A stretch of 64,000 nt of DNA from Desulfuromonadaceae bacterium (GTDB lineage Bacteria > Desulfobacterota > Desulfuromonadia > Geobacterales > Pseudopelobacteraceae), in contig JAQTQX010000024.1 of assembly GCA_028712075.1 (NCBI GenBank), forward strand, positions 1 to 64,000. The letters are read 5' to 3'. Under the pieces are notes generated by a model. That model searched no databases and was not told the DNA's origin. It saw nothing but the letters and a program-made list of their open reading frames with translations. This document shows positions 1 to 64,000 of the stretch, piece by piece (the stretch's first letter is position 1; each line of letters starts with the position of its first letter). Made by a program: the position numbers and the translations under genes.

Positions 1-16
1 GACGCTCTTCCGATCT
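1..16. other. Illumina adapter remnant at the contig edge
   Basis: The first 16 bases are identical to the 3' end of the standard Illumina TruSeq/universal adapter (the part ending GCTCTTCCGATCT). The reading frame of the ATPase gene on the minus strand is real only from base 17. This is untrimmed sequencing artefact, not genomic DNA, and it shows that the left edge is an assembly end. Confidence 0.9.
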
Positions 17-1814
17 TGCCGAACCGTGCCAGATCTGCAATGATTTCTTTAAGTGTAATTTCTCCGCTGGCAGCCTTGACAAGACCATTTTCCAGAAGAG
101 TTACCATTCCGGATGATTCAATGCATGATCTCCTGATTTCAGAGGAATTTTTCCTGGTTACAATGGCGTCCTTGACCATCGGGCTCAAAGTGAGCAGTTC
201 AAAAACTCCAACACGACCTTTATAGCCACTGAATCTGCAATCGGAACAACCGCGACCGGTCTTAAATTCAGCACCTGAATATTCTCCGGGAGTTATATTG
301 AGCCGGTTCAGGTCAATTGAGGTAGGAATATATCGTTCGGAACACTTTGGACAGACCCGCCGTAACAGACGCTGAGCGACGATACAGGCTACCGTGGATG
401 AGATCAGGAATGGTTCTATCTCCATATTCATCAGACGGAGCAAGCCGCCAACGCTGTCTTCCGTATGAAATGTCGTCAGAACCTTGTGACCTGTCATGGC
501 CGACTGAATGGCTGTATCTGCAGAAAACTGGTCACGTATTTCTCCGAGCACAATAATATCCGGGTCTTGCCTGACAATGTGCCGCAGAGTCTCCTCGTAT
601 GAAACCCCCAGTTTGGCATTGATGGAACATTGCGAAACTCCATCAATTAATATTTCAACCGGATCTTCGGCCGTTATGATGCTGGTATTTATGTTATTCA
701 GGTGTTGAACACAACTGTACAGGGTTGAGGTTTTACCGGCGCCGGTAGGACCGGTGAAGATCATAATTCCTGACGGCGCTTCAATCACATCTATGAAGCT
801 CTGTATCAAATTGGCTTCCATACCCAACTCCTTGATATCAAGGAGTGAGGATTTATTGGTCAAAAGCCGCATGACGATCGTTTCGCCATAGATAGTGACG
901 AAGATAGAAACCCGAAGATCGATATCCATCCCGTGCAGAATACTGTTGTAAAGTATTCTGCCATCCTGATGGCGTCTTTTTTCGGCAATATCGGATTTTG
1001 CCATTATTTTTACGCGCGACAGAATCTGGGGAGACAACTCTTTTGAAAACTCTTTGTGCTGCTGCATAACGCCATCAATCCTGAAGCGTACTCTTAACCG
1101 GTCTTTCTGTGGCTCGATATGTATATCGCTGGCTCCCTCATTTAATGCGTCGTCCAACAGATTGTTAATGATGCTGATGACAGTATTTTCTTCCATCACC
1201 TTTGGCTGGACTGCTGATTGTTCCAGGGCAAGCAGAGTGTTCCGAATTGAATCTTTGGTGGAAATGACAAAGCGGACTTTTTCACCAAAATATTTGTGGG
1301 AGCTTTCAAGCGCCTTCTGGTCAAGTGGGTCAACAAGTGCAATGAGTACATTTGAATTTTCGTAGCGAACGGGTACTATTTCGCACTGCTGACATACTGC
1401 AAGTGGAATTTTAGAAAGCAATGAACGATCAATCTGTACATAAGAAATATCGTTCATGATGGGGAAGCCAAGCTGGTACGAAAGGGCTTCCAGGAATTTC
1501 CGCTCTTCAATGAAGCCACGTTCAACCAGAATTTCACCAAGACGTTTCGGTACCTTTAACTGGCCCTGAATTCCCAGTGCCTGGGCCAAGTCAGAATTGC
1601 TGATATACCCCAGTTCAATGAGAAAATCACCCAATCTGATGTTGATGCGGTTATTTCTCAGACAATTTTTCAGAGCGTCACGCGTCAAATAGCCAAGATC
1701 TAGCAGAGTATCAATCAAAGTTAACGGCGATGACAATTTTGAATGAATCCGGACAGCGTAAGCAAGCTGTTCCTCGGTAATGACATGTTCTTTCTGTAAC
1801 AGTTCAGCAATCAC
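17..1814 (-). CDS. GspE/PilB-family secretion or pilus assembly ATPase (3' end cut off)
   Basis: Hexameric ATPase that powers type IV pilus or type II secretion pseudopilus assembly from the cytoplasm. About 599 residues are visible. The N-terminal part carries two back-to-back motifs of the MshEN type (RLGDFLIELGYI and RLGEILVERGFI, each followed by L..AL..Q), the kind that binds c-di-GMP in MshE. The core holds Walker A GPTGAGKT, an Asp-box/Walker B region ending in GEIRD, the His box, and the zinc-binding pair CPKC...CSDC typical of GspE/PilB. I place the start at a GTG at 1814 because GGAG lies a few bases upstream; no ATG is better placed. The visible end (G-E-I-T-L-K-E-I) is close to where family members stop, so only a few residues are probably missing. 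Whether it serves pili or secretion cannot be decided without the neighbouring genes beyond the edge. Confidence 0.9.
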
Positions 1815-1857
1815 GTTGATCTCCAATAATGAGCATCGAGTAACTCATGCATGCTTG

Positions 1858-1885
1858 ATACTAGCAGCAATCAAAGATACGTCAA
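1858..1885 (-). promoter_or_regulatory. Candidate sigma-70 promoter for the GspE/PilB ATPase
   Basis: On the minus strand TTGACG (1885-1880) and TAGTAT (1863-1858) are 16 bp apart, giving a start of transcription about 35 bases before the GTG start codon at 1814. This is a visual match to the consensus only. Confidence 0.45.
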
Positions 1886-1988
1886 GCAACTATGACCTTA
1901 CCCAGTTTTCCGGTCCAAAAGATGTGTTAGTTTTTCGGCTTTTTGATTTTGGTTCAAAGCATCCAGAAAAGCTGGTTATGCAGGTGGT

Positions 1989-3410
1989 TCAGGAATGAAT
2001 CGAGCGTTTTTCCACATCAAGAGCAGCCTCTTTCATCGCTTCCGCAAGCGTCGGATGGGCATGAAAGGTCATGGCAAGGTCCTGAGCCGTTGCCCCGAAA
2101 GTCATGGCGGTTACCGCTTCGGCAATTATATCCGAGGCCCGCGGCCCAACTATATGCACCCCGAGAATTCGGCCACCACTGCGGCTGGCGAGAATTTTAA
2201 CAAACCCTTCCGTTTCATCCATGCATTTGGCGCGGCCATTAGCAACAAAGTTGAACTGACCCTTATCGTACTCAACCCCGACCGCTTTAAGCTGTTCCTC
2301 TGTTTTTCCGACACTTGCCGCCTCTGGCCAGGTGTAGGCAATACCCGGCACCAGATCATATTCCACCTCCGAGGCGAGTCCGGTCATACGTTCAATGCAG
2401 ACGACACCCTCTTCAGACGCTTTATGTGCCAGCATCGGACCGGCGATAATATCCCCGACGGCATAAATTCCGGGCACAGTGGTGGTATACTCATGATCAA
2501 CCACAACTCTGCCATCTTTCCCGACCTGAACTCCGGCGTCCTCCAGGCCAATATCAGCAGTAAGCGGACGGCGACCGGCAGCCACCAGAATTTTGTCACA
2601 CACCAGCTCTTCACGGCCGGAGGGGCCTTCCAGCACTACACGAGTTCGGCTGCCTTCAGTCGTGGCGCTGATGACGCGGGTTTCCAACTTGAAGGTAAAG
2701 CCTTGCTTTCTCAGGCTGCGCACCAGTGTGTCGGCCACCTGACCATCACTGGCCGGCATCGGCTTGGCAAGCGCCTCCACCACCGTCACCTCAGCGCCAA
2801 GTCGCCGCCAGACAGAGCCAAGCTCCAGCCCGATATAACCGGCACCGACCACCAGCAGATGAACCGGCACGGCACTGAAGTCAAGGGCCTCACGGGCGCT
2901 GACCACGGTAACACCATCAAAGGGAAGCCCGGGAATTTCCACGGCCGTACTTCCGGTTGCCAGAAGTACCCGCTTGCCGGTAACTTCAGCAAGTGGCGCG
3001 TCTTCAGCATCGGCCCGTACCAGCACCGCATGCGGAGCTCCGCCACTGCCCTTCTTCAAAGTGGCAGTACCACTAAAAATGGTAATGTCGTTTTTCTTAA
3101 ACAGGGCGGCGATACCATCGGCAAGTTTTTTCACTACATCCTGTTTTCGTTTCAACAGGGCGGCCAGGTCCAGCTGCGGCGGTGCCATTATGATGCCGTG
3201 TCTGGCAGATTTGTCTCTGATCTGGGCAAAAAGTTCGGAAGAATCAAGCAGCGCCTTGCTTGGTATGCACCCCTCATTAAGACAGACCCCCCCCATTGTG
3301 GCCCGTTTCTCCACCATCGCAACGGTCATGCCCAGCTGCGCAGCGCGAATAGCCGCCACATACCCGCCCGGACCGGCTCCAATAACAATAAGATCAAAAA
3401 TATCGGCCAT
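1989..3410 (-). CDS. lpdA: Dihydrolipoyl dehydrogenase (E3)
   Basis: FAD flavoenzyme that reoxidises the dihydrolipoyl groups of 2-oxo acid dehydrogenase complexes and passes electrons to NAD+. It is 473 aa, normal for the family. Visible features are the FAD dinucleotide motif GAGPGG near residues 11-16, the redox-active disulfide in GGVCLNEGCIP (Cys43 and Cys48), a second Rossmann motif GAGYIG for NAD, the AVGD motif of the FAD domain, and the C-terminal catalytic His-Glu pair in HPTLAE. It is the third gene of sucA-sucB-lpdA, 14 bp after sucB, so it very likely serves the 2-oxoglutarate dehydrogenase complex. It could also serve other lipoyl enzymes, such as a glycine cleavage system. Confidence 0.95.
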   Translation of the reverse strand: MADIFDLIVIGAGPGGYVAAIRAAQLGMTVAMVEKRATMGGVCLNEGCIPSKALLDSSELFAQIRDKSARHGIIMAPPQLDLAALLKRKQDVVKKLADGIAALFKKNDITIFSGTATLKKGSGGAPHAVLVRADAEDAPLAEVTGKRVLLATGSTAVEIPGLPFDGVTVVSAREALDFSAVPVHLLVVGAGYIGLELGSVWRRLGAEVTVVEALAKPMPASDGQVADTLVRSLRKQGFTFKLETRVISATTEGSRTRVVLEGPSGREELVCDKILVAAGRRPLTADIGLEDAGVQVGKDGRVVVDHEYTTTVPGIYAVGDIIAGPMLAHKASEEGVVCIERMTGLASEVEYDLVPGIAYTWPEAASVGKTEEQLKAVGVEYDKGQFNFVANGRAKCMDETEGFVKILASRSGGRILGVHIVGPRASDIIAEAVTAMTFGATAQDLAMTFHAHPTLAEAMKEAALDVEKRSIHS

Positions 3411-3424
3411 GACTTTTCCTCCTG

Positions 3425-4603
3425 TTATTGTTCCAGCAGCAGCATTTCCGGGTCTTCGATCACTTCTTTCACGTGTTTGAGAAACTGTACCGCCTCCCGG
3501 CCGTCGATGATACGGTGATCATACGAAAACGCGAGGTACATCATGGGCCGCAGCACGATCTCGCCTTTATGCTCTACCGGCCGGTTCTGAATCGCATGCA
3601 TGCCCAGCACACCGCTCTGAGGTACATTTATGATCGGGGTTGAGAGCAGTGAACCATAGACACCGCCGTTGCTGATGGTGAAAGTGCCCCCCTCCAGATC
3701 GGCAATCGCCAGGCGATTTTCCTTTACCTTAGCGGCAAAATCAACGATGCCCTGCTCAACCTCGTGAAAATGGAGCCGGTCGGCGTTGCGCAGCACCGGA
3801 ACCACCAACCCTTTCTCCGCCCCGATGGCAACTCCGATATCATAGTAGTCGTGATACACCTCATCGTTGCCGTCAATGGAGGCATTGCAGGCTGGATATT
3901 CCCGCAAAGCCTCGATGCATGCTTTGACAAAAAACGACATGTAGCCGAGCGCCACGTTATGTTTTTTGAAAAAAGATTCCTTGTGGTGGGCGCGCACATC
4001 CATCACCCGGGACATGTCAACTTCGTTAAACGTCGTCAGCATAGCCGTCTGCTGGCGTGCTTTCAACAAATGCTCGGCAATGCGCCGGCGAATCGGAGTC
4101 ATCGGCACCCGACGTTCTCTGTTATCGTGTAAAGCGGATACTGCTACCGGTTCGGCGCCTGATACGGTGCGCCCTACTGCCGCAGCCATCACGTCTTCCA
4201 CCAGTACCCGACCGCTGCGGCCGCTGCCAAGAATGTCATTCAACGCAAGGCCGCTCTCGGCAGCAAGTTTGCGGGCAGCGGGCATGACAAACGCCTCTGC
4301 TGTCGGTCGGGCCTGTGCCGCTGCCGCGGGCATTGCGGTTGATGACGCAGTTGCGCCGCCAACCTGCACCGCTGACTGTTCAGCAAGAGAACCAATTACC
4401 GCCCCGATTTTGACCGTTTCCCCTTCCGGAACAGTAATGGTAAGCACACCATCAGACTGCGCACTGATTTGAAAAGTGATTTTATCGGTCTCAAGCTCAC
4501 AGAGTGGTTCATCTCGTGCTACATGGGCACCGTTCTTTTTGAGCCACTGGGCAACAAGCGCCTCGAAAACAGATTCACCAACTTCAGGAACGATAATGTC
4601 CAT
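3425..4603 (-). CDS. sucB: 2-oxoglutarate dehydrogenase E2 (dihydrolipoyl succinyltransferase)
   Basis: Core E2 subunit that transfers succinyl from lipoamide to CoA. The 392-residue protein has one N-terminal lipoyl domain with the modified lysine in ETDK (Lys41), an Ala/Pro-rich linker, a peripheral-subunit-binding domain (around MPAARKLAAESG), and a C-terminal acyltransferase domain ending with the catalytic DHRIIDG motif. An earlier in-frame ATG lies at 4621, inside the last codons of sucA, but I choose 4603. The stretch GGAGATAGGAGATAA before it supplies the ribosome binding site and, at the same time, the last codons and stop of sucA. The two genes are one base apart, so translation is probably coupled and subunit stoichiometry matched. 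Confidence 0.95.
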   Translation of the reverse strand: MDIIVPEVGESVFEALVAQWLKKNGAHVARDEPLCELETDKITFQISAQSDGVLTITVPEGETVKIGAVIGSLAEQSAVQVGGATASSTAMPAAAAQARPTAEAFVMPAARKLAAESGLALNDILGSGRSGRVLVEDVMAAAVGRTVSGAEPVAVSALHDNRERRVPMTPIRRRIAEHLLKARQQTAMLTTFNEVDMSRVMDVRAHHKESFFKKHNVALGYMSFFVKACIEALREYPACNASIDGNDEVYHDYYDIGVAIGAEKGLVVPVLRNADRLHFHEVEQGIVDFAAKVKENRLAIADLEGGTFTISNGGVYGSLLSTPIINVPQSGVLGMHAIQNRPVEHKGEIVLRPMMYLAFSYDHRIIDGREAVQFLKHVKEVIEDPEMLLLEQ

Positions 4604-4604
4604 G

Positions 4605-7361
4605 TTATCTCCTATCTCCATAATATGGCGTTGTCGGTGCTGACGAAGCGGTTGAACCTGGGGTTGAAAAGGCCTGGACCATCAGCTCGTCCTGCTCCAC
4701 CTTGTGCTGACGATGTGATCCTGTGGCCGGTGCGGCGGCCGGTTGCCGCCCGACATAGACACAATGGGCACCAAGCAGCCTGCTCAATCTGGCCCTCAGA
4801 AAACTCCACGCGCCCATATTGGCCGGTTCCTCCTGTACCCAGCGCCACGCGGTGACACCGCTGTAGTGGGCGATAGCCTCCTTCATCAGATCCGTTCGAA
4901 GCGGATAGAGCTGCTCCACTCGAATGATAGCAACATCGTCGCGCTGCTCTTTGGTGCGATAATCACACAAATCATAGTAGATTTTACCGCTGCAGAACAG
5001 AACCGTTGAGACGGCACCGGAAGTTGGTTCCTCCGTCAGCACTTCACGGAATGTCCCGTCGCTTAACTCATCAAGATTTGATACGCAGACCGGATGGCGC
5101 AGCAGACTTTTCGGCGTAAAGACAATCAACGGCTTTCGGAATGGCAGCGACACCTGCCGACGCAGCAGATGAAACAACTGGCCCGGGGTCGTTGGATTTA
5201 CTACCAGCATATTGTCTTCGGCGCACAATTGCAGATAGCGTTCAATGCGCGCACTGGAATGTTCCGCTCCCTGTCCTTCATAGCCGTGGGGCAGCAGCAT
5301 GACCAGACCGCAGGAACGATCCCATTTGGTTTCACCACTGGCAATAAATTGGTCAATAATGACTTGGGCGCCATTGGCAAAATCGCCGAACTGGGCCTCC
5401 CAGATAACCAACTGCTTCGGAGAGGTAACCGCGTAGCCGTATTCAAAGCCGAGCACAGCATTTTCCGACAGCATGCTGTCGTAGACATAAAACGGTGCTG
5501 TTGCTCCCGGCACATGATCCAGAGGCGTATAGCTGACGCCGTTTTTGATATCGTGCAGTACCGCATGACGGTGGTTGAAGGTACCGCGTCGACAATCTTG
5601 CCCGGACAAACGCACCGGAATACCCTCGGTTAACAACGCTGCATAGGCAAGAGTTTCCGCATTGCCCCAGTCGAGCCCGGTACCGGTTTTGACCGCCTGA
5701 AGACGTTTTTCCAGCAGAGTGGCGATTTTCGGGTGGGGGGTGAACTGTTCCGGAATGGCTGTCAGGTGCTGCGCCAGCTCGACCAGTTTTTCCCGGGGCA
5801 CAGCGGTTGCAGCATTCGCCGGGGCATAGGCCCGCTGGATGCTGTGCCACTCAGACTTGTAGCCGACGGCTACCGGTTCAACGGGGGTGGCAAGCGCTCC
5901 CTGCAACCGTGTCGAAATTTCCAGTTCCAGGGCCGCCGGCAGGGCGGCGTCAAGACCGTTTTCCACCAGTTGCGTGGCATACAGGGTGTGAACCGGAGGA
6001 TGCGCCTTTATCCGGTCGTACATGAGTGGTTGGGTAAAAGCTGGTTCATCCCCTTCATTATGGCCGTGGCGGCGATAGCAGATTATTTCGATGATGACGT
6101 CCCGGCCGAAAGTCTGCCGATATTCCAGCGCAAGACCAGCGACATGGACAACGGCTTCCGGATGGTCGCCATGAACGTGGAACACCGGTGCCATCAGCAT
6201 CTTGGCCATATCCGTTACATAATGGGTAGAACGGGAATCCTCCGGCAGCGTGGTGAAGCCGATCTGGTTATTCAGAACAACATGAATGGTACCGCCGGTG
6301 CTGTACCCTTCCAGTTGGGACAAATTGAGCGTTTCAGCAACCATGCCCTGGCCGCTGAAGGCCGCATCACCATGAATCAGCACCGGCAGCACTGCCCTGC
6401 TGCCATGTGTTGCCATTCGATCCTGCCGGGCACGACATTTTCCTTCAACCACCGGATTTACCGCCTCCAGATGGCTTGGATTGAATGCCAGGGTCATATG
6501 CAGACGACTGCCATTCGGGAAAAAGCGGTCACTGTCAAACCCCTGATGATATTTCACATCCCCCTCACCGACAAAACCCAGTTCCCGGCTATCGGCAAAT
6601 TCGGCAAAAATATTCGCCAGCGGTTTGCCGACGATATTGGCCAGTACGTTCAGACGTCCACGGTGTGACATGCCGAGCACCATGTCGGTTACCGCGACCG
6701 TTGCCGTGGCAGTGACGATCTGCTCGAGGAAAACGAGCAGTGCTTCTCCCCCTTCCAGGGAAAAGCGCTTCTGCCCGATGAAGCGGCGATGCAGAAACTC
6801 TTCAAACAGGGCGGCTTCAGTCAGTTTATGCAGAATTTCCAGTTGATCTTCACTGGTGACAATACTCCGGTTGCCGCTTGGCTCCATACGGTCCCGTAGC
6901 CACTGACGCTCGGACGGTTCCTGCATGTGCATGTATTCTACGCCGACCGAGCGGCAGTAGGTTTCCCGCAGTGCCGCAATAATGTCCCGCAGGGTGGCCT
7001 GATGCAGAAAAAAATCAGGCGTGATAAACACACTGTCCAGATCGGATTCGTCGAGTCCGAAGTTGTTCAGTTCAAGCAGGGGATGGGACAGGGCGCACGG
7101 TTTGAGCGGATCAGTACAGGCCAGCAGGTGTCCGACGTCCCGGTAGCGATGGATAAGCACCCCGACCCCAACCTGCTTCTTTGAACAGTCAACACACGAT
7201 ATCCGGTCAGGATGCGGACCGGGGGGATGAAGGCCGCCTTCTGCCAGGGAAAACCCGCTGAAAAACGCCTGCCACTTGGAATCAAGCTGGCCTGGATCCT
7301 CCTGCCAGAGTAGGTACTGACGTTCCAGCCAATCGGGTGTTACATTATCAAAAAAGTTCAT
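4605..7361 (-). CDS. sucA: 2-oxoglutarate dehydrogenase E1 (thiamine-dependent)
   Basis: Decarboxylates 2-oxoglutarate with thiamine diphosphate and hands the succinyl group to E2; this is the committed oxidative TCA step. The 918 aa length is typical. The N-terminus has the usual E1o start (N-F-F-D..PDWLE.QY..W..DP), followed by the ThDP/metal region with GDAAFSGQG and the substrate-facing block HRGRLNVL. Late features are the histidine-rich GYEGQGAEHSSAR and the C-terminal E1 fold. It opens the operon sucA-sucB-lpdA. Many Geobacter relatives rely on a ferredoxin-linked 2-oxoglutarate oxidoreductase, so an NAD-linked complex here suggests a more complete oxidative cycle or redundancy; that reading is inference. 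Confidence 0.95.
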   Translation of the reverse strand: MNFFDNVTPDWLERQYLLWQEDPGQLDSKWQAFFSGFSLAEGGLHPPGPHPDRISCVDCSKKQVGVGVLIHRYRDVGHLLACTDPLKPCALSHPLLELNNFGLDESDLDSVFITPDFFLHQATLRDIIAALRETYCRSVGVEYMHMQEPSERQWLRDRMEPSGNRSIVTSEDQLEILHKLTEAALFEEFLHRRFIGQKRFSLEGGEALLVFLEQIVTATATVAVTDMVLGMSHRGRLNVLANIVGKPLANIFAEFADSRELGFVGEGDVKYHQGFDSDRFFPNGSRLHMTLAFNPSHLEAVNPVVEGKCRARQDRMATHGSRAVLPVLIHGDAAFSGQGMVAETLNLSQLEGYSTGGTIHVVLNNQIGFTTLPEDSRSTHYVTDMAKMLMAPVFHVHGDHPEAVVHVAGLALEYRQTFGRDVIIEIICYRRHGHNEGDEPAFTQPLMYDRIKAHPPVHTLYATQLVENGLDAALPAALELEISTRLQGALATPVEPVAVGYKSEWHSIQRAYAPANAATAVPREKLVELAQHLTAIPEQFTPHPKIATLLEKRLQAVKTGTGLDWGNAETLAYAALLTEGIPVRLSGQDCRRGTFNHRHAVLHDIKNGVSYTPLDHVPGATAPFYVYDSMLSENAVLGFEYGYAVTSPKQLVIWEAQFGDFANGAQVIIDQFIASGETKWDRSCGLVMLLPHGYEGQGAEHSSARIERYLQLCAEDNMLVVNPTTPGQLFHLLRRQVSLPFRKPLIVFTPKSLLRHPVCVSNLDELSDGTFREVLTEEPTSGAVSTVLFCSGKIYYDLCDYRTKEQRDDVAIIRVEQLYPLRTDLMKEAIAHYSGVTAWRWVQEEPANMGAWSFLRARLSRLLGAHCVYVGRQPAAAPATGSHRQHKVEQDELMVQAFSTPGSTASSAPTTPYYGDRR

Positions 7362-7673
7362 TGGTAGGTCCTGTCACACGTTATTTTACCGCCGACAACC
7401 CAGCAGGGGAGACATTTTAGCCGTAATAATACCGGCTGTCACTGATTAAGTCTAATTTCCAGCTCCGGAGGTATAACACTATTACGGGAGGTTGGTGGAA
7501 AACATTGCCTGTGCCGATTCAAGTGATAGCGCATTATGGGTTTGGTTTCCCAGCACCAATTTCATATCTATTGTTTCCGTCTGGTAACATCGGACGAGAA
7601 ACTTCAGCAAAATCAGCAAAATCAGCTTGACATCCATGTTGCAACTTGCTATTACTCTCCAGCTTTTTGATGT
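7362..7673. other. Divergent intergenic region between sucA and tRNA-Val
   Basis: This 312-bp gap holds the 5' leader of sucA (-) and the promoter of tRNA-Val (+). Near sucA there is a short inverted repeat AGCCG...CGGCT (about 7419-7437), which on the minus strand is followed by an A/T-rich run. I see no convincing ORF, and no clear -10/-35 pair for sucA. Confidence 0.5.
7627..7655 (+). promoter_or_regulatory. Sigma-70 promoter of tRNA-Val
   Basis: A perfect -35 TTGACA (7627-7632) is followed after 17 bp by TATTAC (7650-7655). Transcription would start near 7662, 12 bases before the mature tRNA. The perfect -35 and ideal spacing make this the best vegetative promoter in the window. Confidence 0.75.
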
Positions 7674-7748
7674 AGGCGCGTAGCTCAGCGGGAGAGCGCT
7701 ACCCTGACACGGTAGAGGTCGGCGGTTCGACACCGCCCGCGCCTACCA
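7674..7748 (+). tRNA. tRNA-Val (GAC)
   Basis: A 75-nt cloverleaf. The acceptor stem AGGCGCG pairs with CGCGCCT, followed by discriminator A and an encoded CCA. The D arm is GCTC/GAGC. The anticodon stem CTACC/GGTAG closes the loop CTGACAC with anticodon GAC. The T arm is GGCGG-TTCGACA-CCGCC. All stems pair fully. Confidence 0.97.
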
Positions 7749-7780
7749 TTTACAAGCAGAGATGAAGCAGGCAGGATGCA

Positions 7781-7810
7781 GGCATCGATGTATCGATGCC
7801 TTTTCTGTTT
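7781..7810 (+). terminator. Rho-independent terminator after tRNA-Val
   Basis: A perfect 9-bp stem (GGCATCGAT/ATCGATGCC) with a 2-base spacer at the tip, so the true loop must open a few pairs. It is followed by TTTTCTGTTT. It lies between tRNA-Val and thrS. It may end the tRNA transcript or act as a partial attenuator of read-through into thrS. Confidence 0.7.
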
Positions 7811-7830
7811 GACTTCCAAAGGAAACGTTT

Positions 7831-9741
7831 ATGGCCACATTATCTATATCTCTTCCTGATAATTCTACCAGGGAACTGACGACTGGCGCTTCTGTGTACG
7901 ATCTTGCCGCATCAATCGGTGCTGGACTGGCAAAAGCGGCCATAGCCGGCAAAGTTAACGGCCAGCTCGTAGATCTTTCTGCGCTCCTTTCTGATGGAGA
8001 CCGGGTTGAAATTGTTACCGAGAAGAGTGCCGAAGCTCTTGACATTATTCGTCACTCGGCCTCACATCTGATGGCCCAGGCGGTCAAAGAGCTTTTTCCT
8101 CAGGCCAAGGTTACCATCGGTCCTTCCATAGAAACCGGTTTCTATTATGATTTTGATGTGGAAAAACCGTTTACGCCGGAAGATCTTGAAAAAATTGAAG
8201 CCAAAATGTTGGCTCTTGCCTCGGCAAATCAGAAAATCGAGCGGCATGACTATTCCAGCGCTGATGCCGTCAGTATGTTCGAATCAATGGGAGAGCCGTA
8301 TAAAATCGAATTGATCAATGATCTTGGTGTTGACCACGTTTCCGTGTACAGTCAGGGTACATTTGCCGATCTCTGCCGTGGCCCTCATCTCCCGTCAACC
8401 GGTCGTATAAAAGCGTTCAAGCTTCTGTCGATTGCTGGTGCTTACTGGCGCGGTGATGAAAAAAACCGGATGCTGCAACGCATTTACGGGACCGCTTTTG
8501 TCGACAAAAAAGAGCTTGATGAGTACCTGCACCGTATTGAAGAGGCAAAACGGCGTGATCACCGTAAAATAGGCAGAGAGCTTGATCTGTTTTCCTTTTC
8601 AGATGAAGTCGGTGCCGGCTTTCCGATCTGGCACCCCAAAGGCGCCATGTTACGCACGATACTTGAAGATTTTGAGCGCAAAGAACACCTCAAGCGCGAT
8701 TATGATATTGTTGTTGGCCCCCAGATTCTGAAGAGTGAACTCTGGCAGCGTTCAGGCCACTATGAAAATTATCGGGAGAATATGTATTTCACCGAGGTTG
8801 ACGAGCAAAGTTACGGCATTAAGCCGATGAACTGCCTCTCGCATATGATGATTTACAAATCCCAGCTACGCAGTTATCGTGACCTGCCGCTTCGCTTCTT
8901 CGAGCTGGGTACCGTTCATCGCCACGAACGGGCCGGCGTGCTCCATGGTCTGATGCGTGTTCGTTGTTTCACGCAGGACGACGCCCACATTCTGTGTACT
9001 CCGGAACAACTGGATGCCGAAATCAAGGGTGTTATTTCCTTTGTCAATGATGTGATGGCAATTTTCGGATTTGAATATGAAATGGAGCTTTCAACCCGTC
9101 CGGAAAAATCGATCGGGTCTGATGCCGACTGGGAGCAGGCAACCGGGGCACTGTTGTCCGCGTTGAAAGATTCGGGGCGTCCATATGAGATAAATGAGGG
9201 TGACGGCGCATTTTACGGCCCCAAAATCGATATAAAGCTGCGCGATTGTCTTGACAGGAGATGGCAGTGTGCTACTATCCAGTGCGATTTTACCCTGCCG
9301 GAACGTTTTGATCTGACGTATGTCGCATCTGATGGCGAGCGTAAGCGTCCTGTCATGGTGCACCGTGTTATCCTCGGTTCGATCGAACGTTTCATTGGTG
9401 TTCTTATTGAGCATTTCGCCGGTAGTTTCCCTCTTTGGATTTCTCCGGTTCAAGCCGTTGTTGTTACGGTGACCGACAGCCAGGTGCCGTTTGCCCAGGG
9501 AGTGTACCGGCAGTTGCGTAATGCCGGAATCCGGGTTGAATGTGATGTCCGTAATGAAAAACTGAGCTTCAAGATTCGCGAAGCCCAGATACAAAAAATT
9601 CCATACATGCTGGTTATCGGTGACAAGGAAGTTGAACAGGGAGCAGTCACCCCCCGCTATCGTGATGGCAAAAATCTGCCGGCCATGAAACCGGAGGAAT
9701 TTATTGCATTTGTAACAGAGGAATGTCGCAACTATAAATAG
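7831..9741 (+). CDS. thrS: Threonyl-tRNA synthetase
   Basis: Class II synthetase that charges tRNA-Thr in the cytoplasm. The 636-aa protein has the full domain order: N-terminal TGS domain (residues 1-60), the editing domain with HSASHLMA, then the catalytic core with motif 2 ([10 protein letters not shown]) and motif 3 ([16 protein letters not shown]), and the anticodon-binding domain at the end (about 535-636). The ATG at 7831 follows AAAGGAAA at good distance. It heads the thrS-infC-rpmI-rplT cluster, a very widely conserved order. In Escherichia coli thrS is autoregulated by an operator hairpin in its leader; I cannot show an equivalent here. Confidence 0.97.
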
Positions 9742-9793
9742 CAGTCCAAGTCAGGCAGTAGTATATACTATGCAGCTGTCAGGAGGTGTCGCC

Positions 9794-10312
9794 ATAGCAA
9801 AACCGACCGTAAATATTAATCAGGCCATCAGGGTATCAGAAGTTCGAGTCATTGGTGCAACCGGCGAGGCGCTGGGTGTACTGACCTTGGCTCAGGCGCT
9901 CGAGTTGGCCGAACAGCAGCAGCTGGATCTGGTTGAGGTTTCACCGACGGCAGTTCCTCCTGTTTGCAGAATTATGGACTATGGCAAATTCAAGTATCAG
10001 CAGAGCAAAAAACTGCAGGAAGCTAAAAAGAAACAGGTTCATGTGCTGTTAAAAGAAGTCAAGTTGCGACCGAAAACTGACAGTCACGACCTCGAATTTA
10101 AAATTAACAATGTCAAGCGTTTTATCGAAGAGGGTAATAAAGCCAAAATCACGCTGGTATTTCGTGGTCGTGAAATTACTCACATGGACGTTGGCAGGGC
10201 TGTTATTGAAAAAGTTGCAAAAGAGTTGCAGGAAGTGTGTGTCATTGAAAGCCAGCCTCGAGTTGAGGGACGCAATATGTACATGATTGTCGCACCAAAG
10301 CCGAAAAAATAA
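9794..10312 (+). CDS. infC: Translation initiation factor IF-3, apparently starting at ATA
   Basis: IF-3 binds the 30S subunit, prevents premature joining with 50S and checks start-codon pairing. The sequence has the N-terminal domain, the lysine-rich linker (around KLQEAKKKQ) and the C-terminal domain with LRPKTD, normal for IF-3. A strong AGGAGG (9781-9786) sits exactly 7 bases before an ATA codon (9794-9796) followed by [11 protein letters not shown], the usual IF-3 N-terminus. The nearest in-frame ATG is at 9770, upstream of the Shine-Dalgarno itself, and would add eight unlikely residues that include its translation. Non-canonical start codons (AUU in Escherichia coli) are the known basis of infC autoregulation: IF-3 rejects them when abundant. 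Protein length would be 172 aa. Confidence 0.93.
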
Positions 10313-10316
10313 AGAT

Positions 10317-10336
10317 GATTGCCTGAGCGGGCAATC
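10317..10336 (+). promoter_or_regulatory. Small hairpin between infC and rpmI
   Basis: GATTGCC (10317-10323) pairs with GGCAATC (10330-10336) around a 6-base loop, directly after the infC stop and followed by TTTAAAC. It could be a weak attenuator or part of an L20 operator that controls rpmI-rplT. No function is proven. Confidence 0.45.
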
Positions 10337-10361
10337 TTTAAACAAAGAAGGAGTTTTTCTC

Positions 10362-10559
10362 ATGCCAAAAATTAAAACAAACCGTGGCGCTGCCAAGCGC
10401 TTCAGAAAATCTGCGACAGGCCGTATCAAACGCGGCAGCGCCTTTACCAGCCATATTTTGACGCCAAAAACACGTAAACGTAAGCGCAATCTGCGTGGTG
10501 GGTCAATGGTTGCGGCTGTTGATCAAAAAAATATCGCTCGATTAATACCGTATAAATAA
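10362..10559 (+). CDS. rpmI: Ribosomal protein bL35
   Basis: A 65-residue basic protein of the 50S subunit. It starts [14 protein letters not shown], the invariant opening of bL35, and is rich in Lys/Arg throughout. The ATG at 10362 follows AAGGAG. An upstream in-frame ATG at 10287 overlaps infC and is not needed. It is co-transcribed with infC and rplT. Confidence 0.97.
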
Positions 10560-10566
10560 CAGTTAT

Positions 10567-10587
10567 TCTCTCATATCAAATGAGAGA
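10567..10587 (+). promoter_or_regulatory. Hairpin between rpmI and rplT
   Basis: A perfect 8-bp stem TCTCTCAT/ATGAGAGA with loop ATCAA, 7 bases after the rpmI stop. There is no T-run, so it is not a terminator. It may be a processing site or part of L20 feedback control, which in other bacteria acts on this operon; that is inference. Confidence 0.45.
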
Positions 10588-10665
10588 TGCATAATGCCAA
10601 GAACCATGAGGAAATTGTCTCCCCTTATGGATCTGGCCAATTCAGCAACGAAGGAGTAGTGACGT

Positions 10666-11016
10666 ATGGCACGTGTAAAAAGAGGATTCAAAGCGAGACG
10701 CAGACGCAACAAGGTGTTGAAACTTGCCAAGGGGTACCGTGGGGCACGCAGTAAACTGTTTCGCAGTGCAACAGAGGCTGTCGATCGGGCTTTAAATTAC
10801 GCCTTCCGTGATCGTCGCGTCAAGAAACGTGATTTTCGCAGTCTGTGGATTGTTCGTATTAATGCAGCATCACGGCTGAATGGCCTGTCTTACAGCAAAT
10901 TCATTTTTGGTCTTAAAAAGGCAAACGTCCAGATAGATCGTAAAGTTCTTGCGGATATCGCCGTTACTGATCCGAATGGTTTTGCCCAGATTGCGGAAGT
11001 AGCGAAGGCCGCATAG
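10666..11016 (+). CDS. rplT: Ribosomal protein bL20
   Basis: A 116-aa, highly basic 50S assembly protein (opening [14 protein letters not shown], then [10 protein letters not shown]) that binds 23S rRNA early in assembly. In several bacteria it represses its own operon by binding mRNA. The start at 10666 is preceded by AAGGAG. The conserved YAFRDR and INAA blocks are present and the length is normal. Confidence 0.97.
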
Positions 11017-11040
11017 CAGTTTTGTACGGTATTGTAACAG

Positions 11041-11074
11041 AAAGGGAATGGGATTGTGTCTCATTCCCTTTTTT
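11041..11074 (+). terminator. Rho-independent terminator after rplT
   Basis: AAGGGAATG pairs with CATTCCCTT around an 11-base loop and runs into TTTTTT. It separates rplT from pheS. In Escherichia coli an attenuator at this position regulates pheST, so partial read-through is possible. Confidence 0.8.
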
Positions 11075-11124
11075 GTACAACATAACATGTGTTCACATTA
11101 TTTATCCTCCGAAGGTAATCAATT

Positions 11125-12141
11125 ATGCGGGATCAACTAGAAAATTTGAGAAGCGGTGCTAAACAAGCAATTGCTGCTACATCAACAGTTGAACAATTAC
11201 AGGAAATCAGGATTTCTCTGCTTGGCCGTAAGGGTGAATTAACCGCACTCATGAAGGGTCTGGGCGCTATGGATGCCGCAGATCGTCCGGTAATCGGGCA
11301 GTTGGTTAATGCTGTCCGTGACGATATTGAGTCATTACTCAGCAGTGCAATTGAGTCAGCTCAGGAACAGGCAATTGCCGCCCGTCTTCAGGATGAGCGA
11401 ATTGATGTATCGCTCCCGGGGCGGCGTTCCCAGAAAGGTACCAAGCATCCAATCACTCTAGTCATTGAAGAAGTCTGTGCCATCTTTTCCGGGTTGGGGT
11501 TTTCTGTTGCTGAGGGGCCGGAGATTGAACATGACTGGTACAATTTTGAAGCGCTTAATTTTCCGCCAGAGCACCCTGCGCGCGATATGCAGGACACTTT
11601 TTTTGTTGGAAACAACCTGCTGCTGAGGACACATACCTCTCCGGTACAGATTCGCACGATGCTGAAGCAAAAACCTCCGGTACGCATTATTGCACCGGGA
11701 ACGGTGTATCGGTGCGATTCCGATGCAACTCACTCGCCGATGTTTCACCAGATCGAAGGGCTGATGGTTGACACTAAAGTGACCTTTGGTGATTTGAAAG
11801 GAGTACTGACAGTATTCACCAATCAGCTTTTTGGGCAGAAAACCGGTGTTCGTCTCCGTCCCAGTTATTTCCCCTTTACCGAACCTTCAGCGGAGGTTGA
11901 TATTGCCTGTGTAATCTGTGGCGGCAAGGGGTGTCGAGTCTGTAAAAACAGCGGCTGGCTTGAAATCCTTGGAGCCGGCATGGTTGACCCGGAAGTATAT
12001 CGCCATGTTCAGTATGATGCAGAGCAGATTTCCGGTTTCGCATTTGGGATGGGTATCGAGCGGATAGCCATGCTGAAATATGGTATTTCCGATATGCGTC
12101 TCCTGTTCGAGAATGATGTTCGTTTCCTTCGACAGTTTTAA
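11125..12141 (+). CDS. pheS: Phenylalanyl-tRNA synthetase alpha subunit
   Basis: Catalytic subunit of the (alpha-beta)2 class II enzyme that charges tRNA-Phe. The 338-aa protein has the N-terminal coiled coil, motif 1 around GPEIEHDWYNFEALN, motif 2 (GTVYRCD...THSPMFHQIEG) and motif 3 (GMGIERIAML). A CxxC...CxxC segment (CVICGGKGCRVCKNSG) near residues 260-275 is the pattern found in many bacterial PheS. The RBS is CGAAGG. pheT follows after 26 bp. Confidence 0.97.
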   Translation: MRDQLENLRSGAKQAIAATSTVEQLQEIRISLLGRKGELTALMKGLGAMDAADRPVIGQLVNAVRDDIESLLSSAIESAQEQAIAARLQDERIDVSLPGRRSQKGTKHPITLVIEEVCAIFSGLGFSVAEGPEIEHDWYNFEALNFPPEHPARDMQDTFFVGNNLLLRTHTSPVQIRTMLKQKPPVRIIAPGTVYRCDSDATHSPMFHQIEGLMVDTKVTFGDLKGVLTVFTNQLFGQKTGVRLRPSYFPFTEPSAEVDIACVICGGKGCRVCKNSGWLEILGAGMVDPEVYRHVQYDAEQISGFAFGMGIERIAMLKYGISDMRLLFENDVRFLRQF

Positions 12142-12167
12142 CTCCACTCCACTCATGGTGCACTGAT

Positions 12168-14579
12168 ATGAACGTTACGTATAATTGGCTGAAAGAATAT
12201 GTGGATTTCGACGCAACTCCTGATGAATTAGCTGCGATTCTAACCATGCTTGGACTTGAAGTCGAGGCAATGGAAAGGCGTGGTGACTGCCTGGATGATG
12301 TCGTAGTTGCCCTGGTTGAGGAAAAACGACAGCATCCGAATGCCGACAAGCTCTCGTTGTGCCGGGTGAACAACGGCAAAGAAGTTCTGGATGTCGTGTG
12401 CGGTGCCCAGAACTTCAATCAGGGGGACACTGTTGCTCTGGCACAGATAGGGTCAGTACTTCCTGGTGATGTTAAAATCAAACGGTCAAAAATCCGTGGA
12501 GAAGAGTCGTGTGGGATGCTCTGTTCGGAAAAGGAGCTCGGTCTTGCTGAAGAAAGTGCCGGCATCATGGTTCTGCCAGCGGCGGTCGCGCCTCTTGGCA
12601 CCCCGGTATTCACCGCTCTTGGTCTCAAAGACACCATTTTTGAAATCGGCCTGACTCCCAATCGTTCCGATTGTTTAAGTGTTATTGGTATTGCGCGTGA
12701 CCTTGCCGCCAAACTTCGGCTGCCACTCAAACAATCGCATAGTATTGCGCCGGAAGGGTCTGATCAGACACACTCGGTGATCGGGGTGACTGTTGAAGCT
12801 CCGGAGCTTTGTCCGCGCTATTCGGCCCGCTATATCTCCGGCTGTTCGATCGCCCCTTCGCCAGGATGGCTGGTAAAGCGTCTGAACGAAATTGGAATCC
12901 GATCAATCAATAATGTTGTCGATGTTACCAACCTGATCATGATGGAGTTGGGACAGCCGCTGCATGCCTTTGACTGTGACCGTCTCGCAGGAAAGCGGAT
13001 TGTTGTGCGCAATGCTGGGGAGGGTGAACAGTTTACCACTCTGGACAATCAGGTGCGCAGCCTGACAGAGACAGATCTGGTCATCTGCGATGCTGAGCGC
13101 CCCGTCGCCCTGGCTGGTGTTATGGGTGGTTTGAATTCTGAAATTGAGAATTCGACGACCTCCATCCTGCTTGAGAGCGCATTTTTCAAGCCGGCGGCAA
13201 TTCGTAAGACAGCCAAGCGCCTTGGTCTTCACACTGAGTCTTCGCACCGTTTTGAGCGCGGCATTGATATTGACAATGTTACCCGTGCTCTTGACAGGGC
13301 TGCGACGCTTATTGTGGAGTTGGCTGGCGGTGTAATGGCACAAGGATGTGTTGATGTCTATCCGGGAAAAAATGAGCGGCCTGCCATTAAATTCCGCACT
13401 GAAAAAGCAAATGAACTGATTGGCGTTGATCTTGAGCGGGACGTGATACTTGACATTTTGACCCGCCTCAACTGTGCAGTCACCCCGTGCTCAGCCGGTT
13501 TAGTAAATGTAGTTCCGCCGCACTATCGAATTGATATCGAACGTGAAATAGACCTGATAGAAGAAGTTGCCCGGTTGAACGGCTATGACAAAATACCAGC
13601 GACAATGCCTGTCGCACGTGTTGCTTCTGACAAACCGACTCGACATCAGGAAATTGAAAAGAAGGTAAGGGAACTTCTCATAAACTGCGGCATGACAGAG
13701 ATTATAAATTTCAGTTTTACCTCACCGGATGCCGCAGGCAAGCTGCTTCTCAATGATGATGACCCTCGCTGTACAGCCATAAAACTTGCGAATCCGCTGA
13801 TTGAAGAGCACTCGGTCATGCGTACCACTCTGTTGCCGGGACTTCTGGAAACTACAGCACGAAATATGAATTTCCGCGCTCTTGATCTGAAATTGTTTGA
13901 AATGAGGCGCATCTATCTGCCCGGTGTAGCTGAAAAAGATATGCCTTATGAACCACTCTGCATCGTTGGCGCTATCACTGGATCGCGTGATGGTGACGGG
14001 TGGAGTCGGCCACATGAAGCGGTCGATTTTTTCGATGCCAAAGGAATCGTTGAATCGGTACTTGATAATCTCGATATTGGTGGTGTCTCATGGGTTACCG
14101 ATACCATCGATCCGTATTACCACCCGGGGAAATCGTGCCGGGTAATGGTGGGACGCGACTGTATCGGTTCGGTGGGCGAGCTTCATCCCACTGTCCAAAA
14201 AAACTTTGCAATAGACAAGCCTGTATACTGTTTTGAACTTGATTTTGAAAAACTGGTGAAGCTGTCACGCACAAATAAGACGGTGGCAGCGCCATCGCGT
14301 TTTCCTGATAGTATCCGGGACATTGCCATGCTTGTTCCAGAGAAGCTTGAGGCACACAGGATTGTTGACTGTATCAGGAATGAAAAATCGAAGGAAATTG
14401 AAAACGTCTACATATTTGACGTGTATCGCGGGACCGGCGTGCCTGATGGTCAGAAAAGTGTTGCAGTGCGCGTCAGATACCGGTCTTTCGAGCGGACTCT
14501 GACTGAGGAAGAGATCGTTGCACTTCATGAAAAAGTCATTTCAACGTTAAAAAATAAATTACAGATTGTAATCCGATAA
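12168..14579 (+). CDS. pheT: Phenylalanyl-tRNA synthetase beta subunit
   Basis: 803-aa non-catalytic, editing and tRNA-binding subunit. Visible domains are an N-terminal EMAP/tRNA-binding fold (about 40-150, with HPNADKLSLC), B3/B4 editing module (SSHRFERGID around residue 355), B5 (residues about 400-475), and the C-terminal ferredoxin-fold anticodon-binding domain that begins around P-S-R-F-P-D-S-I-R-D-I. Length is typical. It follows pheS and precedes ihfA, as in many proteobacteria. Confidence 0.96.
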   Translation: MNVTYNWLKEYVDFDATPDELAAILTMLGLEVEAMERRGDCLDDVVVALVEEKRQHPNADKLSLCRVNNGKEVLDVVCGAQNFNQGDTVALAQIGSVLPGDVKIKRSKIRGEESCGMLCSEKELGLAEESAGIMVLPAAVAPLGTPVFTALGLKDTIFEIGLTPNRSDCLSVIGIARDLAAKLRLPLKQSHSIAPEGSDQTHSVIGVTVEAPELCPRYSARYISGCSIAPSPGWLVKRLNEIGIRSINNVVDVTNLIMMELGQPLHAFDCDRLAGKRIVVRNAGEGEQFTTLDNQVRSLTETDLVICDAERPVALAGVMGGLNSEIENSTTSILLESAFFKPAAIRKTAKRLGLHTESSHRFERGIDIDNVTRALDRAATLIVELAGGVMAQGCVDVYPGKNERPAIKFRTEKANELIGVDLERDVILDILTRLNCAVTPCSAGLVNVVPPHYRIDIEREIDLIEEVARLNGYDKIPATMPVARVASDKPTRHQEIEKKVRELLINCGMTEIINFSFTSPDAAGKLLLNDDDPRCTAIKLANPLIEEHSVMRTTLLPGLLETTARNMNFRALDLKLFEMRRIYLPGVAEKDMPYEPLCIVGAITGSRDGDGWSRPHEAVDFFDAKGIVESVLDNLDIGGVSWVTDTIDPYYHPGKSCRVMVGRDCIGSVGELHPTVQKNFAIDKPVYCFELDFEKLVKLSRTNKTVAAPSRFPDSIRDIAMLVPEKLEAHRIVDCIRNEKSKEIENVYIFDVYRGTGVPDGQKSVAVRVRYRSFERTLTEEEIVALHEKVISTLKNKLQIVIR

Positions 14580-14663
14580 ATTTTATTGCGTTATTGATAT
14601 TCACTATGCTATTTAATTTATCCTTTTTATTCAGCACATTATCTGGAAAATACTGAGGTAGAT

Positions 14664-14948
14664 ATGACAAAAGCAGACATAGTAGAACGTATTCATCAGA
14701 AAATCGGGTTTTCAAAAAAAGAGTCTGCGGAAATGGTGGAAACGGTTTTCGGACTTCTTAAAACAACGCTTGAGTCTGGCGAAAAAATCAAAATTGCCGG
14801 TTTTGGTAATTTTGTCGTTAAACAGAAGGCTGATCGCCGTGGTCGCAACCCTCAAACAGGTGAAACCATAACGATTAACGCTCGCAGAATTCTGACGTTC
14901 AAACCGAGTCAGGTTTTAAAGAACGCAATCAACACTGAAGAAAAATAA
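14664..14948 (+). CDS. ihfA: Integration host factor alpha subunit
   Basis: DNA-bending nucleoid protein of the HU/IHF family, 94 aa. Signature features are the N-terminal helices (MTKADIVERIHQKIGFSKKE), KIAGFGNF, and the beta-arm with RGRNPQTGE (DNA-intercalating Pro), then ILTFKPS. Its position after pheT is the classical ihfA position. Sigma-54 promoters such as the glnB site at 38 kb often use IHF bending. Confidence 0.95.
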   Translation: MTKADIVERIHQKIGFSKKESAEMVETVFGLLKTTLESGEKIKIAGFGNFVVKQKADRRGRNPQTGETITINARRILTFKPSQVLKNAINTEEK

Positions 14949-14970
14949 TATCGATGCCGGTCAGTATGTA

Positions 14971-15324
14971 ATGGCATCACCAATACCAGAAAAATTATAC
15001 TATAAAATAGGTGAAGTCGCCGAATTTGCCGGCGTAAAAACATCCGTTTTGAGATTTTGGGAGTCTGAGTTCCCGTTTCTCAATCCCGTTAAAAGCGTTT
15101 CTGGTCAGCGCCTGTATTCACGGGAAGATGTGGAGCTTGTTCTGCAGGTCAGGCAGTTGTTGTATGAAGAAAAGTATACGATAGAGGGTGTTAAAAAACG
15201 GATTTCTGCCAGGAAGAATAAGTTTCAATCTGAAGCGAAGCTACAGGACGTTTTCGTACTGGATTATTGTGAGATACTGAGAGCCGTCCGAAATGATTTA
15301 AAGATAGTACGTGATTTACTATAA
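14971..15324 (+). CDS. MerR-family transcriptional regulator
   Basis: A 117-aa protein whose first 70 residues form a MerR winged helix (YYKIGEVAEFAGVKTSVLRFWESEFP, split here by the turn between helices) followed by an RLYSREDVE wing and a dimerisation helix. No effector-binding domain or metal-binding cysteines are present, so the signal is unknown. It sits 22 bp after ihfA, and the ihfA-merR pair is common in this lineage. The start codon has no strong Shine-Dalgarno. Confidence 0.85.
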   Translation: MASPIPEKLYYKIGEVAEFAGVKTSVLRFWESEFPFLNPVKSVSGQRLYSREDVELVLQVRQLLYEEKYTIEGVKKRISARKNKFQSEAKLQDVFVLDYCEILRAVRNDLKIVRDLL

Positions 15325-15336
15325 TGGCGTAACGGT

Positions 15337-15843
15337 ATGACGGCCACGTACGCGATACCTACCCCCCAACGTAACATCCCCGCTCAAATAACTGATTGTC
15401 ACAGCTGCATATTCCTTTATCCAACCATGACGATTGCTGTAGTTCTTTGTTTGTCTTCATTTATGCTCCCATCAATAGCATCTGCCGAAGAGCTTTACCG
15501 GCAATTTTCACTGGGGAAAGGAAGTTTGTCGTCTGTTCTCGCTGATGCCAATACGCAGGAGACCGGTTATGTGACTGCTCAATACGGTTTCAGAATTGCC
15601 AAAGATTTTATGCCATATATGGGTACCGGTTTGGCCTATTCGTACCAACCGGACACACAAACCGGCGACATAACAAAACTAAGAGCGGGGGTTGCCGCCC
15701 AGTTTGGTTTTAATTATCTTCTCGGCACGAATCTTATCTTGAAATTCGACTACAGTTACCTCTCGCTATCTCCAGATCAACTGCGGGGAGATTCGACTGT
15801 ACCTCCGCAGTCTCTTGGTATCGGGTTTGATATCAAATTTTAA
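15337..15843 (+). CDS. Predicted outer-membrane beta-barrel protein
   Basis: Function not recognised. The protein has a hydrophobic signal sequence ending in S-I-A-S-A|E-E-L, then alternating polar/aromatic strands with glycine turns (YGFRIAKDFMPYMGTGLAYSY, broken by turns) and a terminal aromatic ...GIGFDIKF, the typical C-terminal outer-membrane signal. It resembles small eight-strand OMP barrels such as the OmpA/OprF-like or acyloxyacyl-hydrolase-like group. Two starts are possible: 15337 (168 aa, with a long N-region before the signal) or the ATG at 15427 (138 aa), which places the signal peptide at the very N-terminus and is biologically more natural. Neither has a good ribosome binding site. 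Confidence 0.65.
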   Translation: MTATYAIPTPQRNIPAQITDCHSCIFLYPTMTIAVVLCLSSFMLPSIASAEELYRQFSLGKGSLSSVLADANTQETGYVTAQYGFRIAKDFMPYMGTGLAYSYQPDTQTGDITKLRAGVAAQFGFNYLLGTNLILKFDYSYLSLSPDQLRGDSTVPPQSLGIGFDIKF

Positions 15844-15973
15844 CCGCTTGTCAGATATGTTTATTCGCCCTTGTTTAACTCCTCTTCTGATATCTCCAAC
15901 CTCTTTTATCTTGCCGTAATCGAATCATAAATGCTACTTTGCCGCCACTTTGAATCATCTGCGGAGGTTTACT

Positions 15974-17134
15974 GTGAGTTTGTTTCGTTATCTGACGGCC
16001 GGTGAATCACACGGTCCCCAGTTAAGTGCAATTATTGAAGGGCTCCCGGCCGGAATTCATCTTGCTGTTGAAGTACTGAATGCTGACTTGGCCAGACGGC
16101 AGCTTGGATATGGCCGTGGCGACCGGATGAAAATTGAAAAAGATACGGCACAACTTCTTTCCGGAGTACGTTGGGGAGAAACAATCGGCGCTCCTGTGAC
16201 GCTGGTTGTGAAAAATCGCGATTGGGAAAACTGGTGTGAGAAAATGTCAACGCTCCCTGGATTTCGTGATGATTCCATTGCGGTTACCAGGCCTCGGCCG
16301 GGGCACGCTGACCTATCCGGTGCAATGAAGTATCATCATAGCGATGTTCGTAATGTGCTGGAACGCTCCAGTGCCCGGGAAACTGCGGTTCGGGTTGCGG
16401 TGGGAGCGGTTGCAAAAGCATTGCTTGCCGAGTTTGATATCAGAATCGGTGGATTTGTTACGGAACTCGGGGGTATTGTTGCGACGACTCCTCATGAGTC
16501 CCAGGAAACTTTGTGGCAACGCGCTGCTGAATCAGAAACATTCAGCTGCGATCCGGTTGCCGAGCTTGATATGAAACGAGCCATTGATGCCGCTCAGTCT
16601 GGTGGTGACACATTGGGGGGGGTTGTAGAAGTCCAGGTGGTGGGTGTTCCTCCTGGACTGGGCAGCTATGCGCAGTGGGACCGGAAGCTGGATGCCCGCC
16701 TAGCCATGGCACTTATGAGCATACAGGCTATTAAGGGTGTTGAGGTTGGTATCGGGTTTGATGCTGCCCGCAGACCCGGTTCGCGCGTTCATGACGAAAT
16801 TTTCTATAAAGATGGCTACCACCGCACCAGCAACAATGCCGGTGGGATTGAAGGTGGCATGTCAAATGGTGAGCCGATTATCGTTCGGGCCGCCATGAAG
16901 CCGATTCCGACATTGTATTCGCCGCTCCGCTCGGTTGATATGCGCACGCATGAGCCGTTTGAAGCGGCTGTCGAACGTTCGGATACCTGCGCCGTACCGG
17001 CAGCTCTGGTAGTAGCGGAGGCGGTCGTTGCAATCGAAATTGCTGCTGCTCTGTTGGAAAAATTTGGTGGAGACTCTGTGTTTGAGATTCGCCGCAATCT
17101 GGCAGGCTACCGGGAGCAGATCAGCAATGCTTGA
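15974..17134 (+). CDS. aroC: Chorismate synthase
   Basis: Last step of the shikimate pathway: converts EPSP to chorismate with reduced FMN. The sequence shows the family signatures GESHGP near the start, RPGHADL, and [13 protein letters not shown] choose the GTG at 15974 ([14 protein letters not shown]) because GGAGG lies 6 bases upstream; the earlier in-frame ATG at 15950 has no RBS and adds residues unlike the family. Length is 386 aa. The gene starts a run of overlapping genes aroC-aroK-aroB-TPR-roadblock-aroQ. Confidence 0.96.
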
Positions 17135-17648
17135 ACGCCCCTTGATTCTGACCGGGTTCATGGGAAGCGGGAAGAGTTCAGTCGGCAAACGTGTCGCGAA
17201 CCGACTCAACTGTCAGTTCATAGACCTTGACGCTGTAATTGTCGCTGCCGCAGGTCGTTCAATCAATGACATTTTTGCCCAGGATGGCGAACAGGCGTTC
17301 AGAACATTGGAAGAGTCTCAATTGGAACAGGTTTTGTTGTCAGGTGAGCGTTGTGTGATTGCTACCGGAGGTGGTGCGGTTATTTCCCCGTTGAACCGGA
17401 AAATGATGCGAGCTCAGGGCGTTGTTGTAAATCTGAAAGTCACATTGTCACAGGTGTTTGCTCGTCTGACGGGATGCAATGATAGGCCACTACTGGCAGG
17501 TGACGGTGCAGCGCAGAGTGCGGCGGCCCTCATGGCTGCCCGGGAACTATTTTATGCTGACGCCGATATTAGAATTGACACCGATGGAAAATCCGTGGAA
17601 GATGTCTCGGCAGAGATTCTGTGGCACTTGAAGGGGTTTTGCGGGTGA
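17127..17648 (+). CDS. aroK: Shikimate kinase
   Basis: ATP-dependent phosphorylation of shikimate at the 3-OH. It carries the Walker A loop [12 protein letters not shown] near the N-terminus, the D-x-D (DLDAVI), the GGG motif (ATGGGAV) and the lid arginine region (NDRPLL). The start is the ATG at 17127, which overlaps the end of aroC by 8 bp; a longer frame extends upstream inside aroC but lacks family similarity. 173 aa. Confidence 0.95.
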
Positions 17649-18724
17649 GTGAACTGACGGTAAATCTTGCTGTAAACAGCTACAGCATTATCATTGAACG
17701 TGGAGCTCTCGCACTGCTTGGTCAAAAATGCAGTGCCGTTGGGCTGAAGGGACTGGCGGCAGTCATTTCCAATCCGTGTGTCAGCTCATTGTATGGAGCT
17801 GTTGTTCGCACATCTCTGGAGGCAGCCGGCTTCAGCGTGGTGCAGATCGAGATGCCCGACGGTGAGCAATTCAAAAACAGTGCGACTCTGAATAAGATAT
17901 ATGATGATCTCCTGGAGGCAGGTGTTGACCGCAGCTCTTTTGTGGTTGCTCTCGGTGGAGGGGTTGTTGGAGACGTAGCGGGTTATGCTGCAGCGACCTG
18001 GATGAGAGGCATTCCCTTTGTCCAGGTACCAACTACATTACTTGCTCAGGTGGACAGCAGCGTTGGCGGGAAGACCGGCATTGACCATCCCGGAGGGAAA
18101 AATCTCATCGGAGCCTTTTATCAGCCGCGCTTGGTGTTGATTGATGTAGACACACTCACCACGCTTGACCAGCGACAATTCCGTGCCGGACTCGCAGAAG
18201 TTATCAAGTACGGAGTGGTGCTTGACAGCTCCTTCTTTGCGTATATGGAAATTAATAGTGATGCAATTCAGGTGCAGCAACCTGAAACTATGATTGAGAT
18301 AATTCACCGTGCATGTCAATTGAAGGCGCGTGTGGTAGAACTCGACGAAAAAGAGTCTGGCGTGCGAGCTGTTCTGAATTATGGTCATACACTTGGCCAT
18401 GCCTTTGAATCCATTTCGGGGTATCGCGATCTGGTGCATGGTGAAGCGATTGCAATAGGAATGGTTCTGGCTGCCAGAATATCGCGTGTCAGCTGCGTAT
18501 GCAATCAGGATGACTTTGAACGCATTCGCGCCCTTATTGCATTGTATGGACTTCCCGTTGAAACTCCTCTCTTTGAACGTCAGCAACTGCTGAGAGCTGT
18601 AACTGCGGATAAAAAGTCCAGGGGTGGCTCAATTACTTTTATATGTAACAAGGGTGTTGGCATGTATCACATGTCACACCATACTCCCGAGGAACTGCTC
18701 TTAATGAGTGGGCTGGAGGCGTGA
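17645..18724 (+). CDS. aroB: 3-dehydroquinate synthase
   Basis: NAD+- and metal-dependent cyclisation of DAHP to 3-dehydroquinate, the second shikimate step. Signatures are GGGVVGDVAGYAA and QVDSSVGGKTGI, with the metal-binding His/Glu residues in EVIKYG and NYGHTLGHAFE. The start is the GTG at 17645, which forms a GTGA overlap with the aroK stop; AAGGGG lies 8 bases before it. A GTG at 17621 is the alternative. 359 aa. Confidence 0.95.
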   Translation: MSELTVNLAVNSYSIIIERGALALLGQKCSAVGLKGLAAVISNPCVSSLYGAVVRTSLEAAGFSVVQIEMPDGEQFKNSATLNKIYDDLLEAGVDRSSFVVALGGGVVGDVAGYAAATWMRGIPFVQVPTTLLAQVDSSVGGKTGIDHPGGKNLIGAFYQPRLVLIDVDTLTTLDQRQFRAGLAEVIKYGVVLDSSFFAYMEINSDAIQVQQPETMIEIIHRACQLKARVVELDEKESGVRAVLNYGHTLGHAFESISGYRDLVHGEAIAIGMVLAARISRVSCVCNQDDFERIRALIALYGLPVETPLFERQQLLRAVTADKKSRGGSITFICNKGVGMYHMSHHTPEELLLMSGLEA

Positions 18725-18726
18725 CC

Positions 18727-19716
18727 ATGCAGGAATCGACGTCATTCTGGACTGAGATAAAAGACCTTGAAGATCAGCTTTCCAACACCCCTGACTCGTT
18801 TTGTTTTGCGCGGTTAGCGGAAATTTATCTCAAAGTCGGGTTGATCGATGATGCGCTTCATGTTTCTCGCCAAGGGGTAGAGAAATATCCCCATTTTCTC
18901 GCCGGTCAACGGGCTTTTGCTCAGGCGTGCCATGCCAAGGGGCTGAACAGTGAGGCTCTGGCTGCTTTACAAGTGATTGCCGATGTGGAACCGGAGGATG
19001 TATCTGCTCAGAAACTGTTGGGACATCTTTTGTTTGATGCTGGCGATCATACTGCTGCGCGTCGGGCGTTTGAGGTCGCCCTTCAATTTGCACCGGATGA
19101 TGTTGAGTGTCAGATCGAACTTGAATCGCTTGAGCGGATGAGAGGAATTGCGGAATCAAAGGTTGAATCTGGTGATTGGCTTGATGAAGATGATGAGGAA
19201 ATTATTGAAGATCTTGAAATGTTGGAAGATGACGATATTTTTGAGGAAGACTTGCCGGAGAAGGAGTATCTCCTTGAATCTGACGTCTTAGCCGGGTCAC
19301 ACTCAGACCCGCTTTCTACCGGTACCCTTGCCGAACTCTACGTTTCACAGGGGTTTGTCAATAAAGCGCTTGAGATTTATCGGGCCATTCTTTTTGAAAA
19401 TCCGTCAGACAGTCAGACGGCTGAGCGGGTTGCTGAGCTTGAACTAACGCAAGCCGGAGCGGTAGAAACTGTTTCGAAGGCGGCAGATTCTATCGGTGAA
19501 GAATGTGAAGACATTTCAGAAGATTTCCTTGGAATATGTATTGATGACCTGCCTGTGCAATCAGGCGAACTTTCTGACAGCGGCATGACTGAGGCGTTTT
19601 TCCCGAGCAGCACCAATTACACAGCTGAAGCGCCTCAACAGGGTGGTGCGGACAACAGACTCTCTACCTTTGATGGATGGCTTGAGAATATCAAGAGGAT
19701 CAAGTCATGTCGTTAA
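18727..19716 (+). CDS. TPR-repeat protein of unknown role in the aro operon
   Basis: No enzyme signature. The first third (about residues 15-130) is a run of tetratricopeptide repeats (e.g. LIDDALHVSRQGVEKYP; DHTAARRAFEVALQFAPDD). A very acidic segment (about 150-180, many D/E) follows, then another TPR near 200-235 (LAELYVSQGFVNKALEIY) and an unstructured tail. This fits a scaffold for protein contacts. It overlaps or abuts both aroB and the roadblock gene. I choose the ATG at 18727, 8 bases after GGAGG, over the GTG at 18721. Confidence 0.8.
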   Translation: MQESTSFWTEIKDLEDQLSNTPDSFCFARLAEIYLKVGLIDDALHVSRQGVEKYPHFLAGQRAFAQACHAKGLNSEALAALQVIADVEPEDVSAQKLLGHLLFDAGDHTAARRAFEVALQFAPDDVECQIELESLERMRGIAESKVESGDWLDEDDEEIIEDLEMLEDDDIFEEDLPEKEYLLESDVLAGSHSDPLSTGTLAELYVSQGFVNKALEIYRAILFENPSDSQTAERVAELELTQAGAVETVSKAADSIGEECEDISEDFLGICIDDLPVQSGELSDSGMTEAFFPSSTNYTAEAPQQGGADNRLSTFDGWLENIKRIKSCR

Positions 19717-20069
19717 GATATACACTTGATGCAATGACCCGGGGTGTTAACGGATTTCTTGCTGCTTTGATAGTTGCGCATGACGGTATTCCAATTGACG
19801 AAGTTACATCAAGGCAGGGCGGGTTTGACGTGCAGGTTCTGACCGTCGAATATGCGGCGGTGCTTAAAGAAATTAAACGTGCCGTTACTGTTATCAGCAT
19901 GGGGGATCTTGAAGAAGTTTCAATTACCACTTCTTCCAGTTGCGTTGTCGTCAGGGTTGTCAACAATGATGTTTTTACCGTTCTCATTATGAAAAACGAT
20001 GGCGATATCGGCAAAGGGCGCTATAGGCTCAGGCTTGCGTCATTAGAAATTATGAAGGAGCTTGCGTGA
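19707..20069 (+). CDS. Roadblock/LC7 (MglB-like) domain protein
   Basis: A 120-aa single-domain roadblock fold: N-terminal helix, then [16 protein letters not shown], and a series of beta strands. Family members such as MglB regulate small Ras-like GTPases or serve as dimeric scaffolds. No small GTPase is visible nearby. It overlaps the TPR gene by 10 bp and aroQ by 4 bp, so the pair is translated with the shikimate enzymes. What it does there is unknown. Confidence 0.8.
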
Positions 20070-20509
20070 TTATGAAATTTCTGGTACTGCACGGGCCCAA
20101 CCTTAACCTGCTTGGCATGCGCGAGCCAGGGATTTATGGGAACCAGACTCTTGCGGACATAAATTTTTTACTGGATGAGCTGTCGGCCGAACTGGGGTGC
20201 GAAATCACGCCTGTTCAGTCGAACTCAGAGGGTGAGTTGATTGACGCTATTCACTCTTCTGTTCATGACTGTCATGGTATTTTGATAAATCCGGCCGCTT
20301 ACACTCATACCAGCATCGCAATTCGAGATGCAATAGCTGCTGTTGGGCTCCCTTGTGTTGAGGTGCATCTTTCAAATATTCACAGCAGAGAACCGTTCCG
20401 CCATACCAGTCTGATTGCGCCGGTTGCGATCGGTCAAATCTCAGGATTTGGCCATGAAAGTTATCTGCTCGGTTTGCGGGCATTATTTAGCCGCGCTAAA
20501 AATTTTTAA
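20066..20509 (+). CDS. aroQ: Type II 3-dehydroquinate dehydratase
   Basis: Dehydrates 3-dehydroquinate to 3-dehydroshikimate. It has the type II dodecamer signatures: [16 protein letters not shown] near the start (with the catalytic Tyr), NPAAYTHTS, and EVHLSNI. The GTG at 20066 has GGAG five bases upstream and overlaps the previous stop (GTGA). An ATG two codons later is the alternative. 147 aa. Confidence 0.95.
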
Positions 20510-20579
20510 AGAACTTGTTTCTTCAGCTCCCCTTTCCGTGAGCATTTGGTAAAAACAGATTGTACTGTAGGTTTCATTT

Positions 20580-21650
20580 ATGCTAAAAAACAGGCGCTCT
20601 CGTCTGAAGCCATTTTTTGCTGACTATGCACTCGATGCGGTGCTGTTGACCGACCTTAGAAATATCCGGTATTTGTGCGGTTTTAGCGGTTCAGAAGGTG
20701 CGTTGCTCGTTGCACGGGATAGTGCCTGGTTTCTCTGTGATTCCCGTTACACGGCACAAGCCGGCGAAGAAGTACAGTCGGCGGAAGTCGTGGAATGCGT
20801 TGCGGTTCGTCTTGATACGGTTGCCTCGTTGGCAGCGGAAAATGGGTTAAACCGGATTGGATTTGAGGCGGCGCACACGACTGTCAGTGCCTATCGGCGA
20901 ATGACTGAGAAATTGTCGGGAATAGAGCTGGTAGAACTGGACTCAAAACTTGACGAGATTCGCATCTGTAAGGATACTGCTGAAGTTGGTCAGCTTAAAT
21001 CGATTGCTGTGCTTGCGTCTCAATCGTTTGAAGCGATCCTCGGGAAAATAAAGCCTGGTGTCCGGGAGCTTGACGTAGCCTTTGCACTTGAATTTGAGAT
21101 GCGTCAGCGGGGCGCTGACGGCAAGGCCTTCGACTTTATTGTTGCTTCCGGAATGCGTGGCGCCATGCCTCATGGCAGGGCTAGTGACAAGGTTATTCAG
21201 TCAGGTGACCTGATTACAATTGACTTTGGCGCGCTTAAAGATGGCTACCATTCCGATGAAACGGTAACAGTTGCCTGTGGTCAACCGTCGTCAGAAGCGC
21301 TGGAGATTCATGCAATTGTCAAAACGGCACATGACCTTGCTATAGATGCTGTCAAACCGGGCATTAGTTGCAAGGCCCTTGACGAGGTGGCGCGATCATT
21401 CATCAGAGGCAAGGGGTATGGTGATTGTTTCGGGCATGGACTGGGGCATGGTATCGGTCTTGAGATACACGAAATGCCGACGCTTTCTCCACGCAGCACG
21501 ATGGTACTCGAGGAAGGGATGACTGTCACCATTGAGCCCGGTATATACATCCCCGGATTCGGTGGGGTAAGGATTGAAGACAGTGTGGTTGTGACCAGTG
21601 ACGGATGTGCTCTCCTCACCGGTGTGGGCAAGCGTTTGTTGGTGTTATAG
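20580..21650 (+). CDS. pepP: M24-family Xaa-Pro aminopeptidase
   Basis: Metallopeptidase that removes N-terminal residues before proline. The 356-aa protein has a creatinase-type N-domain (about 1-125) and a pita-bread catalytic domain with the five metal ligands visible: the two Asp in TIDFGALKDGYHSD, His in GHGLGHGIGLEIHE, Glu in EPGIYIPG, and Glu in VRIEDSV. It lies between aroQ and accB on the same strand, as in many related genomes. Confidence 0.92.
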   Translation: MLKNRRSRLKPFFADYALDAVLLTDLRNIRYLCGFSGSEGALLVARDSAWFLCDSRYTAQAGEEVQSAEVVECVAVRLDTVASLAAENGLNRIGFEAAHTTVSAYRRMTEKLSGIELVELDSKLDEIRICKDTAEVGQLKSIAVLASQSFEAILGKIKPGVRELDVAFALEFEMRQRGADGKAFDFIVASGMRGAMPHGRASDKVIQSGDLITIDFGALKDGYHSDETVTVACGQPSSEALEIHAIVKTAHDLAIDAVKPGISCKALDEVARSFIRGKGYGDCFGHGLGHGIGLEIHEMPTLSPRSTMVLEEGMTVTIEPGIYIPGFGGVRIEDSVVVTSDGCALLTGVGKRLLVL

Positions 21651-21718
21651 AGAGTTCCGGTATTCGAACATACTATCAAAGATGCACTATCATGAGATAC
21701 AAAAGGAGACAGGCCACT

Positions 21719-22189
21719 ATGGATATCAAGGATTTAAGACTGCTTATAAAATTGGTAACTGAAACTGACATAACCGAATTTGAAATGGATAATTCAGAAG
21801 AAAAAATTGTTATTAAACGCGGCCATAAGCCGGAATATGTAACTGTTGCCGCACCAGCGTCCCCGCAATACGCGCCACCTGGTTATCATCCAGTACCGGT
21901 GGCACCGGAAGCAGCTCCGTCGGTGGTATCCGCTCCTGTAGTAGAAGCGGGCGATACGGTCAACTCTCCTATTGTCGGGACTTTTTATGCGGCTCCCGGT
22001 CCGGAAGAGGCTCCATACGTCACAGTTGGACAGATTATTGAAAAAGGTCAGGTTCTCTGCATTGTGGAGGCGATGAAATTGATGAACGAGATTGAGGCCG
22101 ATTGCAAGTGCAAGATAGTGAAGATTTGCAAAGACAACGCTCAAGCGGTCGAATTTGGTGATCCACTGTTTGTCATACAGAAACTTTAA
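21719..22189 (+). CDS. accB: Biotin carboxyl carrier protein of acetyl-CoA carboxylase
   Basis: Carrier subunit that moves CO2 from biotin carboxylase to the carboxyltransferase. It has an N-terminal helical region ([13 protein letters not shown]), an Ala/Pro linker, and a C-terminal biotinyl domain with the EAMKLMNE motif whose Lys carries biotin. The start at 21719 follows AAAGGAGAC; a longer frame upstream from 21605 runs through the end of pepP and is unlikely. 156 aa. Confidence 0.96.
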
Positions 22190-22215
22190 TCTATTTCAGA
22201 GCGGGGTTCACCTTC

Positions 22216-23556
22216 ATGTTTCATAAAGTACTTATTGCAAATCGCGGCGAAATTGCTATCAGGGTTATCAGGGCATGCAAAGAGATGGGCATCAAGACAG
22301 TGGCTGTCTATTCACAGGCTGACATCCACTCCTTGCATGTCAAGCTTGCTGATGAAAGTGTCTGTATCGGTCCAGCACCGAGCGCCCAGAGTTACCTGAA
22401 CATCAATGCCATTATCAGTGCCGCTGAATTAACTGATTCCGAAGCAATACATCCCGGCTACGGTTTTTTGTCCGAAAATGCCAAATTTGCCGAGGTATGT
22501 GAAAAATGTGGCATTACCTTTATCGGTCCGACCGCCGAAAGCATGCGCATCATGGGTGACAAGATCAGTGCCCGGCAGGCGGTTATCAAACAGGGTGTTC
22601 CGATTCTACCCGGTACAAAAGAGGGCGTCCATACGGTTGAGGAAGCTGTCAAAGTGGCCAAGGAAATCGGCTTTCCGGTTATCATCAAGGCGACTGCAGG
22701 TGGTGGCGGGCGCGGTATGAAAATTGTGCATTCCCAAGCGGCATTGCCGAATGCGTTTGCTACAGCCCGCGCTGAAGCGCAATCAGGTTTTGGTAATCCC
22801 GAAGTATATATTGAGCGATATTGCGAAAAGCCCCGTCACGTTGAGATTCAGGTTCTGGGTGACAAACATGGCAACGTGATTCATCTTGGAGAACGCGATT
22901 GCTCAATCCAGCGGCGCCATCAAAAATTGATTGAGGAGGCTCCATCAACGGTAGTTACACCCGAAATCCGTAAAGCCATGGGTGACGCCGCCGTTAAGGC
23001 TGCTGCTGCAGTTGGTTACAATAGTGCCGGTACCGTCGAGTTTCTGGTTGATAAACAGAATAATTTCTACTTTATGGAAATGAACACCCGGGTCCAGGTT
23101 GAGCACCCTGTTACCGAAATGGTTACCGGAGTTGATATAGTCAAGGAGCAGATTCGTTCAGCCGCAGGGATACCGCTACGTTACAAGCAGAAGGATATTT
23201 GTATTAGAGGGCATGCCATTGAATGTCGCATTAATGCGGAAGATTCCTTTAAGTTCACCCCCTGCCCCGGTAAAATTACGGCATACCATCCACCCGGAGG
23301 GCTTGGAGTTCGCGTTGATTCGTTTGTGTATGCCCAGTATTCGGTTGTGCCGAATTATGATTCTTTGATAGCGAAGTTAATTGTTCATGCCGACACGCGT
23401 GAGGAGGCGATAAAGCGGATGGCGCGCGCACTTGATGAATATCTGATAGAAGGAATTAGTACCACGATCTTTTTTCACAAGCGTATTATGGCTCATAAGG
23501 ACTTTATTAACGGAGATATCGATACCTCTTTTCTTGAGCGAATTGTGCTGGAGTAA
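22216..23556 (+). CDS. accC: Biotin carboxylase subunit of acetyl-CoA carboxylase
   Basis: ATP-dependent carboxylation of biotin on AccB, the first half-reaction of fatty-acid synthesis. 446 aa, ATP-grasp fold: N-terminal [16 protein letters not shown], glycine loop AGGGGRGMK, catalytic [14 protein letters not shown], and the C-terminal domain. It follows accB by 26 bp and touches gcvH. Confidence 0.97.
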
Positions 23557-23561
23557 TGATC

Positions 23562-23948
23562 ATGGATTTTCCTGATGAGTTGAAATATTCCAAGGAACAT
23601 ATCTGGGTTAGGGTTGAAAACAATTTTGCTGTCATTGGTATTACCGATTTCGCTCAAGAGGAGTTGGGTACTGTCAGCGGTGTGGAACTTCCTGATGAAG
23701 GTGATGAGGTTGAGCAGGATGATTCAGTCGGTTCCATTGAGGGGCAAAAAACGGTTGCATCATTATATGCGCCATTCAGCGGAACCATTCGAAGTGTTAA
23801 TCATGAGGTTATAGACAATCCGGAACTGCTTAACGATGATCCGTATGATGGTGCCTGGTTGGTCGAAGTATCTCTTGACGATCCTGAGGAACTTAAAAAT
23901 CTGCTGTCAGCTGAGGATTACACAGACTACATCGAAAACAGGGATTAA
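23562..23948 (+). CDS. gcvH: Glycine cleavage H protein or GcvH-like lipoyl protein
   Basis: A 128-aa single-domain lipoyl carrier (opening MDFPDELKYSKEHIWV). The modified lysine aligns with K in EGQKTVASLYAP, six residues before Tyr, as in canonical ESVKA...Y-S-P. The flanking residues (G-Q instead of S-V) differ from standard GcvH. No gcvT or gcvP is near; it sits at the end of the accB-accC run. It may be a stand-alone lipoyl carrier or a dedicated substrate for lipoate synthesis rather than a glycine cleavage subunit. The ATG at 23562 has GGAG 8 bases before it; an ATG at 23556 overlapping the accC stop is too close to the RBS. Confidence 0.88.
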   Translation: MDFPDELKYSKEHIWVRVENNFAVIGITDFAQEELGTVSGVELPDEGDEVEQDDSVGSIEGQKTVASLYAPFSGTIRSVNHEVIDNPELLNDDPYDGAWLVEVSLDDPEELKNLLSAEDYTDYIENRD

Positions 23949-23971
23949 TTTGTGTTGTAAACTGTGCTATA

Positions 23972-24007
23972 AGGGCGGGGTCATTCGTGATCTCGCCCTG
24001 TTTGTTT
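23972..24007 (+). terminator. Strong terminator closing the aro-acc-gcvH run
   Basis: A 12-bp stem (AGGGCGGGGTCA/TGATCTCGCCCT, with two G-T wobbles) capped by a TTCG tetraloop and followed by GTTTGTTT. It lies 24 bases after the gcvH stop and before the efflux gene. Confidence 0.88.
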
Positions 24008-24023
24008 GAAAGGAATCTCTACC

Positions 24024-25508
24024 GTGTATCTATCAATTTTGTCCATTTTTTCAATACTGCTACTACCAATGACCGGCTTTTCTGCGGAGGCCTCATTTTC
24101 TTTGACGTTAGGTGATGCCATTCGCATGGCTGTCGAGAAAAATCTTGATGTGCGTGCTGAACTGTACAATCCAGCACAATATGAGGCTGATATAAATCGT
24201 AACCGTTCGATCTATGATCCGCTTCTTATTCTGCAGGGTAATTACAGTGACTCGACATCGCAAACCGTCAGTTCTGGTGGCAGGACACTGGAGTCGCAGG
24301 CCCTCGACCTTAACTCTTCGTTAAGTCAGCTGTTTTGGACCGGAGGAACTGCCGCCATTTCATTTAATAACGGCTACACAAACAGCAATGTTGTCACCCC
24401 TTCAAACAGTTGGCAGACCGGACTTGGCGTCAGCATTAGTCAGCCTCTTTTGAAGAATGTGGGGCGGGAGGCTACCGAAATAGCAATCAACATTTCACGA
24501 TACTCAAAGTTTGCCTCACTTGAGCACTTTAATTACCGGCTTTTGGCGACTGTTGCGCAGGTTCGTACGGAATACTACAAATTGCACAGCCTGCAAGAGG
24601 ATAGGGATGTAAAAAAAGTTTCACTGGACTTGGCTCGAAAGATCCTTTCCGAAACTCAGGCGAGGGTGACGGCCGGGGTTTTACCGGCCATGGAGGTGCT
24701 TAATGCTGAATATGGCGCCGTTACCCGGGAAAAAGAACTCATTGATGCCGACCTGGCAGTGAATAACCAGATTGATGTGTTGCGATTGCTCCTGCAGATT
24801 GATGCTGCAATCGGAGATCTGAATACCGTCGATCTTCCGCCGCGCGATCCGGTTGCGCCTGTCGAAAGCGAGGCAATTCAGAAGGCATTGAACCGCCCCG
24901 ATATACGGGAAATGAAACGCAATCTGGAACTGATTGAACTGCAGACCAGAAACTATAGTCAAAAAAACCGGCCGGATCTTTCATTATCCGCTGCGGTCCA
25001 GTTGACCGGTCTTGACAGCTCGTACCAGAATAATCTCGACAAGGTTCTTACCTTTGACTATCCAGTGTGGACAGTTGGGCTGAATCTCAATTATCCGCTT
25101 GGAAATGGCGCCGCTGAAAACGATTATCGAAAAAGCCGCCTGAAAACGGAGCAGACTTCTCTACAATTACGCAGTCTGGAAGAAAACGCGATAAAAGAAG
25201 TTAAAGCTGCGATCCGGGGGATCGCTGTCGGTTTCAAGCAGATTGAGGTGGCTGATCGGGGCAAGGTGTTTGCGGAAGAACGGCTGCGCTCGTTCATGCG
25301 AAAAAATGAGGTGGGTTTGGCAACGACTAAGGATGTGCTTGATGTGGAAAATGACCTGGCCGTTGCCAAGAGTAATCAGATAAAAGCGGTTGTTGGATAT
25401 GCAAATGCTCTCACCACGTATTGGCAGGTTACCGGTGAACTGCTGGAACGGGAAGGTATCAGAGTAGTTGAGGGAGATGCGGATAAACTCTACTCCGCCA
25501 CCCGCTGA
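24024..25508 (+). CDS. TolC-family outer-membrane efflux protein
   Basis: Outer-membrane channel of tripartite efflux or type I secretion. The 494-aa protein begins with a signal peptide (ending near GFSA|EA) and carries two long alpha-helical/strand repeats typical of the family (e.g. LGDAIRMAVEKNLDVRAE and the late GLATTKDVLDVENDLA). I choose the GTG at 24024, preceded by AAAGGAA; an upstream TTG adds six residues. No inner-membrane pump or adaptor is adjacent, so its partner is elsewhere. Its stop overlaps the start of mqnA (TGATG). Confidence 0.88.
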   Translation: MYLSILSIFSILLLPMTGFSAEASFSLTLGDAIRMAVEKNLDVRAELYNPAQYEADINRNRSIYDPLLILQGNYSDSTSQTVSSGGRTLESQALDLNSSLSQLFWTGGTAAISFNNGYTNSNVVTPSNSWQTGLGVSISQPLLKNVGREATEIAINISRYSKFASLEHFNYRLLATVAQVRTEYYKLHSLQEDRDVKKVSLDLARKILSETQARVTAGVLPAMEVLNAEYGAVTREKELIDADLAVNNQIDVLRLLLQIDAAIGDLNTVDLPPRDPVAPVESEAIQKALNRPDIREMKRNLELIELQTRNYSQKNRPDLSLSAAVQLTGLDSSYQNNLDKVLTFDYPVWTVGLNLNYPLGNGAAENDYRKSRLKTEQTSLQLRSLEENAIKEVKAAIRGIAVGFKQIEVADRGKVFAEERLRSFMRKNEVGLATTKDVLDVENDLAVAKSNQIKAVVGYANALTTYWQVTGELLEREGIRVVEGDADKLYSATR

Positions 25509-26323
25509 TGCTGAACATCGGCCAGATCGAGTACGCGAACTGCACCCCTCTTTTCCAGGTACTACGCGAACATTTTTCCTGTTCCGGATACGAGTTTATT
25601 TCAGGTGTCCCGGCTGAATTGAACAGAAAGCTGCTGGACGGTGCAATAGATGTCTGCCCTTCTTCTTCTATCGAGTATGCCTACCACCCCGAATGTTATT
25701 CGATATTACCACACCTTTCAATTTCAAGCATCGGTGCTGTCGGAAGCGTGCTTCTCTTTTCAAGGGTTCCTATTGAGGATTTGAATGGGTGGAAGATTCT
25801 TCTCAGTTCAGAGTCTGCAACGTCGGTAAATCTGCTTAAAATTCTCCTTCAACAACGTTATGACTGTGTATGCAGATATGAGGTGGCTCCTCCGTCTACT
25901 GCGCTTCCCTGTGGTGATTCACCAGCTCTCCTGCTGATTGGTGATGCTGCTTTAATGGCATCAATCAAAAATTCTGATCTCTTTGTGTACGATCTTGGTG
26001 AATTGTGGCATTCTTGGACCGGTTACCCGTTTGTGTTTGCCCTTTGGCTCTGTCGTAATGAGATTGCCGACCGCATAGAGCTTAAGGAACTGTCTAGAAG
26101 GCTGGTTCAGGCAAAAATACTTGTCCCACAGCATCTTGAGCAGATAGTACTTTGTACCAAAGAAGTTCATTGGATGGGTATTGATAGACTGCTATCATAT
26201 TGGCGGGATAATATTTCTTATCACCTGGATAAGCAGGCGCAGGTCGGTTTAATGTTTTATTATGAAAAGTGTTTTGAATGTGGGCTGATTAATTCAGTGC
26301 CTCCACTGCGTTTTACCACGTAA
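25508..26323 (+). CDS. mqnA: Chorismate dehydratase (MqnA, futalosine menaquinone pathway)
   Basis: MqnA/MqnD family protein that dehydrates chorismate to 3-enolpyruvyl-benzoate, the first step of the futalosine route to menaquinone. Signatures are the opening [13 protein letters not shown], a C-P-S-S-S-I-E-Y-A substrate loop, and LLIGDAALM. 271 aa, normal. It lies some 8 kb after aroC, which makes chorismate. Its 3' end overlaps the convergent NUDIX gene by 11 bp. Confidence 0.9.
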
Positions 26324-26759
26324 TTCTCTGCCTGGAATAATCTTCAAGTATACGAGCATGATCAAAGCATAGTTGGCTTGGCAGTGAGTCAAGTTTAAAA
26401 ATGGCAAGGTTCACTGCATCATCAGCAGCACGGGGAATTCCGTGACCTGATGCAATAAACACCGTTGAAATGGTGTGCATCCGATTGTCACGCGTCGGGT
26501 CTGAGTAACATCCCAGCAAGCGCACGTTTGAAATATCCAGCGATGTTTCCTCGCGGGCTTCCCGAACTGCAGCATTTTCGAGTGATTCGCCGTAATCAAC
26601 AAAACCTCCCGGTAACGCCCAGCCAAACGGCTTGTTCCTCCGTTCAATCAGAATAATGCTGTTATTTATCTCTATGATGATGTCTACTGTCGGAAACGGG
26701 TTTCTGTGCTGTTTGACTTCTGAACCGCAAGAGGGGCAGGTGAGGGTGGTAAACGACAT
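26313..26759 (-). CDS. NUDIX hydrolase with N-terminal zinc-ribbon remnant
   Basis: Hydrolase of nucleoside-diphosphate-linked compounds. The Nudix box [19 protein letters not shown] runs into REARE-E-T-S, complete with its catalytic glutamates. The N-terminus has a CPSCG pair, half of a zinc ribbon. I start at 26759 because TGGAGGT lies just upstream, giving 148 aa; an upstream extension in frame reads through a terminator. Substrate unknown. Confidence 0.85.
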
Positions 26760-26776
26760 ATTCAGGATACCTCCAT

Positions 26777-26807
26777 AAAAAAAGGGGAGAAATAAATTCC
26801 TCCCCTT
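26777..26807 (-). terminator. Terminator after the PxxKW gene
   Basis: On the minus strand AAAGGGGAG pairs with CTCCCCTTT, then a T-run of seven. It lies between the PxxKW gene and the NUDIX gene, so the NUDIX gene needs read-through or its own promoter. Confidence 0.8.
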
Positions 26808-26832
26808 TGATAAAAAACATAGTGAATCTGAA

Positions 26833-27126
26833 TTATTTCTTTTTCTTTGCACCAGCAGCTTTTTTGGAAGCTTTTAGCGGATTGACCTTGGCGTCATCAA
26901 CCTTGATTTCAATCTTTACGTGGGAGGCAAAGTTACATATTCCGCCGATCCACTTTTTGGCTGGAGCTGGGTACGCGCTGCAGACCTGACCTATAGTGCC
27001 GGTAACTACGCGCTCACATCCCTCACAGTTTTCTACAATAGTCTGGCAGGAACCATCAGGGAATATACACCCCTGTTTTCCCCAAAAGGTACACTCGGTA
27101 CCTGCAAGTACAGTCTGACACTTCAT
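26833..27126 (-). CDS. PxxKW-family cysteine-rich protein
   Basis: A small 97-aa protein found mainly in deltaproteobacteria; function unknown. It has eight or so cysteines in the first 65 residues (C-Q-T...[10 protein letters not shown]...CQ...CEGC...C), the PAKKW signature, and a C-terminal Lys/Ala-rich tail. The cysteine pattern suggests a bound metal or Fe-S cluster, but no cluster motif is certain. Start 27126 follows AGGAGGAAG; a longer upstream frame lacks an RBS. Confidence 0.8.
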
Positions 27127-27236
27127 ACTTCTTCCTCCTGAATTTGTTCTCGAATGAACCGCCACTGTAACAATTCTTGACTCGGAAAGTCAACGGAAAA
27201 AATGAAGGGAAATAAGACGGCTTGGAGTCGTTAACG

Positions 27237-27815
27237 CTAGAGTTGACCGCTACTGATGGTGATAAAATTCCTGAACAGATCCATTCCTCCTTCAGTCAGG
27301 ATTGATTCCGGGTGAAACTGTACTCCCCATATCGGAAATTCCTTATGCCGCAATCCCATAATCTCACCATTTTCAACCCACGCGGTTACCTCCAGACAGT
27401 CGGGTAGGGTGGGGCGGTCAACAATTAGGGAATGATAACGGGTAGCCATGAACGGATTCGTCAATCCGGCAAACAGATCTTGCCCATTATGAATAATTGG
27501 AGAGGTTTTGCCGTGCATAAGGGATGAACTGCGAAGCACCGTGCCTCCAAAAGCATAACCGATGGACTGATGTCCAAGACAGACCCCCAAAATAGGGATT
27601 CTGCCGGCAAAATATCTGATTGCGGTGACGGAGACCCCTGCTTCTTCCGGTGTACAGGGGCCGGGGGAAATGACAAGGCGTGCGGGATGAAGGGCTTCAA
27701 TTTCTGCCAGTGTGATTTGATCATTCCGGCGTACTAGGACGTTCTCACCCAATTGTCCAAAATATTGGACAATATTAAACGTGAACGAATCGTAGTTATC
27801 GATCATCAGTAACAT
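27237..27815 (-). CDS. trpG: Anthranilate synthase component II (glutamine amidotransferase)
   Basis: Glutaminase subunit that supplies ammonia to TrpE. The 192-aa class I amidotransferase has the nucleophile elbow GVCLGHQ and the catalytic His-Glu in FHPESI. It follows trpE with a one-base gap, so it may also serve p-aminobenzoate synthesis as PabA. The rest of the trp pathway is not in the window. Confidence 0.93.
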
Positions 27816-27816
27816 G

Positions 27817-29292
27817 TCAGATTAAGCCTTTCTCTGCGATTTCAACTGCTTTCATAACAGCCATTCCTTTGTTGACGGTTTCCTGCCACTCGGTTGCCGG
27901 ATCTGAATCTGCAACAATACCGGCACCGGCCTGGAGATGAATTTTTCCATCCTTTATCACAAGAGTGCGAATTGCTATAGCGAGGTCCATATTTCCTGAA
28001 AAAGAAAAGTAACCTACTGCACCACCATAAATTTCGCGACGTACCGGTTCAAGTTCATCAATAATTTGCATGGCACGGACTTTCGGGGCACCTGATAACG
28101 TGCCTGCCGGAAACGTTGCCCGGACGAGATCAAAAGCATCATGGCCAGCAGATAATTGTCCTTGAACGTTGGAAACGATGTGCATGACATGGGAATAACG
28201 TTCAATAACCATCAGTTCCGAAACCTTGACGGAACCGGTTGTACACACACGTCCCAAATCATTTCTACCGAGGTCTACAAGCATTACGTGTTCGGCGCAT
28301 TCTTTCGGATCAGCGAGCAGTTCAGTCGAAAGCATAGCGTCCTCTTTTGCAGTTGCGCCACGGGGGCGGGTACCGGCTATGGGACGTAACTCAACTCGAC
28401 CCCCTTCTTTACGAACCAGAACCTCCGGAGAAGCACCGACAATGACCGTGTCATCAAGACGCAGAAAAAACATGTATGGTGATGGATTAAGCGTTCGTAG
28501 TACCCGATAGATGTCAAACGGATCAGCGGTAAGTTCTCCGCTGAAACGTTGCGAAAGGACAACCTGTATGATATCTCCTGATCGCACGTATTCTTTGGCC
28601 TGCTCGACGGACTTTTCAAAAGTATCACGGGTCATATTTGAGGTGAACTGAACAGACTTTTCCCTTATGGGTACCTGTTGCACTGGTAATGGTGCACGTA
28701 ACCGGCTGATAATATCATCAATTTTTTCGAGTGCGCGAGAGTATGCTTCGGAAGGAGCAATGCTATCGGTTATATGGGCATTTGAAACAACCTTTATTTT
28801 TTGGCGCATGGTATCGAATATGATAATTGTATCAGTAATGAAGAAGTACGAATCATATCCATCGAGTAGTGCCGGCTTGTCAGTTGGCAATTTTTCAAAA
28901 TAACGAACCATGTCATAACCAAGATACCCGACGGCCCCGCCAAAAAAACGAGGTAGACCATCTATCTCAACGGGGGAAAATTTCGAGAGAAGTTCTTTAA
29001 TGCAGGCAAGCGGATCAGAAACTTCTTGCGAAGCCAGAATCCCGTCAGTTACCGTTTCTACTAGGTTCCCCTTTGATCGGATAATGACTGAAGGAGTTGA
29101 ACCGAGGAAGCTGTATCTTCCCCATTTTTCTCCTCCTTCAATGCTTTCAAGGAGATAGGAAAATTGCCCGTCGTCAAGTTTTCTAAAGGCTGAAACAGGC
29201 GTGTCCATGTCTGCCATGATTTCTCGGTAGACCGGAATGAGGTTGCCTTTTTCAGCAAGGGTATAAAATGTGTCACGTGAAGGAAAAAACAT
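27817..29292 (-). CDS. trpE: Anthranilate synthase component I
   Basis: Converts chorismate and ammonia to anthranilate. 491 aa with the N-terminal LLES tryptophan-feedback motif (YLLESIEGG), and the C-terminal chorismate-binding core ([32 protein letters not shown]). The ATG at 29292 has TTGAGGT before it; a TTG four codons earlier is the alternative. Order larE-trpE-trpG. It draws on the same chorismate pool as MqnA. Confidence 0.95.
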
Positions 29293-29336
29293 TGCGTACC
29301 TCAAAATTGTTACTTCAATAGCGTCTGCATAGTTTA

Positions 29337-30143
29337 TTAAGTTGCTTCATTCATTGCCCCGGTACGGTACTCCTGCAGGTCAAGAGCCACATAGGTAAAG
29401 CCGGCCATTTTAACTAATCTGACTACTTCGTTCCTTAGAATTCCAACGGCGCTCTCAAATTCCTGGCTCCCTAATTCAATTCTGGCGACAGTTCCATGAT
29501 AGCGTACCCGCACTGTCCGGAATCCAAGTAAACGGAGTGACTCTTCAGCCTGACCGACCTGATCGACCCGTTCCGTGGTAATGGCAGTGCCGTATGGGAA
29601 GCGACTGGAGAGACAGGCAAAGGCAGGTTTGTCCCAAGTCGGCAACTCCATAAATCGGGAGAGATCACGGATATCCTGCTTGGTGAAACCAGCTTCTTCC
29701 AGTGGGCTGCGCACCGCCAGTTCGTTTGCCGCTGTTCGTCCAGGGCGGTGATCATTTTTGTCATCCACATTGGTTCCGTCCAGTACGTAGCTAATTCTTT
29801 CCTGATTTGCAATTAGTCTCAGTTTGTTAAAAAGTTCCTTCTTACAGAAATAGCATCGGTTGCGAGGATTGTCACGAAACTCAGGAATCTCAAGTTCTTC
29901 GGAAACAATTACTATGTGCCGTCCTCCAAGTTTTTCAGCAACCAATCGAGCATCATGTAATTCGCGTTCGGGATAAGTCTTTGACGTTGCCGTAACAGCA
30001 ACAGCTTGATTACCTAATACCTCTACCGCTACCGCAAACAGCAGGGTGGAATCAACTCCACCAGAAAATCCGATAACACAGCCTTCCATTTCACCCAGAA
30101 TTGCTCGGAGTTTGTAGACTTTTTCCTGAAATGATGCGTTCAT
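29337..30143 (-). CDS. larE: LarE-type ATP-dependent sacrificial sulfur transferase
   Basis: PP-loop ATPase that builds the nickel-pincer cofactor of lactate racemase in characterised cases, giving sulfur from its own cysteine or an Fe-S cluster. The 268-aa protein has the PP-loop GFSGGVDST, then RNRCYFCKKEL with the cysteine pair, DGTNVDD, and P-A-F-A-C-L-S-S-R. Three cysteines in the CYFC..C(L)SS pattern match the cluster-bearing LarE form. No larA, larB or larC is visible nearby. Placed 45 bp before trpE. Confidence 0.85.
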   Translation of the reverse strand: MNASFQEKVYKLRAILGEMEGCVIGFSGGVDSTLLFAVAVEVLGNQAVAVTATSKTYPERELHDARLVAEKLGGRHIVIVSEELEIPEFRDNPRNRCYFCKKELFNKLRLIANQERISYVLDGTNVDDKNDHRPGRTAANELAVRSPLEEAGFTKQDIRDLSRFMELPTWDKPAFACLSSRFPYGTAITTERVDQVGQAEESLRLLGFRTVRVRYHGTVARIELGSQEFESAVGILRNEVVRLVKMAGFTYVALDLQEYRTGAMNEAT

Positions 30144-30357
30144 GCGGAGGGTTTTCCATTCGGTTCAAAAATAGGTTTATTAGTATCTCTGCTGTTGAAT
30201 ATACTGGTATCAGTTCAGCGTGGTCAACTGAAAAGCCTCTTGCGTCCGTTGATTAAATTCATTGATGTAGATTTCTGCTTGCATAATATTTTGAATAGGC
30301 AGAAAATCACAGTTAGTCGATTAGTAGACGGTATCGAGGTATGAGGAGGTGAGACAA

Positions 30358-30675
30358 ATGGCAAGTGCTTTTATGTCCCCAAGCAGTGTTTTGGCAACTC
30401 CTATTCAGGTTAACCCGCAGGTTGTAACGGACCTTCAGACGTCGATGCCGCAGGTTTCTCAGGATGCCCAGAAGGTTGCAAAAGCAGAGAAAACGGATAC
30501 TATAACTATTTCAGCTCAGGCGCTAAAGATGGCTGATAGTAAGGATATTGATTCAAAAGCCGCTGACAAAAAGGCGAGAGAGCAGGAAACAGCGAACAGC
30601 GAAGCCGTTTCAGCAAAGAACGATGCTCAAAGGAGTGCAGTCAAAGCCTACGCGTCTGTGGAGGCGATGCAGTAA
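30358..30675 (+). CDS. Small hypothetical protein with DTITISAQ motif
   Basis: No family recognised. 105 residues, rich in Ala, Lys, Gln, Ser and Asp with no membrane segment or cysteine. A central DTITISAQALKMA motif also occurs in the convergent gene at 30813-31253 and resembles motifs in flagellar accessory proteins (FlgM, FlaG-like). The second half is a predicted charged helix. Start 30358 follows AGGAGG; a GTG at 30349 is in frame but too close to it. It ends 22 bases before a 23-bp hairpin. Confidence 0.7.
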   Translation: MASAFMSPSSVLATPIQVNPQVVTDLQTSMPQVSQDAQKVAKAEKTDTITISAQALKMADSKDIDSKAADKKAREQETANSEAVSAKNDAQRSAVKAYASVEAMQ

Positions 30676-30697
30676 CTGACGAGTTAAACTTGGTGAG

Positions 30698-30747
30698 GCA
30701 AAACGGCAAGAGGAGTCCGGGTTACCGGGCTCCTCTTGCCGTTTTGC
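30698..30747. terminator. 23-bp stem hairpin between two convergent small genes
   Basis: Eighteen bp of perfect stem (GCAAAACGGCAAGAGGAG / CTCCTCTTGCCGTTTTGC), one T-G wobble and four more bp of CCGG close a GTTA loop. A/T tracts lie at both ends of the stem, so it can serve as a terminator in either direction for the genes at 30358 (+) and 30813 (-). Confidence 0.85.
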
Positions 30748-30812
30748 TTACTGCACACAAACATAACACAAATGACGATACTGCTTAAATACATTACACA
30801 GGGTCTGCGTTG

Positions 30813-31253
30813 CTATATTTTCAAGTCCACCGATAAATCTGATTTCGGAGCGTACTCCCTCATGCGTAACATGAGTTGTGAAGGAACTTGATATATTAGC
30901 TTCTTGGCGTTATCCATATACTTGACAATCAGTTCACCTTGCTGATCATAAATAAACTCAACCGAGGGCGCAGACACTGCGTTCCCGTTGTTTTTAACTG
31001 CATTATTGCTGTTTTCCCCATCTTTTTTATCAATCCTCTCATCTCGTTGCATCGAAACTGCTTCTGCCTGTTGTGACTGAGCGGAAATTGTTACGGTATC
31101 ACCGGAAACAGGCGGGTTTTTCCTGGCAGGAGCCGCAACTGCACTAGAAGCACCAACCCCATTGTCTCCTTTTTGGGACGAACCAGACTCAACGGAAAAA
31201 TTGACCGATTGAGCTTGAGTCATATCTGGTATCTCTAGCGATGCCACTTCCAT
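30813..31253 (-). CDS. FlaG-like small protein with DTVTISAQ motif
   Basis: 146 aa. The N-terminal half is low-complexity and holds GDTVTISAQSQQ. The C-terminal half (V-E-F-I-Y-D-Q-Q-G-E-L-I-V-K-Y-M-D...YQVPSQLML) is like the FlaG family, where the fold ends in I-P-x-E-x-(M/L)-L. FlaG proteins influence flagellar filament length, but no flagellar genes are visible here. It converges on the 30358 gene across the 23-bp hairpin. Confidence 0.65.
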   Translation of the reverse strand: MEVASLEIPDMTQAQSVNFSVESGSSQKGDNGVGASSAVAAPARKNPPVSGDTVTISAQSQQAEAVSMQRDERIDKKDGENSNNAVKNNGNAVSAPSVEFIYDQQGELIVKYMDNAKKLIYQVPSQLMLRMREYAPKSDLSVDLKI

Positions 31254-31671
31254 CTCCTCATGCTACGGCAAGTAACAGCTAATCCTACAACTACCCTTGT
31301 GACATGGTAACTCTTACCATACAATTTTTCAATAAAAAACAAAGTGTAGTAAAGGGCCTGCAGGTGGTGCCCGGTAGACTTATCAGCACATAATTATTAA
31401 CGACCATCTACTGAGCGAGCGATGTGGCGGGAACCGGTCAGAACAAATGAAATAATATACAACGATGTGCTAAATATGCTATTAAAAACACCCTTGAACA
31501 AGGTAAATCGCCATCAGAGTCCTAAATAGCTGTTTATGAGAGAACGTGCCTGTATGAAGTTAGAAACAGATATCTGTCCAGAGCCCGCCCAAATTCTATG
31601 TGCAATAATAACTGACAAGAGTTGGTAATAACGGGTGAGTGTCGCGTAGTGATGCTATTGAGGTATCAGTA
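31254..31671. other. Intergenic region upstream of dxs
   Basis: A 418-bp stretch between the divergent FlaG-like gene (-) and dxs (+). It must contain both promoters. I see no clear -10/-35 pair, no thiamine riboswitch core and no convincing ORF; the short frame near 31553 (24 codons) has no similarity I can name. Confidence 0.5.
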
Positions 31672-33537
31672 ATGTTGTTGGAAACAATAAATTCACCGCT
31701 AGATCTTAAAAAACTACGGCCGGAACAGTTGCCGGATCTTGCCTCGGAAATTCGCTCGTTTCTTTTGCAGACTGTTTCTGCAACTGGTGGTCATCTTGGT
31801 TCAAACCTAGGAACTGTTGAGTTGTCTATTGCCCTGCACTACTGTTTTGACTCTCCTAATGATAAAATAATCTGGGACGTCGGGCATCAAGCCTACACCC
31901 ATAAAATCCTTACCGGACGACGCGAGCAGTTCCATACCCAGCGCCAGTACAAGGGTATATCCGGCTTCCCAAAACGAAGTGAATCAGATCATGATGCCTT
32001 TGGTGTCGGTCACTCATCCACCTCAATCTCGGCTGGACTTGGCATGGCCGCGGCCGCTGGACTTGACGGCAAACGAAATCATTCTATTGCCGTTATCGGT
32101 GATGGTTCCCTCACCGGTGGAATGGCTTTTGAAGCGCTGAACCAGGCCGGACATCTCAAAAAAAACCTCATAGTGATCCTGAACGACAATGAAATGTCGA
32201 TTTCTAAAAACGTTGGGGCTTTCTCTACATTTGTCTCCCGAAAGATGACGGGTCGGTACTACCGTGACTTGAAAAAAGAAATACAGGTATTGCTGAAAAA
32301 CATCCCTGCATTTGGTACGGACATCTTACATTTTGCCCGTCGTGCTGAAAACTCTCTCAAAGGTTTTCTCACCCCCGGAGCATTGTTCGAAGCACTTGGC
32401 TTCGATTATCTCGGCCCTCTTGACGGGCATGACTTGTCGCAACTGGTTGAAGTGTTTAATAATATTAACGAATTAGATGGACCGCTGCTGGTGCATGTTA
32501 TGACAACGAAGGGGAAAGGGTACAAACCTGCCGAAGAGACACCGGCCAAATATCACGGTGTTGGCGTTTTTGATGTTGCCACCGGCAAAGGAACTGTCAA
32601 AACGGCAGTGAAATCCTATACGGACCTGTTTGGTGAGACACTGGTACAGTTGGCCGCAGAAGATGACAAAATAATTGCCATTACTGCTGCCATGCCTGAT
32701 GGAACCGGTCTTAATCAATTTTCCCAGCGTTTCCCGGAGCGTTTTTTTGATGTCGGCATTGCCGAACAGCATGCCATTACATTTGCTGCAGGACTTGCGG
32801 CAGACGGTTTCAGGCCGGTAGCGGCAATTTATTCGACATTTCTTCAACGGGCTTATGATCAGATATTTCATGACATCTGTCTGCAAAACCTGCCGGTAAC
32901 CATTGCCATGGATCGTGCGGGCTTGGTTGGTGATGATGGCCCGACCCACCACGGTGTTTTTGACCTTTCCTATTTACGCCACCTGCCTGGCATAACGTTA
33001 ATGGCCCCAAAAGATGAAAATGAGTTGCGCCATCTGCTTAAAACTGCCGTTTATTCGGGACTCCCGATTGCGATCCGCTATCCGAGAGGGTCAGGATATG
33101 GCGTCGAGCTTGATCGTGACCTGCATTGTGTTGAAATAGGAAAGGGCGAACAGCTTCTTGATGGATGCGATCTGACATTGCTCGCTATTGGAACTACTGT
33201 GTATCCGGCGCTGCAGGCGGCTGAATCACTCAGACTCAAGGGGATTTCCGCCGGTGTAGTCAATGCCCGATTTGTTAAACCGCTTGATGCGGAACTTATT
33301 TTGAATGTAGCCCGCCGGATCGGCAACATACTGACGATAGAGGAAAATGTGCTTCAGGGCGGTTTTGGCAGTGCGGTTCTGGAACTGCTGTACGATCAGG
33401 GTTTACAGAATGTGAAGATGAAACGCCTTGGCCTTCCTGACCACTTTATCGAACAGGGGAGTCAGGCCCAACTGCGCAAGGATGTTGGAATCGATGCGGA
33501 GGGGATTGTTGCTGCTACAATTGAATTTATGAAATGA
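31672..33537 (+). CDS. dxs: 1-deoxy-D-xylulose-5-phosphate synthase
   Basis: Thiamine-diphosphate enzyme that condenses pyruvate with glyceraldehyde 3-phosphate, the entry to the MEP isoprenoid pathway (and a supply for thiamine and pyridoxal). Signatures: [13 protein letters not shown], the ThDP motif [15 protein letters not shown], and [16 protein letters not shown] choose the ATG at 31672 preceded by GAGGT; an upstream GTG at 31639 would add 11 residues without RBS. 621 aa. First gene of dxs-pyrF-rlmB. Confidence 0.95.
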
Positions 33538-33544
33538 GGTCTTT

Positions 33545-34267
33545 ATGACGTTAGAGTACGCCCGAAAAAAAATCATATTTGCTCTGGATGTTCATGGCCT
33601 GGATGACATTGACCGATGGGTCGAAGCGTTGGCTGGCAAGGTGGGGATGTTCAAGGTTGGCAAGGAGTTGTTCACTTCCTGTGGGCCGGCAGCAGTCAAA
33701 GCTGTGCAGCGATTCGGCGGCCAGGTCTTTCTCGATCTGAAATATCATGACATTCCGAACACCGTTGCACATGCAATGCTTGAGGCTGCACGTCTTGGCG
33801 TGCAGGTGGCCAATTTGCACGCTCTGGGCGGCGCTGAGATGATGGAAAATACAGTTGCGTTACTGCATAAGGAGTTTGGCAATGATCGTCCGAAGCTGCT
33901 TGCCGTCACCATCCTGACCTCCTCCACCGAGGAAACACTGCGCGGTGTTGGCATAGAACATCCGGTACAGGATATGGTGGTGCGCCTGGCAAAGCTTGCT
34001 CAAAATTCCGGCATGGACGGGGTTGTTGCTTCGCCGCTCGAAATCAGTCTGATACGTGCGGCATGCGGTCCCGACTTCCTGATCGTCACGCCCGGTGTGC
34101 GCCCCGGTTTTGCTGCGCTTGATGACCAGAAACGGATTATGACTCCGGCAGAAGCGGTAAAAAATGGCGCCGATTATCTGGTGATTGGCAGACCGATCGC
34201 CAAAGCGGACGATCCACGGACTGCGGCGGATCTTATTGCTGATGAAATTGTGATGGGGTGCAAATGA
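33545..34267 (+). CDS. pyrF: Orotidine 5'-phosphate decarboxylase
   Basis: Final step of UMP synthesis. 240 aa TIM barrel with the catalytic Asp-Lys-Asp in FLDLKYHDIPNT and the phosphate-binding GVRPG. It starts 7 bp after dxs and overlaps rlmB by 4 bp (ATGA). Confidence 0.95.
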   Translation: MTLEYARKKIIFALDVHGLDDIDRWVEALAGKVGMFKVGKELFTSCGPAAVKAVQRFGGQVFLDLKYHDIPNTVAHAMLEAARLGVQVANLHALGGAEMMENTVALLHKEFGNDRPKLLAVTILTSSTEETLRGVGIEHPVQDMVVRLAKLAQNSGMDGVVASPLEISLIRAACGPDFLIVTPGVRPGFAALDDQKRIMTPAEAVKNGADYLVIGRPIAKADDPRTAADLIADEIVMGCK

Positions 34268-34998
34268 AAGGCGAGCTGATCTTCGGTGTTAATCCGGTCA
34301 AGGAATCTTTGCAGGGTACGCGTTGCGCCTTCAACTTGTACGTGCAACTCAATGCCAGTGACCATCGCGTGGAAAAGATCATCAGACTTGCCGAACAGCG
34401 TGGTGTAGCGGTTCATCGTCGTGAAAAAAATGATCTGACCAAAATGTGCGCCTCGTCCCATCATCAAGGGATCGCTCTTGAAGTCGAACCGTTTCGTTTT
34501 GCCGACCTAGATGACCTTCTCGTCGCCACAGCGGAGGCAACAACAGGATTATTGCTTGTGCTCGACGGCATTCAGGATCCGCACAATCTGGGTGCCCTTA
34601 TCAGAAGTGCTGCCTGTGCCGGAGCCAATGGCGTTATCATTCCAAAGGACCGTGCCTGTGGTGTCACTGCCGCTGCTGAACGATCATCAGCCGGTGCAGT
34701 GGAGATAATTCCGGTGACGCAAGTGATCAACATAGCCCATACGCTGGAAATGCTGAAAAAACGGGGGTACTGGATCTACGCTTTGGATGGTGAGGCTTCC
34801 ACGTCATTATTTGCGACAAAATTTTCCGGCAAGACCGTTCTGGTAATCGGCAGTGAAGGTGAGGGGATACGTCCTCTGGTCAGAAAACAGTGCGATGTTG
34901 TAATGTCGATACCGCACTATGGCGGCGTCAGTTCTTTAAACGCCTCGGTAGCCGGCGGGATTGCGATGTTTGAGGTGGCGAGAAATATCAACAGATGA
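34264..34998 (+). CDS. rlmB: 23S rRNA (guanosine-2'-O-)-methyltransferase RlmB
   Basis: SpoU-family (SPOUT) methyltransferase, expected to methylate G2251 of 23S rRNA. 244 aa: N-terminal substrate-binding domain (about 1-75) and the knotted C-terminal domain with LDGIQDPHNLGALIRSA, VIGSEGEGI and the last motif SSLNASVA. The ATG at 34264 overlaps the pyrF stop. Confidence 0.9.
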   Translation: MKGELIFGVNPVKESLQGTRCAFNLYVQLNASDHRVEKIIRLAEQRGVAVHRREKNDLTKMCASSHHQGIALEVEPFRFADLDDLLVATAEATTGLLLVLDGIQDPHNLGALIRSAACAGANGVIIPKDRACGVTAAAERSSAGAVEIIPVTQVINIAHTLEMLKKRGYWIYALDGEASTSLFATKFSGKTVLVIGSEGEGIRPLVRKQCDVVMSIPHYGGVSSLNASVAGGIAMFEVARNINR

Positions 34999-35028
34999 GA
35001 CGTGCGGTGGCCGAAAGAAGACGGGTGG

Positions 35029-36213
35029 TCAGTAAATCCGGCTTTGAAAATGGTTGTCATCAAATATTCGGAAGTATTCATCCCGGCACCAGTTTTCAAC
35101 ATCAATCAATGCCTGAAACGCATCTTTAAAACCATGCCGGCCAATGGCAAATACCCCGTGTCCATAGACGAGCGCCCTACAAGATACTCCAATAACCGGC
35201 GGTACATTCTTGGCGATTCCCCCCGCACCAATCTCTCCCGCCACTATCGGAGTGCCCCCGGCCATGCGGATTTTTTTGCAATCCCTCCAGCAGTCAGTAA
35301 CTCCACATATGTCCTGTTCATCACAGAGCATGCTTATCACGACTGAAAAACGGGGGTGGCCGTGCAGTATGGCGCGACAGCCCGTCTGCTCGAAAATTTC
35401 GCGATGTGCCACCAATTCGCTTGAGGCGGTAATTCCGACGGTTGAGCTGTTCTCGAATGGGACAGGGTCAATGCAGCTGTGCAATTCATCTAGGCTTGAG
35501 GCTGTCTGGGAGATATAAATCAAATCGTTGTGACGGTAGGAGATGTTGCCAAAAAACGAGTCAACCAGACCTCTTTGGACAGTATAACGTCCGACAGTGA
35601 CAATTTCATCAAGAATAGCTGCTTTGTCATCAACGGGACCTTCGCGGAACTGAAGCCCTTCGGTGGTCAGTGGTAGCAGCCACTCAGTGCGAAAACGGTA
35701 AAATGCTTCTTCCTCTCCAGGCAGCATGAAGCCGTGCTGAAGAACATCCTCCAGATATTTTATAAACGTGGAATGAAATATCGATGACCAGTTTATGTAG
35801 GCCTGTTCAACCGTCAGTGTGCCGCTGGCAATGATGCCCAGCCCTTCGACGACCACCCCTTTGCGGCTACCCAGCAGGAAGGCAATTGTTTCAGGCGGAT
35901 TACCGCCGAATTCAGAAATGCGCAGGATCGGTATGTCGTGCAGGAAGGTACGGGTTTCAGTGTCCCGGGGGACTATTTCCTGTTCATGCACCGAAGCTCT
36001 TTGAATGAGGAAATCGGCAAAAGGAAGCGAGGGGGCTGCAGCGGCAACAGCGAGACAATTCAGACGTGAAAGTATTGCTTCCGACAGTAAGGCCAGATGG
36101 GGATCACCACCTGATATCATGACATCATCCTGCGCAGCAAAGGCAATTTTTATTGCAGATGCTGAGCGATCCGCAACCATTTTTGACATGTATTTTGTTA
36201 TCTGATCTCGCAT
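35029..36213 (-). CDS. Class II aldolase/adducin family protein with two domains
   Basis: The C-terminal half (about residues 205-385) is a complete class II aldolase domain: GNISYRH, the Glu in SSELVAH, the zinc His pair HGHP, and a third His in YGHGVFAIG, so it should bind metal and may cleave or epimerise a phosphorylated sugar. The first half looks like a degenerate copy that keeps G-V-V-V-E-G-L-G-I-I-A-S-G-T-L but lacks the His ligands. Substrate unknown; it could work in a salvage pathway. It overlaps the stop of the M23 gene (TGATG), so the two are probably co-transcribed. Length 394 aa, about twice a single-domain aldolase. Confidence 0.8.
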   Translation of the reverse strand: MRDQITKYMSKMVADRSASAIKIAFAAQDDVMISGGDPHLALLSEAILSRLNCLAVAAAAPSLPFADFLIQRASVHEQEIVPRDTETRTFLHDIPILRISEFGGNPPETIAFLLGSRKGVVVEGLGIIASGTLTVEQAYINWSSIFHSTFIKYLEDVLQHGFMLPGEEEAFYRFRTEWLLPLTTEGLQFREGPVDDKAAILDEIVTVGRYTVQRGLVDSFFGNISYRHNDLIYISQTASSLDELHSCIDPVPFENSSTVGITASSELVAHREIFEQTGCRAILHGHPRFSVVISMLCDEQDICGVTDCWRDCKKIRMAGGTPIVAGEIGAGGIAKNVPPVIGVSCRALVYGHGVFAIGRHGFKDAFQALIDVENWCRDEYFRIFDDNHFQSRIY

Positions 36214-37082
36214 CAGGGAAATGACGGAGGAATGTTGGTGAACAGGATGGAGCCGTCTGAAAGGGCTTCACTCCTGAAGCGTTGCATTTTTTGATTGCTG
36301 ACAACAAGAATTTTCGGCAGGGCCACGCCATTATCGGTGAGGAATGCTGAGGTAATATTGCTTCCCGCCTGCCACGCTTCAAAGTGGAGATGCGGTCCAG
36401 ATGACCTACCGGTAGAACCGGAAAGTGCCAGGGTGCTCTCGGCTGTAACAAGCTTCCCTTCGGTCGCCATAATCCGACTGTTGTGCGCGTAGAGTGTTTT
36501 TATTCCGTTATCATGTTCAACAACGACAGTGTTGCCATAGCCAGAACGGCTGCCGCAGTATACAACAACACCGGGAGCAACCGGCTTTACGGGTGTTCCG
36601 GCGGGGATCGCAATATCAACACCGTTGTGCTGGCGCCAGACCCCGTCAAACGGGTCGATTCTCATGCCGACAGTTCCGGTTATCGTCCCACCGACAACCG
36701 GCAGGTGTTCTGTAATGGTACCCTGATCGGTACCGTTGGTATTAAGAGATGCAGAAACTGTTTTCTGCACAATTTCATCAAGGGAAATGGGGTGAGTTTT
36801 CTGTTTTCGTTGTGATTTACGCTGCTTTTTGGAATAATCAACCTGCTCCTTGATAATTACCTGAGCACTTTTGTCACTGGGGACGTCGGTGAATGATTCA
36901 ACACCATCAATCGTGACAAACCGGTATATATCGGCTTCTGCACACGGACAGAGCAGGAACGTGAGCAAAAGCAAGGGCATCAGGTGCCGGCAAGAGGTGA
37001 CACGCTTCCGCCTGAAACACACTTTGGCATGCGTAGTCAATTGTGCTTGTTGTTCAACGTCTTTTCTGATACTTAATTCCAT
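36213..37082 (-). CDS. Exported M23-family peptidase with DUF4124 domain
   Basis: Probable murein endopeptidase (LytM/M23 fold). After a signal-like stretch (MPLLLLTFLLCPCAEA) comes a DUF4124-type segment (D-I-Y-R-F-V-T-I-D-G-V-E-S-F-T-D-V-P), a Lys-rich linker, and a C-terminal M23 domain with HNGVDIAIPAGTPV (His, Asp zinc ligands) and SSGPHLHFE (HxH). The third ligand and catalytic His seem present. The start at 37082 gives 34 residues before the hydrophobic segment; the ATG at 36980 would give a more usual signal peptide but has no RBS. Total 289 aa from the upstream ATG. Confidence 0.8.
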   Translation of the reverse strand: MELSIRKDVEQQAQLTTHAKVCFRRKRVTSCRHLMPLLLLTFLLCPCAEADIYRFVTIDGVESFTDVPSDKSAQVIIKEQVDYSKKQRKSQRKQKTHPISLDEIVQKTVSASLNTNGTDQGTITEHLPVVGGTITGTVGMRIDPFDGVWRQHNGVDIAIPAGTPVKPVAPGVVVYCGSRSGYGNTVVVEHDNGIKTLYAHNSRIMATEGKLVTAESTLALSGSTGRSSGPHLHFEAWQAGSNITSAFLTDNGVALPKILVVSNQKMQRFRSEALSDGSILFTNIPPSFP

Positions 37083-37141
37083 ACTCCACGTATATCGTAT
37101 TTCATCAATTAGTTCAATTCATCATCTTCGAGGTGTCAGAA

Positions 37142-37858
37142 GTGTTCCAATATTTCGACAAAATCGTTCGCGGGACCGAACGGGAGGACATGCTGGTGAT
37201 TGCGCAGTCTCTCAAGGATATGGTCGGAAATAAATTCCCGTTATTAAACTATTACAAAGAAATTCCGGTTTCATACGATGCAACGTTATTGAATATTGAA
37301 AACGAAATGGCAGAGTTTTCTGTCCATGAGTATCAGGCCAAGGTTATCAGTATTGAAAGACAGGCACTTATTGATTCCGCTTTTCTGAAAACACTCCCCG
37401 AGAGTATCTATGGTGAGGCGTTTTATGTGAGTTCTGCAAAGAAAAGAATCATACTGAATAATTTTGGCTATGCTCGGATCCGATCTGGAATGAGGCGGTT
37501 CGTTCGCGTTGTTCTCGATGTTCCTATTGAAGCAGAGATAATATGTGAAGGGGACATATTAAAGGGCGAAGTTATGGATATTTCAATTGGAGGCGCTGCG
37601 ATTACCACTGCACCAACTGAATTCCTGGTTCCCGGACTCAATATAAATATGATCTTAAAGCTGCCCAATGTAACGGGTAATACCACTGTTGAAGTTGGTT
37701 TGGGTGCGACGATTGTAAAAGTTATTGACACTGCGGCGCCGTATACCTGTTTGATTGAATTCAACCCTGAAAAACATTCACAGCAACAAATTTCCCAATA
37801 TATCAACCGGCGTCAAATAGAGATAATCAAGGAACTCAAAGATGTAAACTGTAGTTAG
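37142..37858 (+). CDS. PilZ-domain protein
   Basis: Likely c-di-GMP receptor. The C-terminal half carries the PilZ pattern: basic RRFVRV (RxxxR-type loop), then E-V-M-D-I-S-I-G-G-A-A (D/NxSxxG motif). The N-terminal half (about 1-110) has no recognisable domain but resembles YcgR-like N-domains. The GTG at 37142 has GAGGT seven bases upstream and gives 238 aa; the GTG at 37133 is in frame but lies inside the RBS. It diverges from the M23 gene. Confidence 0.8.
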   Translation: MFQYFDKIVRGTEREDMLVIAQSLKDMVGNKFPLLNYYKEIPVSYDATLLNIENEMAEFSVHEYQAKVISIERQALIDSAFLKTLPESIYGEAFYVSSAKKRIILNNFGYARIRSGMRRFVRVVLDVPIEAEIICEGDILKGEVMDISIGGAAITTAPTEFLVPGLNINMILKLPNVTGNTTVEVGLGATIVKVIDTAAPYTCLIEFNPEKHSQQQISQYINRRQIEIIKELKDVNCS

Positions 37859-38014
37859 AAAAAGGGGCGTATTTTGCCGACTGCCTGTTAATAATGCAGG
37901 GGAGTACAAGGGGTGACTGTTTATTAGGCATTTGTCTTGATCTTTGTGTCTGGCACCGTGAGTATAAACTGGATAACTATTTGGATATAAACATACAATA
38001 AATTAATTGACAAC

Positions 38015-38030
38015 TTGGCAAGAAGCTTGC
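38015..38030 (+). promoter_or_regulatory. Sigma-54 (RpoN) promoter of glnB-glnA
   Basis: TTGGCAAGAAGCTTGC matches the -24/-12 consensus (TGGCAC-N5-TTGC) with GG and GC exactly 12 bases apart. Transcription should start near 38042, about 80 bases before the glnB GTG. It would require RpoN and an NtrC-type activator; no enhancer site was identified. Confidence 0.8.
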
Positions 38031-38102
38031 TTTTCAGCTGAGCGTTTGAAGAACCTCGACGGTATTATCAAGCTGATTACTTGCTATCAATAACTATTTT
38101 AA

Positions 38103-38459
<357 letters not shown>

Positions 38460-38487
38460 CAAAAACAAAACTCGAAAGGAGCAACAG

Positions 38488-39900
38488 ATGACCCCGAAAC
38501 AAGTTGTTGAATTTGCAAACGAAAATGGCGTCAAGATGGTCGATTTTAAGTTTATGGACTTTGTAGGTATCTGGCAGCATTTTTCCGTACCAATGAGTGA
38601 ATTCGGTGAGGATACCTTTGAAGAGGGGCAGGGGTTTGACGGTTCTTCCATTCGTGGCTGGCAGCCGATTCACGCATCCGATATGATCATCGTTCCAGAT
38701 CCCAAGACTGCCAAGATTGATCCTTTTGTTAAAGTTCCGACTCTGTCACTGATTTGCAATATTTTTGATCCGATTACCAAGGAAGGCTATAGTCGCGACC
38801 CGCGAAATATTGCTCTTAAAGCCGAATCGTACCTCAAGTCGACCGGAATTGGCGACACCGCTTACTTTGGTCCAGAAGCTGAATTCTTTATCTTTGATGA
38901 TGTACGCTATGATTCCAGCTCTAATCAATCCTTCTACTCGGTCGATTCCGTAGAAGGTGCGTGGAATACCGGTCGCGAAGAATTTCCTAACCTTGGCTAC
39001 AAACCGCGTCACAAAGAAGGTTATTTCCCGGTTTCTCCGACCGATTCACAAAATGATCTTCGTAACGAGATGGTTCTTGAACTTCAGAATGTTGGTATCC
39101 GTGTTGAGTGTCAGCATCATGAGGTTGCCACCGGTGGTCAGGCTGAGATCGATATGCGTTTCAACTCTCTGGTCGACATGGCCGATGATCTGCAGTGGTT
39201 CAAATATGTTATCAAGAATGTAGCCAATCGTAATGGTAAAACTGTAACTTTCATGCCGAAGCCGCTCTATGGTGATAACGGGTCCGGTATGCACTGCCAC
39301 CAATCAATCTGGAAAGATGGTGTCAACCTGTTTGCCGGTGACAAATATGGCGGGCTTTCACAACAGGCCCTCTGGTACATCGGTGGCATTATTAAGCACG
39401 CCAAGGCTCTTTGCGCATTCACAAATCCGACCACTAACTCGTACAAGCGACTGGTTCCCGGTTTTGAAGCTCCGGTCAACATGGCTTACTCAGCGCGTAA
39501 CCGTTCGGCTTCAATCCGTATTCCGATGTTTTCCAACAACCCGAAAGCAAAGCGGGTTGAATACCGAACTCCCGATCCGTCATGCAATGGCTACCTGGCT
39601 TTTGCCGCTATGCTAATGGCAGGTCTTGATGGCATTGAAAACAAGATTGATCCGGGCCAGCCGCTGGATAAAGATATCTACGGTCTTTCTCCGGAAGAGC
39701 TGAAAGATATTCCGTCTGCACCGGGTACGCTTGAAGAAGCTCTGAAATGCCTTAGCGAAGATTATGAGTTCCTTCTGAAAGGGGATGTCTTCACTCCCGA
39801 TGTTATCGAAAAGTGGATCGAGTACAAGACCGAAGCAGAAGTTAATCCTGTGCGCATGCGTCCGGTGCCGCTTGAGTTTGAACTGTATTACGACATTTAA
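38488..39900 (+). CDS. glnA: Glutamine synthetase type I
   Basis: Forms glutamine from glutamate, ammonia and ATP. 470 aa GSI with the beta-grasp N-domain, the catalytic region around G-P-E-A-E-F-F-I-F, the second metal ligand block, and [11 protein letters not shown]. The adenylylation loop reads [11 protein letters not shown], so the regulatory tyrosine is present. Starts after AAAGGAG. A clean terminator follows, so glnB-glnA forms a two-gene unit. Confidence 0.97.
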
Positions 39901-39923
39901 TGAGATACTGAACAGGTCTGTAG

Positions 39924-39957
39924 CAAAAATGGCGGGATTTATGTCCCGCCATTTTTG
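39924..39957 (+). terminator. Terminator of the glnB-glnA operon
   Basis: A 14-bp perfect stem (CAAAAATGGCGGGA/TCCCGCCATTTTTG) with a 6-base loop and a T-run on the descending side, 24 bases after the glnA stop. Confidence 0.9.
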
Positions 39958-40031
39958 CGTTTGGGATGTGCAAAAGAGTGGAAGCTCAATTTTTCAATAG
40001 TAGTGTGATTCAGGAATGCCGGCTCTGATGC

Positions 40032-40166
40032 ATGGACACAAATCGTCAGGTACTGAAGGAAATAGTAGACGGTCTCCAAGACATCGTTTATATTACCGAA
40101 TCCTTACACGGGCGTGTTACTCAGACAATAATGACAATGATGAATGGCGTAGCCGTTTATCCATAA
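40032..40166 (+). CDS. Possible small protein (44 aa) upstream of the M50 peptidase
   Basis: A frame of 44 codons (M-D-T-N-R-Q-V-L-K-E-I-V-D-G...Y-P) ends 14 bases before the peptidase gene. It encodes a helix-prone acidic/amphipathic peptide but has no good ribosome binding site and no relatives I recognise. It could be a chance frame or a small membrane-active regulator. Confidence 0.3.
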   Translation: MDTNRQVLKEIVDGLQDIVYITESLHGRVTQTIMTMMNGVAVYP

Positions 40167-40180
40167 GGTAGCCTATTAAT

Positions 40181-40861
40181 ATGGACAGTTTTTTTCTCAA
40201 GCTTTCGGTGATGCTCGTACCTGGCATGCTGGCGATAGTCTGTCATGAAGTTTCCCATGGGTATGTCGCTTGGCGTTTTGGTGATCCAACGGCCCGAATG
40301 CTGGGACGACTGACTCTGAACCCGATAAAGCATATCGATATCATCGGTACGCTCATGATATTTTTTGTCGGTATCGGTTGGGCCAAACCGGTGCCGGTGG
40401 TCTTCTCCAATCTCCGAAATCCCAAGCGGGACATGATATGGGTGGCGTCGGCCGGACCGATTACCAATGTCATTTTGGCCACTGTTTCTGCACTGCTGCT
40501 CAGGGGTCTTGTGACAATCGGAAATCCGGCTGCGTCGGGATCTCCGTCTGCCATGCTGATCGAGCCGCTGGTTCTCATGCTTGCTTTTTCTGTCTACATT
40601 AATCTGCTTCTGGCAATTTTCAATATGATTCCGGTGCCCCCCCTTGACGGCGGGCGAGTTCTGGTCGGCCTGTTGCCATACCGACAAGCTGCCGCTTGGT
40701 CGCGCATTGAACCATATGGAATGGTCATTATCATTCTACTGGTGTTTTTTACCAATATGTTTTCATATGTTATTTCACCAGTTCTTAATCTCGGTGTGCA
40801 CCTGCTTGCAGGTCCGCAAAGCGGTCTTGTCCTTGGTGTTACCCGGCTCATGATGCATTGA
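40181..40861 (+). CDS. M50-family (site-2 protease type) membrane metallopeptidase
   Basis: A polytopic 226-aa protein with at least five hydrophobic stretches. The zinc motif HEVSHG is in the first membrane span, the partner motif N-P-I-K-H-I-D lies after it, and PLDGGR near residue 155 supplies the third ligand. Members cleave membrane proteins in signalling; others are of unknown role. The start follows AAGGT. Confidence 0.88.
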   Translation: MDSFFLKLSVMLVPGMLAIVCHEVSHGYVAWRFGDPTARMLGRLTLNPIKHIDIIGTLMIFFVGIGWAKPVPVVFSNLRNPKRDMIWVASAGPITNVILATVSALLLRGLVTIGNPAASGSPSAMLIEPLVLMLAFSVYINLLLAIFNMIPVPPLDGGRVLVGLLPYRQAAAWSRIEPYGMVIIILLVFFTNMFSYVISPVLNLGVHLLAGPQSGLVLGVTRLMMH

Positions 40862-40886
40862 GCTTGTATGGAATTACGAGGTGTCC

Positions 40887-41990
40887 ATGAACGATCCGAG
40901 AATTAAACAGTTTGCCGAGGTACTGGTCGATTATTCCACCAGGGTAAAAAAAGGTGATGTCGTGTTGATTAATGCTGCCGGGCTTGAGGCGTTGCCTCTG
41001 GTGAAAGAGTTGTATGCTCTTTGCCTTGCACGCGGGGCAAAATATGTTGAATATGGCTTTTCCGTGCCGGAAATTGATCGCCTTTTTTTTAACGGTGCCA
41101 CTAAGCAGCAGCTTGACCATTTTCCTCAGCATAAGCTTGATTTTTACAAAACCTTGACGGTTTATATAGGTATCTCGGCCGGTAATAATTCAATGGTCAT
41201 GGCACATGCTCGCCAGGATGCCATGGTTGCATACAGCAAGCTGACCAGACCTCTGGTGGACCAACGTGTCAAACATACCCGCTGGTGTGTGACCCGTTAT
41301 CCGACGTATGCGTCAGCTCAGGAGGCGCGTATGAGTCTTGACGAATACGAGGACTACCTGTTTTCTGCCTGCTGTATTGATTGGAAAGCTGAATCAAAGA
41401 AGCAGGAAAAGCTGAAAAGACTGATTGACCGGACCAAAACGGTAATAATTCTGGCGCCTGATACAGACTTGTTTTTCAGCATTGACGGGCTTCCCGGCAT
41501 CAAATGTGATGGCCGTCTCAATATGCCGGATGGTGAGGTGTTTACCGCTCCGGTCAAAAACTCTGTTCAGGGGCATATTGCCTATAACTGCCCGAGTATT
41601 TATCAGGGCAAGGAATTTTGCGGTGTCCGGTTTGAGTTTGCAGATGGCAAGATCGTTAAGGCAACAGCGGATGGTGGAATGAGCAAAGCGCTTGGTAAAA
41701 TTCTTGATGCCGATGAAGGGGCGCGTTACATAGGAGAGTTTGCTATCGGTGTCAATCCGGGTATTCGCCAGCCGATGCGCAATATTCTGTTTGATGAGAA
41801 GATTTTCGGTTCAATTCATTTTACTCCCGGGCAGGCATACGACGAATGCGATAACGGTAACCGTTCTTCGGTCCACTGGGATCTGGTAAAAATACTAAAC
41901 GATGGGGAAATCCGGTTTGACGATGTTCTCATCCAGAAAAACGGCCGGTTTGTCCATAAGGAATTGCTGGAGCTTAATCCAACAGATTGA
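40887..41990 (+). CDS. M29-family leucyl aminopeptidase (thermophilic aminopeptidase family)
   Basis: Co- or zinc-dependent aminopeptidase. The 367-aa protein has the family's pattern: N-domain (1-120), then metal-site residues in EFAIGVNPG, D-E-K-I-F-G-S-I-H-F-T-P-G, SSVHWDLV and the final D. The ATG at 40887 has GAGG in front; a GTG two codons earlier is the alternative. It follows the M50 gene by 25 bp. Confidence 0.88.
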   Translation: MNDPRIKQFAEVLVDYSTRVKKGDVVLINAAGLEALPLVKELYALCLARGAKYVEYGFSVPEIDRLFFNGATKQQLDHFPQHKLDFYKTLTVYIGISAGNNSMVMAHARQDAMVAYSKLTRPLVDQRVKHTRWCVTRYPTYASAQEARMSLDEYEDYLFSACCIDWKAESKKQEKLKRLIDRTKTVIILAPDTDLFFSIDGLPGIKCDGRLNMPDGEVFTAPVKNSVQGHIAYNCPSIYQGKEFCGVRFEFADGKIVKATADGGMSKALGKILDADEGARYIGEFAIGVNPGIRQPMRNILFDEKIFGSIHFTPGQAYDECDNGNRSSVHWDLVKILNDGEIRFDDVLIQKNGRFVHKELLELNPTD

Positions 41991-42007
41991 GAAAGAGTTA
42001 GCGCGTT

Positions 42008-42505
42008 ATGACACAGAGTTCTGAGTGTACGTTTGAAAATGATGATTTCGAGTTTGACACAATAGCAGAAGAGTTGCAGGTTGACGGTCGCTGCCAGCAA
42101 ATTTTGAAACAGTTCTACCTATTTCTCCAGCAGCAGGGTATGAGCGCTGAGCGGGCGTCTGAACTAGCGTTCTGCTGTGATCTGTATCTACGCGATTACC
42201 TGATTGATTTTGGCCGCCAGAATATCGTATGTCCCCGCACTGGAATCATAACCATTTTTGCCGGTTCCTGGTATATTACTCATACGCTGGATCCTGAATT
42301 TGCCGTGCTTGAACGTCATCTGCTGGCGATAATGGAGCTATATCGATATATGAACCGTCAACATCTGATATCCGCTGATGAACTTGCTTTTCTTCAGCAG
42401 GAGGCAGGGGAACTCGAATTTTTCAGGCAGCGGATTGACTCCTTTCTCAATTTGACCGGTGACGGATTTGTTGAGTGGGATGCCGGGTGTCCGGCATCGC
42501 TGTGA
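42008..42505 (+). CDS. Hypothetical protein
   Basis: No known domain seen. The 165-aa protein is acidic, mostly helical by composition, with three Cys (C-C-D in the middle, C-P-R) and no membrane segment. It lies 17 bp after the aminopeptidase and 21 bp before the next hypothetical gene, so it may be part of one transcript. Function cannot be inferred. Confidence 0.65.
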   Translation: MTQSSECTFENDDFEFDTIAEELQVDGRCQQILKQFYLFLQQQGMSAERASELAFCCDLYLRDYLIDFGRQNIVCPRTGIITIFAGSWYITHTLDPEFAVLERHLLAIMELYRYMNRQHLISADELAFLQQEAGELEFFRQRIDSFLNLTGDGFVEWDAGCPASL

Positions 42506-42526
42506 ACAATTGACGAGGTAACTTGA

Positions 42527-42928
42527 ATGGTATGCAAACCGACAAAAGAGCTTGTGATAACTATTTTCAGCCAGAAGCATCTCCGTAGTGACTGGTACAT
42601 TGATTGTGACGGACAAGAGTTCCAAAAGTTTTTGACAGTAATGGTTAAGGAGATGAAAAAAATGGGGGTACGGCTTGATATCGTACGCAACCAGGAAGCG
42701 GTTATTGCGATAAACAGTTATGCCGACCTGCTGAATGCCATGAAAATTTCCTCTCTGCAGGATGGGCACAGCAATCAGTGTATTGGTCACATTATCGGCA
42801 AAAGCCCCCATTTGGATATTCTGGAGGATATAAGCACAGCTCTCAGACGTGTGGCATTTGCTCCGGAAACGATTGCCCCTTCAAGCGAATTCAGAAAAAT
42901 CTGCCATAATTGCGGCTGTGGGTGTTGA
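42527..42928 (+). CDS. Hypothetical protein ending in CHNCGCGC
   Basis: 133 aa, unrecognised. Composition is mixed alpha/beta. It ends in the tight cysteine tail C-H-N-C-G-C-G-C, a plausible metal or Fe-S binding site. It is coded between a hypothetical gene and the HDOD gene. RBS GAGGT lies before the ATG. Confidence 0.65.
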   Translation: MVCKPTKELVITIFSQKHLRSDWYIDCDGQEFQKFLTVMVKEMKKMGVRLDIVRNQEAVIAINSYADLLNAMKISSLQDGHSNQCIGHIIGKSPHLDILEDISTALRRVAFAPETIAPSSEFRKICHNCGCGC

Positions 42929-43004
42929 TTTCACAGGAGCAGTCGGAACAATTAACATATTACACGTCTGATATGCATATAAAATTGCGTTAAGGAGCTC
43001 AACC

Positions 43005-43850
43005 ATGTCAACTGCATCTATCCCGGAATCTGTACGCAGGCTGCTTGCTTCGCAGCCGATCGAACTGCCAATTTTCCATCCCGTGGCGTTAAAACTTCAA
43101 AAAATGCTGTCAAACTACGATTTTACCGTTGATGAAGTTTCCAGCGTTGCTAATGAAGATATGTCGCTGGCGAGTCAGATGTTAAAAATTGCGAACTCTC
43201 CTATGTATATGGGGCGCTCAAAAGTTGCGACGATCAAGGAAGCGGTCATCCGTCTTGGGGCACAACAGGTCATTAATCTGGTGATTGCGGCTTCTCAGGC
43301 AACAGTGCATACTTCGACCAATCCGGCACTTGATCGCTATATGAAAGAGATGTGGCTGCATAGTCACAGCTGCGCAATCGGGGCGCGCTGGCTTGCACTT
43401 TCCTGCGGGTTGCGCGGTGTTGCGGATGAAACGTATCTGGCGGCACTGTTGCATGATGTCGGTAAACTCTATTTGCTTAAGTCAATAGAAAAGCTGGTGG
43501 GGGCTGGAGTGATTAATTCACTCTTTGATGACGAGCTTATCTTGGAAATATTTGAAGCGATGCATGTCGAACAGGGGTATCGCATGATGCAGCACTGGAA
43601 TTTCCCGGCGATGTACTGCGATGTCGTTCATAATCATCATACCGAAAAATGGGATACCGTTAACAAAATGTTGGCAATCGTGCGCTTCGTCAATCTTGCC
43701 TGCCATCGCATAGGGATTGGCCTGAAACACGAGCCTGATCTTGTTCTGGCTGATACAGCAGAAGCTGAGGTGCTCGATATAGCCGATGCCCAGATTATTG
43801 AGCTTGAAGCCACTCTGGAGGAATCCCGGGAAGCGGAACTCAACGAATAA
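43005..43850 (+). CDS. HDOD-domain signalling protein
   Basis: HDOD domain (about residues 15-215), with the HD-like pattern ALLHDVGKLY in the middle and H-N-H-H-T near residue 210; family proteins act in signal transduction or stress control. In this protein the HD pair itself is present in LLHDVG, so some catalytic potential cannot be excluded. 281 aa, RBS AAGGAG. Confidence 0.82.
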   Translation: MSTASIPESVRRLLASQPIELPIFHPVALKLQKMLSNYDFTVDEVSSVANEDMSLASQMLKIANSPMYMGRSKVATIKEAVIRLGAQQVINLVIAASQATVHTSTNPALDRYMKEMWLHSHSCAIGARWLALSCGLRGVADETYLAALLHDVGKLYLLKSIEKLVGAGVINSLFDDELILEIFEAMHVEQGYRMMQHWNFPAMYCDVVHNHHTEKWDTVNKMLAIVRFVNLACHRIGIGLKHEPDLVLADTAEAEVLDIADAQIIELEATLEESREAELNE

Positions 43851-43852
43851 TT

Positions 43853-43971
43853 CCAATTCCAGATCAAAGCGTCTTCTTCGTTGGCTTGTCTTCGGTTTCT
43901 CAACGTACTAACGGTACGATTTTCGTCGCCACAGTCCTCGCTACCTTGGATCCATCTTTAATCTGAATTGG
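43853..43971. repeat. MITE-like or REP-like repeat element
   Basis: A 119-bp non-coding element bounded by an imperfect inverted repeat: CCAATTCCAGATCAAAG at the left end, and on the other strand CCAATTCAGATTAAAG at the right end. The interior has a small palindrome CGTAC-TAACG-GTACG (43904-43918). No ORF. It starts 3 bases after the HDOD stop codon. A dispersed repeat of this shape is familiar from other deltaproteobacteria, but that is from memory and was not checked. Confidence 0.6.
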
Positions 43972-43986
43972 TGTTAGTATATCTGC

Positions 43987-44172
43987 CTACTCTATCGGGG
44001 CGGGGTCACACAGGTTTTCAGCACACTTTGCTTCGCCCCCGCAGGTGAAACAGTAAAATTCGGGATCAACGGTGATGTTGGCAATTTCGTCATAAAGCCC
44101 ATTGCTGCGCAGCATGCAGAGGTGTCCATGGTGATCGGCACCACAGCGGCATGCAGGTTTGTTGGTTGTCAT
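43987..44172 (-). CDS. Small cysteine/histidine-rich protein
   Basis: 61 aa, unrecognised. It contains C-R-C-G-A-D-H-H-G-H-L-C near the start and C-F-T-C-G-G-E-A-K-C...C later, seven cysteines and three to four histidines. It could bind zinc or iron. Start 44172 is 8 bases after GAGGAG; the ATG at 44178 is too close. Divergent from rfbB. Confidence 0.65.
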   Translation of the reverse strand: MTTNKPACRCGADHHGHLCMLRSNGLYDEIANITVDPEFYCFTCGGEAKCAENLCDPAPIE

Positions 44173-44286
44173 AGTCATTCTCCTCACGGTGAAATGTTCA
44201 AGAAAAAACATGCCCACCATACCAGATGTGCCGATAAATGAACATAACCTGCTGTTGAAAATACATGCGAAAGGATATCATTTACT

Positions 44287-45360
44287 GTGAGCTTTACTCC
44301 TTCATCCCTTCTGGTAACCGGAGGGGCGGGCTTTATCGGCTCTAATTTCATCCACTCTTTTATCGCCAACAACCCGGAGTGCAGGATCACCAATCTTGAT
44401 TGCCTGACGTACGCCGGTAATCTTGAAAATTTGACCGCACTTGAAGGGAACGCACAATATTCTTTTGTTAAAGGGGACATTGGCGATGCTGCTTTGGTTG
44501 CCCGCCTGCTTGCCGAACAGAGAATTGACGCAGTCGTACATTTTGCTGCAGAATCCCATGTGGATCGCTCGATAACCGGTCCGGAAATTTTTGTCCGCAC
44601 CAACGTACTTGGCACCCAGATTTTGCTGGAGGAAAGCCGCAAACAGTGGCAGTCTGGTAGCGTCGCTGATTTCCGGTTTCTGCAGATATCGACAGATGAA
44701 GTCTATGGCAGTCTGGGAGACACCGGCTATTTTACCGAGGGCACGCCGTTGGCCGCAAATTCACCCTATTCGGCCAGCAAGGCCGGTGCTGATCTGCTGG
44801 TGCGCGCCTACCACGAAACATTCGGAATGCCGACACTGAATACCCGCTGCTCAAACAACTACGGTCCGTATCATTTTCCGGAGAAGCTGATTCCGCTGCT
44901 GATCCACAACATTATTGGTAAAAAACCACTGCCGGTTTACGGTGATGGCCTGAACGTGCGCGACTGGCTGCATGTTTGTGATCATGCTGTTGCAATTGAA
45001 ACGGTGTTGAAGAAAGCAATCCCCGGTTCCGTCTACAATATTGGCGGCAATAATGAGTGGAAAAATATCGATATCGTCAATCTGGTCTGTGATCTGCTTG
45101 ATGGGCGTCTTGGCCGCGTTGCAGGAGAAAATCGCTCATTGATTACTTTTGTCAAGGATCGTCCCGGCCATGATCGCCGCTATGCCATAGATGCTGCAAA
45201 ACTGACCTCTGACCTCGGCTGGAAACCTTGCTATACCTTTGAACAGGGAATAGCAGAAACAATCGACTGGTACCTTGCCAATCAGAAATGGGTGTCAGAA
45301 GTCACCTCTGGTGCCTATCGGGATTATTACCAAAACCAGTATTGTGGGGGTGCAGTGTGA
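44287..45360 (+). CDS. rfbB: dTDP-glucose 4,6-dehydratase
   Basis: Second enzyme of dTDP-L-rhamnose synthesis. 357-aa extended SDR with the NAD motif GGAGFIGSN, DEVYGSLGD, and the catalytic YSASK. It begins with GTG and overlaps rfbD (GTGA). rfbA and rfbC are not in the window, so the pathway is incomplete here. Probably supplies deoxysugar for lipopolysaccharide or exopolysaccharide. Confidence 0.94.
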   Translation: MSFTPSSLLVTGGAGFIGSNFIHSFIANNPECRITNLDCLTYAGNLENLTALEGNAQYSFVKGDIGDAALVARLLAEQRIDAVVHFAAESHVDRSITGPEIFVRTNVLGTQILLEESRKQWQSGSVADFRFLQISTDEVYGSLGDTGYFTEGTPLAANSPYSASKAGADLLVRAYHETFGMPTLNTRCSNNYGPYHFPEKLIPLLIHNIIGKKPLPVYGDGLNVRDWLHVCDHAVAIETVLKKAIPGSVYNIGGNNEWKNIDIVNLVCDLLDGRLGRVAGENRSLITFVKDRPGHDRRYAIDAAKLTSDLGWKPCYTFEQGIAETIDWYLANQKWVSEVTSGAYRDYYQNQYCGGAV

Positions 45361-46196
45361 TCCTTGTGGTAGGCGCGCATGGCATGCTGGGGACTGATCT
45401 GCTGGCACTTCTGGGTGATCGGGCAATCGGAGTTGATGTTGCCGAGATTGACATTACATCACCCGAATCGGTATTGAATTTTGTCGGTACTCTCAAACCC
45501 AAAGTAGTTATCAATTGCGCCGCCTATACTGATGTGGATGGCTGTGAAGGAAATATTGAAACAGCGATGTCGGTGAACGGTGAAGGTGTCGGGTACCTGG
45601 CTATGGCCTGCCGTGATATTGGCGCATTATTGGTACAAATCAGTACCGATTACGTTTTTGATGGCGGCAAGGGCTCACCCTACAGTGAGGACGACGCTCC
45701 GTGTCCGCTTAGCGTCTATGGCGAATCGAAGCTGGCGGGTGAAATGAATGCTTCATTCTGTCCGGAACATCTGATTATTCGGGCTCAATGGCTGTACGGC
45801 TTGCACGGTAAAAACTTTGTTGAAACCATGCTGAAACTTGGCACTGAAAAAAGTGAGCTGACTGTGGTTGATGATCAGATTGGTTCACCGACCTGGACTG
45901 TCGATCTGGCACGGGCAATTATTGCCCTGATTGATAACGGGTGCCGGGGGACCTACCATGCAGCTAACGCAGAATATTGTTCCTGGAACGGTTTTGCCAA
46001 AGCGATCTTCGAGGAAGCTGGATTAGAGGTTGTCGTTAAACCGATGACTACTACAGCGTTGAATCGTCCTGCCCGACGTCCGCACTGCTCAACGCTTGAT
46101 TGCACAAAACTGGCCGGTGACACCGGCTTTATTGCACAACCATGGCGGAGTGCGCTTCGGGACTATTTAAAACTGCGACCTGTACATACACCCTGA
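45357..46196 (+). CDS. rfbD: dTDP-4-dehydrorhamnose reductase
   Basis: Last step of dTDP-L-rhamnose formation. 279 aa SDR with GAHGMLGTD, the DYVFDG motif and YGESK. I use the GTG at 45357 (V-I-L-V-V-G-A-H) that overlaps the rfbB stop; a much longer frame from 45288 runs inside rfbB. Confidence 0.93.
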   Translation: MILVVGAHGMLGTDLLALLGDRAIGVDVAEIDITSPESVLNFVGTLKPKVVINCAAYTDVDGCEGNIETAMSVNGEGVGYLAMACRDIGALLVQISTDYVFDGGKGSPYSEDDAPCPLSVYGESKLAGEMNASFCPEHLIIRAQWLYGLHGKNFVETMLKLGTEKSELTVVDDQIGSPTWTVDLARAIIALIDNGCRGTYHAANAEYCSWNGFAKAIFEEAGLEVVVKPMTTTALNRPARRPHCSTLDCTKLAGDTGFIAQPWRSALRDYLKLRPVHTP

Positions 46197-46208
46197 AAGG
46201 ATTACAAT

Positions 46209-46568
46209 ATGGAACGTGGTGAACGCCCATGGGGCACCTATACCGTACTCGATGAGAATACGAATTATAAAATCAAACGGATTGAAGTCACCCCGGGGCA
46301 ACGCCTGTCGCTGCAGAAGCATCATCATCGCAGTGAACATTGGATCGTCGTATCCGGGACCGCATTGGTTACCTGCGGCGATTACCAGCAGACCGTTAAT
46401 GTCAACGAGTCGACTTTCATTCCGATCGGCCAGAGCCACCGACTTGAAAATCCGGGCAAGATACCGCTGGTGATTATTGAGGTACAGAGCGGAGAATACC
46501 TCGGTGAAGACGATATTGTCCGCTTCAACGATGACTACAACCGCTGCGATGACTCACATGCAGAGTAG
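46209..46568 (+). CDS. Cupin of the mannose-6-phosphate isomerase type II group
   Basis: A 119-aa single cupin with the M6P-isomerase II signature (E-R-P-W-G-T-Y, then S-L-Q-K-H-H-H-R-S-E-H-W and G-Q-S-H-R-L-E-N). It matches the C-terminal domain of bifunctional ManC proteins, here encoded as a separate gene. The separate manC-like nucleotidyltransferase 500 bp later suggests the two form a split ManC. Confidence 0.88.
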   Translation: MERGERPWGTYTVLDENTNYKIKRIEVTPGQRLSLQKHHHRSEHWIVVSGTALVTCGDYQQTVNVNESTFIPIGQSHRLENPGKIPLVIIEVQSGEYLGEDDIVRFNDDYNRCDDSHAE

Positions 46569-47091
46569 TTTCGTTTTCGCAGGGCGTATACTGCTGGGGG
46601 CGTGCTCCGTTTGGCTGCTGTTGTACTGCGGAGGGTGCGCTGCATCTTCCACGACAATCATTGAAGAAGAAGTTGTTACCAATCCTCGCCCTATGTACAG
46701 CTACACCAAGCTGATTATCAATAATCTTGAGATGAAGCGGGAATTGTTTTCCGATGTTCCCGCTGAGAAAATGAGTCAGCGGGAACATCGCTATGCAAAA
46801 TTACCGGAGGAGTTGTCTGAGCATATTGAACGGTATGTAAAATCTCATCGCATCTATAAAAGCATTTCCCATGACGGCAATCCGGATGCATCGACACTGC
46901 TGCTAACCGGTAAATTTATCCGCCTCGGGCGCTTCAAAATTTCTGTGGTAGTTAGCCTGATCGACGGTGTAAGCGGACAAGAGGTTGCGTATTTTCGCCA
47001 AACATTATGGGACGTCCTTGATACAACCGATTCAGTCAGCCTCCTTGGTCGCGAAGTGGCCGATTTCATTAGTAGAATTCAGTATAAGTAG
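46549..47091 (+). CDS. Predicted lipoprotein
   Basis: 180 aa with an N-terminal hydrophobic segment and lipobox L-L-Y-C-G-G-C before the cleavage cysteine. The body has mixed alpha/beta character like the DUF4410/LptE-like lipoproteins (K-L-I-I-N-N-L...L-L-L-T-G-K-F). It overlaps the cupin gene by 20 bp (alternative start 46558). No RBS is clear. Role unknown. Confidence 0.68.
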   Translation: MTHMQSSFVFAGRILLGACSVWLLLYCGGCAASSTTIIEEEVVTNPRPMYSYTKLIINNLEMKRELFSDVPAEKMSQREHRYAKLPEELSEHIERYVKSHRIYKSISHDGNPDASTLLLTGKFIRLGRFKISVVVSLIDGVSGQEVAYFRQTLWDVLDTTDSVSLLGREVADFISRIQYK

Positions 47092-47102
47092 CGGAGGCAT
47101 TC

Positions 47103-48179
47103 ATGTACATCGTTATTCTGGCCGGAGGATCGGGAACCAGGTTTTGGCCACTTTCCCGGGTTGCCCGTCCCAAACAGCTGATTTCGATCACCGGTGACCG
47201 TAGTATGCTGCAGAGAACCGTAGAGCGGGTACTCCCTCTTCATCCGAAGCGAATCCTGATAATTACCAATTACCTCCAGGCGGCTGAAACCGAACTGCAG
47301 ATGCAGCGATACGATGCTGTGCCTATAGACGTCATTGCTGAACCGGTTGGTCGCAATACCGCACCTGCCATCGGTCTTGCCGCCGCACTTATTGGCTCTC
47401 GTGACCCATCTGCAATTATGGCTGTTCTCCCTGCGGATCATTTCATAAAAAATGAACAGGCGCTCCGCGAAACCTTGACTTTTGCGGGAATTTCAGCAGA
47501 GAGCGGTTCTCTGGTGACGCTTGGCATTATGCCGTCACGACCTGAGACAGGCTACGGATATATTGAAGCTGAGATCGAGACGGCAGGGAAGGGGCCGTTT
47601 CCGGTTCGGCGCTTTGTAGAAAAACCGCCGCTCGAAGAAGCTGTTCGTTATCTGGAAGAGGGGAATTATTTCTGGAACAGTGGGATGTTTGTCTGGAGGG
47701 CTGATACTATCCTTGAAGAGATGGAAAATTTTATGCCGTCTCTGCATGAAAAGCTCATCCAGTTTCTAATGGCGGCTTCTTCGCGTGAGCATGCCCGTCT
47801 GTCGGAAGTTATTGCTACTCTATACCAAAACATCGAAAGCATTTCAATTGATTACGGTATTATGGAGAAGTCATTCCGTGTCCAGATGGTGCCGGTTGAG
47901 ATGGGGTGGAGCGATGTCGGGAGCTGGAGTGCTCTTCCGGAAGTGGTTGAACCGGATGCTGATGGCACGGTGTGCGTTAACGCTGCCGGGCATGTTGCGG
48001 TCGATTCTTCCGATTGTCTGATTTATGCCGACCAGAGGATGGTTGCAACTGTTGGTGTGCACAATATTGTTGTTGTATCCACTCCGGATGCCATTTTAGT
48101 GTGCGATCGTGAACGGTGCCAGGATGTGAAGAAAGTTGTTGAGCAGTTGGGGGCAGAAGGGTTAACAGCCTACCTCTAG
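47103..48179 (+). CDS. manC: Mannose-1-phosphate guanylyltransferase (GDP-mannose pyrophosphorylase)
   Basis: Makes GDP-mannose from mannose-1-phosphate and GTP. The 358 aa nucleotidyltransferase has [14 protein letters not shown] at the start, then [11 protein letters not shown] and F-V-E-K-P-P. The isomerase half present in ManC fusions is missing; the cupin at 46209 may supply it. The terminator's stem uses the stop codon region. Confidence 0.92.
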
Positions 48180-48202
48180 CGGGCCGGTGCCCCGCTTTTT
48201 TT
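48178..48202 (+). terminator. Terminator after manC
   Basis: AGCGGG pairs with CCCGCT, loop of 7, followed by seven T. The stem begins inside the TAG stop codon. Confidence 0.75.
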
Positions 48203-48247
48203 GAGCATATTGTCAACCACAATGTGATATATCGGTTAACAACAATT

Positions 48248-49420
48248 ATGAACAGAACGATACGCAGTGAACTTGAACAAATCAATACACAGGGGTTGTT
48301 ACGGAAAACCAGGCTGATTTGCGGTAGTCAGGGGGCGCGTGTTTCATGTGATGGGCGTGACATGCTGCTGCTCTGTTCCAATAATTATCTTGGTCTGGCC
48401 GATCACCCTGCCCTTGCTGCAGCTTCAGTAGCAGCCATTGAAAAGTATGGCACATCAAGCGGCGCTTCCCGTTTGGTGTCCGGTACTATGGAGTTGCATG
48501 AACAGTTGGAAAGGGCGGTTTCCTCCTTTAAAAGGAGCGAGTCGGCGCTGCTCTTCAACAGTGGACATGCCGCCAATACCGGCATTATCCCGGCATTGGT
48601 CGGACGCGGTGATGTGATTTTTTCCGATAGGCTCAATCATGCAAGTATCGTAGATGGCATTTTGCTTTCCGGGGCGCGGTTGGTGCGCTATCCGCACAAC
48701 GATTACCGCCGGCTGGCAGTGCTTATGGAAAAGCATGCCAAGGGACGCAGTCTGATTGTCAGCGATGGCGTCTTCAGTATGGATGGGGACTTGGCTCCAC
48801 TGGCGGAGCTAGTCGAGCTCAAACGTGTGTATAATGCACTGTTGATGATTGATGATGCCCATGGCAGCGGTGTATTGGGAGAGCAGGGGCGGGGGAGCGC
48901 AGAGATGTGCGGAGTCGGTCATGATGTTGACATCAAAATGGGAACGTTTGGCAAGGCGCTGGGCAGTTTTGGCGCATATGCGGCTGTTTCAGCAGAAATG
49001 CGGGAATTGCTGATCAACCGCGCTCGCAGCTTTATTTTTTCGACCTCCATCCCGCCGGCGGTACTGGCTGCCTCACTGGCGGCAGTGGAACTTGTCCAGA
49101 CTCCGGCAGGGGATCAGTTGAGAAAACAGCTTGACCATAACTCCAGGTACTTCAGAAACGGTCTGAAGAATGCCGGTTTTGCCATACCAAACGATTCGAC
49201 TCCGATTGTACCGATAGTCGTCGGAGCTGCCGATACGACAATGCAGTTTTCTGAAGCTCTGATGACAGAAGGAATCTTTGCCCAGGGAATCCGCCCTCCA
49301 ACGGTCCCTGCCGGAACCAGTCGGCTCCGTTTTACCCTGATGGCAACACATACCCAGGCGGATCTTACCGAAGCGGTTGCATGCATCGGTCGGGTCGGTC
49401 AACGTCTTGGGGTCGTGTAA
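48248..49420 (+). CDS. bioF: 8-amino-7-oxononanoate synthase
   Basis: PLP enzyme that condenses pimeloyl-ACP (or CoA) with alanine, the first committed step to biotin's bicyclic ring. 390 aa with N-N-Y-L-G-L-A-D-H, the active-site region [10 protein letters not shown], and the PLP lysine in [12 protein letters not shown] at 48248 is a better match to the family than the upstream GTG at 48224. First gene of bioF-bioH-bioC. Confidence 0.93.
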
Positions 49421-50238
49421 TGTCATGGTACGTTAATCGAAGAGGCGAACAACTGTGGTATGAAGAGAGTGGTTCGGGCTGCTCTGTTATTTTGCTTCAT
49501 GGCTGGTGCATGGATTCATCGGTATGGAAATACCAGCAAAGCGCTCTGAGCCAATTATTCAAGGTACTGGCGCCTGATTTACGTGGTCATGGTCGTTCGT
49601 GCGGAGTTACTGCTGATGTGAATTTCGATTGCTGTGCAGAAGATTTGATTGATTTCTGTGAAAGTCTGGATCTCAGGAATATTGTTCTTGTAGGCTGGTC
49701 AATGGGGGGGCAGGTTGCGATTCGCACTGCTGTTGATCTGACAAACCGGGTTGCTGGAATGGTGCTGATTTCCGCTACCCCCTGTTTTACCGCATCCTCT
49801 GATTTCCCTTACGGTCTTTCCCGTACCGAAGTAGATGGTATGCGTCTGAAACTGCTACGCAGCACTCAGCGTGCGGTATCAGGGTTCCATGCCCGTCTTT
49901 TCGAACCAGATGAGTTTGAGAGTGTTACTCAAAAATCGGAAGTCATGACGCTCTTATCTGAAATAACCGTTCCTGATACCTCGGCAGCGGTTGCTGCTCT
50001 TGATGCGCTTGCCGGGACCGACATGCGCCCACTGCTTGATGTACTTTCATCTCCCGTATTAATTGTCAATGGAGAACAGGACAGAATCTGTCTGCCACAA
50101 GCTTCTGATTATCTGAAGGAACATATATCTGGAGCCAGGCAACTGGTATTTAAGAGATGTGGTCATGCTCCGTTTTTAACGCACAGTACCGAATGTAATA
50201 GTGAGCTTGTCAGGTTTTTAAGGAGCGTCTGTGAGTAA
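49420..50238 (+). CDS. bioH: Pimeloyl-ACP methyl ester carboxylesterase (BioH-type alpha/beta hydrolase)
   Basis: Removes the methyl from pimeloyl-ACP methyl ester to stop chain elongation. 272-aa alpha/beta hydrolase with oxyanion region L-H-G-W, nucleophile elbow GWSMGG, an acid in V-N-G-E-Q-D, and catalytic His in K-R-C-G-H-A-P-F. Start 49420 shares the A of the bioF stop. The nearby bioF and bioC support the assignment, as general hydrolases look alike. Confidence 0.85.
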   Translation: MSWYVNRRGEQLWYEESGSGCSVILLHGWCMDSSVWKYQQSALSQLFKVLAPDLRGHGRSCGVTADVNFDCCAEDLIDFCESLDLRNIVLVGWSMGGQVAIRTAVDLTNRVAGMVLISATPCFTASSDFPYGLSRTEVDGMRLKLLRSTQRAVSGFHARLFEPDEFESVTQKSEVMTLLSEITVPDTSAAVAALDALAGTDMRPLLDVLSSPVLIVNGEQDRICLPQASDYLKEHISGARQLVFKRCGHAPFLTHSTECNSELVRFLRSVCE

Positions 50239-51055
50239 ATTGCCCGAGTCTGGCAGAATTTCGGCTGCATTTCATCGATATGCATGTGAGTACGATCAAC
50301 ATGTACTAGTCCAGAAAAGAGTTGTCGCTCAGTTGGCTCAATCAATTGAACTGCATCTGAACCGCAATCCGGAGAATATCCTCGATATTGGAACCGGCAC
50401 CGGAGCTCTACTTGAACGCCTGCACGCTCGTTATTCATCCGCCCGACTGACCGGAGTCGATATTGCCCTGAACATGTGCCAGCATACACAGCAAAAACTG
50501 GGATCAGTCTGCCAGGTTGTTAATTGTGATGCAGTGCAACTGCCGTTTAAAGCTGACGTTTTTGATTTGGTCGTGTCGGCATCTGCCCTTCAATGGGTGG
50601 AGGACCTCCCTGCCGCACTGTGTGAGATGCATCGTGTCGTACGAGTAGGAGGTACTGTCTGTCTTGCATTTTTTTGTGAAGGAACCCTAGCGGAGATGCA
50701 GGAATGCTTTCATAATGTGGCAGATCAGCGTTGTATGGCAAGCAACCTGAGAGTGCCCAGCTTACATGAGTTCCGGTCTGTTGATGAGGTAAAGGACATT
50801 GTGAACAACATGGATTTTGAACAGATTGTTATGACTGTTGAAACAGAAACTGACTGGTATGACGATCTATATGCCCTGCTGCGATCAATTAAAAACATTG
50901 GTGCCGGAACTGTGTCCAACGGTAACTTTGCTGGATTGGGGTGGCGTGGAATCCTGCAGGAAGCATCCAAAACGTACCAGGAACGGTATGGATATACCTG
51001 TAAAATTCCTGCTACCTACAAAGTTTTATATCTGTTCGCACGATCCAGATCGTAA
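50231..51055 (+). CDS. bioC: Malonyl-ACP O-methyltransferase
   Basis: Methylates malonyl-ACP so that the fatty-acid machinery can elongate it to pimeloyl. 274-aa SAM methyltransferase with motif [11 protein letters not shown] and the downstream D-A-V-Q-L-P-F motif, and the N-terminal H-R-Y-A-C-E-Y-D typical of BioC. GTG start after AAGGAG overlaps bioH by 8 bp. Confidence 0.9.
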
Positions 51056-51073
51056 GTTGTCGTTAGGGGACCT

Positions 51074-51090
51074 ACCGTGTCGGTTTTTTT
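51074..51090 (+). terminator. Possible weak terminator after bioC
   Basis: A short ACCG/CGGT stem with a 3-base loop and a run of T residues, 18 bases past the bioC stop. The stem is only 4 bp, so it may be weak. Confidence 0.4.
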
Positions 51091-51199
51091 CCTTGCCTTT
51101 GAGTGCGCTCCTAATGTAAAAAAGTCCCTACACGTTGAGGATCGTACGTGTTGACGAATCAATTTATAGTAAGACGAGTAATACATAAGTAGTAGCTTT

Positions 51200-51276
51200 C
51201 GGTGCGTAGCGCAGCCTGGTAGCGCACTAGACTGGGGGTCTAGTGGTCGCAAGTTCAAATCTTGTCGCACCGACCA
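51200..51276 (+). tRNA. tRNA-Pro (GGG)
   Basis: 77-nt cloverleaf. Acceptor CGGTGCG/CGCACCG with discriminator A and encoded CCA, D arm GCGC/GCGC with GCCTGGTA in the loop, anticodon stem CTAGA/TCTAG around CTGGGGG (anticodon GGG), T stem GCAAG/CTTGT with one G-T pair. Confidence 0.96.
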
Positions 51277-51283
51277 TAAACAG

Positions 51284-51315
51284 CGTGTTTACAGAGATTC
51301 TGTAAACACGTTTTT
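51284..51315 (+). terminator. Terminator after tRNA-Pro
   Basis: CGTGTTTACAG/CTGTAAACACG, 11-bp perfect stem with loop AGATT, then TTTTT. Confidence 0.88.
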
Positions 51316-51429
51316 CTTTTCTGCCTCGCATCGCCTCGCATGATTATTTTACCAGTTTTTGAAGATCAACTCCCTGCGGTTCTTGCCTGCACTTCCGTCA
51401 AGGAATATATTCGCTTAACGAAATGTCCT

Positions 51430-53202
51430 TCAAGGTCGAGCAAGATCAAATGCTGCATTCCTGATGAACGGAAAAAACTCCCTGTCTGCTCCGAGCATAT
51501 GCATCATAACCAGATCGTATGCCAGAAACTGGAACAGATCGCCGATCGGAAGAGCTGATGTGGAGAACAGCCGCGACAGTTCCACTCCCTTTGCGAGCAG
51601 TTTTACGTGTTCCGCAGCATGGTGGTTCATGCCTGGAAAGCATGCTGTTGCAAGGATTATTTCTTCATCGTGGAAGTGTTGTCCCACATCGTCGAGCAGC
51701 CGGCTGATGAGCACAGAAATATCGTCAGTTGGCCGACCGGAAAGAATCGCTTCAAGCAGTTCGTTGGAGAGATGAAACAGGGATTGATGCTGTGAATCAA
51801 TCAGTTGATTACCGCAACAGAAGGAATTTTTCCACTCCATCTGCACAAAGCTTCCGGGCCTTTTTTCTGGCGCCGTCACTTCATGATTGACAAATTCAAC
51901 CCGGTTGCGGCCATTGGATTTGGCGCGGTAGAGCAATTCATCGGCCTGCGAGATGATGCTGACGGTCGAGCCGTTCGCGTCGCACTGTACTGTTACTACA
52001 CCCAGGCTGGCGGTGACGCAATCGGCGGAGTCCGATCCTTTGTGCGGGATTGCAAGCACCTGAATGCCCCGGCGGATCTGCTCAGCGATGATAACCGCGC
52101 CGGTGCCGTCTGTCTCCGGCAGGATGCAGGCAAATTCTTCTCCGCCATAGCGGGCTGCCAGATCGGCGGGACGAGCAGAGCAGTCAGCTATCACCCGGCC
52201 AACCTCCCGCAGGCAGTCGTCTCCGGCGACATGTCCGTAATTGTCGTTGAACGCCTTGAAATGGTCGATGTCCAGCAAGATCAGCGACAGTTGCATCCCC
52301 GAACGGGCATGACGGGCGTATTCCTGGGACAGTACCTCGTCGAAGCGTCGTCTGTTGGCTATTCCGGTCAAGCCATCGGTAATGCTGATGGCTTCAAGCG
52401 CGCGTTTGGATTCCTCCAACGCCTTTTCCGCCTGTTTGCGTTCAGTGATGTCCCGCCAACAGGTGAATAAGGTCTGTTTTCCTTCCAATAGCATCGACGC
52501 GATGGTTACTTCAACGAAGAAATCCGACCCATCCAACCGGCGATGTACCCACTCAAAGGTATTTGACCCGTTCCGGAAGGCTTCGTTGATCTTTTCCTTC
52601 GCGGCTTGCGATGATTCATTCCCGTCAGGCTGAAAATCCGGCGAGAGCGAACCCGGCGTTCGACCGACAATCTGAGTCCGGTCTCCGCGGAGCATGACCT
52701 CGCTTGATCGGTTGCAATCCACAAAGACACCATCCCTGATGATCAGGTACGCGTCCGGTGAATCCATGAACATGATGCGATGTTTTTCTTCGCTTTCATG
52801 CACCGCCGCCTCGATTTTTTTGCGCTCGGTAATATCCGTCGAAATGCCGCACATTCCCACAATTGAGCCGTCAGTACCTTGCAAGGGAAGCTTGACCGAC
52901 CAATAAACGCGTGTTTCCCCTTTAATTGTTATATTGGTTTCCTCGGTTTCGATCTTCTCGCCGTGATCAAGCACAAGGCGGTCATTGATACGAAGTTCGT
53001 TGGAGATCGAAAGATCGAAGAATTCTTCGTCAGTGGCGCCAATAACAAGATCCAGCGGACAGCCGAAAAGGTCGCAGGCCATCTTGTTGGCATAGGTGTA
53101 GCGGCCCGCCATGTCCTTGGTAAAGACATAGGCCCCCACATGATCGAGAGTGGTTTCTAACTGCCGGATTCTTGTGGTCAGCAGGTCTGTTAATGTATCC
53201 AT
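51430..53202 (-). CDS. PAS-PAS-GGDEF diguanylate cyclase with C-terminal hemerythrin domain
   Basis: 590 aa, cytosolic. Two PAS sensor domains (about 15-125 and 135-255), a GGDEF domain (about 275-440) with active-site R-Y-G-G-E-E-F near 351-357, and an RxxD inhibitory site RPAD (344-347). The C-terminal 130 residues form a bacteriohemerythrin domain with all seven di-iron ligands: H472, H509..E513, H528..H532, H568 and D573. It should make c-di-GMP with feedback inhibition and oxygen- or redox-responsive control, though the latter is inference. Start at 53202; RBS weak. Confidence 0.9.
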   Translation of the reverse strand: MDTLTDLLTTRIRQLETTLDHVGAYVFTKDMAGRYTYANKMACDLFGCPLDLVIGATDEEFFDLSISNELRINDRLVLDHGEKIETEETNITIKGETRVYWSVKLPLQGTDGSIVGMCGISTDITERKKIEAAVHESEEKHRIMFMDSPDAYLIIRDGVFVDCNRSSEVMLRGDRTQIVGRTPGSLSPDFQPDGNESSQAAKEKINEAFRNGSNTFEWVHRRLDGSDFFVEVTIASMLLEGKQTLFTCWRDITERKQAEKALEESKRALEAISITDGLTGIANRRRFDEVLSQEYARHARSGMQLSLILLDIDHFKAFNDNYGHVAGDDCLREVGRVIADCSARPADLAARYGGEEFACILPETDGTGAVIIAEQIRRGIQVLAIPHKGSDSADCVTASLGVVTVQCDANGSTVSIISQADELLYRAKSNGRNRVEFVNHEVTAPEKRPGSFVQMEWKNSFCCGNQLIDSQHQSLFHLSNELLEAILSGRPTDDISVLISRLLDDVGQHFHDEEIILATACFPGMNHHAAEHVKLLAKGVELSRLFSTSALPIGDLFQFLAYDLVMMHMLGADREFFPFIRNAAFDLARP

Positions 53203-53342
53203 GTTATCATCTGACGTAGTAATGGGTGATCTCCATCCCTGAGCTGTTGGTGGCGTTTGATGTTACAGTGTTTACTCAAAATGGCCTTTGAAAAACAACG
53301 GTCGAGAACACAGCGGGTTCACCGCTGCTGCGCTTGGTTGAG

Positions 53343-55307
53343 TCAAGGCGTGAAGTCATCTTGATTATGGCTTATGAGCATATCTATCTTGTGTAGGAGT
53401 GCGTCGGGCGTAAAAGGTTTCCGGATATAGTTTGGACTGTCATTGCCCATGCCTTGGAGTGAAATGATACTCTCGCTATAGCCAGACATATACAGCACCT
53501 TAAGATCTGTTTGTAACTCCTTCAGAACTTCATACATAATCGGACCATTCTTGTCTGGCATAATCACGTCGCTTATGAGCAGATCTATCGGCTTACCGTG
53601 TCTCTTTAGAAGCTGGGTTGCCTGTTTAGCACCGTTGGCCTCCAACACGGTGAAGTCGACATTTTCCAACAATTCGCGTGTCACTTCCCGCACCATGTCA
53701 TTGTCCTCCACCAGCAGAATGGTGTGCCCCCGATATTGTGTTCTCTCTTCGACCTTTTCAGCAATCAACTCGACTTGAGGTCGCTCGTCAAGCCTCGGAA
53801 AATACAGTTTGAAGGTTGAGCCGTAACCTGGTTCGCTGTACACATTGATACTGCCGCCATGCTGGCAAATTATGCCATAGACAGTGGCCAGTCCAAGTCC
53901 CGTTCCATGACCCACTTCCTTGGTGGTGTAAAAAGGTTCGAAAATGTGATTTACTGTTTCGGCATCCATGCCGCTGCCGTTATCGCTGATCACGAGCATG
54001 ACATAGTCGCCGGGCTTTAGATTGAAATTCCCGATATGCGGTTGGGAAAGGGTGATATTTGATGTCTCAATAATCAGCTTTCCGTTGTTTGATATAGCGT
54101 CCTGGGCATTAATAGCAAGATTCATAAGAACTTGCTCCAGTTGACCCTTGTCGGCCATAATACTGCCCAGTGTCGAATCCAGCCTCAAGGTGATGGTTAT
54201 GTCCCCACGGACCGTGCGGCTCAAAATGGAATTGAACGACTCGATGACCTGATTTAAGTCGAGCACTTTCATATCCAGAAGTTGTTTGCGCCCAAAGGCG
54301 AGCAATTGGCGGTTCAGGTCACGTGCCTTAGTGGCAGCATCAATGATACCGTTTACTCTTTTAGTGGTGCGTTCGTCAGATTCTGACGACTTTCGAATCA
54401 TTTCCGCATATCCAAGGATAGGGGTTAGAAGGTTGTTGAAGTCGTGAGCCAATCCTGCTGCTAAGCGACCAATGGACTCGATCTTCTGCGAATGTAACAG
54501 GCTTTGGGTCAATTGTTCTTTTTCTTTTTCCGCCTGTTTAAGTGCGGTTAAATCAAGCATCACACCGACCAACCCACTCACCTGACCATCTCCGTCCAGA
54601 ATGGTCGACTTGTTGAACACGATATCGTGCAGCGTTCCATCTGCATAGCGTACCTGCGATTCGTATGTCTGAGTGCCCCTGCTCTCCATAAGGTCCATGT
54701 CGGCACGATGGTAAACAGCGGCAAGTTCCGCCGGAGCTACCTCGAACACGGATGAGCCGATAATCTGCTCTTTGGTAAGGCCGATGTAGTCGCTGAATAA
54801 TGTGTTACACCCCTTATAGAGTCCTTGCTTATCTTTGATAAACAGTGGACTGGCAATCGATTCTATGATTGCTTCCAACAAGTCGCTGTTACTACTCAAA
54901 ACATCTTTGATTATGTCCTTTTCACTTATTTCGCTGCGGAGTTGGAGTACGACCTGGTCCAATTCAGCAGTGCGTGACTTCACCTCCAGCTCAAGCTGCT
55001 CTTTATGCGTTATCAACTGCTGTTCATTGATTTGATACTGGGCAACCAGGTGCTTTAATGGTCGAAACAGCATAAAGATCAACACAGGGCAGAGTGCTAC
55101 CGATAACAGGAAGGCATCAAGCAAAAATTCCGCTACTGGAGACAGCATGGGCAGGTTATGCAATAGAACCATAAAGAAAAATTCGACGGTAAATATGCAG
55201 AGGACCAATATGATAATAAGTCGCAGCGGCGAAAACAGTATGCTTTTTTCTCGTTGAATAAGTGTTTGCCTATCCAGATTTAACCTGTCTGCTGGCTTAG
55301 TATCCAT
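53343..55307 (-). CDS. Hybrid sensor histidine kinase with PAS and receiver domains
   Basis: 654 aa. Two membrane spans near residues 28-50 and 61-84, a coiled-coil linker (85-140), a PAS domain (about 140-255), then HisKA with phosphoacceptor His288 in G-L-A-H-D-F-N-N, HATPase_c with N-box A-I-N-A-Q-D-A and G boxes D-N-G-S-G and H-G-T-G-L-G-L, and a C-terminal receiver with phospho-Asp580 (L-I-S-D-V-I-M-P-D-K-N-G) and K in R-K-P-F. Nothing downstream names a target regulator; the receiver may be the output. Confidence 0.92.
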   Translation of the reverse strand: MDTKPADRLNLDRQTLIQREKSILFSPLRLIIILVLCIFTVEFFFMVLLHNLPMLSPVAEFLLDAFLLSVALCPVLIFMLFRPLKHLVAQYQINEQQLITHKEQLELEVKSRTAELDQVVLQLRSEISEKDIIKDVLSSNSDLLEAIIESIASPLFIKDKQGLYKGCNTLFSDYIGLTKEQIIGSSVFEVAPAELAAVYHRADMDLMESRGTQTYESQVRYADGTLHDIVFNKSTILDGDGQVSGLVGVMLDLTALKQAEKEKEQLTQSLLHSQKIESIGRLAAGLAHDFNNLLTPILGYAEMIRKSSESDERTTKRVNGIIDAATKARDLNRQLLAFGRKQLLDMKVLDLNQVIESFNSILSRTVRGDITITLRLDSTLGSIMADKGQLEQVLMNLAINAQDAISNNGKLIIETSNITLSQPHIGNFNLKPGDYVMLVISDNGSGMDAETVNHIFEPFYTTKEVGHGTGLGLATVYGIICQHGGSINVYSEPGYGSTFKLYFPRLDERPQVELIAEKVEERTQYRGHTILLVEDNDMVREVTRELLENVDFTVLEANGAKQATQLLKRHGKPIDLLISDVIMPDKNGPIMYEVLKELQTDLKVLYMSGYSESIISLQGMGNDSPNYIRKPFTPDALLHKIDMLISHNQDDFTP

Positions 55308-55434
55308 AGTTCCTTCTTTTGTTTAACTTTATTTGCACATCGGAACTGCGGTTGAACAGCCGGTCAGTAGACTGGTCGTGCCGAAGGTTGGAACATTTTT
55401 ATTTCATACAACAAATGGGGTGAATTCAAAGCCC

Positions 55435-55887
55435 CTATCTTAATCCAAGACGCGCAAGAATAATTCCAAGAAATTTGTTCAACAGGTTGTCACGTGAAAG
55501 AAATGAAATAACCGGAGGTTTTCTGGTCGAAATGACTGCGATGATCTGCTCCAGTTGCGGACTTCCTCCAAGTTTCATGCCCTGTCTGAAAGCCTGGAGT
55601 GCTTCCTGCTGATTTCCTGCGATTAGATGAACTTTACCGAGATATAGGTAGTGGATCTGGTTGTCCGGATTGTGTTCAATTGCAGCGCGGCACAGTTCGA
55701 ATGCCTGGGTAAGTTGACCTCGCTGCTTTGCGATACAGAACCCGAGACGGGAATGCCAGAGTGGATCATTCCAGATACTGAGTGCCCGCTCCAGACAGGC
55801 GAGTGCAGCCAGGACGTTGTTGCTGTCAAGTTCCTTTTGCGCCCGATCGAATTCCTTTTGAGCAATTTTTGCCGTTTCCGGATTCAT
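55435..55887 (-). CDS. Small TPR-repeat protein
   Basis: 150 aa with at least three tetratricopeptide repeats (N-V-L-A-A-L-A-C-L-E-R-A-L; L-T-Q-A-F-E-L-C-R-A-A-I-E-H-N-P; Q-E-A-L-Q-A-F-R-Q-G) and a basic hydrophobic C-terminus. Role unknown; lies among signalling genes. Confidence 0.75.
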   Translation of the reverse strand: MNPETAKIAQKEFDRAQKELDSNNVLAALACLERALSIWNDPLWHSRLGFCIAKQRGQLTQAFELCRAAIEHNPDNQIHYLYLGKVHLIAGNQQEALQAFRQGMKLGGSPQLEQIIAVISTRKPPVISFLSRDNLLNKFLGIILARLGLR

Positions 55888-56006
55888 CGTAACTCCTTAA
55901 GTTGATGTTGAATCGCTCTCGTTTTCAGATCACTCATTTTCAGGTCAGCAACCTGATTCTCAATCTTACCAACTTCGATAATTAGGGACATCCATAAAAA
56001 GTTTTG

Positions 56007-56117
56007 TCAAGTGGAAAGCCGCTTCTTGCTGTACTGGGCACCAACTTCCATAAATAAACCGGGCATCTTGTTGTTCATCTTAACGGCGGTACATACAATC
56101 ATGTCCCGGTAGCGCAT
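56007..56117 (-). CDS. Possible short peptide or remnant (36 aa)
   Basis: A 36-codon frame (M-R-Y-R-D-M-I-V-C-T-A-V-K-M...L-S-T) in a region of decayed elements. No RBS or match that I can name. It could be the end of an older gene. Listed because it is the only credible frame in this stretch. Confidence 0.25.
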   Translation of the reverse strand: MRYRDMIVCTAVKMNNKMPGLFMEVGAQYSKKRLST

Positions 56118-56170
56118 TATGCCTGGAAGGACGTCTAATTTTGCAAAGCACAATCAAGAGGTGCCTGATT

Positions 56171-56454
56171 AAACAATACTCCGGAATCGATCTGCAGCTG
56201 TTTGACAATTGTTGATGAAACCGGCAAACGCATCTTCTAAGAGAAAGCGCCGAACGATATCAGGGCAATTGTTTAGTCGTTTGAACCGTTTCAGAATGAT
56301 CTTGTCGGTATTGTCGTAGAATCCACCTACAACTGGTATTGGCTTGTCGATGGGTTGATGGCTGAAGGATTCGCCTTATACCTGGCGAATCCTTCAGCCA
56401 TCCGGAAATATTCTGGCATGAAGTATGCCGACGACACGGGCAACATACCATGTC
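56171..56454 (+). pseudogene. IS110-family transposase fragment
   Basis: Reading the + strand across a frameshift gives the N-terminal IS110 pattern: Y-S-G-I-D-L at 56177, then D-E-T-G-K-R-I-F, P-N-D-I-R-A-I-V, and V-V-E-S-T-Y-N-W-Y-W-L-V-D-G-L-M-A-E-G...L-A-N-P-S-A-I...Y-S-G-M-K-Y-A-D-D. At least two in-frame stops (TAA after R-I-F, TAG after A-I-V) and a frame change near the start inactivate it. The C-terminal half is missing. Confidence 0.85.
56361..56398. repeat. Perfect 15-bp inverted repeat inside the IS110 remnant
   Basis: GCTGAAGGATTCGCC and its exact reverse complement flank an 8-base spacer. It falls within the transposase fragment's M-A-E-G-F-A-L-Y-L-A-N-P-S-A coding stretch. Confidence 0.9.
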
Positions 56455-56910
56455 ATGAAAGACGGAGCTGATTTTATGCCTGAAAAAACTTTACATAGGA
56501 ACTGTGGGCCCGCATAGAGGTTGGAAAACCACGAGACCTGAAACACCCAATTGGACACGGCCTGGAATCGAAAATTTTCTCGTCCACGAAACGCGGAAGG
56601 GGTTTTTGATCCTCCAAAACCGCCACAACAAGCCTTGATCTTGATAGGTGATTGATGCAGCTAAAGGTTGAGTACATAGAAACAAAAGAAATAACAGTAA
56701 TGGCTACGATGTCAGTGGCTTACAAGAAGAGCTTGAAAACCATAATTTATTTGCATAGTGGAGCGTGCTTGCCGTTGACAGCAATCTTTTAATGGGGGGC
56801 TCCAAAGGGCTCTCCATATAATCAGGGCAAGGGTCATGGGTCAAAATTTTAAAAGTTTTTTACTTCCTTGACCCATTACCCTTGATTTTCAGCCCCGTAC
56901 CCTTTTGTTC
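56455..56910. other. Non-coding stretch with an inverted repeat
   Basis: 456 bp without a gene I can support. It includes a near-perfect 16-bp inverted repeat (AAGGGTCATGGGTCAA at 56829-56844 and TTGACCCATTACCCTT at 56868-56883, one mismatch). This lies downstream of the chemoreceptor stop on the minus strand but lacks a T-run, so terminator function is doubtful. Confidence 0.5.
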
Positions 56911-59193
56911 CTAATATTTTTCGAACTCCTGGTCCAGGTCGTCAGCACCGGCATGCCCGAGTTCAATGTGTATACCATCGGCTTTTTTGCCACTAAAGGC
57001 TGTCTTTCCTGTTCTTGGCGGCGTCTGATGAGTTATGGTCTGACGGCTTGGCGCAATCCGTCTCTGAACTGCTCGGCTCTGCACTGCCAAAACCCTCTGC
57101 TGGCCAGTATCAAGTGTAAAAAACGCTATGGTTTCTTTCAGCTGCTCGGCCTGACTGGAAAGCTCTTCTGTCGTAGATGCCATTTCTTCAGCGGCACTGG
57201 CGTTTTGCTGGATAACCTGATCGAGCTGCTGGATGGCCTTATTGATCTGTTCTGCACCGGTATCCTGTTCTTTGCTGGAAGCGTTGATCTCCTGAACAAG
57301 TTCTGCAGTCCTCTGAATGTCGGGAAGCATCCTCGTGAGCATATCGCCAGCCTGCTCGGCAATGGCTACGCTGCTGGAAGAGAGTTGGCTGATTTCGCCG
57401 GCAGCTGACTGGCTCCGCTCGGCTAGTTTTCTGACTTCGGATGCAACGACGGCGAAGCCTTTGCCATGTTCGCCGGCTCTGGCAGCCTCAATGGCGGCGT
57501 TGAGGGCAAGAAGATTTGTCTGCCGGGCAATTTCTTCAATAATCGAGATTTTGGTGGCAATCTGCTTCATGGCCGAAACGGTTTCGGCAACCGCCTTTCC
57601 CCCCTCTTTAGCGTCTACGGCAGATTTGATGGCAATCTTTTCGGTCTGCATGGCATTGTCAGTATTCTGACGGATGCTGGAGGCCATTTCTTCCATGCTG
57701 GATGAAACTTCTTCGGCGGATGCGGCCTGTTCGGTAGCGCCCTGCGACATCTGTTGGGCGGTGGCGGACATTTGCTGGCCACCGGAGGCGACGTTGTCGG
57801 CAGCTGTCTGGACTTCCGTGATGACTTCTTTCAACTTGGCTACCATGTTGGAGAGTGATTCCATGAGTTCGTCGTTTTCGCTTCTCTTTTTGAGTTCTAC
57901 AATCAGGTTTCCCTGAGATACTTTTTTAGCGTTTTCGGTAATGTCATTGGTTGCTTCAATGAGGAGGTTCAGGTTGTTTTTGATGCCGTTGAAGTCGCCG
58001 TTGTAGTTATCACTGATAGTTTTGGGCATGTCACCTTTACTGATGCGGTCCACATATTCGGCGGCTATGTTCAGCGGGCCGATCACAGCATCCAGAGTGT
58101 CATTGACCCCGGAAACTATCTTCTGAAAGTCACCTTGGTGTCTGGATGCATCGGCACGGGTGGCCAGTTTGCCTTCTACGGCAGCCTGCGAGAGCTTGAC
58201 TGCGTCGGCGACCAGAGCATTAATGGCATCAATGCACACGTTGAGGTTGTTCTTGATTTCGTTGAAGTCCCCTTTGTAGTCGTCGGTTATTTTTGGCGGA
58301 ATGTCACCTTTAGAGATGCGGTCAACATATTCTGCGGAGACGTTCAGCGGACCGATCACAGCATCCAGAGTCGCATTTATGCCGTGAATGATCCCTTGAA
58401 ATTCGGCGGGCACAATTTCAACATCTCCACGGGTGGCCAATTTGCCTTGAGTGGCGGCTTCGGTCAGGCGGGCGGCTTCTCCAGTCAAGGCTTTTAACGT
58501 GCGGCCAACCGAGCGGACGATTATCGAGCCGAGACATATCCCGATAAGCAGCGCTGCTGCTGACATAACAACAATAATGATTGTCATGACGTGATTCAAG
58601 TTCTTAAGCTCAACTAACATTGACTCCTTCGATTTATCCGCATCATCAGCAACTTTTTGTACCTGAGACTCCATATTATGGATGGACTCCTTGGCCTCGT
58701 TAATGGCGGCATTTGCCTCTACGGTAGTCTTGATCTTACCGCTCGTGATCTGCTCTATTACCTTGGTGAAAGCGGCTGAATATCGCCCCAATTCGGCGCG
58801 AATCAATGTCGCGACTTCTTTTTCCTTGGCTGCAAACTGTTTGTCCGCTTCTTCACCCTTTTCCATTGAGACAAGAATTTTATCGATCTCATTCAGTCGT
58901 TTTGTGCAGTGATCCAGCGTCTCATTCCATTTTTTTGCATACTCCGCAACTTTTTCCAAGGAGGCGATATTGATGAAGGCATCCTTCTCGTATCGGCGCA
59001 ACGAATTGACATTAGCCCGCGAGCGCTGCGCAAACTCCACTATCGAACCTTGCTGACTATCCAGCCTTTCTGCCCCGGCGGCTACTTTTTTAAGTCCGTA
59101 CAGGCCGCTTAATGCTACCAGTATGAGCAAAATTACGAGCACACCGAAGCCAATACCCAGTTTCCTGCCGATTGTCATATTGTTGAAGTCCAT
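56911..59193 (-). CDS. Methyl-accepting chemotaxis protein with tandem HAMP-like repeats and CheR-docking tail
   Basis: 760 aa. TM1 about 12-34, a four-helix-bundle sensor (35-200), TM2 about 202-226, and a HAMP domain. Two near-identical segments follow (about 273-320 and 364-411; N[11 protein letters not shown]...[11 protein letters not shown]), poly-HAMP style. The signalling hairpin has the conserved tip [16 protein letters not shown] near 554-570. The C-terminus ends in E-F-E-K-Y, matching the x-[FYW]-x-x-[FYW] pentapeptide that tethers CheR. RBS AGGAGAA. Confidence 0.92.
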
Positions 59194-59300
59194 TTATCTA
59201 TTCTCCTTTCAGATTTTTTGCACCGAAGTGCTTTGTTTTAATATGTCTTTCACCATTAAGTCCAGTTACACTTCTACAGAATCCTGAATCTGCACCGTAG

Positions 59301-59387
59301 TCAGTCTACGCAGGAAAAAACCTTGTCGATGTCCAGGATCATGATAAAGCGGCCCAGATGCCGGGTTACTTCCAACTCTTCAGCCAT
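59301..59387 (-). pseudogene. 3'-terminal fragment of a cheW-like gene
   Basis: A 28-codon frame (M-A-E-E-L-E-V-T-R-H-L-G-R-F-I-M-I-L-D-I-D-K...) matches the last strand of CheW, whose proteins normally end G-x-F-(I/V)-M-I-L-D-I-D-K-V. About 130 N-terminal residues are gone. Whether it is translated is doubtful. Confidence 0.75.
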
Positions 59388-59467
59388 AGCTATTTCCCTT
59401 TTTGTCTTGATATGAAAATTTCCGTATAATCTAGTGTACAACCGGTTCAGCAAACGTCAAGCCGATT

Positions 59468-59692
59468 ATTTTCTACTCAGCTTGCGGCAGATAATCTCTT
59501 TAAACAGGCAAATGATTGCGGGGTTAACGTGGCTTCCAGAATATGGGCGTAGCCTTTTCGTCAGACACATACTGGGCGGTAGGGGCGGTCGGAGCAGAGG
59601 GCGTCGTCCCAGGCATCTACAATGGAAATACGGGCGGCAAGAGGGATATCTTCCCCCTTCAGCTCTCTTGGATAGCCACTGCAGTCCCATTT
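59468..59692 (-). pseudogene. HD-GYP phosphodiesterase C-terminal fragment
   Basis: On the minus strand: K-W-D-C-S-G-Y-P-R-E-L-K-G-E-D-I-P-L-A-A-R-I (split here by spaces) then D-A-W-D-D-A-L-C-S-D-R-P-Y-R-P, the HD-GYP signature block (normal G-S-G-Y-P, D-A-L-T-S-D-R-P-Y-R). A stop then interrupts it, and a frame change precedes the KWD segment. The upstream catalytic HD motif is missing, so it is inactive. Confidence 0.8.
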
Positions 59693-59746
59693 TTATGGCG
59701 GTTACAGGGAATGTCCAGGGCTGGGCGGAAGAGTTCGATCGAAGAG

Positions 59747-59926
59747 ATGATATTGAATGTACGATTTCACGATTTGCGGCAGAGTTGCGCAGCGAGACTA
59801 GTCCAAAATGGCGTGGATCTTTACAAAGTTCAAAAACTGATGCGCAACAAGAGCCTGCATGTTACGCCCACAAGAATAGATGAAGGCTTGCGCGGTGGCG
59901 TCGAAGTGAATTTATTCAGTTATTAA
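59747..59926 (+). pseudogene. Tyrosine recombinase (integrase) C-terminal fragment
   Basis: Reads F-H-D-L-R-Q-S-C-A-A-R-L-V-Q-N-G-V-D-L-Y-K-V-Q-K-L. This is the HxLR catalytic block of phage-type integrases. The later L-G-H-K-S motif is changed to M-R-N-K-S and the catalytic Tyr is absent (P-T-R-I-D), so it cannot be active. Confidence 0.8.
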
Positions 59927-59934
59927 CCGGACAG

Positions 59935-60091
59935 TAGTGTGAACTCATATGAAACAGGAACTGAGCTTTCAAAGGACATGACATACTGGTTCAACTGGTA
60001 CAACAACGATCGGAAACATACTTCACTTGACAAGCTGACACCAAATGAGGCTTATTTCAAAGGGATTGAACAACTGAAGCTGGCTGCCTGA
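59935..60091 (+). pseudogene. IS3-family transposase C-terminal fragment
   Basis: The + strand reads Y-E-T-G-T-E-L-S...Y-W-F-N-W-Y-N-N-D-R-K-H-T-S-L-D-K-L-T-P-N-E-A-Y-F, the typical end of the IS3 OrfB rve domain (Y-N..R.H..L...T-P.E.Y). The catalytic Asp residues and the rest of the element are missing. It ends with TGA at 60089. Confidence 0.85.
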
Positions 60092-60209
60092 AGCCTGAGA
60101 CTACAACAACATCGAAATATTGCTTATAAAACCTTCAGGCTGTCTCACTAACCTCGGCCATCTCAAGGTGTCAATCATTCTACGTAAATGACTATTCGGA
60201 TTTTTCTCT

Positions 60210-61388
60210 TTATAGTTTAAATTTATGAACCAGTCTCTGAAGCTCTTCCGCATTGCAATGTAGCTCTGTTGCTGCTTTAGCAGATGCGTGTGCGCCATAA
60301 GATGTTTGTTGAACCACATCGTTAATTTGATGCATGTTGTTTGATATTTTGCTGGTAGTTGCGGTCTGTTCTTCTGCTGCGGTGGCTATCTGGTTTACCT
60401 GCATTGCAACGTCATTGACCTGCTGAAGAATATCCTGAAGAGCTGAACCGGATTTTTTTGCTTCGGTAGTGCCTGACGCAACCTGGTGGACACCTTGCTC
60501 CATGGCGGATACCGCACTTTTGGTTTCTCGCTGGATCGTTTTGATCATCTCACCAATTTCTCTCGTAGCTCTTGTTGTTCTTTCCGCCAAAGCACGAACT
60601 TCGTCAGCTACGACGGCAAACCCTCTGCCTTGTTCGCCTGCCCTTGCTGCTTCAATCGCAGCATTTAAAGCAAGTAGATTTGTCTGGTCGGCAATATCTT
60701 CAATTGTTCCAATAATGGTACCAATTTGGTCTGATCGCTCCCCAAGACGTGCCACTGTTTTAGCCGATTCCTGAACAGTTTCTGCTATCTGACTCATAAC
60801 AGCTATCGTTCTTTCGACGACCTCGGTTCCGTTCTGGGCAGATTGCGATGCACGCTGGGCACCCTCTGCAGCCATCTGGCAATTTTGTGAAATGTCACCA
60901 GATGTTGCAGACATTTCTTCTCCAGCAGTAGCTACCGATATTACTTGTGCTGCAACGTTATCAGCACCCGTTGCAATTTGATCGGCCGTTTTTTGCAAAA
61001 GAAGTGACTCATCGGCAACTTTTGCGGATGATTGTGATATGTGAGAAATTATGTCCTGCATCGTCTTCTGCAGACTTCCAATAGAACGGATGATTGCGCT
61101 TATCTCGTTGTTGCGCTTGGCCGCTATTTGTTGAGTTAGGTCTCCATCGGTCATTTTAGAAAGGAAGGCAAGAATGCGCAGAAGTGGTTCATTTACTGAC
61201 CAAAATAGAAGTGCGCTGAAAACGATCCCCAGTAGGACAAAAATAGCTGTAGAGGCAATAGCAAGGTAAATTGGCAGTGAACGTCCCACACCAACTGCAA
61301 CTACAATACATAAGCTATAGCAGACACAAAGTAGTACAATTCGAGTCCGAATAGAGAATCTGCGATAAAACTCTATTAAAATAGTCAT
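60210..61388 (-). CDS. Methyl-accepting chemotaxis protein without a periplasmic sensor domain
   Basis: 392 aa. Two closely spaced hydrophobic segments (about residues 15-65) leave almost no periplasmic loop, then a HAMP domain (near 65-120) and the full MCP signalling domain with [15 protein letters not shown] and [11 protein letters not shown]. No CheR-docking pentapeptide is seen. Its ATG overlaps the stop of the decayed receiver segment, so it was once coupled to a two-component gene. Confidence 0.9.
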
Positions 61389-61858
61389 TGTTTTTCCTCC
61401 ATTACTCTCTTCAATACGTCTCGCAACTGATCTAAGCTATACGTCTTGCTGATTGACCCGGCTATATTCTTACGGGTTCCCCGAAATTCTACAACAGTTA
61501 TCCCCGAAGACACTTGATATTATGATCGGCAGATCAGGTCAGATTGTTTTCAACTCACTGAACAGTTGATCGCCATCCACTACAGGCGTACTCATATCAG
61601 TGATAAACGGGTTAGCCGACAGGTGCAAGATCATAGAGGTAAATATCTGCCCCGTGTCGCCTCCAGATCAAGTTTTGTGAGGGTCAGCATTTCGTTCTGC
61701 ATTTCCAGTTCGACCTGGTGGATCTGCAACTCATGATGCAACCGCTTCACATCCTGGCCGTTCAAGGATTCAGTGGCTATAGCTTGTGTAGCAACTTGTG
61801 TCTCTGCATCTGTGCGAAGCTCAGCGGCATTGTTTGTCTTTTCCTTCTCAATGGCCAT
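61385..61858 (-). pseudogene. Decayed PAS sensor kinase with receiver tail
   Basis: The start (ATG at 61858, GGAGGT upstream) encodes the N-terminal helix of PAS kinases (L-H-H-E-L-Q-I-H-Q-V-E-L-E-M-Q-N-E-M) and reads R-Y-L before a frameshift; the L-Y-D-L-A-P-V-G part continues in another frame. The middle of the gene is deleted. The 3' part is a receiver tail (T-D-M-S-T-P-V-V-D-G-D-Q-L; P-D-L-P-I-I-I), frameshifted, ending [16 protein letters not shown]. Stop overlaps the MCP start. Confidence 0.8.
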
Positions 61859-61873
61859 TATATGACCTCCAGA

Positions 61874-64000
61874 TCAGCCTGCAAGCTGCGCTTCAAGTTT
61901 TGCAATTTTTTCCAGCAATTCGTGTTCGATTTTCTTTGCCGCAGTGATGTCAATGCAGGTAATCACCACGCCATCAATTACCTTGTCCATGGTGCGGTAC
62001 GGCATGATCCGTACGATAAAAATGCGACCGTCATGGGTTAGCACTATGTTTTCCACCGAAATCAGTTTTCTGAGTACATCCTGTACGTGGTCATACAACT
62101 GGGGATAGTTTAGATCCGAGACAATATCTGTCAATGGCCTCCCCACATCGCTGGGGATCAGCTTGAACAGTCTGTTTGCTCCTGTGGTATAGCGTCGTAC
62201 CTGCAGATGAATATCCAGGAAAACGGTGACGATTTCGGTGCTGTTCAGCAGATTCTCCATGTCGTTGTTGACCCGTATATACTCATCCAGCCTGGTGGAC
62301 TGTTCAGCGTTTACGGACTGCAGCTCCTCATTCATGGACTGCATTTCTTCTTTTGAGGTGGTCAGCTCTTCGTTGGTTGACTGCAACTCTTCATTGGTTG
62401 ACTGGAGTTCCTCATTGGTGGATTTCAGCTCTTCGTGGGTGGTCTGCATCTCCTCACGGATTGTTCGTGTCTCTTCACGGGATTTCAGCAGTTCCTGTTC
62501 AAGCTCTTCAACCAGCTTGCTATCGGGAAGCATTCCGGTCTTTCTGCGACGTGCCTTTGGCAGGAGTGACACATCCTTAAAGACAATCATCACCATGCCA
62601 CGTAACGCTTCAGGTTCTTCGATCCTCATAAACATCATGTCTACGGTCTGTGTGTAGTTATGAGCGTCTACAAGACGACCCCGCACCGCGACTGGTTCAT
62701 GCTGCTGCAACGCTTTGCTGAAGGCAGTACCCAACTCATAGCGCAGCCCTTCCCGAACCATGGCAAAAATATTCATATTGGCTTTGCCTGCCGCAGGTTC
62801 AAGGTACTTGCCCGTTTTCCCGCTGATGTAGACAACGTCCCCTTGGTCTGTAGCCAATACCGTCGGTGCCGAGCAATGCTGAAGGATGAAATTGTCAGCC
62901 AGTTGTTGAATGTTGTCGGCTGATTTAAGCATAAGGGACTCCTGTGGCAATGATGCTTGAGAGTTGGATATGAAGGAGGATGGAAATGAAATGGAGTTGG
63001 CTCGTAATAATAAATTATTACGCCAGTAAAGCTTTGATCTGTTATGTGTGGGTAAAAAAAGTTCGCTCTGGGAGCCAATGGTCTCGGCACTTCCCAGAAA
63101 GAGCAGGCCTCCCGATTTCAGACTGAAGTGGAACAGCGGCATCAGCTTTTTCTGCAGTTCTGTGGAAAGGTAAATCAGAAGGTTGCGGCAGATCAGAATG
63201 TCAAGTTTGGTAAATGGTGGATCCATGACCACGTTCTGCTGGGCAAAGGTGACCATTTCACGGATCTCCTCGCGTATCAGATACTTGTTGTCTTCTTTGA
63301 TAAAAAACCGCTGTAGCCGCTCAGGTGAGACATTATCTTCGATAGCGGCGTAATAGAGTCCCCTCCGAGCCTTTCCAACGGCATCGGCATCCAGATCGGT
63401 GGCAAAGATCTGAAGAGTGTAGTCACCTGGCAGTATGGGTTGATCCAGGGCTTCCGTGAACGACATGGCTAAAGAATAGGCTTCCTCACCTGTTGAACAG
63501 CCGCATGACCAGGCTCTTAAAGCCCCACCATCGGGATACGCTTCCAGGATCTTCGGCAGGGCTTCGCTCTTCAGCTCCTCCCACATGGCAGGATCCCGGA
63601 AGAAGCTGGTTACACCGATCAGTAGCTCCTTGAAGAGCAGATCCACTTCATGGCTGTTTTTTTGAATGAATTTGGCATATTTGGCGATGGAATCGATTTT
63701 GTGGATCGACATCCTCCTCTCGATGCGGCGATAGAGTGAGGTGGGTTTGTAGAGTGAAAAGTCGTGCCTGGTTTTGGCTTTGAGCAGGGTGGTTATTTTT
63801 TCAAAACTGCTCTGTTCATTATCTCGAAGATCCTGTTCGTTTTTCAAGCGGGGAGTGGCACAGCCAAGAAAATCAATGATCCGTGCAGGCAGCTCCTCTG
63901 CCGGGGCAACGATGTCAACCAGTCCGGCATCAATTGCACTTCTGGGCATACTGTCGAACTTGGCAGATGCTGGCTCCTGCGCCAGCGTCAAACCACCTTG
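61874..64000 (-). CDS. CheB-CheR-PAS fusion protein (5' end beyond the window)
   Basis: About 708 visible residues, open at the window edge. The first residues (G-G-L-T-L-A-Q-E-P...M-P-R-S-A) are the end of a CheB methylesterase. A CheR methyltransferase follows: N-domain (about 65-145), then the SAM site W-S-C-G-C-S-T-G-E-E-A-Y, N-V-V-M-D-P-P-F and D-I-L-I-C-R-N-L-L-I-Y. Then come a PAS-like domain, a long coiled coil of repeated S-T-N-E-E-L-Q heptads (21-bp tandem repeats in the DNA near 62364-62450), and a final PAS domain. Likely regulates the nearby receptors by methylation. Confidence 0.9.
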   Translation of the reverse strand, partial: QGGLTLAQEPASAKFDSMPRSAIDAGLVDIVAPAEELPARIIDFLGCATPRLKNEQDLRDNEQSSFEKITTLLKAKTRHDFSLYKPTSLYRRIERRMSIHKIDSIAKYAKFIQKNSHEVDLLFKELLIGVTSFFRDPAMWEELKSEALPKILEAYPDGGALRAWSCGCSTGEEAYSLAMSFTEALDQPILPGDYTLQIFATDLDADAVGKARRGLYYAAIEDNVSPERLQRFFIKEDNKYLIREEIREMVTFAQQNVVMDPPFTKLDILICRNLLIYLSTELQKKLMPLFHFSLKSGGLLFLGSAETIGSQSELFLPTHNRSKLYWRNNLLLRANSISFPSSFISNSQASLPQESLMLKSADNIQQLADNFILQHCSAPTVLATDQGDVVYISGKTGKYLEPAAGKANMNIFAMVREGLRYELGTAFSKALQQHEPVAVRGRLVDAHNYTQTVDMMFMRIEEPEALRGMVMIVFKDVSLLPKARRRKTGMLPDSKLVEELEQELLKSREETRTIREEMQTTHEELKSTNEELQSTNEELQSTNEELTTSKEEMQSMNEELQSVNAEQSTRLDEYIRVNNDMENLLNSTEIVTVFLDIHLQVRRYTTGANRLFKLIPSDVGRPLTDIVSDLNYPQLYDHVQDVLRKLISVENIVLTHDGRIFIVRIMPYRTMDKVIDGVVITCIDITAAKKIEHELLEKIAKLEAQLAG

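Follow-up and report, generated by a model that had tools for sequence, protein, structure and literature searches.

FlaG and FlgM are the described proteins closest to the gene pair reported here. In C. jejuni, according to one report (PMC12445086), FlaG is a secreted protein that competes with FliS for FlhA and limits the length of the filament, and FlgM is given as a late flagellar export substrate in two others (PMC9307174, PMC13344023). We studied two small genes, here called P1 and P2, in a window of 64,000 nucleotides (the whole stretch of DNA analysed) from a Desulfuromonadaceae bacterium, whose genome (4.15 Mb, 53 contigs) has FlhA, FlgM and flagellin-like genes. The pair joins FlaG-like proteins that carry a FlgM-type segment with a new small partner family. 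Our tentative reading, to which we give slightly less than an even chance, is that P1 and P2 are a late-flagellar accessory pair of Geobacterales, in which P2 is a divergent FlaG and the motif common to both is a portable docking element of the FlgM type. It is supported by homology, conservation of the motif, recurrent pairing, modularity, a statistical link with flagella and the sigma-28-like promoters of paralogues. Among the open PubMed Central matches listed, no paper describes the P1-P2 pair, and DTVTIS as text likewise gave none.

The gene pair in the window

P1 occupies 30358..30675 on the forward strand (105 aa, with ATG at 30358 and a stop codon that ends at 30675), and P2 occupies 30813..31253 on the reverse strand (146 aa). 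The start of P2 is more likely GTG 31247, six bases past the ATG, because a GAGGAG directly abuts that ATG. In-frame motif search and conservation in relatives place DTITISAQA of P1 at 30496..30522 (forward strand) and DTVTISAQS of P2 at 31074..31100 (reverse strand). The sequence-only reading had described small convergent genes with the same motif on either side of a 23-bp stem, and at the positions that it gave we recovered the two ORFs, the motif in each and the inverted repeat.

Upstream of P1, a Shine-Dalgarno sequence, GAGGAGGTGA, can be read at 30343-30352 (forward strand), preceded at 30278..30307 on the same strand by a promoter-like box of the CTTGCATAAC..GGATAAGCAGAGAAT type that is conserved in the upstream regions of convergent-type P1 relatives and is not a sigma-28-like site. 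This box was rejected as the mark of a wider regulon: at up to 3 mismatches it has 7 matches in 58 genomes, all just upstream of P1, the window's own copy exceeding that limit. For P2, a promoter scan proposed a sigma-70-like promoter at 31304..31332 (reverse strand), where relatives have a similar conserved stretch; shuffled sequence yields sites of this type at least as often as the region does. The top-scoring sigma-54 sites upstream of P1 or P2 likewise do not rise above shuffles.

The structure predicted for P1 is of low confidence in the N-terminal half, and past the motif it consists of a long charged helix (residues 53-104). Across 22 chosen P1 relatives, T48, S52 and A55 never vary, and D47, T50 and I51 hardly do. 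Pfam gave no match to P1 and NCBIfam no convincing one; PHROGs returned weak matches of no known function for P1 and one P3 (a related protein described below), and none for P2. Searches of solved structures were made with alignments of P1 (A1, 22 of 36 sequences) and P2 (A2, 19 of 20), and neither gave a significant match.

The 137 bases between the genes hold a hairpin at 30698..30747 whose 23-bp arms (30698-30720 and 30725-30747) are 96% complementary, with an A-rich 5′ end and a T-rich 3′ end. Among the 13 short-range inverted repeats that a scan listed in the window this one is the longest, and its RNA is predicted to fold at -53.5 kcal/mol on the forward strand (z -9.8) and -45.8 kcal/mol on the reverse strand (z -8.5), a shuffle comparison that covers the window's own gap. 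All 18 convergent gaps that were folded, several of them from close relatives, form a long hairpin that is A-rich at one end and T-rich at the other. The relatives often have AAAAAGAGGAAACC...GGTTTCCTCTTTTT; the sequence in the window is different. In its long stem, its end composition and its position between convergent genes in 18 gaps, the element resembles a bidirectional intrinsic terminator. By contrast, the stem in the window is long for one (23 bp) and was not picked up by the terminator scan, probably because the T run lies inside the stem. Judging from these sequence features, the hairpin is probably an ordinary bidirectional intrinsic terminator that serves both genes.

The ten proteins encoded from 26836 to 37855 belong to no flagellar family, which counts against a flagellar role for the pair. 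One protein about 6 kb from the pair has a PilZ domain (37133-37855). Elsewhere, the window contains an L20-Deltaproteobacteria ribosomal protein leader (10595-10656), tRNA-Val at 7674, tRNA-Pro at 51200 and, within a long reverse-strand ORF, a short array of 21/63-base repeats (62315-62456).

Recurrent pairing and the P3 proteins

Seventy-four non-redundant P1-like genes were collected, a sample with bias. P2 is convergent at 17 of them and follows in tandem (P1>P2) at another 17; 12 genes stand in tandem after P3 (P3>P1), and 28, including 2 at contig edges, have no recognised partner. A divergent or upstream P2 was found at none of the 74. The 17 tandem loci are of mixed origin: nine (L050, L064, L179-L182, L184, L244, L245) were taken by place after matches of both proteins or of a paralogue, the P2 search supplied two (L039, L040) and the remaining six were P1 search results. 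One tandem P1-P2 pair, on contig C5, belongs to the same genome as the window.

The named relatives are Geobacteraceae and Desulfuromonadaceae assemblies, Trichlorobacter and Geomonas. At the 21 best-matching of 43 named loci, all of the convergent type, P2 faces P1 in 13 (once as a broken remnant), one locus is cut by a contig end, and P2 is missing at 7, an absence that weighs against the flagellar pair. None of eight genes neighbouring the window pair was found in the flanks of these 21 loci, of which up to 6 kb per side was covered. The surroundings thus differ between loci, and P1 and P2 stay together as a pair. The pairing on which the sequence-only reading had remarked is therefore real and recurrent, but the two genes converge across a hairpin in just one of three layouts, and the stem is likely a terminator.

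P3, found in Trichlorobacter and other relatives, has a motif of the DSVTLSSTALDMSKAL type, followed by a different C-terminal part, YPPFMGNsxELkxLKxxSPALYREiLrMIvPPP (L188, L189, L192, L140, L144, L253), to which Pfam and NCBIfam gave no convincing match.

The FlaG-like core of P2

A profile of 19 P2 proteins aligns over 39 columns with one built from 11 canonical FlaG proteins (hhalign 82.5%, E 9.8e-6); in the window this core corresponds to 30852..30965 on the reverse strand. The P1 and P3 profiles gave no alignment of note with canonical FlaG (E 0.69 and 0.38). In the AlphaFold model of P2 the core consists of three strands and a helix with good local confidence, within a model that is poor overall (pLDDT 59). 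Fold searches with this low-confidence model (Foldseek, VIA) returned weak matches, and no row shown named FlaG.

Several results are less favourable to the flagellar pair. P2 scores 21 bits against the Pfam FlaG family (PF03646), below the cut-off of 23.8, and 5 of its 19 relatives reach E 0.1. A search of 58 relatives with the same family put none above the cut-off and one at E 0.001. The DxVxIS motif is also missing from all 30 high-scoring canonical FlaG proteins of the phylum. These 30 are the top-scoring of 127 genomes with a match, and a strict pattern kept 11 of them for the FlaG profile.

P2 resembles FlaG in its C-terminal core, which has a VxVxD...IxQxP-type pattern. It differs in its sub-threshold Pfam score, its pairing with P1, the position of the window locus outside flagellar genes and the N-terminal FlgM-type motif. 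On balance, the sequence comparisons support P2 as a putative divergent FlaG whose C-terminal core is conserved.

Distribution of the shared motif

The pattern D.[VI].[IVL]S is kept in 72 of the 74 P1-like genes, and D.[VI].[IVFL]S in all 14 convergent P2 relatives that are full-length, another 3 being truncated. In convergent P2 relatives this form is retained while the remaining N-terminus drifts. Tandem P2 proteins show a trace of the motif in just 3 of 17 cases, and their P1 partners retain it.

The sequence-only reading had proposed a genome search for DTVTIS as the mark of a regulon, an idea that the results do not bear out. The exact form DT[IV]TIS occurs in frame at four sites in the genome: P1, P2, a P1 paralogue on the chemotaxis side and an Ig-like domain of the hook-cap protein FlgD. 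A relaxed DNA pattern has 17 matches in the genome, compared with 11 in a reversed control, and 9 of the 17 are in frame. These nine include P1, the chemotaxis-side paralogue with a weaker relative, and a small rod/hook-like protein; the others are one small protein and four further proteins, of which a class II aldolase is the one identified. The motif by itself is not specific and does not mark a regulon. The same reading would have been undermined by a motif common in unrelated cytosolic proteins; looser forms do occur elsewhere, in at least one ordinary enzyme.

The rod/hook-like protein is a stand-alone protein of 97 aa (L204, G000:C45:240214 region, 1330-1620) in which the two ends of a rod protein, Flg_bb_rod and Flg_bbr_C, are both present; DTVDISREA opens its Flg_bbr_C part.

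Likeness to FlgM

FlgM proteins of the same order have a similar segment, DRVEISPQAKELQ or DNVSISAEA. Across a set of 34 FlgM sequences, the full D.[VI].[IVL]S is present in 13 and the shorter [VI]x[IVL]Sxx[AGS] in 24. The profiles of P1, P1d, P3 and P2 each align with FlgM at one common position, with E-values of 4.5e-4, 3.1e-4, 3.8e-4 and 0.014, compared with 0.0041, 0.012, 0.037 and 0.05 for the best of 40 column shuffles, respectively. The FlaG profile aligns to FlgM at another place (E 0.13). Three small relatives weakly match the N-terminal half of the NCBIfam FlgM model, below its cut-off (E 0.0036, 0.016 and 0.026).

The D-x-V-x-[IL]-S-x-x-A segment of P1, P2 and P3 thus has a counterpart in FlgM (PF04316, TIGR03824), but the C-terminal FlgM domain was not detected in P1, P2 or the P3 tested. 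PF04316 matches neither P1 nor P2, none of the 22 A1 or 19 A2 members and not the P3 tested, so there is no sign of the C-terminal FlgM domain or its helices in P1 and P2. A further difference is that FlgM of this genome reads VDLSPDS and lacks the aspartate, a point against the flagellar pair, as is the rate of just 13 in 34 for the full form in FlgM.

The motif might instead be the signal for export through the flagellar type III system, with P1, P2, P3 and FlgM as late substrates whose segment is read by the gate or a chaperone. The cited papers present FlgM as a late substrate (PMC9307174, PMC13344023) and C. jejuni FlaG as secreted (PMC12445086), and the shorter form of the segment in 24 of 34 FlgM sequences fits such a signal. 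However, all 30 canonical FlaG proteins lack the motif, the secreted C. jejuni FlaG not being among those 30, and the motif lies about 50 residues into the protein, not at the extreme N-terminus. We consider an export signal unlikely.

The FlgM segment that matches the motif is presumably its contact with sigma-28. If the motif made this contact in P1, P2 and P3, they would control how much FliA is free, either as partial anti-sigma factors or as decoys. The alignment of the profiles at the FlgM segment and the weak NCBIfam matches of the three small relatives are consistent with this role, but the failure of PF04316 to find P1 or P2 and the lack of any sign of the C-terminal FlgM helices argue against it, and it appears distinctly unlikely.

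Link with flagella

The reading of P1 and P2 as a flagellar accessory pair also draws on their distribution. P1-like genes occur in 60 of 66 FlhA-positive genomes of the family versus 3 of 10 FlhA-negative ones (nominal p 7e-5), and counts limited to the better assemblies give 42 of 46 versus 2 of 7 (p 8e-4); these p-values are nominal because the genomes are related, and the cross-counts were tallied by hand from the listed rows. By sequence search, P1 was detected in 32 of 58 relatives (30 of 45 FlhA-positive versus 2 of 13 FlhA-negative) and P2 in 23 (23 of 45 versus 0 of 13). The restriction of P2 to FlhA-positive relatives is a further likeness to FlaG.

Three FlhA-negative family genomes carry a P1-like gene, which tells against the flagellar pair. 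In one (G028) the motif has decayed, another (G040) nevertheless has FlgM and the third (G268) is 53% complete. The G028 gene (L059 8028-8336) reads VTVIVS at the motif, and neither FlhA nor FlgM was detected in that genome.

Promoters separate the arrangements. A sigma-28-like site (score of at least 10 of 12) precedes 10 of 17 tandem P1 genes versus 6 of 472 control ORFs. The controls, some of which are spurious, comprise every other ORF of at least 200 aa at these loci that has an ATG close to its start. One of the ten tandem genes is the C5 paralogue of this genome (TAAA-N15-TCCGATAA), and 8 of 32 other P1-like genes without P2 also have such a site. A promoter like TAAA-N15-GCCGATAA with a score of at least 10 was found at none of 25 convergent-type P1 genes (17 with P2, 8 without), the window's included, and this absence is another mark against the flagellar pair. 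For comparison, the same score is reached by 1 of 3 flagellin-like genes of this genome and by 5 of 16 FlgM upstream regions, some of which belong to a wrong ORF. The gene starts behind all promoter counts were pattern-based guesses, a few of them wrong. Given that convergent P1 genes lack a sigma-28-like site and have a conserved box of their own, we infer that the window pair has probably left sigma-28 control.

The suggestion of the sequence-only reading that the two proteins are linked to the flagellum gains from the FlaG core, the co-occurrence with FlhA, the sigma-28-like promoters of tandem loci and the FlgM segment, but the window pair itself lies outside any flagellar cluster.

Chemotaxis-side relatives

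A P1 paralogue lies directly after CheW, with chemotaxis genes on the same strand, in this genome and in one relative (L051, G000:C18, 4289-4621; L055 7978-8199). In this genome it stands between CheW and MCP genes, and its C-terminus resembles an MCP signalling tail by eye, with no Pfam match. A protein of 71 aa with DTVSIS (L178, G000:C47, 7444-7656) has CheW-CZB and CheR genes on either side and lies close to an MCP that contains a hemerythrin domain. It is a weak P1 relative (E 4.9e-4) outside the 74.

Proteins of the P1/P2 type could accordingly serve chemotaxis arrays rather than the filament, as the position of the paralogue in both genomes and of the weaker motif-bearing protein would suggest. 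However, the partner P2 has a FlaG core, and most other neighbourhoods read by eye contain no run of chemotaxis genes, which makes this role improbable. Chance likeness between two low-complexity proteins is highly improbable and already disfavoured: a cruder ungapped BLOSUM score of P1 against P2 was matched by 15 of 400 shuffles (its top segment lying off the motif, on another diagonal) and unrelated proteins also hold the relaxed motif, but none of 300 shuffles passed 6 identities in a common 8-mer, where P1 and P2 have 7, and the motif is conserved in relatives of both genes, which is stronger evidence than the shuffles.

Proposed role

Under the reading of P1 and P2 as a late-flagellar accessory pair, P2 would use its C-terminal core to dock onto FlhA, a protein of the export gate, and would tune the export of flagellin, and hence filament length, by analogy with C. 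jejuni FlaG. The D-x-V-x-I-S-x-x-A segment would act as a portable docking element of the FlgM type; it precedes the FlaG core in P2 and another C-terminal domain in P3, and is carried by P1 as a small free protein. P1 may bind the same partner as the segment of P2 and so modulate P2. A partner in common with FlgM could be FliA, FliS or the gate. The docking partner, the export of P1 and P2 and their effect on filament length are all proposed here by analogy.

A more specific form of this idea, which we regard as rather unlikely, is that Geobacterales use the FlgM docking segment as a portable tag on a FlaG core, on the P3 domain or on free P1, and that the tagged proteins compete with FlgM for one late-flagellar partner, which would couple filament growth to the release of sigma-28.

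Since neither Pfam nor NCBIfam matches them convincingly, P1 and the C-terminal part of P3 qualify as candidate new families, and small unannotated proteins of Geobacter-like bacteria gain a testable role. Control of filament length through FlaG and the sigma-28 checkpoint through FlgM might have a common docking site.
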